NCBI GenBank assembly: GCA_011523305.1
Contig: WTHB01000082.1
Coordinates: 1 to 35,068, forward strand
DNA length: 35,068 nt
Reading direction: 5' to 3'
Origin: Planctomycetaceae bacterium
GTDB lineage: Bacteria > Planctomycetota > Planctomycetia > Pirellulales > UBA1268
Shown here: positions 1 to 35,068 of the stretch, in pieces
How positions within the stretch are numbered: the stretch's first letter is position 1
How the letters are laid out: the number at the start of each line of letters is the position of its first letter
Position numbers and translations under genes: made by a program
The notes under the pieces: model-generated
The model's database searches: none
What the model was told of the DNA's origin: nothing
The model's input: the letters and a program-made list of their open reading frames with translations, nothing else

Positions 1-1
1 G

Positions 2-1471
2 GGCCGCATCTCCCGAACGGCTGAAGCACGCCTCGCTGAGACTGGCCTCTGGGGGCTGATGGTGCCGCAGCAGCACGGCGGAACGGGCTGCCGGTTCGGC
101 GACTTCGTCCGCAGTGTCACGCAGTTGGTGCGGGCCAATCCGACGGTCGCTGGTCTGGTGTCAGTGCATTCCACGATCGGCGCGGTCTCTGCCCTGACGG
201 GGTTTGGAACCGCAGACCAACAGAACCGGTGGCTGTCCCGACTGGCCGCGGGGCAACCGCTGTCGGTGTTTGCGGCAACGGAGCCCGACGCCGGTTGTGA
301 TCTTGGGCGGGTGCAGTGTCGGCTCGAACGGGATGGCGACCGGCTGCTGCTGTCGGGCACGAAGATGTTCATTACTGGGGCCACCTACGGCAGGCTGGTC
401 AAGCTGTTGGCCCTCCTCGAGGGCACGCCGACGATCGTGCTCGTTGAGTTGCCCACCACTGATACGCCTGCGTTCAGGCTGCATCGCTATGCCCTGCACC
501 CCCTCAAGCACACCCACAACACGGCACTTGAGTTCCTGCGGTTCCCCGTCGATCCGGCCGATCTCCTCGAGCCCCCGGCCGCGGCCTCGGGACGCCAGCG
601 GGATGGCATGGCCATTGTCTGGCATGGCCTCAACCGGGGCCGGGTGACACTCGCGGCCCAGGCGGCCGGCACGATCGGACTGTTGACAGCCCAGGCGGCT
701 GCCTTTGCCCGGCAGCGACAGACCTGGGGAGAGCCGATTATTCACCGGGAACTTGTGCTGGGTCGTCTGGGGCGAATGGCAGCCGGCCGACTGGCCTGTG
801 AGGCCCTCGCTGGCTGGGCTGCTGCCGCCATTGAGTCTGGTGGGACGGGCGAACTCGAGGCGGTGGTGGCCAAGGTTGTTGCCAGTGGTTGCCTCCGGCA
901 GGCAGCCACGGATGCGTTGGGCATTCACGGGGGCCGCAGTTTTCTTGTTGGCCATCCACTCGGTGATTCATTTCACGATCACTTCGCAGCGGGCGTCTAT
1001 GAGGGCGAAAGCGACTTGCTCGGTCTGGCACTTTTCAAGGGTGTTGCCAAGCGACATCCGCTGGCCACCAGGCGGTCAGCCGCTGGCTGGCTGCTCTGGC
1101 GGCTGTCACGCCGCTGGCGGGCTCGGCGGGCGGCCGAGGATGATCGTCTGCTCGATCCTACGCTGCGGAGGCTGGCTCACCGGGCACGCCGCCGGCTCGT
1201 TCGCTGGAGCATTCGCGTTGACCGGCTGCTCCGTCGGCATGGTCCGCGTCTGGCTGAGCAGCAATTGCTGGTCGCTGATTGCTCGACACGGCTTCAGCAA
1301 CTGATCTCTTGCTTGGCGGTTGTGCACCTTGCTGATCAACGCGGCACGGACGAGGCAGTGCTTGCGGCGATCTGCTGGAGCCGGCAGGCCTTGGCTGCAG
1401 AGAGCGGCCGGCGGCTCACAGCAGCCGATCATGCCCGGCTCGCCGCTCTGGGCCGATTGCAGACGGAGTGA
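2..1471 (+). CDS. Acyl-CoA dehydrogenase family protein (5' end cut by the window)
   Basis: This is a flavin-dependent acyl-CoA dehydrogenase, which would introduce the alpha-beta double bond in fatty-acid or related acyl-CoA oxidation. The frame is open from base 2, and the residues before the first ATG (base 59) already fit the family (AETGLWGLMVPQQHGGTG), so the gene starts outside the window. The FAD/substrate region is visible as FAATEPDAGCDLG followed by LSGTKMFITGA. The late helical domain contains VYEGESDLLG, where the glutamate of YEG matches the catalytic base position of this family (usual form YEGTSE). About 130 further residues rich in Arg and Leu follow, a C-terminal extension as in the longer VLCAD/ACAD9-type enzymes. 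The substrate cannot be told from the sequence. It converges on the peptidase gene, with only 7 bases between the stops. Confidence 0.85.
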   Translation, partial: GRISRTAEARLAETGLWGLMVPQQHGGTGCRFGDFVRSVTQLVRANPTVAGLVSVHSTIGAVSALTGFGTADQQNRWLSRLAAGQPLSVFAATEPDAGCDLGRVQCRLERDGDRLLLSGTKMFITGATYGRLVKLLALLEGTPTIVLVELPTTDTPAFRLHRYALHPLKHTHNTALEFLRFPVDPADLLEPPAAASGRQRDGMAIVWHGLNRGRVTLAAQAAGTIGLLTAQAAAFARQRQTWGEPIIHRELVLGRLGRMAAGRLACEALAGWAAAAIESGGTGELEAVVAKVVASGCLRQAATDALGIHGGRSFLVGHPLGDSFHDHFAAGVYEGESDLLGLALFKGVAKRHPLATRRSAAGWLLWRLSRRWRARRAAEDDRLLDPTLRRLAHRARRRLVRWSIRVDRLLRRHGPRLAEQQLLVADCSTRLQQLISCLAVVHLADQRGTDEAVLAAICWSRQALAAESGRRLTAADHARLAALGRLQTE

Positions 1472-1478
1472 GCCAGCG

Positions 1479-2522
1479 TTAGTGGTGACTGGCAGCGACC
1501 GCTGGCCACCACGTGCAGAGATACCAGGCCCGTGGCGTCGTCCACTCGACTAGTGTCTGCAGCGAGCCAGCGGTGCGGGCGGTGGCCCGACCACCAACTA
1601 GTTCATCAAGCAGACCTTGTGGCTGCTGGTACCGCACCACCCGGGCTGTTGTCGCTGACAGACCGGCCAACGCAACGGCCCGATCGACAGCATCCTCCAG
1701 AAAGCCTATCTTGTCGACGAGGCCGAATTCGACTGCCTGGTGAGCGGTGAAGACCTGGCCGGTCGTGACCTTCGTGAGCGTCTCGTCGTCGATGTTCGGT
1801 CGCCCCTCTTTGACGATGCTCTTGAACCGCGTGAACATCGCATCGACCAAGCCCTGGATAACCTCTCGTTCCCGCTCCGCCAACTCGGGCGAACGGTCTT
1901 TGGTAAGACTCAGCATCTCTTTCAATGGACCGCTGGTGAACGAATCATCGGTGATGTCAAATCGCTTGAGAAACTGCGAAAGGTCGAAGTGCGGAATGAT
2001 CACGCCGATTGACCCGGTGATGGTGGAGGGTTCGGCAAAAATGGTTTCGTCCTGACCGCCGCTGGTCATGGCAAGGTAGTAGCCACCACTGGCAGCGATG
2101 CCTCCCATGCTCACCACCACGGGGAGATCACGTTCCCTCGCGAGTTTTCCGATTCGGTAGTGCAGTTCGTCACTGCCGCTGACCGTACCGCCGGGAGAGT
2201 CGATGCGGAGGACTATGGCCCGAACGGCAGGGTCGTCTTCAATCTGATCGATCTGGTGCCGCACAAACCCCTCTCCGCCCATGATCGGTCCGCTGATGTC
2301 AACGATCGCCACCTTGTCGGTGGCTGTCTCGGCCAGCGAGTGATACTGCTCGATTACCTTAGGATTGGTCTGAAAGTACTCCGCATTGGCCCCAGCGGAG
2401 ACAACCGCCACCAGCAGCGCGAGGCCGGCCACGATCCAGGCGAGCCGGCCACTCCAGCGGCTCCAGCCACCTGGCTGTTCGAGGATGACGCGAGTGGGGG
2501 GCTGGCCGGGGGCGAACGACAT
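1479..2522 (-). CDS. sppA: Membrane-anchored S49 signal peptide peptidase (SppA-type)
   Basis: A serine-lysine protease of family S49, thought to degrade leftover signal peptides in the membrane. From the ATG at 2522 the protein has 347 residues, with one membrane segment near residues 28-44. The core includes LRIDSPGGTV, the serine motif GGIAASGGYY (Ser145) and SGPLKEM (Lys201). The 56-residue separation is larger than the 52 between Ser147 and Lys199 of Bacillus SppA, but the motifs align, so this is the expected Ser/Lys dyad. A GTG at 2600 would add 26 residues. I prefer the ATG because GGAG lies 8 bases before it and a -10-like box at 2608-2613 would place the transcript start at about the GTG. 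It is a short single-domain form rather than the duplicated E. coli type. It is divergent from the isomerase gene. Confidence 0.9.
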   Translation of the reverse strand: MSFAPGQPPTRVILEQPGGWSRWSGRLAWIVAGLALLVAVVSAGANAEYFQTNPKVIEQYHSLAETATDKVAIVDISGPIMGGEGFVRHQIDQIEDDPAVRAIVLRIDSPGGTVSGSDELHYRIGKLARERDLPVVVSMGGIAASGGYYLAMTSGGQDETIFAEPSTITGSIGVIIPHFDLSQFLKRFDITDDSFTSGPLKEMLSLTKDRSPELAEREREVIQGLVDAMFTRFKSIVKEGRPNIDDETLTKVTTGQVFTAHQAVEFGLVDKIGFLEDAVDRAVALAGLSATTARVVRYQQPQGLLDELVGGRATARTAGSLQTLVEWTTPRAWYLCTWWPAVAASHH

Positions 2523-2607
2523 GAGACTGGCTCCGGAGTGGCTGGAAGACGGGAAGACGTCAGGTGTCGCGGTCCGTAGCAACCGGTCTGACGGCGACAC
2601 CCAATTG

Positions 2608-2636
2608 ATTCTATGGCAACGGCAGCCACTTGCGGA
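2608..2636 (-). promoter_or_regulatory. Possible sigma70-type promoter of the sppA-type gene
   Basis: On the minus strand a TAGAAT box (2608-2613, 5 of 6 to consensus) lies 17 bases after TCCGCA (2631-2636, 3 of 6). Initiation would fall near 2600, leaving a leader of about 80 bases to the ATG at 2522. The weak -35 makes this tentative. Confidence 0.3.
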
Positions 2637-2755
2637 ATGGTTCGGCGTTGCCAGGTTTCGGGCAAGGTCGCTACCTTGCAGGCAATCGGTGGACAGGCCC
2701 AGAGGGGCTGGTTCACTCCCTGCCGTCGTTGCCGCACCTTCCGGAGCCCGCCATC

Positions 2756-3502
2756 GTGTTTGTCTGTGTCAGTACTGAGTGTTTTCCCGATCTTCCGCTC
2801 GATCAGGCGATGGAGCGGCTTGCGGAGCTGGAATTCACTGCCGTGGAATTGGACGTGCACGAGGGAGGAAGTCACCTGCAGCCCGCCGCGGTTCTGGCCG
2901 ACCCTGAGGCAGCGGTCGCGGCCTGCAGTGATCTCCAGCGGCTGCGGCCCGTGGCATTGTCATTTGTAGCCCCAGAGAACGAACTGCTGTACGAAAAGTT
3001 CGACGCCTGCTGCCGGCTGGCAAAAGCCCTGGGCATCGTCACGCTCGTGGTTGAGTCGTCGGAGCTCGGGACGCCATTCAATGGCGAGATTGAACGCTTG
3101 CGGAAGTTTGTCGCGATCGCGGCCTCCTACGGCATGCTGGTTGGGGTGAAAACCGCTGCTGAACGCATGACGCAGGATGCCGAAACAACCGCATCGCTAT
3201 GCCGTAACGTGCCCGGCCTGGGGGTGACCCTCGACCCCAGCCATTCCATTTACAACCACAAGAAGCCCACCTCATGGGATTCGATTTTGCCCAACGTCTG
3301 CCATGTCCACCTGCGCGACACCAAGGCCGATGCCTTCCAGGTGCGGGTCGGTCAAGGCAGTGTCGAATACGGCCGGATCGTTGCGCAGCTCAATCGAGTT
3401 GGCTACAAGCGGGCCCTTGGCGTGCACCTCCCACCTCTCGAAGGCATCGATCAGGTGGGCGAACTCCGCAAGTTGCGGCTGCTGCTGGAAACGTTGGTCT
3501 GA
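2756..3502 (+). CDS. Sugar phosphate isomerase/epimerase (xylose isomerase-like TIM barrel)
   Basis: A 248-residue single-domain TIM barrel of the AP endonuclease 2/xylose isomerase-like superfamily; members interconvert sugars or related polyols using a divalent metal. The start is GTG at 2756, with CGGAG 9 bases upstream; the frame is open further upstream but those residues do not resemble the family. Barrel strands carry candidate metal ligands: VELDVHEG near residue 30, TLVVESSE near 96-103, VTLDPSHS near 157-164 and CHVHLRD at 182-188. The strand usually carrying Glu/His here reads GVKTAAER, so the ligand set may differ from characterised epimerases. GQGSVEYGRI is the usual late-barrel glycine turn. 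The substrate is unknown. It runs divergently from the peptidase gene and shows no obvious pathway partner. Confidence 0.75.
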   Translation: MFVCVSTECFPDLPLDQAMERLAELEFTAVELDVHEGGSHLQPAAVLADPEAAVAACSDLQRLRPVALSFVAPENELLYEKFDACCRLAKALGIVTLVVESSELGTPFNGEIERLRKFVAIAASYGMLVGVKTAAERMTQDAETTASLCRNVPGLGVTLDPSHSIYNHKKPTSWDSILPNVCHVHLRDTKADAFQVRVGQGSVEYGRIVAQLNRVGYKRALGVHLPPLEGIDQVGELRKLRLLLETLV

Positions 3503-3671
3503 GCAGCTCGTGACTCCTGCCCGACCTGTCTGTCTGGCGCGGCGGCCGGCCGTCCCCGCGTTTGTGGGTGGGACAGTCTGTTCGCGGGGCAGAGAGTCTG
3601 GCCATGCTGTCGGTCACCAGCCGGCGATAGAAACTGCCTCGCAAAGCAGGTGAGTTGTTCGCGGCTGCCGC

Positions 3672-3692
3672 GGTCACCGCAAAACGGTGACC
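3672..3692. terminator. Stem-loop between convergent genes, terminator-like
   Basis: GGTCACCG and CGGTGACC form a perfect 8-base-pair stem with a CAAAA loop in the 219-base gap between the isomerase and the TPR protein gene. Neither strand has a U-tract after it, so any termination would be atypical. I see nothing else in this gap. Confidence 0.35.
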
Positions 3693-3721
3693 ACGCAACA
3701 GGATGCCTCTCGGCAGGACGC

Positions 3722-6142
3722 CTAGCGGAGCATCCCCCCCACCGTTTCAACGCGGGTGGCCATCTCGGCATAGGCCTGTGATTTCTCGGCATCGCCCTGT
3801 TCGGCGTACATCGTCGACAGGTTTCCGTAGGCGACCGACAAGGCCCGCTCCGCAAGTTTCTTGCGATCGACTGCCTCCACCATCAGGTCGACGCCGGTCC
3901 GGCTCAGGTCGATGGCATCTTCACGGCGTTCCACCTGCCAGTAGGAAATCGCCATGCTGACAAACGACTCGCCAACGCGGCCGAGTTCGTCGTCTTCAAG
4001 CACCCGCTGGTTCCGATTCCAGAGCGGAATCGTTTTGTCGAACCAGGTGACCGCCGTGGCATGGTCGCCGTTGCGAAGACTGTGCATGATCCCGATTTGG
4101 AACATCAGGTTGCCCAGGTCGCGGCGTTCGGTTGCAGTCAGTTCCCGGTGTTCCGCACCTCGCTCCAGGTAGGCAACGGTAAGGGTGGCATTGTCGAGCA
4201 TGTCGTCAGCCTCACCCCGCTTGCGGGCAGCAGTCAGGGCGTCGGCCAAGCCGCACCCAACCTGCCAGTCGATCTGGCGTCGCCGCCACGGATCGGTGAC
4301 GCTGTCATTCATTGTTTCGCGCAGTTGCAACAACCGCTTCACCCATGGCACTGCTTCCACCGCATTGGCTGATCCGGCGGCGACGGCCAGCACGCCACAG
4401 GTGAGGTCAAGCTCAAGCCGGTCCCGGTCTCGATCAGCGGGTTCGATATTTTCCACGATGCCATTGGCCCGGCTGATCCATTTGGGAATCACCCTGTTCT
4501 TCTGCTGCCAGGTTCCGCGGGCGATTGCCTGGGCCGTGCCAAGATGAGCATCGAGGAGAACCCGGCGAGCAACCGAGCGGACGTTTTCGGATCGACTCGA
4601 TGCCAAAGGGGTCGCCTTGCGAATCGCTTCAGTGAACAGGTCAACGGCATGCTCAAAGTCAGGCTCGTCCTTGGCCAATTCGATGCCGCCTTGCAGGCGG
4701 CCTGCTTGGGCGGCCAGCAGGGATGAAACGCGGGGCCGTTCCACGAGGCTGTCGACCATGACCTGGGCCTCATCGGGACGTTCAAGTTCCAGCAGCACCT
4801 CGGCCCGCTTCAGGCCGGTCCAGGCATCGCCCGGGCTGATTTCTTCCGCCTTGTCAGCTAGCTTCAGGGCGGTCTGCCAGCGACCCTCGTCACACATCAG
4901 CGCGAGCAACAGACGATGGGCCCGCAGGTGGGTCGAGTCGATTTCAATGGCGTATTGCAGGTCGGCGACGGCATACGCGGCGCTGCTGTTGAGTTCACCC
5001 TCGGCACGCAGCACGAATGAGTCGGGGTCAAGCGGCTCAAGCAACACGGCGGTGGCAGCGGTGGTGCCTGCCTCCAGGCTGAACATCACACCCCGTTCAG
5101 GGAAGACCTGGCCAATGGCGGTGCCACTGTCGTCGAGTACAGCAACCGTCCGCAGGTCGGCAATTTCAAGTTGCTTGGCAAGATCGCTCGCAGAGACTGG
5201 CTCGGCCAGCTTGATCTGAATGGCGGAGATCACCCCATCCCGAAAGGTGACGGCCACCCGGTCAAATGGATCGATTTCCCAGAAGAAGGACTCGAGCCCA
5301 TCGTCGCGGGGAATGGCCTGGCCCGGCCCCCAATCGGCATCGATTTCAGCCCGCGTGGTCTTCCCGGGATAGGCACCCCGGAAACTGGCAGGGTCGATGG
5401 CGAGCGTCGGGGTCTCATCTGGTGCCTCAGCAATGGGAGCTGTCAGCGGGGTGGTCTCAACCACAGTGGCGGTGGGCGTTGCCGGTTCTGGAGCAGCCTC
5501 TTCGGCTTCGCCGCGAGTTTCAATGGCAGCGGTTTCGGCGGCGCGGATCGGCTGCTTAAGCAGGCTGCGGGCGGCGGCAAGCGGCCGCTGCCAACTGGGG
5601 CTGTCAGCGGTCTTGTCTGGGCGGTTGAGAACACTGGTCTCGGGGCCGAGGTCGGTGGTCTGGCGCGCGGTCTCTGCCTCGCGGCGGGCAGTTGGGGCTT
5701 CCTCTGCTTTGGGCATCAGGTCGGACCAGGCCGCCTTGAGCAATTTGGGGTCGAAGAGCCGAGCTGCTCGTTCGGTCAGCGTGGGGCTTTCCTGCGCGGT
5801 GCTGGCAGGTGGTGCCGGCCGGCGGGTAACCGGGGCTTCACTCTGAGTGTTTCTCGGGGCCGGCTTGCCGCCGACGCTAGGACGGCCCACCGGGACAATT
5901 GCCTCCAGAGCCGATTCATTTCCGGAGACAGTCTCAGCCTCTGACTGGCCCAGTGATTCGACCCACGACGGCATCCGCATTGCCGCGTTGGGCTGCGATT
6001 CGGCCGCGAGGCTAACCGTTGCGGCTCCGGTCGCCACCAGGGCGAGGGTAGCGGGAGCCAGCCGGGACAGGCGAGCGTGGAACAAGCGGGGGCGTGGCAT
6101 CAGGATCACGGTTCGGGCCTCCGGGGACACATGGGCAGGCAT
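3722..6142 (-). CDS. Secreted TPR-repeat protein of planctomycete type
   Basis: About 806 residues from the ATG at 6142. A GTG at 6160 would add 6 and an ATG at 6100 would remove 14; none has a well-spaced ribosome site. A signal peptide is clear (RLSRLAPATLALVATGAATV then SLAAES), so the mature protein acts outside the cytoplasm. Residues from about 45 to 250 are rich in Ala, Pro, Glu and Thr and look disordered. A compact region follows, beginning near RGAYPGKTTRAEIDADWGPG, with alternating strands and acidic turns. The last 430 residues are helical tetratricopeptide repeats (for example AYAVADLQYAIEIDSTHLRA and AYGNLSTMYAEQGDAEKSQA), normally protein-binding. I do not recognise a specific function. 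The strand opposite hemY and the divergent start suggest independent transcription. Confidence 0.75.
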   Translation of the reverse strand: MPAHVSPEARTVILMPRPRLFHARLSRLAPATLALVATGAATVSLAAESQPNAAMRMPSWVESLGQSEAETVSGNESALEAIVPVGRPSVGGKPAPRNTQSEAPVTRRPAPPASTAQESPTLTERAARLFDPKLLKAAWSDLMPKAEEAPTARREAETARQTTDLGPETSVLNRPDKTADSPSWQRPLAAARSLLKQPIRAAETAAIETRGEAEEAAPEPATPTATVVETTPLTAPIAEAPDETPTLAIDPASFRGAYPGKTTRAEIDADWGPGQAIPRDDGLESFFWEIDPFDRVAVTFRDGVISAIQIKLAEPVSASDLAKQLEIADLRTVAVLDDSGTAIGQVFPERGVMFSLEAGTTAATAVLLEPLDPDSFVLRAEGELNSSAAYAVADLQYAIEIDSTHLRAHRLLLALMCDEGRWQTALKLADKAEEISPGDAWTGLKRAEVLLELERPDEAQVMVDSLVERPRVSSLLAAQAGRLQGGIELAKDEPDFEHAVDLFTEAIRKATPLASSRSENVRSVARRVLLDAHLGTAQAIARGTWQQKNRVIPKWISRANGIVENIEPADRDRDRLELDLTCGVLAVAAGSANAVEAVPWVKRLLQLRETMNDSVTDPWRRRQIDWQVGCGLADALTAARKRGEADDMLDNATLTVAYLERGAEHRELTATERRDLGNLMFQIGIMHSLRNGDHATAVTWFDKTIPLWNRNQRVLEDDELGRVGESFVSMAISYWQVERREDAIDLSRTGVDLMVEAVDRKKLAERALSVAYGNLSTMYAEQGDAEKSQAYAEMATRVETVGGMLR

Positions 6143-6339
6143 CACCTGACACCGCTCCACGTTTGGCGGCGGACACTAGAAGTCGTTTCTGACTGCGTCC
6201 ACCCCAAATTTCATGGGTGTGCAGTGGAATGGGGATTGGGCGATAGAGTAGGAAAGGTGGGTTGGTGCTGTGGTTTGGCTCGACGGCCGACCCCTCCTAG
6301 CCTCCCAGTGGCGGCCACCCGCGGAAAGCAGCTGTATCC

Positions 6340-7800
6340 ATGACAAATTCTTCGCTACCTCCCCCGCACATCGTCATTCTTGGCGGCGGTCTGGCTGGTC
6401 TGGCTGCAGCCGAAGCGGTGGTCTCTCGGGCGGACCCTGCTGCCCCGCCGCAGGTGACCGTCCTCGAAGCGGCAGAGCGATTCGGTGGAATCATTGAGAC
6501 GGTGTACGACGATGGCTGGCTGGTGGAACGGGCAGCCGACACCTTTCTGACGGCTCGCTCCGAAGGGCTCGATCTGGTGCACCGACTGGGGCTCGACGAT
6601 GCCCTGGTGTCGGTGTCTCCTTCCGCCCGGCGGGCGCTTGTTTGGAGCCCGGCGGCCCGTGGCGGAGGGGGACGGCTTGTGCCGGTGCCAGCCGGCTTCC
6701 GCCTACTTGCTCCCGGGCGGCCAGCAACGCTTCTGAAGACGCCGTTGCTCTCGTGGCCGGGTCGGGTGCGGGCGGCGCTGGAACAGTTTGTTCCGCCGCC
6801 TCAGAGGCCGAGTACGGATGAGAGTCTCGAGGCATTTGCCGTCCGCCGGTTGGGGCGAGAAGCGTTCGACCGGCTGGTGCAGCCGCTGGTCTCAGGAATC
6901 TGGACCGCTGACCCTGCCCGGTTGAGCATGGCGGCTGCCTGCCCCGACTTCCTCACGCTGGAGCGGGACCATGGCAGCCTGACCCGTGGGGAAAAACACC
7001 GGCTCCGGAAAGCCGGCCTCAATGCCGATGCCAGTGGGGCCCGGTACGGTCAGTTCGTTTCGTTTCAGCGTGGCATGCAGACGCTCATCGACGGGCTGGT
7101 TGCCCGGTTGCGTGCCCACGGTGTTGAACTCGTCTGCGACCGGGTGGAAACACTTCGTCGGGAGGCGGCTGGCTGGAATGTTGGTGTCGCAGGCGGGGCC
7201 CCCCTGTCGGCTTCGGCCGTTGTGATCGCGTTGCCGGCCCCGGTGGCAAGCCGATTACTGGACCCAACGGCCCCTGAGTTGGCAACGGAGTTGGCGGGCA
7301 TTGAGTATTCCGGCGCGGCTATTGTCTCGCTGGGATTTTCCCGTGCGGATGTGGAGCATCCTCTTAACGCCGCTGGCATGATCGTGCCCCGGATCGCCGG
7401 TCGTCGCCTACTGGCTGCCAGTTTTTCGAGTACAAAATTCCCCGGGCGGGCGCCAGCTGACGCGGTGCTCATCCGCGGCTTTCTCGGTGGTGCTCTCGAC
7501 CCGACTGCAGCCGAACGGTCCGATCATGAGATCAGTCAGCAGGTGCTGGCTGATCTGCGGGATATCCTCGGGATCCGCGGTGAGCCGCGCTATGGCCGGA
7601 TTGACCGGTGGCATACGGCGATGCCCCAGTACAACCTTGGCCACGTTGAGCGCGTCAAACGGATTCGTGCTGCTGAAAGCCGGCTACGGGGACTCGCGCT
7701 TGCCGGTGCTGCCTACGACGGGGTGGGAATTCCGCAGGTTATTGCGGCCGGCCAAGAGGCGGTTAAGCGGGCCGTTGGCAGCCAGCAAACGGGAGCCTGA
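6340..7800 (+). CDS. hemY: HemY-type FAD-dependent protoporphyrinogen/coproporphyrinogen oxidase
   Basis: An oxygen-dependent flavoenzyme of late heme synthesis, oxidising protoporphyrinogen IX (or coproporphyrinogen III in the coproporphyrin branch). The length of 486 residues fits the family. The N terminus has the dinucleotide fold VILGGGLAGLAAAEAVV, then VTVLEAAERFGGII with the acidic ribose-binding residue, and the family signature WLVERAADTFL. LVQPLVSGIWTADPARLSMA is the central conserved stretch, and the C terminus (GLALAGAAYDGVGIPQVI) is the second FAD-contact motif. Sequence alone does not separate the two substrate types, and the symbol hemG is also used for such proteins. The start at 6340 has only a weak GGAAAG upstream. 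No other heme gene is in the window. It is divergent from the TPR protein gene. Confidence 0.9.
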   Translation: MTNSSLPPPHIVILGGGLAGLAAAEAVVSRADPAAPPQVTVLEAAERFGGIIETVYDDGWLVERAADTFLTARSEGLDLVHRLGLDDALVSVSPSARRALVWSPAARGGGGRLVPVPAGFRLLAPGRPATLLKTPLLSWPGRVRAALEQFVPPPQRPSTDESLEAFAVRRLGREAFDRLVQPLVSGIWTADPARLSMAAACPDFLTLERDHGSLTRGEKHRLRKAGLNADASGARYGQFVSFQRGMQTLIDGLVARLRAHGVELVCDRVETLRREAAGWNVGVAGGAPLSASAVVIALPAPVASRLLDPTAPELATELAGIEYSGAAIVSLGFSRADVEHPLNAAGMIVPRIAGRRLLAASFSSTKFPGRAPADAVLIRGFLGGALDPTAAERSDHEISQQVLADLRDILGIRGEPRYGRIDRWHTAMPQYNLGHVERVKRIRAAESRLRGLALAGAAYDGVGIPQVIAAGQEAVKRAVGSQQTGA

Positions 7801-7844
7801 GCCACGTCGATCCAGCGGCGGGTAATCGGAGCCAATCCCGCTCT

Positions 7845-7883
7845 CTTCGAGCGTTCGAAGGTAGGGGACGACGCCTACTTTTT
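7845..7883 (+). terminator. Tandem stem-loops ending hemY, the second with a T-run
   Basis: CTTCGA-GCGT-TCGAAG (7845-7860) forms a 6-bp hairpin. Immediately after it, AAGGTAGG (7858-7865) can pair with CCTACTTT (7874-7881), followed by T residues, giving a rho-independent-like shape. The two hairpins share three bases and so may compete. The second overlaps the stop codon of the convergent small basic protein. Confidence 0.45.
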
Positions 7884-8084
7884 GGCCTCTTCGTCGTCGG
7901 CCTTGCTCTTCTTTTTCTTCTTCATCGAGATCTTGTAGACCCGAACCTTCGGCAGGCCGAGAGGGCTTTGGCCGTCCTGCCACTTCTCCAATTCTTTGAG
8001 TTTGACAATCCGTTCGGCCCGGCTGAGAACACCGCGGCTGCCGCCGCCGCCTTTACGGACCCGAAGACTTTTATTCATCGTCAT
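7875..8084 (-). CDS. Small basic protein of the Planctomycetes/Verrucomicrobia/Chlamydiae group
   Basis: A 69-residue, strongly basic protein. The family, conserved across the PVC bacteria, has the core SLRVRKG...VLSRAERIVKLKEL..W....SPLGLPKVRVYK; all of this is present. Its role is not established; a ribosome or nucleic-acid association has been suspected because of size and charge. I choose the ATG at 8084 since AGGA lies 9 bases upstream; a second ATG at 8078 is possible. Residues upstream in the same frame do not resemble the family. The C terminus is a mixed tail with five consecutive lysines followed by an acidic cluster (ADDEEAKK). The gene stands alone between convergent hemY and the kinase gene, behind a possible promoter of its own. 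Confidence 0.85.
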   Translation of the reverse strand: MTMNKSLRVRKGGGGSRGVLSRAERIVKLKELEKWQDGQSPLGLPKVRVYKISMKKKKKSKADDEEAKK

Positions 8085-8159
8085 GGCAGGAATTCCTTGC
8101 GTTTTGCCCACCCATCGCAAAAGGGCAGGGGGTCGGGGGGGCATTCTCCCGAGGGACTC

Positions 8160-8187
8160 AGTGTAGGACACGAGCGTTCTGCTGCAA
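8160..8187 (-). promoter_or_regulatory. Possible promoter of the small basic protein gene
   Basis: On the minus strand TTGCAG (8182-8187) and TACACT (8160-8165) are separated by 16 bases, about 75 bases upstream of the ATG at 8084. The match is partial (3 and 4 of 6). Confidence 0.3.
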
Positions 8188-8197
8188 GGCCCGCCTG

Positions 8198-9058
8198 TCA
8201 GTCGAGACGGGCGATTTTCCGGGAAAATTCGGCCATTGAGTCGGGGCGGTCGTCGGGTTCAGCCCGTAGGCAGGCCATGATGGCGTCAGCGAGGCGGTCG
8301 GGGATGTCAGCCGCCCGCTTTCGGATGTCGGGGGCGGGAGTGTCGTGGGCAAGGGCTTCCCGGGCACCGCCACCCGGCCAGGGCAGCATGCCACAGCAAA
8401 TCTCGTAGGCGGTCACCCCAAACGAGAAGATATCGAGTCGGCGGTCAGACTGCCGCCGGCGAATCACTTCGGGAGCCATGTAGTTGGGCGTGCCAGAGCG
8501 ATTGCCGGGCCGCAGAAATGGCGGACTGTCCGGAACCGAGAGGCCAAAATCAAACAGTGTCACCCGGCCCTCGTTGTCGAGCATCAGATTGCGTGGGCAG
8601 ATGTCACGGTGGACAAAGCCGGCTTGATGGACCGTCTCAAGCCCTTTGGCAACCTGACGAACGATGGCGATCCGCTCGGGGAGTGAGAGTGGCTCGCCCC
8701 GCTTCAGCCGCAAGTGGACCAGGACACCGTCGAGAAAGTCCTGCAGGATGTACTGGCCACCATCAGAGGTCCGGCCGTGCTCGTGGGTGGTGACAACTTG
8801 GTCACCACGAATCTGCATTCCGATCTCCCCTTCACAGGGTTTCTTGAGGCCCTTGAAGCGGGCCTCAATTGGCGCCAGTTTGGTGCCGTCAGGGAGTTTG
8901 AGGCCGAAGATCTGCCCCGACTCGAGTTCGCGGACTTTGTAGAACTCCGACATTGTGCCGGCGATACCTTCGCCGAGTGGCTCAAACCGTCGCCAGACGT
9001 GAAGTTTCGGTGGTCCACCGAAGGAAAAGAGCGGGGCCAGCAGACTGCGAAGATTCAT
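8198..9058 (-). CDS. Hanks-type serine/threonine protein kinase, cytoplasmic
   Basis: A 286-residue kinase that is almost only catalytic domain: no membrane segment and no sensor domain is visible. The glycine-rich loop is LGEGIAGTM (28-36), the ATP lysine lies in FGLKLPD (Lys54), the catalytic loop is HRDICPRN (150-157, Asp152 and Asn157), metal binding is DFG (170-172) and the activation segment ends with APE (195-197). All key residues are present, so it should be active. The C-lobe aspartate of LDIFSFGVTAYE (Asp209) is also kept. Most planctomycete kinases carry long extracellular regions, so this minimal soluble form is less typical. A 25-residue N-terminal lead precedes the domain. It lies upstream of the small basic protein gene on the same strand with 113 bases between, and downstream of two other minus-strand genes. 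Confidence 0.9.
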   Translation of the reverse strand: MNLRSLLAPLFSFGGPPKLHVWRRFEPLGEGIAGTMSEFYKVRELESGQIFGLKLPDGTKLAPIEARFKGLKKPCEGEIGMQIRGDQVVTTHEHGRTSDGGQYILQDFLDGVLVHLRLKRGEPLSLPERIAIVRQVAKGLETVHQAGFVHRDICPRNLMLDNEGRVTLFDFGLSVPDSPPFLRPGNRSGTPNYMAPEVIRRRQSDRRLDIFSFGVTAYEICCGMLPWPGGGAREALAHDTPAPDIRKRAADIPDRLADAIMACLRAEPDDRPDSMAEFSRKIARLD

Positions 9059-9108
9059 GGGCGGCAGAGGCGACAGGAGGGCAGGGCACTACAGGGAAGA
9101 GTGTGCCG

Positions 9109-9276
9109 TCACTTTTTCAGCGCCGAGATCTCCGTATGGGCAGCAGCCAGTTCCTGTTCGAGCCGGGGGATTTCAGTCGGGTCATCAGGCTGTTTTTTGG
9201 CAGCCGCCAGCAGTTGCTGCAGTTTGGCAATCTTCTGCTGGAGCACATCGATTCGTTTTTTTGTTTTTTTATCCAT
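9109..9276 (-). CDS. 55-residue coiled-coil protein, conserved-hypothetical type
   Basis: The reading frame from the ATG at 9276 encodes a 55-residue, fully helical, heptad-patterned protein (MDKKTKKRIDVLQQKIAKLQ... LEQELAAAHTEISALKK). I recall similar short proteins in related planctomycetes but cannot test that here. The frame is open farther upstream, but that part overlaps the membrane protein gene and looks non-coding. No strong ribosome site precedes the ATG. It sits 43 bases after the membrane protein gene and 50 before the kinase gene on the same strand, so co-transcription is likely. Function unknown. Confidence 0.65.
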   Translation of the reverse strand: MDKKTKKRIDVLQQKIAKLQQLLAAAKKQPDDPTEIPRLEQELAAAHTEISALKK

Positions 9277-9319
9277 CGGGAGTTCAGGCAGGAGTCTGGA
9301 GGCAGGGGCGAGGGTGATG

Positions 9320-9982
9320 CTATTCCTCGGCAGACGGCTCGTCTGAGGCTGCGGGTTCAGTCCCGGCAGACGGTTCAGCAGCAGCCTCATCACCCTCGGC
9401 ACGGAAAGCAGAGCCAGCCGCTGAGTCCTCATACCGATCTTTGGTATCAGCCGCTGCTTGGGCCGCCTGCTCAAGGCGGACACCCTGCGGCTCGGTGCCT
9501 GGGGCTGCCGGACCCGTATGCAGGTTCCGCAGCCAGCCTGAGAGCATGATGACAGCCACGGCCAGACCGAGTGTCACACCCAGCCACCGCGACCGGTCAC
9601 TACGGAGCCAGGCGGTGCCTGTGCCCCTGCCGACGAGTCCACTGGCCAGGTAAAAGACCGCCAGCGCGATCAGGAACTTAACGCCAAAAATGGCGTGATA
9701 GCTGTTCTCTCGCATCCACTGACCCTCGGCCCAGCCCTCCGCTTTCACGGTGCTGTTGAACAGCAGGAAGTTGGTCAGCCCGCTGGCCAAAAGCAGGGTG
9801 ATGCCGATGATCACAAAGGGGAGCCAGCGGCGACGAACCGACTCGTGCAGTCGGCTACGAGTTTCTTCGTCCGTGTCGTTGAGGGCTGGCACGAAGGCAA
9901 ACCGCATGAAGGCGAGGCCGCCAACCAGCAGAATCGCACCAAGAATATGAGACCAGCGCAACACAAGCAGGAGGGCTTCCAT
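9320..9982 (-). CDS. Four-helix integral membrane protein (CopD-like hydrophobic pattern)
   Basis: A 220-residue protein with four predicted membrane segments near residues 5-28, 54-74, 95-118 and 131-151. The first helix carries RWSHILGAILLVGG and the third follows NSYHAIFGVKFLIAL. Histidines placed at helix ends are reminiscent of CopD-like or DUF-type heme/copper membrane proteins, but no metal role can be claimed from this. The last 65 residues form an acidic, Ala/Glu-rich, probably disordered tail. The start at 9982 is supported by GAGGA 10 bases upstream. It is the first gene of a possible minus-strand unit with the coiled-coil protein and the kinase. The 231 bases between it and tadA, read divergently, show no clear element. 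Confidence 0.7.
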   Translation of the reverse strand: MEALLLVLRWSHILGAILLVGGLAFMRFAFVPALNDTDEETRSRLHESVRRRWLPFVIIGITLLLASGLTNFLLFNSTVKAEGWAEGQWMRENSYHAIFGVKFLIALAVFYLASGLVGRGTGTAWLRSDRSRWLGVTLGLAVAVIMLSGWLRNLHTGPAAPGTEPQGVRLEQAAQAAADTKDRYEDSAAGSAFRAEGDEAAAEPSAGTEPAASDEPSAEE

Positions 9983-10213
9983 CGTTTGATTGTCCTCGGA
10001 GGTCAGGGGGTCGCAGCAGTAACGCTACAAGGCCTTCATCGTAGCGGCTCGCCCACACCTCCGTCCAACCGGCGGCAAAAAAACCGACGCCGCGGTAGGC
10101 AGCGTCAGTTCCCTGCGGCGACGGCATTCAGAGGCGACGTCACCTAGGTGGTTGCCAGTCCGCCGTCACGGTATTCTGCAAGAAATCCGCCTGCCGGCCT
10201 GTGGACGCCTTTC

Positions 10214-10738
10214 ATGAACAACCTGATGAGCTGGTCGACTGATCCCAACGACGAGTCCATTCTGCCGCTTGATGCCGATGCCATGACGCACCAGCGGTGG
10301 ATGCGTCTGGCACTCGATGAGGCACGGCAGGCTGTTGAAGAGGATGAGGTGCCGGTCGGGGCGATTATTGTTGCCAGCGGCCGGGTGATTGCCAGTGCCC
10401 ACAACCAGCGCGAGCAACTGGCCGATCCCACCGCGCATGCCGAAATGATCGCTCTGACGCAGGCCGCAGCTGCGATCAACTCGTGGCGGCTGGAACAGTG
10501 TGTGCTCTATGTCACGCTGGAGCCGTGCCCGATGTGTGCTGGGGCGATCCTGCAGGCCAGGGTGCCGGTGGTGGTCTGGGGCGCGGCTGACCCCAAAGCT
10601 GGGGCGGTGGAATCGCTCTACCGGTTGTTCGATGATTCGCGGCTGAACCACCGCGTTGACCATGTTGGACGCGTTCTTGAGGCCGACTGCGGCCGGCTGC
10701 TCACGGAGTTTTTTCGCGAGAAGCGGCAAAGGCACTGA
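10214..10738 (+). CDS. tadA: tRNA-specific adenosine deaminase TadA
   Basis: A zinc-dependent deaminase that converts adenosine to inosine at the wobble position of tRNA(Arg), allowing one tRNA to read three codons. From the ATG at 10214 the protein has 174 residues. The zinc site is complete: HAEMIAL (His75, proton-shuttling Glu77) and PCPMCAGAI (Cys105, Cys108). DEVPVGAII and the C-terminal [10 protein letters not shown] helix also fit TadA and not the guanine deaminases. The exact start is uncertain, since ATGs at 10226 and 10283 and a GTG at 10148 are in frame and none has a good ribosome site; the family normally begins near [11 protein letters not shown]. It converges on gltA. Confidence 0.9.
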
Positions 10739-10801
10739 GGTCGAAGGCCGCAGAGGATGCAGCAGGAAGAGGCGAGGCCGTGACACCCAGGCCGCGGGGC
10801 C

Positions 10802-12145
10802 TCACCGCTGGTCGATCGGCACAAATTCTCGACAGGTCTCGCCAGAGTAGATCTGCCGGGGCCGGCAGATCTTTTTGGTGGGGCTGCGGTGCATTTCCAT
10901 CCAGTGAGCGATCCAGCCCGGCAGTCGTCCCATCGCAAAGAGCACGGTGAACATCTGCTCGGGGATGCCCATCGCCCGGTAGATCACGCCGGAGTAGAAG
11001 TCGACGTTTGGATAGAGCTTCCGTTCAATGAAGTACTCATCGGCGCGGGCCACCTCTTCGAGTTGCTGTGCGATGTCAAACAGGGGATCCTGCCGGTCAA
11101 TCTTTGCCAGCAGCTTGTCGCAGGTTGCCTTGATCAGTTTTGCTCGGGGGTCGTAGTTCTTGTAGACCCGGTGGCCGAATCCCATGAGCCGGAAGCCAGA
11201 ATCTTTTTTCTTTGCTAGGTCGACGTACTTCTTGACGTTCCCGCCATCGGCAACAATCCGCTCAAGCATTTCAACACACGCTTGGTTGGCACCACCGTGG
11301 AGTGGGCCCCAGAGCGCCGAGATGCCTGCCGAAATGCTGGCGAACAGATTGGCGTCACTGGACCCAACCATACGGACAGTTGAGGTGGAACAATTTTGCT
11401 CGTGGTCGGCATGGACGATCAGCAGCATGTCGAGTGCTTCGGCGAAGTCCGGGTCGACGTGGTAGTCCTCGCACGGGACTGCGAACATCATCTGCAGGAA
11501 GTTTTCGCAGTACGACAACGCATTGCTGGGGTAGATCAGCGGTTGCCCGATCGACTTCTTGTAGCTGTAGGCGGCAATAGTCGGAAGTTTCGCCAGCAGT
11601 CGATGAACGCTCACTTCCACCTGCCGAGGGTCCCGAACATCGAGGGAGTCTTGGTAGAACGTCGACAACGCCCCGACAACACTACCGACGATTGCCATCG
11701 GATGGGCATCTCGCGGGAAGCCGTTGTAGAAGCTCCGCATGTCCTCGTGAATCATCGAGTGATGCGAGAGTGACCGACGGAACTGGTTGAGTTCTGTGCT
11801 GGTTGGCAGGTCGCCGTAGATCAGCAGGTAGGCAACCTCGATGAAGTCGCAGCGTTTGGCGAGATCCTCGATGGGATAGCCACGGTATCGCAGCACCCCT
11901 TCTTCGCCGTTAAGAAAGGTGATGCCGCTGGTGGTCGAGCCCGTGTTGACGTAGCCCTCATCGAGGGTGATCACACCAGTCTTGGACCGGAGACGGGAAA
12001 TGTCGATTGCCCGCTCTCCCTCACTCCCCACAATCACGGGAAGTTCGAGTGATTCCCCGTCGAGTGTCAGGCTGGCTGGGGTGTCGGCACGGGTGCCTGG
12101 CCAAGGGGGCGCAGGAATAGAAGATTTGGTGGTCGGGGCACTCAT
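10802..12145 (-). CDS. gltA: Citrate synthase
   Basis: Condenses acetyl-CoA with oxaloacetate at entry to the TCA cycle. The 447-residue protein is of the longer bacterial type with an N-terminal beta region (LDEGYVNTGSTTSGITFLNG). The catalytic trio is visible: His283 in WGPLHGGANQ, His325 in GFGHRVYKNYDPRA and Asp382 in YPNVDFYSGVIYRAMGIP. A further conserved stretch is HADHEQNCSTSTVR. The start at 12145 is well supported by GGAGG 7 bases upstream. It is the last gene of a minus-strand series after mfd and the prolyl isomerase, 166 bases behind the latter; that gap is long enough for its own promoter. Confidence 0.96.
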   Translation of the reverse strand: MSAPTTKSSIPAPPWPGTRADTPASLTLDGESLELPVIVGSEGERAIDISRLRSKTGVITLDEGYVNTGSTTSGITFLNGEEGVLRYRGYPIEDLAKRCDFIEVAYLLIYGDLPTSTELNQFRRSLSHHSMIHEDMRSFYNGFPRDAHPMAIVGSVVGALSTFYQDSLDVRDPRQVEVSVHRLLAKLPTIAAYSYKKSIGQPLIYPSNALSYCENFLQMMFAVPCEDYHVDPDFAEALDMLLIVHADHEQNCSTSTVRMVGSSDANLFASISAGISALWGPLHGGANQACVEMLERIVADGGNVKKYVDLAKKKDSGFRLMGFGHRVYKNYDPRAKLIKATCDKLLAKIDRQDPLFDIAQQLEEVARADEYFIERKLYPNVDFYSGVIYRAMGIPEQMFTVLFAMGRLPGWIAHWMEMHRSPTKKICRPRQIYSGETCREFVPIDQR

Positions 12146-12311
12146 GCAGCAGCCTCCAGAGAGGGACGATCCGCAGCGAACCAACTGCGGAACGAACCAC
12201 GTCCAATACGTCGAAGAACTGAAGTCTAGCCCGCTTGAGACCGGCCAGCAATCGACCCTCCTGTCCGCCGGGATTCATCGGCGGCGGCCCCCTCTCAGGT
12301 TCCGGGGAGGG

Positions 12312-13784
12312 TTAGCGGGTGAGTCCGCGGCGACCTGCTGCCATCACAGTCGACTCGGCATCATCGTCGAAGATGGTCCAGACCGGCGTTCGCTCACGGA
12401 GCCGTTTTAGATAGTCGTCTTGGGCTCGCTGCATGCGTTGCTGGGCGAGGGTCGCGCGGATGCCCACTTGGGCTTCAATGAATGGCGTGCGTCCAGCTTC
12501 GGTCCGTTCCGTCACCCGGACGATATGAAGAGCGCTGCCATCGTCAAGAATGGCGCTGAGTTCGCCGACTGGGAGGCTGAAGATAGCGGTGTCGATGGCG
12601 TCTGATACCAGACTCCCCCGCGACGTCCAGTCGTACTGCCCGCCCGTGCTGGCCGTTGGGCCCTCGGACTGCTCCTTGGCAACGTCAGCGAATGGACGTC
12701 CTTGGAGAATCTCGTTCCCCATCGCAGCCAGCCGATTCCAGGCGACGTCCCGAGGCTGCGTCGGGCTGATCCTCACCGTGAGCTGTTCAAACCGCGCCTT
12801 CGCAGCGAACTCGTAGTCGTCGAGGTGATTCTGGTACCAGGCAATCATTTCAGCATGAGGGATTTCACCGGCCGTCCTGGCATTCTGCTGCATCCATTCC
12901 TGGGCGAGTGCCCGCTCGAAGAACATTTTGCGCATCCGTTCAAGCGACTGTCCCTGGCTGCGAAGTAGATGCTCGTATTCCCGGATCGAGGAGACTTCGG
13001 CTGCTTCCACCATTTTGGGTAGTTGCTCCCGGTCAAACGCCTCGTCGACCTTCTCACGGATTTCAGGGAGACGCTCCTCGGGAATGGTGCGGCAGGCATC
13101 GACGTAGACAAGCAGCGTCTGCAGATGCGGATCGAGCACCTGTTCATAGATCTTTAATTTGAGTTCCTCAATCTGTTCCGGCTTGAGTCCGGGCGAGACT
13201 TTTGTCAGCCACTCGGAGGCGGCAGGCGTCATCAGGTCGCCTGCCAGCACGACCTCTGATCCGACCCGGGCCACCACCATTGCCATCTCAATTGACTTCA
13301 TGCCCGGCAGATCAGCTGAAGGCGGGGCCGCTGTCCCCGGTGAGGGTGAGGCTACGGCCTCCTGGTAGTCGGCGAGCACCACGGTTCCAGCAGAGTCCGG
13401 CTTTAATGCGTCGGTACCAGTCTTCTGCGGTGTGGCCGAATCATCGGTCAGTGGCAGTGGGTTCCCGTTCTCGTCCACGGGTTCAAGCGGCCCACCGGGA
13501 AGTTCCAGAATGCTTGAGAGCACATGGTTGTTGAGCAACGTGGGAGCGGCGGTGGGCCAGCCAGCCGGCCGGGAGATGCTTTCCGGAATGGTCGGCATGA
13601 CCGGTTCGAAGAGAGCTGGAGCGGCAGAGGGCGGTGCAGCGGGCTCGCCAGCCACGGCCACCAGAGGCAGGCTCAGAAGCAGCATCACGCTGGCGGCCAA
13701 TAGCGATGTTTGACGCAAAAAACGGAGAGGAGATCGCACGGGGTACCCTGCGCTGAAGGACGGATCAGGCTCAGTCGAGGACAT
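12312..13784 (-). CDS. Secreted parvulin-type peptidyl-prolyl isomerase (SurA/PrsA-like)
   Basis: A periplasmic folding factor that would isomerise proline bonds in exported proteins. A signal sequence (LRQTSLLAASVMLLLSLPLV, then AVAGEP, ending near residue 46) is followed by a Pro/Ala-rich linker. Residues about 170-320 are helical and resemble the SurA N-terminal chaperone region. The PpiC/rotamase domain spans about 329-430: ARFEQLTVRI, then GRPFADVAKEQSEG, STGGQYDWTSRGSL, IFSLPVGELS and LHIVRVTERTEAG. A single rotamase domain and C-terminal helices make it closer to PrsA/SurA-like single-domain proteins than to E. coli SurA. It follows mfd by 76 bases on the same strand, so the two are probably co-transcribed. 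Confidence 0.85.
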   Translation of the reverse strand: MSSTEPDPSFSAGYPVRSPLRFLRQTSLLAASVMLLLSLPLVAVAGEPAAPPSAAPALFEPVMPTIPESISRPAGWPTAAPTLLNNHVLSSILELPGGPLEPVDENGNPLPLTDDSATPQKTGTDALKPDSAGTVVLADYQEAVASPSPGTAAPPSADLPGMKSIEMAMVVARVGSEVVLAGDLMTPAASEWLTKVSPGLKPEQIEELKLKIYEQVLDPHLQTLLVYVDACRTIPEERLPEIREKVDEAFDREQLPKMVEAAEVSSIREYEHLLRSQGQSLERMRKMFFERALAQEWMQQNARTAGEIPHAEMIAWYQNHLDDYEFAAKARFEQLTVRISPTQPRDVAWNRLAAMGNEILQGRPFADVAKEQSEGPTASTGGQYDWTSRGSLVSDAIDTAIFSLPVGELSAILDDGSALHIVRVTERTEAGRTPFIEAQVGIRATLAQQRMQRAQDDYLKRLRERTPVWTIFDDDAESTVMAAGRRGLTR

Positions 13785-13860
13785 GCCGTCAACAGCCTCA
13801 ACCCGTGCAGCAGGCTACAGATCAGCGGGCTGCGGAAAAAGGCAGATCCAGACGCGGGAA

Positions 13861-16800
13861 TCACCTCCCGCTTTTGCTCTTTCGCCCAGGTTTCCCGGCT
13901 GCCCGAAACAGGCTGGTGGCAAACTGCAGGAGTCGGTCAGGGTCGCCAGCCACCCGCGACTCAAGCGGAACGACCGCGGTTTTCGTGCCGACGAACCGCA
14001 CTTCATTGCCAGCGAGCAGGCAGGCCTTCCGCCACCGCTCAATGCGACGAATGTTGTGATGGCCGATCACGAGTAGCCCTGGCTGCCGGCTGAGCGAGTC
14101 GACGCCCCGCTCCGCCGCGGCAATCCGGAGCCGGGACAGGTCGAGCAGGCGGACGGCCTCTGACGGAGGGGGGCCGAACCTGTCAGTGAGTTCTTGGGTG
14201 AGTTCGTCCACCTGAGACTGGCTGCTAGCGCGTGAGATGCGGCGGTAAATGTCAATTTTGGTGCGGAGGTCGGCGATGTAGTCCCGCGGCAGCCAGGCAT
14301 CACCCGGCAGATCGATCGCCACGGGGGGAGGTTCGGTCGGTGGCAGGTCCTTCAGCCCACGGACAGCGTTTTCGAGCAGCCGGCAGTAGAGTTCGTAGCC
14401 AACGGTGGCGATGTGGCCGCTCTGCTGGGTTCCCAAGAGGTTGCCTGCTCCACGAATTTCCAGATCCCGCATGGCCAGTGAGAACCCCGCCCCGGTGCTT
14501 GAAAATTCCTGAATCGCACGCAGGCGGCGGGCGGCGGTCGAGGTCAGCCGGGTCGCTTCGTGCACCAACAGGTAGCAGTAGGCCCGATGATGGGAGCGGC
14601 CGACCCGGCCCCGCAACTGGTGGAGATCAGCCAGTCCGTAATGGTCCGCTTCGTCGATGAAGATCGTGTTGGCTCGCGGGATATCGAGCCCGCTTTCGAT
14701 GATGGTGGTGGCCAGCAGCAGTTCGGTGCGGCCGGCCACGAAGTCAACCATGACCTGTTCAAGTTCAGTCTCGGAGAGTCGCCCGTGGGCGATACCGATC
14801 GAGATGTCGGGCACGATGCGGCGAATGGCGTCGGCAACCTTTTTGATGTCCTGTATCCGGTTGTGGACAAAAAACACCTGGCCGTCCCGGGCCCGTTCCC
14901 GGTCGATTGCATGTCGGATCAGGGTTTCGTCAAACCGGCCGACGCGGGTTTCAACTGCCAGCCGATTGGCTGGCGGGGTGGTCAGGTTGGAGATGTCGCG
15001 GATCCCGAGCATGGCCATGTGCAGCGTCCGCGGAATCGGAGTGGCCGTCATGGTCAGCACGTCGACACTGGCCCGCAGGGCCTTTAGGCGTTCTTTGACA
15101 TCAACGCCAAAGCGTTGTTCCTCATCCACTACCAACAGGCCGAGGTTGGCGAAGTGGATGTCAGACTGAGCCAGGCGATGCGTGCCGATGACAATGTCGA
15201 CCTGTCCGCTGGCCAGCCCGTCGAGCGTTTCTCGGGCTTCCCGCGTTGAGGTCAGTCGCGAGAGTCCCCGAATGGTGAAGGGGTATTCAGCAAACCGTTC
15301 CGTGAAGGTTCGCCGGTGCTGTTCGGCCAAGACCGTCGTGGGCACGAGAATGGCGACCTGCCCCCCAGCCTCGGCCACCTTGAAGGCAGCCCGCATGGCC
15401 AGCTCGGTCTTGCCGAAGCCGACATCACCGCAGAGCAACCGATCCATTGGCTTGGGCTGCTCCAGGTCAGCCCGAATCGCCTCAATGGCGGTGGCCTGGT
15501 CTGGCGTCGGCTCAAACTGAAAGGACTGCTCAAACGCGGTCTGCCAGGGGGTGTCAGGCGGGAGGGCCCGGCCAGGCCGCTGGGAGCGGACCGCCTGAAT
15601 CTGCAGCATGTCGGCGGCCATGTCGGCCACCGCCCGTTCCACTGCCCGCTTCTGTTTGGCCCAGAGGGTACCGCCAATCTTGGCCAGTTTGGGTCCGGTC
15701 TTGCCTCCGCCGACATACTTTTGCACCAGTTCGATTGCCGAGGCAGGCACGTAGATGCGGGTCGATTCCGCAAACTCGAGTTCGAGGAACTCTTCGGTGC
15801 GGCCATGCTTCTCGAGGAGTTTCAGACCGCGGTAGCGGGCGATGCCATGGGCGACGTGGACCACCAGGTCGCCTTCATGGAGGTCGAGGAAGGTATCGAT
15901 GGCCCGGGCAAGCCGGTGCTTGGGCAGCCGGCTCTGCGGGGTCTCATGGCGGCGGAACAGTTCTGCCGCTGAGACGATCACCAGTTTTTCGGGTACCAGC
16001 CGGAACCCAGCGGAGAGCCGGCCACGGGCGAAGTGCAGCCGCTGGGCCTGCGCTGGCGCCGAGGCAGCCAGCAGTTCGGCCAGCCGCCGTTCCTCGGCCT
16101 CGGTCGGGGCCACCACCCAAACCTCTTGGTCCTTGCCGACCGTATCGAGCTCATGACAGACCCGCTCAAGCTGGCCGGTGAATCGTTCAACGCTCTCGAC
16201 CGCCAGGTGGGCCGTTGCCTCCAGGCTGGTCGGGGCGATGGCCGATAGCGTGACTGACGGAAACCGATAGATCTTCGCAAACAGGTCGTCGGGTGTGAGG
16301 GTGGCACCGGCTGGCAGCCTGCCGAAAAGTCGGTTGGCCTCTTCGATGAGCTCGCCCGGTTCCACCAGGGCCCACCAGGTGGTGGTCGGCATTACATCGG
16401 GCAACCATGAGCGGCGCGTTTCTGGTGCGGTGGCTGTCAACGCGGTAAGGTCAACGGCCTCGATGGCGGTGATACTGCGTTGGCTGATGGTGTCAAATCG
16501 GCGCAGTGATTCGATCTCGTCGTCATCGAGTTCAAGCCGGATCGGTCGTTCCCAGTCGGTGGCGAAGAGATCAATGATGCCCCCGCGGCGGGCGAAGCAG
16601 CCAGGTTCATCGAGGGCATCGACCTGTCGCCAACCGCGGGCAGTGAGCCACTCGGCGAGTTCCTGCGGATCGAGTTTAGCGCCCACCGCGAGTTGCCGGG
16701 TGCTGGCCTCAATCTGTCGGGGGTCGGCAATCGGGGCCAGAGCGGCCTGGATGGAGGTGACCACAATCTGCGGGGCCCTGTCGGCCGGGCCGATCAGCCG

Positions 16801-17196
16801 TTTGATCACAGCCAGGCGGGCCGCCTCTGCCGGATCCGATTCGATCGGCTCGCCCATGGCTGGGTCAGCGAATGACTCAATCGGGGGCAGCAGACTGACC
16901 GGCAGCGGGGTGAACAGGGCGAGGTCGTCGGCAAGCAGGTCGGCCTCCACTGCATGGGGCATGACCACAACGATCGGGCCGGCCCGATCACGGGACGTGG
17001 CCAGGCCGGCAAGAGCGAGGCTGCAGGCGGCTCCCCAGGTGCCGCCGATGGTGGCTCCATGGCCTTGAGTGAGGCTGGCGAGCACGTCGGCAAAGCCGCT
17101 GTGTCCGCGCAGGCTGCTGGACAGTCCATGCAGCCGATCGGCCGCCGGGGCGGAAAACTCGGCCTCAGTGTCTTCGGGGGATGCCGTCACGGACAC
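13861..17196 (-). CDS. mfd: Transcription-repair coupling factor Mfd
   Basis: An ATP-driven DNA translocase that pushes stalled RNA polymerase off damaged DNA and recruits UvrA. From a GTG at 17196 the protein has 1111 residues, near the usual length. In order: UvrB-like N-terminal region (GGTWGAACSLALAGLA, later CFARRGGIIDLFATDWERP), CarD-like polymerase-interacting domain (EGDLVVHVAHGIARYRGL), RecG-like motor with Walker A GDVGFGKTE, motif II VVDEEQRFGV and motif III TMTATPIPRTLHMAMLG, then motif VI region HQLRGRVGRS and the TRCF C-terminal domain. The frame remains open 72 codons upstream into the ilvB leader, but those residues do not resemble Mfd. The GTG has no clear ribosome site, so the start is provisional. 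Divergent from ilvB. Confidence 0.95.
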   Translation of the reverse strand: MSVTASPEDTEAEFSAPAADRLHGLSSSLRGHSGFADVLASLTQGHGATIGGTWGAACSLALAGLATSRDRAGPIVVVMPHAVEADLLADDLALFTPLPVSLLPPIESFADPAMGEPIESDPAEAARLAVIKRLIGPADRAPQIVVTSIQAALAPIADPRQIEASTRQLAVGAKLDPQELAEWLTARGWRQVDALDEPGCFARRGGIIDLFATDWERPIRLELDDDEIESLRRFDTISQRSITAIEAVDLTALTATAPETRRSWLPDVMPTTTWWALVEPGELIEEANRLFGRLPAGATLTPDDLFAKIYRFPSVTLSAIAPTSLEATAHLAVESVERFTGQLERVCHELDTVGKDQEVWVVAPTEAEERRLAELLAASAPAQAQRLHFARGRLSAGFRLVPEKLVIVSAAELFRRHETPQSRLPKHRLARAIDTFLDLHEGDLVVHVAHGIARYRGLKLLEKHGRTEEFLELEFAESTRIYVPASAIELVQKYVGGGKTGPKLAKIGGTLWAKQKRAVERAVADMAADMLQIQAVRSQRPGRALPPDTPWQTAFEQSFQFEPTPDQATAIEAIRADLEQPKPMDRLLCGDVGFGKTELAMRAAFKVAEAGGQVAILVPTTVLAEQHRRTFTERFAEYPFTIRGLSRLTSTREARETLDGLASGQVDIVIGTHRLAQSDIHFANLGLLVVDEEQRFGVDVKERLKALRASVDVLTMTATPIPRTLHMAMLGIRDISNLTTPPANRLAVETRVGRFDETLIRHAIDRERARDGQVFFVHNRIQDIKKVADAIRRIVPDISIGIAHGRLSETELEQVMVDFVAGRTELLLATTIIESGLDIPRANTIFIDEADHYGLADLHQLRGRVGRSHHRAYCYLLVHEATRLTSTAARRLRAIQEFSSTGAGFSLAMRDLEIRGAGNLLGTQQSGHIATVGYELYCRLLENAVRGLKDLPPTEPPPVAIDLPGDAWLPRDYIADLRTKIDIYRRISRASSQSQVDELTQELTDRFGPPPSEAVRLLDLSRLRIAAAERGVDSLSRQPGLLVIGHHNIRRIERWRKACLLAGNEVRFVGTKTAVVPLESRVAGDPDRLLQFATSLFRAAGKPGRKSKSGR

Positions 17197-17247
17197 ATTG
17201 TAGGGGATGCCCGGCCAGATCCGCCCCCGCCGGAGCTTGGCAGATGG

Positions 17248-17276
17248 CTGACCCGGACCCTGTTTTCGTGTATTGT
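17248..17276 (+). promoter_or_regulatory. Possible ilvB promoter
   Basis: CTGACC (17248-17253) and TATTGT (17271-17276) lie 17 bases apart, each 4 of 6 to sigma70 consensus, in the mfd-ilvB divergent gap. Initiation near 17283 would place the inverted repeat at 17289-17353 at the very 5' end of the transcript. Confidence 0.3.
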
Positions 17277-17288
17277 TGATTTGAGATG

Positions 17289-17353
17289 GAATTCCCTCGG
17301 CCCTCTGGCCGCCCATGAGCCCCGTTGGGGTGGCGAGCAGAGAGGGCCAATTC
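17289..17353 (+). promoter_or_regulatory. Long inverted repeat in the ilvB leader
   Basis: GGCCCTCT (17299-17306) pairs perfectly with AGAGGGCC (17341-17348). The flanks GAATT (17289-17293) and AATTC (17349-17353) also pair, with a 5-base bulge (17294-17298) on the left arm only. Inside the loop GCCCC-GTT-GGGG can form a small hairpin. In RNA this would be a 13-bp bulged stem about 60 bases before the ilvB ATG and 45 before its ribosome site. It could be a regulatory leader; no Ile/Leu/Val-rich leader peptide is seen. Confidence 0.45.
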
Positions 17354-17398
17354 ATGACAGCCCGAGCGACTGCAGGCCGCAGCCGCCGGAAACGCATC

Positions 17399-17404
17399 AG
17401 GAGG
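17399..17404 (+). promoter_or_regulatory. Ribosome binding site deciding the ilvB start
   Basis: A perfect AGGAGG, 9 bases before the ATG at 17414. It rules against the in-frame upstream ATG at 17315 as the main start. Confidence 0.75.
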
Positions 17405-17413
17405 ACCCGCACG

Positions 17414-19186
17414 ATGGCAACGGCACCCGATCAGGCACGAACCGACTCACTGCTCAGTGGCGCCGACGCAGTTGTTGAGTCGCTCGTCCGCCACGGTGTT
17501 GACATTGTTTTCGCCTACCCGGGTGGAGCGAGTATGCCGCTGCATCAGGCGTTGACTCGTTACGGGGATCGAATCCGCACCATCCTGCCGCGACACGAGC
17601 AGGGGGGCGGCTTTGCCGCCCAGGGATACGCGAGGACGACGGGCAAGCCGGGAGTCTGTATGGCAACCAGCGGTCCTGGGGCCCTTAATCTGGTTACCGC
17701 CATCGCGGATGCCAAACTCGACAGCATTCCACTGATTGCTTTGACCGGTCAGGTCGGCACCAGTGTGATCGGTACTGATGCGTTTCAGGAAACCCCGATC
17801 GTGGAGGTCTGTCGGGGCATTACCAAGCACCACTACCTCGTCACCGCGGCTGAAGACATTCCGCGAGTGATGAAAGAAGCATTCCACATTGCCACGACTG
17901 GCCGACCAGGACCGGTCCTGGTCGACCTGCCAAAAGACATTCAGGTAACGCAGATTGCGGCCAACTTCGATGTGCCGATGAATCTGCCGGGGTATCACCC
18001 AGAACCGCCACGAGCCCATCAGGAACAGATCGCCCAGGTGGCTGCGGCAATCCGCCGCGCGAAGCGGCCGGTGATCTATGCTGGGGGTGGGGTGATTGCC
18101 GGGGACGCGTCCGCGAATCTTCGGAAGCTCGTGGAAAAGACCGGCATTCCGGTCGCGATGACGCTGATGGGACTCGGGGCACTGCCTGGCGATGATCCTT
18201 TGTCGCTCGACATGCTTGGGATGCACGGTAGTGTCTATGCGAATTACGCCGTCGATGAGGCCGATCTGCTGATTGCCATCGGGGTTCGCTTTGATGATCG
18301 CGTGACCGGCAAGGTTTCAGAGTTCGCCAGTCGTGGGTTCATCGTGCATATCGACCTCGACCCGTCTGAGATCAACAAGAACAAACTGGTCCATGTGCCA
18401 ATTGTGGCTGACGTCAACGACGCCCTTGAACAACTCAACGAGGTGGCACAGCCGCCTGAGGATGGGCTGAAGGACTGGCATGCCCAGATTGCCGCCTGGA
18501 AGAAGGAAGATCCCTTTGCTTACGACACGAGCTACCCGGGGATTCTCGCCCAAGAAGCGATTGCGGAGTTCTCGCGTTTGACAGCCGATCGTGAGACCGT
18601 GGTGGCAGTTGGTGTGGGCCAGCACCAGATGTGGGCTGCCCAGTTCTACACCTTCCGTGAGCCGCGAACTTGGCTCTCCTCAAGCGGTCTCGGCACGATG
18701 GGGTTTGGGTTACCGGCAGCCATGGGGGCAAAGGTGGCCCGTCCGGACGCGATCGTGGTCGATATCGACGGGGACGGCAGCATTTTGATGAATATCCAAG
18801 AGCTGGCGACCTGTGTCTGCGAAAACATCCCGATCAAGGTGCTGCTTCTGAACAATCAGCACCTTGGCATGGTGGTGCAGTGGGAAGACCGCTTCTTTAA
18901 GGGCAATCGGGCCCACACCTATCTCGGTCCGGTCCAAAACCCGGAGGCCTCTGGCCAAGGAGACGGCATTTCGCCGGAGTCGCGGTATCCAGATTTCGTC
19001 GCCATCGCCAAGGGATTTGGCTGGCAGGCAGAATCAATCGTGGCGAAGGCCGACCTTGAGTCTGCTCTCACTCGGCTGATCGAGGCCCCCGGCCCGGCGC
19101 TGCTGGATGTGCAGGTGCCATACCAGGAACACGTCCTGCCGATGATTCCGTCCGGCATGACCGTCCGGGAACTAATCAAGAAGTGA
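17414..19186 (+). CDS. ilvB: Acetolactate synthase, large (catalytic) subunit
   Basis: A thiamine-diphosphate enzyme making acetolactate or acetohydroxybutyrate, the first common step of valine, leucine and isoleucine synthesis. The 590-residue protein has the three usual domains: an N-terminal PYR domain with [12 protein letters not shown] and the catalytic Glu62 in [15 protein letters not shown]; a central FAD-type domain ([12 protein letters not shown]); and a C-terminal PP domain with the ThDP motif from GDGS (453-456) to LLLNNQ (about 480). [10 protein letters not shown] and [16 protein letters not shown] are also family stretches. Regulation may involve the leader inverted repeat. The small subunit ilvN does not follow: the next gene is convergent, so the regulatory subunit must be elsewhere if present. 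Confidence 0.95.
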
Positions 19187-19200
19187 GCCAGGCCTGGCTC
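19185..19200. terminator. Palindrome at the ilvB stop, terminator-like
   Basis: GAGCCAGGCCTGGCTC is a perfect 16-base palindrome starting within the ilvB stop codon; it can form a 6-bp stem with a GGCC loop. It lies in the short gap before the convergent gene ending at 19256. No T-run follows. Confidence 0.3.
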
Positions 19201-19255
19201 GAAGCGTCTCCACCAGTGGGCAGAAGTCATCCGCTTCCGGCCTGCTACGATTCCG

Positions 19256-20452
19256 TCAGTTGAGTTCAAACGGAGTGAAACCGCCCGAAGTGGGCGTGCG
19301 TTCTTCTTCCGCTTTCAGTTTTGCGGCTGCTTCTGGAATCAACTTTTTAATTGCTGCCAGGACCGTCTTGTCTTTGGGTGACTCGTAGATGTCGAGGCCG
19401 AGTCGCCGCAGGGCAGCAGCCTCGTTTTTCAGCTGATCGTTGCCGTCGGTTAATCCGTCGGCAAGTCCGTCGATTGCAGCAGCGAGACAGACCAGCCGCC
19501 AGCTTGTCTGGAGGCATCTGGCCTCCGGCAGATAGCCTGTTTCATTTTCGAGGGGCTCCCCGGTGGGACCCAGCATCGTGGCGACATCTTGCCCGGCGGT
19601 TCCCGAGAGCATGTCTTCGAGTTTCTGTCGCTCGATGGCATCCCAATCGTCACGAACCGCTGCGAGGGCGATCTCAGTGATCTGCTCACTGGTCGTTTTG
19701 ATGGGTAGTTCAATGCCACTGAGGGCCAGCGCCTTGACCACGGTCGCTGCCCGAACCCGAAGATTGATCGGGCGGCTGGCATCTTCTAGCAATGCCACTA
19801 CCGCGGCTTGCAGTGGCCGTAAAACTGCCTTGTCCTCTCCGATCAGCCCAACCAGATCAGCGGCCAGATCCAGCGTTCGCTCCTGCAGCCAGTTGCGACC
19901 CGCAGGTGAAAGGGAATCGTTCCCGAGCGTGCAAATTGCTGTCAGGGTTGGCAGCAACGCGGTGGCCTGTTTGCGCGCTGTATCGCCAGCCGAGCGGCTT
20001 CGCAACGCCTCACCGCGAGCGGAGAGCCCTCTCATGGCTGCCACCCGCACGGCAGGGGTAACGGTGTCATCGAGCACAATCTTTTCGAGAGCAGGCGTGG
20101 CAGCAGCAAGAAGTTGTTGCTGCGGGCCTTGAAGTTCGCCAAGGAGTAGGGCTGCATTAACGCTCTTGATGATGTCGACCGTCTTGTTACGGGCGATTGT
20201 TGTGAGGTGGCTGACCACCTCATCGGCAGCCTGTTTGGAGGCAGGAGAACCGACGGGGAGTCCTTTGAAGAGGTCTTTCGCAAGCGTTTCTCGTTCCCGT
20301 GTGAGACGATCACGGGCACCTTCCGCGAGGAGTGCATCGATGCGGCTTGTAGGAGATGTCTCCTGTGTCCAACCCCGATTCGTGCATGCCAGGATGAATG
20401 ACACAAGGAGCACGAGATGCCAGCAGCAGGTTAAGAAAGAAAGGTGTCGCAT
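19256..20452 (-). CDS. Exported helical (HEAT-like) protein or lipoprotein, function unknown
   Basis: A 398-residue protein from the ATG at 20452 (a TTG two codons earlier is also in frame). The N terminus is a signal sequence, LTCCWHLVLLVSFILACTNR. The ILAC stretch could be a lipobox with Cys as the lipidated residue, but the -2 Leu is unusual. The remainder is nearly all helical, with repeated amphipathic pairs of roughly 40 residues such as VTPAVRVAAMRGLSA and RPINLRVRAATVVKALALSG, which look like HEAT/ARM-type repeats. No catalytic motif is visible. It lies 101 bases downstream of the third gene of the PilM-like cluster on the same strand, so it may be the last gene of that operon and serve the same envelope assembly; that is an inference from position. 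Confidence 0.65.
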   Translation of the reverse strand: MRHLSFLTCCWHLVLLVSFILACTNRGWTQETSPTSRIDALLAEGARDRLTRERETLAKDLFKGLPVGSPASKQAADEVVSHLTTIARNKTVDIIKSVNAALLLGELQGPQQQLLAAATPALEKIVLDDTVTPAVRVAAMRGLSARGEALRSRSAGDTARKQATALLPTLTAICTLGNDSLSPAGRNWLQERTLDLAADLVGLIGEDKAVLRPLQAAVVALLEDASRPINLRVRAATVVKALALSGIELPIKTTSEQITEIALAAVRDDWDAIERQKLEDMLSGTAGQDVATMLGPTGEPLENETGYLPEARCLQTSWRLVCLAAAIDGLADGLTDGNDQLKNEAAALRRLGLDIYESPKDKTVLAAIKKLIPEAAAKLKAEEERTPTSGGFTPFELN

Positions 20453-20497
20453 GGGCAAGGAGATTCACGGGACTCAGAAGGGCGGATGTTTGCTGAA

Positions 20498-20533
20498 ACT
20501 ATTTGCAGCCTAAAGACTATGTGCAGCCTAAAG
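20498..20533. repeat. 18-base tandem duplication in an intergenic gap
   Basis: Two adjacent 18-base units with one mismatch (ACTATTTGCAGCCTAAAG and ACTATGTGCAGCCTAAAG) lie between the two last genes of the PilM-like cluster. Probably slippage; a regulatory role is not evident. Confidence 0.7.
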
Positions 20534-20553
20534 TCGGGGCAGCGTGCATCTCG

Positions 20554-22452
20554 TTAGAACAGGGGGATTCCATCTGGTCCCAGCATGTCAGGATTGGGGG
20601 GCTGGGGCGGGGTGTAGCCGGGAAGGGTCGGCAGGTAGGCCTCCACCTGCTCTGCCGAAGTGACTGCAGTCACATGCTCCAGTATCCCGTCCGCATCAGC
20701 AAAAAGCATTTCAAGCGGTGGAGGCGGGGTGAAACCGCGACTGATTCGCTTCTTATCCTCCAATTCCTGCTCACCGACGACTCCAAGCAAGGTTTGGTCG
20801 GTCACCACATCATGGGTCGGAAACTTTTCCTTGCGGGGCCGCCCTTGTGCCGTGAAACCAACTTCGACCCGCCGGGACTCTTTCTTGCTGCCGACAATTT
20901 GCCCAAGGTTGGCCGGTGTGGCATGTAGTTCAAAATTGCCAGAGCCCGGTTTTTTGTCCGTCCCTGTGTGTTCATCGAGAACCAGAATTTCTGCAACGCT
21001 TCCCAACCCACCTTTTTTCTTATCGTCGTTCGTGATCATCCGGACCAGCACTTGGCCGAGCGCGGGGATACGAACTGGAGCCGCTGCCATTGCTGGGCTG
21101 GTTTCGGATAGGGCTGCAGCGAGGTAGGGTTCTTTGGTTTGGTCGGGTTCATCAAGAAATTTGGCTGCCACGTTGTAGTTGGGGTTCCAGAGGTTGATGG
21201 TGACGCGGTAGCGGTATGCCTTCCCCGGTTTGACGGTGACATCGACAAAGCGGAAAAGTCGGTACTCATAGGGATTGAGCAGGCCATCTGGACCCAGGCC
21301 CGTAAGTGTGGGGTCGTCTGGCAACATGTCGGGGTCATTCAATTGGCCACTTAACTGAGAGTCCGCAAATGGGCCAGTTTGTGTCGGGTCAGTCATAGTC
21401 CCTGGCGGACCATTTTGCGGCTGACCAAAGGGGCCGCCGAGCCCGCCGGGCATCAGAGGGTTGTCCTGCTGCTGTTCCGCAAGGAGTTCTGTCATTTTCT
21501 GAACAGCCCAAGGGTGTACAGCCGAAAGTCCCCAACGCGGGCCCGACAAGGTTTCTCCGGGCATTCCTGTTCCGCTTAACGTTGGCAGTTCGGCAAGCGT
21601 TGGCAGTGGTGCATAAAAGCCCAGCTGCACGTCCTGCGGGCGAAAGTTCTCCTGATCTGTCAGTTTGAATTGTTCCGGTACCGGGTCTTGTGCAGCCGCG
21701 GACCATGTTTTGGTCCAGATTTCGGTTGCTTTGGCAAGATTGAGAACTTCCCAATCGCCGTCCCTGCCGCCGTCAACCGTTTGACGCTCAATCGTGTAGT
21801 CGCGCCATAGTGGGGTGTCGCGGGCCTCGTCCTGGAAACTTGTCACTGAATACCGTGCGACATACTCATCGACCTGTTTTTTGTAGGGCACCAGGCCGCT
21901 GATGATGACGTAAGGCATGAGTCTCGCTGGCGGCGATGTCACGACAGCCTCGGGCATTCCCATGCCGGTCGGATCAGCAGGAGGCGAATCCATTCCATTT
22001 GGTTGGAGCTGATCATTTTTCGCAATGGCAGCGAGGCCCGCAACAGTAGTGAGTTGTTCCAGCGGAAAGATTTTCGGCGTGGAACGCTTCTTCAAGTCTC
22101 CAAGCGGCGGGCGGTTGAGCCCGAGTTCGATCGCTGGCGGCTCAAGCATTGGGGGACGCCAGTCCGAGGTCGTCGTTGCTGTGATGGAAGGACCCCGGAG
22201 CATTTTTTCGAGAGATCGTCGTTCGTCGAGATCGGGTGTTCGGTCCAGTAGCGACTTCGCTCGGGTCGCTCGCTGCAAGATCTCAGCAGGCGTCATGTCG
22301 GCTGGCAGCATTTTGCTGCGCAAGGCGTTAATACCGCCCCAGGCCAGCGGTAGGCTGCAGAGCAGGGCGATGGCTACGAGCAGTTTCTCGCCGTGGTTTG
22401 CCACAAGCGAGAAGACGGTTTCTGGAGTAATTTTCAGTTTTGGTAGGGCCAT
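20554..22452 (-). CDS. Single-pass membrane protein of the PilM-like cluster, function unknown
   Basis: From the ATG at 22452 the protein has 632 residues; a GTG at 22461 would overlap the previous stop by 4 bases. A short cytoplasmic lead is followed by one membrane segment (EKLLVAIALLCSLPLAWGGI), leaving nearly everything in the periplasm. The middle is Pro/Gly/Gln-rich (for example NPLMPGGLGGPFGQPQNGPP). A beta-type domain begins near FRFVDVTVKPGKAYRYRVTI. The C terminus is Pro-rich (LPGYTPPQPPNPDMLGPDG). The topology suits a periplasmic partner of a PilM/N/O complex, comparable in position to PilP or to Amuc_1099 in Akkermansia, but I cannot show homology to either. It is tightly spaced after the PilO-like gene and surely in the same operon. 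Confidence 0.7.
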   Translation of the reverse strand: MALPKLKITPETVFSLVANHGEKLLVAIALLCSLPLAWGGINALRSKMLPADMTPAEILQRATRAKSLLDRTPDLDERRSLEKMLRGPSITATTTSDWRPPMLEPPAIELGLNRPPLGDLKKRSTPKIFPLEQLTTVAGLAAIAKNDQLQPNGMDSPPADPTGMGMPEAVVTSPPARLMPYVIISGLVPYKKQVDEYVARYSVTSFQDEARDTPLWRDYTIERQTVDGGRDGDWEVLNLAKATEIWTKTWSAAAQDPVPEQFKLTDQENFRPQDVQLGFYAPLPTLAELPTLSGTGMPGETLSGPRWGLSAVHPWAVQKMTELLAEQQQDNPLMPGGLGGPFGQPQNGPPGTMTDPTQTGPFADSQLSGQLNDPDMLPDDPTLTGLGPDGLLNPYEYRLFRFVDVTVKPGKAYRYRVTINLWNPNYNVAAKFLDEPDQTKEPYLAAALSETSPAMAAAPVRIPALGQVLVRMITNDDKKKGGLGSVAEILVLDEHTGTDKKPGSGNFELHATPANLGQIVGSKKESRRVEVGFTAQGRPRKEKFPTHDVVTDQTLLGVVGEQELEDKKRISRGFTPPPPLEMLFADADGILEHVTAVTSAEQVEAYLPTLPGYTPPQPPNPDMLGPDGIPLF

Positions 22453-22457
22453 ATCAG

Positions 22458-23930
22458 TCACTCACTGTCAGCCAGAGGGCTTGCGATATCGTTTCCTGCC
22501 TGGTCCAGCCCAAGATATTCCGGGTCCGGGCGGGTCGCCAAGGCGATCGAGCCTCGCAACTCGACGTCGAGGTCGTATTTCCGAGTTGTCCCAGCCTCAC
22601 CTTGCATGCTCCCTGACCGAAGCGATGGCATGCGAACACTGCTGCCGAACTCACCGCTCTCTCCGAGGCCGCCCTCAGGGTTGATCCGAATCTGCCGGAC
22701 ATCAATCGGGACCGCCTGGCTGGCAAAGGTCCGTAGCAGCAGATCGAGTTTTCGCTGATCGACCTCACCCCGGAACACGAACGGCACCAGGTGCGTCATC
22801 TTCGTGTCGGGAGACATTTCGACGTCTTCTGCCGACAGAGGCGTGCCGTCCCGATCGACGTAAATCCAATTCAACAGTTGGAAATCGGTGTCTTCGTCGA
22901 GTAACTCCATGCCGTCCATGCCAAAGTCTGGCGGACCATCCATGGTCTCCATACCCCCCATGGCGCCGCTTGCTCCAAACCGGGGATTCGGTGGGCGGCC
23001 ACCTTCGCCCTCCATGCCCATTCCCATGTCCATGCCCATTCCCATGTCCATGTCCATCAGGCCATCCATGCCAGTCTGAGCGGCCTGAATCCGTCCGCCG
23101 TTCCGGCCCCCGGGGTTGTCTTCCGCAGCACGGTAGCCAGCCGCAAGTTTCGAGATCGTTGCAACGGCGGCATCGTGACTGCCCGTTGCGGTCTTGTTTA
23201 CTTCCGCAATGATGGTGCAGAGCAAGTCGTAGCACCGGAGTTCTTCTTGGGCGAGCAGCACCTGCGTGGTTGAAGGTGTTGTTAGCCAATTGTAACTCGC
23301 GTAGAGCTCAGACTGATCGGTTGCATCCCAGAGCACAGTGTGCTGGTCGGTCGACCCCTCCGCGTGGCGATCGAATCCACTACGAGGCATAGAGCGTAGG
23401 CCTTGGCCCATCCCTGCTCCGGAGGCGTCATCACTCATTTCCTCGGCGGCATCGATGCGGCTGGGCAGTTTGCGGACAAGTCGACGGACAGTGTTCTGAT
23501 AGCGTTCGAGCAGTCGGGTGGGAAGGGTGCCGGCTGGCCTCAGTGATTTGACCCTGGTGATAAAGTCTGGCCCAAGTTCAGCCGGCCAGTTGCGAAGGGA
23601 CTGCTGTTCATCCCAAGATTGCATCCATTGCTTGAGCACACCACGGCGGAGTTGGTCTGTGGCACCTTCGACCTGTTCACCCCAGTGCTGCTGAGGATGG
23701 CCGAAGTCCTCAAATCCCGAACCCGGGGCGGCCTGATAGCGGGTGATCCCGTCGACTGACTCGATCTGCTGCTCAATCTCGGCCTGGCGTGTATCAATTT
23801 CCCGCAGCAGTTTGGCGTCTGCCGTGAAGGCAAGCGGCACGAGTACCAGTGGCATGAGGACCGCCAGTAACCAAAAATGGTATTTGACGATCTGTTTCAG
23901 ATACGGACGAAGTTGCTCGAGGTAATCCAT
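22458..23930 (-). CDS. PilO-like single-pass membrane protein with a methionine-rich tract
   Basis: A 490-residue protein. Residues 17-36 form a membrane helix (YHFWLLAVLMPLVLVPLAFT), followed by a coiled-coil heptad region (LLREIDTRQAEIEQQIESV), the layout of PilO: short cytoplasmic tail, one helix, coiled coil, then periplasmic domain. Residues 288-306 contain nine methionines in 19 residues, inside a Gly/Met/Asp-rich tract that ends near 341. The last 115 residues contain VPFVFRGEVDQRKLDLLLRT and VRQIRINPEG, which fit the strand-helix-strand pattern of ferredoxin-like PilO domains. This fold is known for Amuc_1100 of Akkermansia, a PVC relative. It follows the PilM-PilN gene by 57 bases and precedes the third cluster gene by a few bases. 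Assignment rests on topology and context, not on a strong sequence match. Confidence 0.7.
   Translation of the reverse strand: MDYLEQLRPYLKQIVKYHFWLLAVLMPLVLVPLAFTADAKLLREIDTRQAEIEQQIESVDGITRYQAAPGSGFEDFGHPQQHWGEQVEGATDQLRRGVLKQWMQSWDEQQSLRNWPAELGPDFITRVKSLRPAGTLPTRLLERYQNTVRRLVRKLPSRIDAAEEMSDDASGAGMGQGLRSMPRSGFDRHAEGSTDQHTVLWDATDQSELYASYNWLTTPSTTQVLLAQEELRCYDLLCTIIAEVNKTATGSHDAAVATISKLAAGYRAAEDNPGGRNGGRIQAAQTGMDGLMDMDMGMGMDMGMGMEGEGGRPPNPRFGASGAMGGMETMDGPPDFGMDGMELLDEDTDFQLLNWIYVDRDGTPLSAEDVEMSPDTKMTHLVPFVFRGEVDQRKLDLLLRTFASQAVPIDVRQIRINPEGGLGESGEFGSSVRMPSLRSGSMQGEAGTTRKYDLDVELRGSIALATRPDPEYLGLDQAGNDIASPLADSE
23017..23052. repeat. Perfect 18-base tandem repeat encoding the Met-rich tract
   Basis: CCCATTCCCATGTCCATG occurs twice in direct succession (23017-23034 and 23035-23052) inside the PilO-like gene, coding on the minus strand for HMDMGMGM-type Met-Gly/Asp alternation. 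The unit is a multiple of three, so copy-number changes would stay in frame. Confidence 0.85.
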
Positions 23931-23987
23931 AATCGTCGGGACAGCAGGGATTCGAAGGGTTGTGGAACCGCAGACGCTTGCGGGGCT

Positions 23988-26171
23988 TTAATAGGCCGCC
24001 ATGTCATCATCCATTTCCGGAACGAGTTCGATCGCACCTGGGGACGTTGGTTTCCAGACAAATTGGAGCACGAAGTCGTATCGTTTGACTTCAAGACCCT
24101 GATCTTCGAGGTCATCATCGCGGTCCCGTCCACTCATTCGGCCTCGTGAGCCACGGCCGCGTGCCGGTGCTTGCCCGAGGTTGCCTCCCGTTAAGCCCAT
24201 CTCTAAGCCGAGCCATTCCGTCTGGATGGGATTCGATGTGACAAGTGCGGGGAAGCCTAGGCCCAGTTCGGCTGCGGAGACCCGTTCACCTGCCCGCGGC
24301 CCTGCTATCACGGGGAGAATCGGGTCTTCACTGAGCAGGTTGTCGATCAGTGTCGCGCGGAGGTAGTTCCGGCCCTCGTAGGGCTTGTGTTGATCCTCGT
24401 TGTGGTAGTGGTGGCCAACGAGTTGAATCACCCAGCCAGAACCCGTCGGCCCCTCTTCCTCTGTCTCGTCTGAAAACTCATCGATCGCGGTTTCATTCGG
24501 ATCGGTGTCGTCGCTAGGCGTGGCGGCATCCACATCAGCAGCCTCTTCGGTCTCCGGCTGATCGTTCGCCACGGTTACGGTCCAGTCGTCTCGGACCGAC
24601 TCGAACCAGACGGCCAGGTCCGGGAAAAACTGGCAGTCCATCGAGTCGATGTGAATTTCGTCGTAATTGATGGTCAGCCCATTGCCGGCTGTGGTGTCAG
24701 CCTCTGCGGCCTTCTCAGGATCGACTGGCTGGGTTTTGTCAGGCTCACTCCGCGGCAGCATCGCCTCGACAGCCCGCAGGAGTTCCAGCGTTTGGAACCG
24801 GCGGTCCGTGATCCGCAGCAACTGCTGCTGGGTCGCCAGAATCTCATTGCGGCTGGCCTGCGCCTGGTCAAGTGTGCTTTGGAGAGTTGCTGAGCGGCTC
24901 GTGACCTCTTCTGCCGCCGTGGTGGCTGCCGCGAAGGTGCTCTCGGAATAACTGTTCCAGGCGATAAAAATACCAAGGAAGTTGACTAGTGCAGCGAGGA
25001 GCAACCCCAGCATGGCGACGACCGCCCATGGTCGCTTCGCCCGAATGAGTCGGTCGCGAAGCGATTCGGGCGGCAGCAAGTTGGTCCTTAAACTCGCCGC
25101 GCCAAGTCCCTGCAGCGCAAGCCCGTAGGCAGTGCCGAAGGCCAGTTGGTTTTCCATGAAGGCGGGGGAGCGGATCACGACATTCCCTTCGAGTTCCTTG
25201 AATTCCCGAAGCCGATGGACCTCAAGTTGGAGTTGCTTCGACAGAAAGTCGCTCAGTCCCCGGAGTCTGGCGGCATTCCCGACCAGAAACACCATGCCGA
25301 TGGTCGCGGTGCGATCCTGGCCGGTGAAATAATTCAGCGACCGCTGCATTTCGCTGGCGAACTCATTGAATACAGGTCGCAGTGTTTGGAAGACTTTCTT
25401 CGGGTCGTCGGCCCGGGCGGCGTTCCGCTTGAGGTTTTCAGCCTTGGCAAAGGTCATCCGCATCCCTTGGACGAGGGCGCGGGTGAAGTTGTTTCCACCG
25501 ATCGGCATGGTTCGTTGCCAGATGCGGAGGCCGTTGGTGATGATCAGGTCAGTGGAGTCCACGCCGATCGAGGCCAATACGATCGACGGTGGCGGTGCGT
25601 CCGGGTCGATTTCATCGGCTGGCGGTAGTTGGTCGGCCATGATGACGTTGGCCAGCGCAACCGGTGCCAGTTGCAGAATGTCAACCTCGATGTCGGCCTT
25701 GTTGAATGGTTCAAGCGCCCGGGCGACCTGATCCCGCTTCATTGCGAAGAGGGCGACTTCGGAGTCAATGACAAATCCGCTCTCTTCAATGCCCCCTTCA
25801 AGCCGCTGCCAACTCCAGACCACCTGCTCCAGAGGGAAGGGGATCTGCTGTCGGGCCTCGTACGTGACGATGTCGGGGATCTTAGCCGCCTCAACAGGTG
25901 GCAGCTTGATGAACTTGCTCAGGCCTGCTTGGCCAGGCACTGACACAGCAATTTTGTCGCCGGCAACATCATTCCGACTGAGAAACTCCTCGACCGCGTT
26001 CTGGACGAGTTCTGCTGGATCGGCCTCTGGCTGCGTCAGCAGTATCGGATACTCGATGTAGTCAAAGGCTTCGGCAACCAGTTTGCCGGTATCAGACGAT
26101 CGGCTGCAGCGGAGCGCTTTCAGCCCACACTTGCCGATGTCGATGCCCCAGACGTCTTTGCCGCGTGCCAT
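23988..26171 (-). CDS. PilM-PilN fusion protein, type IV pilus-type inner-membrane assembly component
   Basis: A 727-residue protein. Residues 1-355 are an actin-like PilM domain: WGIDIGKCGLKAL (8-20) is the phosphate-1 motif, PFPLEQVVWSWQ (111-122) a PilM-type stretch, SIGVDSTDLIITNG (201-214) phosphate-2, and NQLAFGTAYGLALQGL (341-356) the C-terminal helix. Directly after this comes LRTNLLPPES, matching the NLLP motif by which PilN's cytoplasmic tail binds PilM, then a membrane segment (residues 382-404), a coiled coil (about 410-470) and a PilN-like periplasmic domain with an acidic Asp/Glu insert (about 560-590). The C terminus is basic then acidic. PilM and PilN are normally separate genes. 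It heads the minus-strand cluster behind a good promoter candidate; the ATG at 26171 has AGG 10 bases upstream. Confidence 0.85.
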   Translation of the reverse strand: MARGKDVWGIDIGKCGLKALRCSRSSDTGKLVAEAFDYIEYPILLTQPEADPAELVQNAVEEFLSRNDVAGDKIAVSVPGQAGLSKFIKLPPVEAAKIPDIVTYEARQQIPFPLEQVVWSWQRLEGGIEESGFVIDSEVALFAMKRDQVARALEPFNKADIEVDILQLAPVALANVIMADQLPPADEIDPDAPPPSIVLASIGVDSTDLIITNGLRIWQRTMPIGGNNFTRALVQGMRMTFAKAENLKRNAARADDPKKVFQTLRPVFNEFASEMQRSLNYFTGQDRTATIGMVFLVGNAARLRGLSDFLSKQLQLEVHRLREFKELEGNVVIRSPAFMENQLAFGTAYGLALQGLGAASLRTNLLPPESLRDRLIRAKRPWAVVAMLGLLLAALVNFLGIFIAWNSYSESTFAAATTAAEEVTSRSATLQSTLDQAQASRNEILATQQQLLRITDRRFQTLELLRAVEAMLPRSEPDKTQPVDPEKAAEADTTAGNGLTINYDEIHIDSMDCQFFPDLAVWFESVRDDWTVTVANDQPETEEAADVDAATPSDDTDPNETAIDEFSDETEEEGPTGSGWVIQLVGHHYHNEDQHKPYEGRNYLRATLIDNLLSEDPILPVIAGPRAGERVSAAELGLGFPALVTSNPIQTEWLGLEMGLTGGNLGQAPARGRGSRGRMSGRDRDDDLEDQGLEVKRYDFVLQFVWKPTSPGAIELVPEMDDDMAAY

Positions 26172-26512
26172 GCAGAATCTACCTGTGCCGTTAAGACGGA
26201 CTGTCCTGTTTCAGACCGGATTCGGGCCGACGGGAAACAGGCCGAACGCGCCAGCAGGAACAAGACTGACGACGTGAGGGCACCGTCCTGCTCCAGCTAC
26301 TCCAACAACCCACAAACACTACCATACTCTAATACTAGAAAGACGCCGTTTCGAGCGTCAAACGACCCGGGGAAACTGTCGGCTACACTTGGGGGCGGCC
26401 GGTTTCCTGGCCGTCCGGTGACGACTGGACGGTTAGAGGTGGGCGAGTCCAGGCTGCTCCCCCGCGCCGCGTCCGTTCCGCTCTTTTTCGTACTTCAGTG
26501 GGCAGTTGCTCT
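26172..26512. other. Divergent intergenic region between the PilM-PilN and barrel-protein genes
   Basis: A 341-base gap, the longest in the window, with an AT-richer stretch near 26300-26345. It holds the minus-strand promoter candidate listed separately. A short inverted repeat (CCGTCC...GGACGG, near 26412-26433) is also present. I could not identify a convincing plus-strand promoter or any small gene in it. Confidence 0.5.
26332..26361 (-). promoter_or_regulatory. Candidate promoter of the PilM-PilN cluster
   Basis: On the minus strand TTGACG (26356-26361, 5 of 6 to consensus) is 18 bases from TAGTAT (26332-26337, 4 of 6). Transcription would begin near 26325, giving a leader of about 150 bases before the ATG at 26171. 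It is the best sigma70-like match I found in the window. Confidence 0.45.
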
Positions 26513-29158
26513 ATGGATGAGCCCGAATCTTCACTGCCACCCAGCCTGTTTGTCTTGCTGCCGTGTCATTCACTTGATGACCTGCCCCCTGATCTGGCCG
26601 AGCACGAGGCTACTGCAATTCTCGAGGCGTGGACGGTCGGCTGGCATCCAGCGGTGCTCGCCCGTATCGCAACGCCCCCAACCTGGGCCAGCCTTGATCT
26701 CCCCTGGCGCTGCGAGGGCCACTGCGTTGGCATTGTGCCAGCAGGCTTGGCGGAGCGGTTTGCTGCCGGTGCGGCTCCCCCGGCTGATTCCCAGCAATCG
26801 TTCCTGCAGGCCGCCGCTTGGTCCGAACTGCTGCCGAGCGTCCTCACTGCCTGTGACGCATCGGCTTTTGGCACGGCAGCCTGGCAAGACGAATTGGTTG
26901 ACGACTTTTACTCCCTTGGCCTCGCAGTGCTGTTCTCTGAGCGTCTCGCCGGTCGCATGCGGACAGGTACCGATCTCGACGGTGTCGGGTTTGCGGACAT
27001 CGTACGGGCTGCGGCAGCAGCCTGGCGGGATGGTGACCAACAGGCCGCGCGGGAGCGGCTGGCCGAGGCGTTCGGCTGCCTTGATGCGGTCCGCGACCAC
27101 TACTACCCGGTCGAGTGCTGGTGTTTTGATCTGATTCTGCTGACTCCTGAAACACTCCCTGGCTTGGCTACAGAACTAACGCAGCCAACCGCAGCCGCCC
27201 TGATGGCGGATCCAAGCACGCTCCGTGAACTGACCGTCCAGCCTGCCGCCGTTCGGGATGCAGTCCGCGAGCGGCTTGAGGCGGGAACACTCACCGCGGT
27301 CGGCAGCCTATCGGCGGACACGCCCTGGCCGTTGCTGCTTCCCGAGCAATTGGCTGCCGGGCTGGCTGCCGCCCGGGAAGCCTGGCATGACGCTGTTGGG
27401 GTCAGGCCGGCCCTCTTTGCCCAGCACAGCGGGCCGCTTTCGCCGCTGCTGCCTCAGGCGCTTCAGCAGACAGGCTACGCAGGCGTTCTTTGGGCCAGTT
27501 TTGATGGCCGCCAACTGCCCGACCCGGCGGCTCGGCGGTTTCGCTGGCGAGACGGTGCGGCTGCGACGGTCGAGGCAGTCCACCCGCGACTCTTCGATGC
27601 ACGCAGTGCTGCCGCGATTCTCGCGATTCCCAACGAACTGGGCGATGCCATGGATCACGACCATACCGTCGTCCTGATGGCCTGCCACCATGCAAATGGA
27701 GCGAGTCCCTGGTTCGACCGGCTGCGCCGCCTGGCATCATGGACAACCCTTGTGGGACGCTATGTCACTCCAGAGACCTTCTTCGAGGAGACCGACCATC
27801 TCGCGGAGTCAGTCCAGTTTGATCGCGATGCGTTTCCGCTCCGGCTGACACCGGACACGAGGCTCACTCATCGAACGGACGCGGAGGTCCAAACGCCTGG
27901 TGAGACGTATGCCGCAGTGCTGCACGAGGCTGCCCGGCAGTGTGTGGACACTCGGGAACAGTCGGAGGCTGCGCTCAAGGAACTGCTCGGCTGCAGCCCC
28001 GCGGATGGGACGGCTTCTCACCAGGACCCGGCAGCGGATGAATCAGCGGCGGCTCGAGCCACCGGCTGGCTGCGGGCCTGGTGGCCCAGCCGCCCGTCGG
28101 CGGATGACCAGACGACATTGACGGCACCCGGGGTCCACCTGCGGGTCCATCGGGGGACGGGTGGCATCGTCTCGGTCCGGCGTGGGCCCGGTGGCCGCAA
28201 CCTGCTTTCCCAGCAGGTGGCACTCCGCTGGCCTGATCCTGCCGCGGTGGCGGCATCCTCGTGGCAGCCGCCGCCGATCTACTCGACGATGCGGGCCGAC
28301 GCGATTGAGCACCGGGGCGATGCAATCACCAGTCGGGGCGAACTGGTCGACCCGCGGGGGCCGGTGCTGGCGTCCTTCACGCAGACCGTGTCGCTTGAGG
28401 CTGATCTGCCGGCGGTGCGGATCGACCTGACGGTCGACCTGAATGAGTCAGCCGCCGGGCTGCCACACAGGGACAATGACCCGTGGAGCCGCTTCCTCGC
28501 CTGCCGCTTCGCCTGGAACGAAAATGATTTCTGTGACATCGAACGATCGGTGCAGACGCAACTGGTACCGACCGAACGGCAGCGGATCTGCTCACCGTGG
28601 ATGCTGACACTGGCCAGCGAAGGAGGCGGGCTTGCCCGCAGTCACGGTGGCACGACGGCCGACCGTGGCACCAGTCGGCTGCAGCTGTTCACGGCGGACC
28701 TGCCCTGGCACCTACGAAGCAGTCCGCATACCCTCGATACCGTGCTGGCCACCGCGTTGTCTGCCCATCGCGCCACGTTTCGGCTTGCCCTTGGCCTCAA
28801 TCTGTCGGCGGATTTTCCTGCTGCTCTCGACTGGGCTGTGGCTGGCCGGTTGCAGCCGCCGCCACTCCCGTTGACGCTCCCGCCGGGAGTCCGGCTGACC
28901 GCAGCAGAGCGGCTGGGCGATCCGACAGGCCTTGTCGGACTTCGGCTCTGCCTGCTCGAATCGGCGGGGCAGGCCCAGCGGTTCGACCTTGCCTTTGGCA
29001 GGCCAGTCTCACGGGCAGTCCGGCGGACTGGCTTGAACACCGGCGGTCCGCAGGCTCCCTCGGATGTGGTTATGCGTGGTGCCGCGGTGGAGTGTTCCCT
29101 GGCACGGTATGAGTGGATCGATCTGGAGATTTGGTTTGGCAAAGATCATCACCCTTGA
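26513..29158 (+). CDS. Large glycosidase/deacetylase-barrel-like protein, function unknown
   Basis: From the ATG at 26513 (a GTG lies five codons earlier) the protein has 881 residues and no signal peptide, so it is probably cytoplasmic. The N terminus begins with FVLLPCHSLDDLP, a His-x-x-Asp-Asp pattern like the first metal-binding strand of GH38/deacetylase-type barrels. Further barrel-like stretches are DDFYSLGLAVLFSERL, ALFAQHSGPLSPLLPQAL and HTVVLMACHHANGASPWFD. The C-terminal half contains a beta-sandwich-like region (DAITSRGELVDPRGPV, LPAVRIDLTVDLNES) resembling the GH38 C-terminal domain in layout. I cannot identify the catalytic acid/nucleophile pair with confidence, so an inactive or differently acting relative is possible. 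Its 3' end overlaps cmk by 23 bases, implying coupled translation. Confidence 0.6.
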   Translation: MDEPESSLPPSLFVLLPCHSLDDLPPDLAEHEATAILEAWTVGWHPAVLARIATPPTWASLDLPWRCEGHCVGIVPAGLAERFAAGAAPPADSQQSFLQAAAWSELLPSVLTACDASAFGTAAWQDELVDDFYSLGLAVLFSERLAGRMRTGTDLDGVGFADIVRAAAAAWRDGDQQAARERLAEAFGCLDAVRDHYYPVECWCFDLILLTPETLPGLATELTQPTAAALMADPSTLRELTVQPAAVRDAVRERLEAGTLTAVGSLSADTPWPLLLPEQLAAGLAAAREAWHDAVGVRPALFAQHSGPLSPLLPQALQQTGYAGVLWASFDGRQLPDPAARRFRWRDGAAATVEAVHPRLFDARSAAAILAIPNELGDAMDHDHTVVLMACHHANGASPWFDRLRRLASWTTLVGRYVTPETFFEETDHLAESVQFDRDAFPLRLTPDTRLTHRTDAEVQTPGETYAAVLHEAARQCVDTREQSEAALKELLGCSPADGTASHQDPAADESAAARATGWLRAWWPSRPSADDQTTLTAPGVHLRVHRGTGGIVSVRRGPGGRNLLSQQVALRWPDPAAVAASSWQPPPIYSTMRADAIEHRGDAITSRGELVDPRGPVLASFTQTVSLEADLPAVRIDLTVDLNESAAGLPHRDNDPWSRFLACRFAWNENDFCDIERSVQTQLVPTERQRICSPWMLTLASEGGGLARSHGGTTADRGTSRLQLFTADLPWHLRSSPHTLDTVLATALSAHRATFRLALGLNLSADFPAALDWAVAGRLQPPPLPLTLPPGVRLTAAERLGDPTGLVGLRLCLLESAGQAQRFDLAFGRPVSRAVRRTGLNTGGPQAPSDVVMRGAAVECSLARYEWIDLEIWFGKDHHP
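29125..29128 (+). promoter_or_regulatory. Ribosome binding site deciding the cmk TTG start
   Basis: GGAG lies 7 bases before the TTG at 29136, inside the 3' end of the upstream gene. It supports TTG as the start, because Cmk homology begins exactly there (AKIITLDGPAGAGKS). Confidence 0.65.
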
Positions 29159-29831
29159 TGGGCCGGCGGGAGCTGGGAAAAGTTCGACGGCACGGCAGCT
29201 CGCTGCCCGCCTGGGCTGGTGCTACATGGACACCGGGGCGATGTACCGGGCAGTGGCACTTGCAGCCCTGAATCGAGGTGTGTCGCTAACCGATCAGCTG
29301 AAACTGGCTGCCTTGGCCGGTGTTCTAGGTATCAGTTTCAGCGAGGGACGGGTGCTGCTCGATGGCGAAGACGTTTCGGCCGAGATCCGCACTGAGCGAA
29401 TCACGACGGCGACCCGGCCGGTAGCCGATGCGCCGCCTGTCCGTGAGGCAATGAAGCAGCTTCAACGCCGCATGGCTGAAGAGTTAAACGTGGTGACCGA
29501 AGGCCGTGATCAGGGGTCGGTCGTGTTTCCCGGGGCAGCACTGAAAATCTTTCTTGAGGCTTCGCCCGAGGAGCGGGCCCACCGCCGGCATCGTCAGCAG
29601 ACAAATCAGGCTGGGCCGGCGGCAACGGTCGAAGAGATTTTGCAGGCCCAGACCCGGCGGGACGAAGGCGATCGCGCGCGTCCGGTCGGCGCGATGCGGG
29701 CCGCGGAAGATGCAATCGTTCTCAACACCGATGGTTTGTCCCTTGAGGAGGTCGTGGAACGCATCTTCACCCTGGCCCAGAGCCGTGGCCTGGCGGCAAC
29801 GCCGGAGCCGAGTCCGTCGGAGATGCCATGA
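29136..29831 (+). CDS. cmk: Cytidylate kinase
   Basis: Phosphorylates CMP and dCMP with ATP, needed for CTP/dCTP and hence also for phospholipid synthesis. From a TTG start at 29136 the protein has 231 residues, the usual length. Visible motifs: P-loop DGPAGAGKSSTARQ (8-21), the CMP-binding YMDTGAMYRA, EGRDQGSVVFPGA (family form EGRDIGTVVFP) and LKIFLEASPEERAHRR. An ATG at 29064 in the same frame would add 24 unrelated residues that overlap the upstream gene. It begins 23 bases before the upstream stop and ends with ATGA shared with plsC, so all three genes are translationally coupled. Confidence 0.93.
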   Translation: MAKIITLDGPAGAGKSSTARQLAARLGWCYMDTGAMYRAVALAALNRGVSLTDQLKLAALAGVLGISFSEGRVLLDGEDVSAEIRTERITTATRPVADAPPVREAMKQLQRRMAEELNVVTEGRDQGSVVFPGAALKIFLEASPEERAHRRHRQQTNQAGPAATVEEILQAQTRRDEGDRARPVGAMRAAEDAIVLNTDGLSLEEVVERIFTLAQSRGLAATPEPSPSEMP

Positions 29832-30538
29832 CAGCCTCCGTGACTTCCCGCCACGAGAAACCTGCCGCTCCAATCGCTGCAACGACGAGCCATCCAATCT
29901 GGTGGGGCCGTTGGCTCTACGCGGTGCTCTGGGTTCTCTGCCGGACGCTGGGGGTGTCGCTGCTCGGGTTTCGGCTCGGCAAGGCGGGCCGCTTGCCGAG
30001 GGACGGAGGGTTACTGGTCCTGTCGAGCCACCAGAGCCATCTCGACCCGCTCCTGCTCGGCTTGGCCACCGACCGCCGGCTGTCGAGCCTCGCGCGGAGT
30101 TCCCTGTTCACCTTCGGTCCGTTTGGCCGGGTGATCACGGCGCTCGATGCCGTGCCGATTGACCGCAAGGCATCGGCGGTAAAGGCAATGAAGACGGTGA
30201 TCGGTCGCTTGCGGGGCGGTGCTGCGGTGATTGTGTTTCCGGAAGGAACTCGTACCGAGACAGGATCCCTTGGTGAGATCAAAAGTGGCTTCGCCCTGCT
30301 GGCCAAGCGGGCTGGCGTGCCGATCGCACCGGTGGCCATCGTGGGGGCCTTCGAATGTTGGCCCCGATTTCGGCTCCTGCCCCGGCCAGGGCGAATTCGC
30401 CTGGAGTTCGGCGAGGTGATTTCGGCAGCTGAGGTGGCCGCCCTCGATGAGCGGCAGCTTGTCGAACGCTGTGCGGCAGCGCTTCATGCACTGGATCGGC
30501 AGGCGCGCAGAATGCGTGCGGGCAAGTCGCTGGGCTGA
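29828..30538 (+). CDS. plsC: 1-acyl-sn-glycerol-3-phosphate acyltransferase (PlsC family)
   Basis: Adds the second acyl chain to lysophosphatidic acid to make phosphatidic acid at the membrane. The 236-residue protein has the acyltransferase motif HX4D as SSHQSHLDPLLL, the glycerol-phosphate binding motif FPEGTRTETGSL, and VPIAPVAIVGAF near the last motif. An N-terminal hydrophobic stretch (WWGRWLYAVLWVLCRTLGVS) probably anchors it. It overlaps cmk by four bases (ATGA). Coupling to a CMP kinase makes sense, since phosphatidic acid and CTP meet in CDP-diacylglycerol synthesis, though this adjacency of cmk and plsC is common in bacteria in general. PlsC relatives acylate other lipids too, so the substrate is the family default. 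Confidence 0.9.
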   Translation: MTASVTSRHEKPAAPIAATTSHPIWWGRWLYAVLWVLCRTLGVSLLGFRLGKAGRLPRDGGLLVLSSHQSHLDPLLLGLATDRRLSSLARSSLFTFGPFGRVITALDAVPIDRKASAVKAMKTVIGRLRGGAAVIVFPEGTRTETGSLGEIKSGFALLAKRAGVPIAPVAIVGAFECWPRFRLLPRPGRIRLEFGEVISAAEVAALDERQLVERCAAALHALDRQARRMRAGKSLG

Positions 30539-30714
30539 GATTTTTTCGGCCGGTCGGGCGGATGCCGTCGGGCTGCGAGCGTTGTGCGGAAGGCATCAGC
30601 AGGCAAAGCCTGATGCATGCTCGCCCCGTGGAAGGACCGATCACTTATGTACGGCCGAGTGGCGGCGGCCGTCGGTGACTCCCTCCTCGCACCCCCCACC
30701 CTCCGAATAAAAGC

Positions 30715-31794
30715 ATGATGAACTGTTTCCCTGTGCGCCTCATGGCGTTGGCTGGCGTCCTTTCCTGCGGTCTTGGCCCCTTGCAGAGTAGCGGAGCGGA
30801 GTACGCTCCATATGTTTCGATCCCTGTTCCCGGGCGGGGGACGCAGATCGAGTACCTCGGCGATACTTTTGAGGATGAAGACTGGAAGTTTTTTCACAAT
30901 CTCCCGAAGAGTTCCCGGGAAGAAGATGGCATGGCCCGTGGGCCTCTCGCTCGTTCGGCAAACGGACGTCTGCAGGAGGGGCCAGAACGGGGGCAGCCGG
31001 ACCTGCTTGAGGTGATCCGAACGCCAGCAGGCGGGCTGCGAGGAAGCCGTCATGCCCTGCTGGTACGGACGCTGCATTCCGGCGTGCCCAACACCTATTC
31101 GATGTCCGTGCAGCAGGACGATCTCATCTGTGGCATCACGACGCGGCTCGGTTCACAGATTCCGGTTCAGGAAGTTCCCAGCTGTGTCGTCCGGGTCTGG
31201 CTGCCGCCTGCGTCCGAGTGGGAGAATCGCAGTGGTCCCCACTTTGGGATTCGCGTTGGCGTGCGGACAACCACGCTTGAGCCGAACAAGGGGCTGTTCG
31301 CCGTTGGCAGTTCCCCGGTTGTCGAGCCCTACTGGCCTGGCATGTGGATTCACTTCCGCAGCGAAACCTCGCGGGGGGTTGAAACCGATTCGGCGTTGCT
31401 CAAGGTGCGGGGTGACCGGCGGGGAATCGACTTTCCCGTCAAAGAAATTCTCGCTGAGCAGTTTGGTTGGTGGACCTTCGGCATTTCGCTGTCAGCAGAC
31501 GGGCAGGTGCACTATTTCGCCAGCCCCGGTGTTGACCCGCTGACCATGGACGACCATCTCACCAGTCAATTCCCCTACAGTTTCCGGGCGGAGCGGCTGA
31601 ACTCATTCTTCTTCAACGCCTGTAACCTCAATGACGGCCATACCTGGTCGACCCCCTTCATCATCGACGACCCGGCTGTGTATGTCGTCGACTCAGCTCG
31701 GGTCGAACGGCTGGTTGAGCGTCGGGAAGCATATGAGAAGCGGCGGCAGCGAAGCCGCTCGGCACGGCAGGCCCAGTCAGGCAGCGTCCGCTGA
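30715..31794 (+). CDS. Secreted protein of unknown function, planctomycete type
   Basis: A 359-residue protein with a signal peptide at its N terminus (MMNCFPVRLMALAGVLSCGL, ending near SSGAEYAP); two adjacent ATGs (30715, 30718) are both possible. The mature part is beta-rich with many Trp, Tyr and Phe, for example DTFEDEDWKFFHNLPKSSRE, then PSCVVRVWLPPASEWENRSG and GWWTFGISLSADGQVHYFAS, which suggests a lectin-like or jelly-roll fold. No catalytic motif is evident. The C terminus is basic and helical (VERLVERREAYEKRRQRSR). It lies 176 bases after plsC in the same direction and converges on the next gene. I do not recognise a named family; similar proteins in planctomycetes are usually left hypothetical. 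Confidence 0.65.
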   Translation: MMNCFPVRLMALAGVLSCGLGPLQSSGAEYAPYVSIPVPGRGTQIEYLGDTFEDEDWKFFHNLPKSSREEDGMARGPLARSANGRLQEGPERGQPDLLEVIRTPAGGLRGSRHALLVRTLHSGVPNTYSMSVQQDDLICGITTRLGSQIPVQEVPSCVVRVWLPPASEWENRSGPHFGIRVGVRTTTLEPNKGLFAVGSSPVVEPYWPGMWIHFRSETSRGVETDSALLKVRGDRRGIDFPVKEILAEQFGWWTFGISLSADGQVHYFASPGVDPLTMDDHLTSQFPYSFRAERLNSFFFNACNLNDGHTWSTPFIIDDPAVYVVDSARVERLVERREAYEKRRQRSRSARQAQSGSVR

Positions 31795-31817
31795 CGGGCT
31801 GCAGTCTCAATTCTGAT

Positions 31818-31870
31818 GTCTGCTCGTCGTAGTCGCCGGGTGGCTGCGGCGAGCAGCGGACTGAGCAGAC
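31818..31870. terminator. Large inverted repeat between convergent genes, terminator-like
   Basis: GTCTGCTC (31818-31825) pairs perfectly with GAGCAGAC (31863-31870), and inside it CGCCG (31834-31838) pairs with CGGCG (31847-31851). This nested stem sits in the 130-base gap between two convergent secreted-protein genes and could end transcription from both sides. No T-run is present. Confidence 0.4.
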
Positions 31871-31924
31871 TGGGCTGGGCGGTCGAACCCCGTGTCTTAC
31901 GGATGACCAGCAAGCTATGTGGCC

Positions 31925-34900
31925 TTACGGTGTCGCGGCCGCTGACGCAGCACCCCGCGCCCGCTTGAATGGGTCGACGGTGCTTCCGGATGGCCCCGGC
32001 GGTGGGCTGGAACTCGGTCGTGTGAAGGGCAACAGGTTTGGCCAGCGGAGATCCATGCCGGGCCAACTGGTGTCTGACTCAGGGGGAAGGGCCGGGGGCA
32101 TGGTGGTGGCTGTTTGTGGCTGCGGAAGCTGAGGGGCTCCCATCTGGCCCAGCAGGTCGTCGGGGTGAGGAAAACTGCCGTCTGTAGGTGCTGTGGCTGC
32201 TGGTTGCACTGCTGCCAGCCCACTGGTTCGGCTGACGGGCCGAATGGAGACCGCGTCAAGGCGGGCTTCCCCTAGGCCGGTCAGGGCGAACGTGACGGTG
32301 AGCGGAGGCGGGTCGGCTCCATCGCCGGCAGCCGGAGGCACCATCCGGTAGAGCACCAGCCGTCGCCAGTTGCCCGTCTGGTTGACGCGTTCAGCCAGGG
32401 CCGGCCCTCCGTAGGAGTCGAAGACCAAGAGGCCATCGACCGAGCCAGTGATGGCGGCGGGAACCCAGACCTGGGCAGAGATTTCCAGCAAGGTGCCAGC
32501 GGCCGCCCGCACCGGGGGCGTGGAAATCCACAAAGGTGGTGTCTCCAGTACGAGCGGGGGCTGCTCCGGATCGACCGCGGTCGCCATCAGCCGCAGGCCG
32601 GTCTGTCCGGCGGCGGGCTGCAGGCGCGACAGTTCGACGGCAGTTGTGATGCTGGTGTCAGCGTGAACAAAGTGCCGCCAACCGGTGCGAGCTAGGGAAT
32701 CGATTGCCTCCATGTCACCTGCTGGCAGCAGGTTGTCACCGGGAGATGCCGTGGAGAGTGCTGTGATCAGTCGCCAGTGGTCGGGCAGCGTGGCCGACGA
32801 CGTGGTCAGAGGGCTGGCCACCATCGATCCAGTTGCGGTCACGCCTCGCTCCCAGAAAAGGCGTTCGAGTTGTCCGGCGATCGCTCGTGCCCGTTCCAGC
32901 AGCCGGACGGCGGTTGCCGGATCGGTGGCGATCACCGCTTCAGCGCGGCCGGCCTCGTGCTGGGCTTCGGTGAGCATCTCCGTAACGGGCAGCTGCCCAA
33001 TCGCCTGGCGAGGTAATTCTGCCGCCAGGCGGCTTGATCGGGCGATGGCAGCTGCTGCCTGGGAACGCGCCAGCAATGCTGCGGTCGGTGCGGTGCGGCG
33101 GACGATCTCCTGCACGTGGGCAGTGGCGGCATGGTCTCCACTGATCAGCACGACGGCAGCGGCGTGAAAGTTGTCGAGCGTCATCGCGACTCCACCGGTA
33201 ACCCGGCGATGTTCCAGTGGCCGCAGCGTGCTGTGGGTGATTGACCAGGGGCGGTGCGCCTCGGGAACACCCGGAATGAGCAGCGTGAGCGGCTGTTCCT
33301 GGCGGGGGATGTCACCGCGGTAGTGACGGGCCATCACCTGCCCTCCCTGTACCGCTCGCCAGACGAGGACTACGCGGGATCGCGAGGCCTCGATCACCAT
33401 CGCCCGCACTTCGGGATCACTCGTTTCGGCCTCGGCCGTGAACCGGCCACTCGCTCCCCAGGCGGCAATTGTCTCCAGTTCCAGATTGACCGTTTGGACG
33501 GCGGCCGCCCGAGCGATGGTCTCGGGGTCCTCGGCATCGAGCCGTCGCGTTGACGCGAAGAGGATGCCCCGGCTGCCAGCCGCCAAGGCAGTGAACGAGG
33601 CTCCCAGCAGGCTCGCTTCGTCAACGGGCAGCCCGCGATGACCGGTGCCCGAAAGCAGGGCGGCCTGGGCAGCCGTGCGGGTGTCGATTTCCGTGGCTAG
33701 CGTTGTCAGCAGCGGTGTACCCGGTCGAGCCAGCCGGGGCTGTTGCTGCAGCCAGGTCAGATAATTGGCCAACTCCAGGCTTGTGCCCAGGACCGCCCTG
33801 CGAGCGACGAGCATGTCGAGGTGGCGAGAGAGATCCCGGAGGCCCGAATCGGCAGAGGCAATGACCGGGCGGCCCTGCCGCCGGTCACAAATCCGCAGCC
33901 TGCGGACCTGTTCAGCCAGTTGGGGAACATCGTCGGCGGAAAGGCCATGCCCCATATCCCAGAGCAGGACGCGATCCCACTTGGTAGAAAAGGCAGGAAG
34001 TTTTTCAGGCTCGCGAAGATCGACCTCAGGGAGGGTCGGGGGCGGGCAGATGATCCAGATGTCGGCCCGAGCGGCTTCGGTGAGCAGATCAGCCGAAGCA
34101 GTCTCGCGGAGCTGAACACAGTTGAAGCCCAGCCGGGAGAGGGCGGTCAGGGGCTCCCCGTTGTACTCGATGGCGCGGGGGAAGAAGGGCTTGCCGGCCA
34201 CTTCAAGCACACCGCGAACAAGCCCTGCCGCTGCTGCTGGGGGTGGCTCCGGCAAAATGGTTTCGGCCGGCGGCAGGGAGGTGTTCGGACGCGGGGTGAG
34301 TGGCTGGCCAACAAGACCGGTGACCGTGAGATCATCGACTGCAATCGGATAGCGGCCGACGCCGAGGGGAAGTTCCACGGCGAGGCCGACGATGGTTGCT
34401 CCGGCGAGTGTGACCTGCGGTCCGTGTTCAGCGCGGAGGGCTGGGAGCCGGGCTTGGATTTGGCTGGGCAGGTCAGCCACTGTCAGCGGCTGCCAGCGTC
34501 CACCGGTCTGCATGGGTGGGCCGGGGATGATGACCTCCAGGGGGCGTCCAGTGGCTGTGGCAGTGGCTGGCAGGAGCACCCGGCTGGCGAGCCGGACTCC
34601 AGGCTGTTCGCAACGGACCCAGAGAGTGGCCGAGAACTCATCGATGACCGCAGCCTGAGGCAGCGACACCTGCAACTGTGCTAGCAGCGGCGTGGTGGTT
34701 TCGAGCACCAGTGACTCACAGCCGTTGCCGGTATGGGGAGCGGCGGTCTCCGTACCCTGGCTGACGAGCCGCAGGCCTGGGGCCGGACTGACGCTGACCA
34801 GAGCGGCAGGGCCCTCGAAGGCTTCGTGAAGCGGGGCTGCCCGCGTTGGCTGGATGCCCGTGCACTGCAGGAGGAGCAGGACTAGACCAATGCTCCAGCG

Positions 34901-35029
34901 CGACTGCCTTTGGCTGCGGCTGCCGCCGGTCAGCTTGTTTTGATCGACCGACTGGCGGCAGAGGAATGCCCCAGGGTGATCGTGTCGCCACCTGTCGCAA
35001 CCGGTTCGGTTTGTGTGGGGTGGGGGCAC
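31925..35029 (-). CDS. Large secreted protein with glycoside-hydrolase-like barrel and beta domains
   Basis: A 1034-residue exported protein. The GTG at 35029 has AGGAG 5 bases upstream; no ATG lies in the leader. The signal sequence is late (RQSRWSIGLVLLLLQCTGIQ, about residues 42-65), giving an unusually long N-terminal lead. A beta-rich region (about 70-260) looks like a carbohydrate-binding jelly roll. Then comes VLEVAGKPFFPRAIEYNGE...LSRLGFNCVQLRE, the typical opening of GH5/GH42-like barrels; the barrel runs to about 560. Helices follow (about 690-760), then another binding-type domain (AGQTGLRLMATAVD, LLVFDSYGGPALAERVNQTG). The tail is Pro/Ser-rich and ends basic (FKRARGAASAAATP). I cannot point to the catalytic glutamates, so activity is unproven. 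Confidence 0.7.
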   Translation of the reverse strand: MPPPHTNRTGCDRWRHDHPGAFLCRQSVDQNKLTGGSRSQRQSRWSIGLVLLLLQCTGIQPTRAAPLHEAFEGPAALVSVSPAPGLRLVSQGTETAAPHTGNGCESLVLETTTPLLAQLQVSLPQAAVIDEFSATLWVRCEQPGVRLASRVLLPATATATGRPLEVIIPGPPMQTGGRWQPLTVADLPSQIQARLPALRAEHGPQVTLAGATIVGLAVELPLGVGRYPIAVDDLTVTGLVGQPLTPRPNTSLPPAETILPEPPPAAAAGLVRGVLEVAGKPFFPRAIEYNGEPLTALSRLGFNCVQLRETASADLLTEAARADIWIICPPPTLPEVDLREPEKLPAFSTKWDRVLLWDMGHGLSADDVPQLAEQVRRLRICDRRQGRPVIASADSGLRDLSRHLDMLVARRAVLGTSLELANYLTWLQQQPRLARPGTPLLTTLATEIDTRTAAQAALLSGTGHRGLPVDEASLLGASFTALAAGSRGILFASTRRLDAEDPETIARAAAVQTVNLELETIAAWGASGRFTAEAETSDPEVRAMVIEASRSRVVLVWRAVQGGQVMARHYRGDIPRQEQPLTLLIPGVPEAHRPWSITHSTLRPLEHRRVTGGVAMTLDNFHAAAVVLISGDHAATAHVQEIVRRTAPTAALLARSQAAAAIARSSRLAAELPRQAIGQLPVTEMLTEAQHEAGRAEAVIATDPATAVRLLERARAIAGQLERLFWERGVTATGSMVASPLTTSSATLPDHWRLITALSTASPGDNLLPAGDMEAIDSLARTGWRHFVHADTSITTAVELSRLQPAAGQTGLRLMATAVDPEQPPLVLETPPLWISTPPVRAAAGTLLEISAQVWVPAAITGSVDGLLVFDSYGGPALAERVNQTGNWRRLVLYRMVPPAAGDGADPPPLTVTFALTGLGEARLDAVSIRPVSRTSGLAAVQPAATAPTDGSFPHPDDLLGQMGAPQLPQPQTATTMPPALPPESDTSWPGMDLRWPNLLPFTRPSSSPPPGPSGSTVDPFKRARGAASAAATP

Positions 35030-35068
35030 CCGGGCTCCTCTTGGTCGGGCCGGTGGTGATCCCTCAGC

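Follow-up and report, generated by a model that had tools for sequence, protein, structure and literature searches.

We found that the DNA analysed here, a stretch of 35,068 nucleotides from a Planctomycetaceae bacterium (the window), encodes one chain in which PilM is fused to PilN, a reading that is well supported. Its product is very likely a stator subunit of a type IV pilus machine, bitopic in the inner membrane, that unites PilM and PilN in one polypeptide with a GspL-like layout. The positions 23988-26171 given for it by the initial annotation are correct, to the exception of the strand, which is the minus strand (Table 1).

Table 1. Features of the fused gene and of the two genes that follow it (window positions).
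Feature	Position	Strand	Basis
PilM-PilN fusion gene, 727 aa	23988..26171	-	ATG at 26171, stop at 23988
PilM actin-like domain, residues 1-356	25104..26171	-	PilM_2 E 7.6e-35; 2ych Z 33.5
NLLP motif of PilN, residues 364-367	25071..25082	-	motif core kept in 26-row alignment; hhalign vs free PilN 91.5%, E 8.6e-7
Membrane helix, residues about 382-404, with basic RDRLIRAKRPW before it	24960..25028	-	hydropathy; AlphaFold helix 368-406
Coiled coil, residues 410-471	24759..24944	-	AlphaFold; hhalign vs Verrucomicrobiota fusions 91.3%
Periplasmic alpha-beta domain with disordered inserts, residues 485-706	24054..24719	-	AlphaFold strands, pLDDT around 90; T. thermophilus PilN 4bhq Z 5.5, weak
490-aa membrane-anchored partner, suggested PilO/Amuc_1100 position	22458..23930	-	conserved next gene, BLAST
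635-aa membrane-anchored protein, third operon gene, suggested PilP/Amuc_1099 position	20554..22461	-	conserved third gene, BLAST

A complete PilM domain and its junction with PilN

The initial annotation had described a complete actin-like PilM domain, an NLLP motif placed directly after its last helix, and a membrane helix at residues 382-404, and all three are borne out. Pfam PilM_2 (PF11104) matches residues 9-354 (E 7.6e-35; 120.9 bits against a cut-off of 27), TIGR01175 (pilM) matches residues 7-355 (152.1 bits against 133), and phmmer against the PDB retrieves the PilM proteins of M. xanthus, T. thermophilus and P. aeruginosa. AlphaFold, run with a 26-row alignment, gives a confident PilM at residues 1-356, which superposes on T. 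thermophilus PilM with its PilN peptide (2ych; Z 33.5, 3.1 Å, 331 residues) and on 5eou (Z 32.4). As 371 residues including a membrane helix lie beyond the actin-like domain, the window protein is not a soluble PilM ending there.

The last PilM helix spans residues 342-355 and the NLLP motif follows eight residues later, within a PilN-type N-terminus (TNLLPPE, residues 363-369) that corresponds to the M-I-x-I-N-L-L-P start of free PilN. The motif lies 17-21 residues ahead of the membrane in fused proteins and 14-24 in free PilN, with medians of 18 in the window family, 18.5 in the Verrucomicrobiota fusions and 17 in free-standing planctomycete PilN. Such spacing, being that of free PilN, indicates that PilN was joined almost exactly at its natural N-terminus, with nearly nothing between. 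In 25 relatives (34-46% identity to the window protein) the motif core is kept, with an invariant proline, and so is K-x-P-W before the membrane; judged from this alignment, conservation of the motif exceeds chance. Some relatives have looser versions (TTLLP, DLEP), so that the conserved core is L-x-P.

The membrane helix is recovered both by hydropathy, with a Kyte-Doolittle peak at residues 378-396 (the hydrophobic segment is at 380-412 in most relatives), and by AlphaFold, as a helix at 368-406. Mean confidence in blocks of 10 residues is around 85-93 across the NLLP segment and the membrane helix, and lower in the helix at 410-471 that follows. Beyond it, strands are predicted at 506-516, 579-588, 638-646 and 693-706, with disordered inserts between them. 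The window protein therefore combines an actin-like domain, a membrane helix and a periplasmic alpha-beta domain in a single chain, which is the layout of GspL.

Identity of the C-terminal half

Three lines of evidence, of unequal strength, agree that the C-terminal half is PilN: profile comparison, a bridge through Verrucomicrobiota, and fold. Our reference set consisted of 14 free-standing planctomycete PilNs, identified mostly by motif and position. Against it, the window-family half from residue 357 gives an hhalign probability of 91.5% (E 8.6e-7), a match that covers the motif, the membrane helix, the coiled coil and the first helix. The fused proteins of Verrucomicrobiota align with the window family over residues 1-472 (100%, E 7.6e-65), and their own C-terminal half matches free PilN over its full length, periplasmic domain included (98.5%, E 2.3e-15; 96.9%, E 1.3e-10 for the periplasmic part alone). 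Matching both the window family and full-length PilN, they bridge the divergent periplasmic part.

As for the fold, the elements of the periplasmic model follow one another as helix-strand-strand-helix-strand-strand, interrupted by inserts, which is the arrangement of PilN (alpha-beta-beta-alpha-beta-beta type). T. thermophilus PilN (4bhq) superposes on it with Z 5.5 (3.7 Å, 90/109 residues), and unrelated proteins reach Z 5 to 6.7 in the same list, so the fold comparison alone proves nothing; a Foldseek search with the periplasmic model returned no match below E 0.1. The window protein gives no match to the Pfam PilN model (PF05137) at E 1, and only 1/14 of the free planctomycete PilNs reaches it at E 0.01. 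The single-chain reading of the initial annotation is thus well supported by the PilM match, the conserved motif, the profile match to PilN and the Verrucomicrobiota bridge. Its assignment of residues 360-727 to PilN holds by profile for the start, the helix and the coiled coil, and is weak for the periplasmic fold (Z 5.5).

Taxonomic distribution and origin of the fusion

A homologue of the window protein is present in all 79 genomes searched in the class, and in 78 of them it occupies a frame of about 700-1070 aa. The sole exception (1/79) is G268, where the fused gene lies in short pieces in different frames (G268:C1:5475980-5477168), representing either a pseudogene or sequencing errors. 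Across the phylum, the match extends beyond the NLLP position in about 118 of 199 genomes (hand count), the frame there measuring 536 aa or more. Frames of 583-602 aa occur in eight further genomes, of family f45, and the two of these that were read are both fused. A separate PilM of about 345 aa followed by a PilN starting with INLLP is also common in the phylum, and some genomes, G167 among them, have both separate PilM/PilN and a fused PilM-PilN; an operon of G167 (L102) contains separate genes for PilM, PilN, PilO-like and PilP-like proteins, a secretin, GspE and GspF. In Verrucomicrobiota, 107/115 genomes match Amuc_1101 of A. muciniphila, and every one of the 22 loci read has PilM and a membrane helix about 25 residues past the PilM end. 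The survey of Planctomycetes that the initial annotation had proposed thus shows fusion to be the common form in this phylum and, further, in Verrucomicrobiota, and not a local oddity.

A tree built from 112 PilM domains has one branch (SH-aLRT support 69) that sets the 74 PilM-PilN fusions, from both phyla, apart from the rest, which implies one change. A single origin of the fusions of Planctomycetota and Verrucomicrobiota may be read from this weakly supported branch, the tree neither demonstrating nor rejecting it. The f13 proteins and the additional PilM of G171 are not labelled as PilN fusions in this tree: both had been candidates and were ruled out, the C-terminal addition being a proline-rich tail in the former and an unrelated multi-helix region in the latter.

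Several other PilM arrangements were observed. Family f13 (L016, L026, L171, L173, L179) has PilM followed by a proline-rich, apparently disordered tail of 180-300 residues, without PilN. In G171 (L167), two PilM genes adjoin with a pilin-like gene (FTLIELMIV) between them, and one of the two carries several C-terminal hydrophobic helices that are not PilN. At L168:3641-6229 (G121) and L169:3513-6122 (G275), the PilM domain is C-terminal in proteins of about 865 aa and no PilN comes after it; the L168 protein has a DnaJ-like start and, still in its N-terminal part, carries a double zinc ribbon (PF12773). Finally, L061:202-1776 (G297) and L062:1450-2967 (G318) code for proteins of 505-524 aa with a membrane helix and a C-terminal Pfam PilN, and an N-terminus matched by no Pfam model, with a short membrane protein following. 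These represent a second, GspL-like fusion in the same order that is not close to the window protein.

Conserved neighbours of the fused gene

The 490-aa gene starts 57 bases downstream of the fused gene, and its product combines a single N-terminal membrane helix with a coiled coil. The 635-aa gene overlaps it by 4 bases and its product also has one N-terminal membrane helix. By BLAST in 16 relatives, the second gene is found at the expected place in most and the third in 14/16; the two contigs with neither end too early to tell, or have no match. In one family the order of the relatives is like PilM-N-O-P-Q, a secretin following the set: in G253, a 1545-aa secretin comes directly after the three genes. 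A further 400-aa protein is encoded directly downstream of the operon in the window (19256-20458, minus strand); it has an N-terminal hydrophobic segment and no Pfam match, and by its look may belong to the HEAT-type repeat proteins.

In A. muciniphila, the order is a pilin-like gene, Amuc_1101, Amuc_1100 (identified by PDB 6lad), Amuc_1099 and a secretin-sized gene, the latter being a 908-aa ORF in a sister genome (L107); the genes are named here as in published accounts of Amuc_1098 to Amuc_1102. The 490-aa family matches the Amuc_1100 family (16 Verrucomicrobiota sequences) by hhalign at 77%, over the N-terminal membrane helix and coiled coil only, and this is only suggestive, since a control between two families with a helix and a coiled coil (Amuc_1100 and PilN) reaches 41%. 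A two-sequence comparison of the 490-aa protein with Amuc_1100 gave no match, nor did the 635-aa protein match Amuc_1099 in sequence; for either protein, Pfam and NCBIfam contain no family and PDB sequence searches found nothing. The parallel with the Akkermansia gene order, that is, position together with weak profile matches, suggests that the 490-aa protein takes the place of PilO and the 635-aa protein that of PilP.

A probable pilus machine with a retraction ATPase

Elsewhere in the same genome, contig C69 codes for a PilT-family ATPase (479 bits against a cut-off of 319), side by side with a PilB/GspE-type ATPase (628 bits against a PilB cut-off of 675) and a GspF/PilC fragment at the contig end. 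A secretin (PF00263) is on contig C105, away from the fused gene. In this assembly, which is 95% complete, the fused protein is the only PilM, and a Pfam PilN search of the genome at E 0.01 found none. As read from its genes, this PilT/PilB/PilC/secretin set favours a type IV pilus machine with retraction.

Alternative explanations

An error of sequencing or assembly might have joined two genes, given that those for PilM and PilN are often adjacent and that a lost stop codon would suffice. However, the same long stop-free frame recurs in 78/79 genomes of the class, in about 118/199 of the phylum (hand count) and at the Verrucomicrobiota loci read, and these relatives refute the idea, to which we assign a negligible probability. 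It is improbable, to a much lesser degree, that PilN is limited to the NLLP segment, the membrane helix and the coiled coil, and that the periplasmic domain is an unrelated planctomycete one. Profile matches of the window family do end at about residue 475, and the fold match to PilN is weak; yet the predicted order of helices and strands, with its inserts, is that of PilN, 90/109 residues of the T. thermophilus protein can be aligned, and the Verrucomicrobiota homologues match PilN across this very region.

Alternatively, the protein may be GspL of a type II secretion system, and the operon part of a protein-exporting machinery rather than of a retractile pilus. In its favour, the domains of GspL come in this order, PulL/GspL is equated with a PilM-PilN fusion in published accounts, and the PilB-like ATPases obtain nearly the same scores from the GspE model. 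Nonetheless, none of the T2SSL/GspL models of Pfam and NCBIfam matches the window protein at E 1, whereas PilM models do; the structure of the cytoplasmic domain is far nearer to PilM (Z 33.5) than to cyto-GspL; and the PilT-family ATPase beside pilB and pilC is above cut-off, while T2SS are described as lacking PilT. We consider this reading unlikely, and retain that of a PilM-PilN subunit of a type IV pilus machine.

Proposed mechanism and implications

In characterised systems, the cytoplasmic socket of the ATPases is made by PilM (PMC11656802), PilN has PilO as its partner, and PilP provides the connection to the secretin (PMC4471445, PMC10191384). The domain order and the operon order of the window are those described above; by analogy with these families, the docking, partners and force transmission of the fused protein would be as follows. 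The PilM domain would lie in the cytoplasm as part of a socket enclosing the ATPases for assembly and retraction; the NLLP segment would run straight into the membrane helix and dock on its own PilM or on that of a neighbour; the coiled coil and periplasmic domain may pair with the product of the next gene (PilO/Amuc_1100-like); and the third protein may connect towards the secretin. The initial annotation had put forward that stoichiometry is fixed at 1:1, that nucleotide state is coupled to the periplasm and that free PilM is not exchanged; all this would follow logically from a single chain. We likewise infer a fixed PilM:PilN ratio with no cytoplasmic pool of PilM, a direct mechanical coupling across the membrane, and a PilM that would be unable to leave the membrane complex. 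The short linker does not forbid undocking of NLLP, and fusion alone is therefore no proof that PilM is locked in one state.

In Pseudomonas, PilN binding has been reported to change the structure and binding partners of PilM, and a model from this work ties the choice of motor, for extension or for retraction, to PilM-PilN contacts (McCallum 2016, as cited in PMC5424180 and PMC11656802). We tentatively propose, as a possibility that we hold with less than even confidence, that the type IV pili of Planctomycetota and Verrucomicrobiota are retractile and equipped with PilT, that PilM never leaves PilN in their stator, and that their machines were inherited from one ancient fusion. If this were true, release of PilM from the PilN chain could not be what switches these phyla between extension and retraction motors. 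With a natural fusion found phylum-wide, in genomes also carrying pilT, the Pseudomonas contact model could be tested without engineering.

Comparison with known systems

PilM and PilN are separate chains in the best-studied bacteria, as the initial annotation had noted, and the domains and the spacing from NLLP to the membrane are alike in the type IVa pilus proteins, the difference being one chain instead of two. The departure from characterised systems is nevertheless weakened by GspL/PulL and by the Amuc_1101 family. A direct phrase search of accessible papers, mostly from outside the subscription journals, found no description of a PilM-PilN fusion in a pilus system; an earlier notice elsewhere is possible.

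The Amuc_1101 family (NCBIfam NF045709, 'PilM-like'; MUL2B of Akkermansia muciniphila) likewise has PilM, an NLLP-like motif, a membrane helix, a coiled coil and a periplasmic domain in one chain, and in its locus the genes that come next are for a partner anchored in the membrane, for a third protein and for a secretin. The window protein scores 197.6 bits with NF045709 over residues 1-472, below the equivalog cut-off of 650. It differs in its longer periplasmic part with large disordered inserts, its neighbours have no sequence match to Amuc_1099, and its own secretin is elsewhere in the genome. Amuc_1101, a gene of the mucin-use locus MUL2, is called a PilM protein in the literature, and would be re-labelled as a PilM-PilN fusion.

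GspL/PulL of the T2SS has itself been described as a PilM-PilN fusion (PMC4471445), and in GspL/PulL/EpsL, as in the window protein, a single chain holds a cytoplasmic domain of the actin-like type, a membrane helix and a periplasmic domain that is PilN-like (PMC10191384, PMC4471445), the likeness in fold being weak for the window protein. In contrast to them, the window protein has a full PilM close to PilM structures and an NLLP segment, and PilT is present in the genome. It is thus a widespread, and probably old, variant of a known design, and what differs from GspL is its setting, in a genome with PilB, PilC, a clear PilT, and only this PilM.
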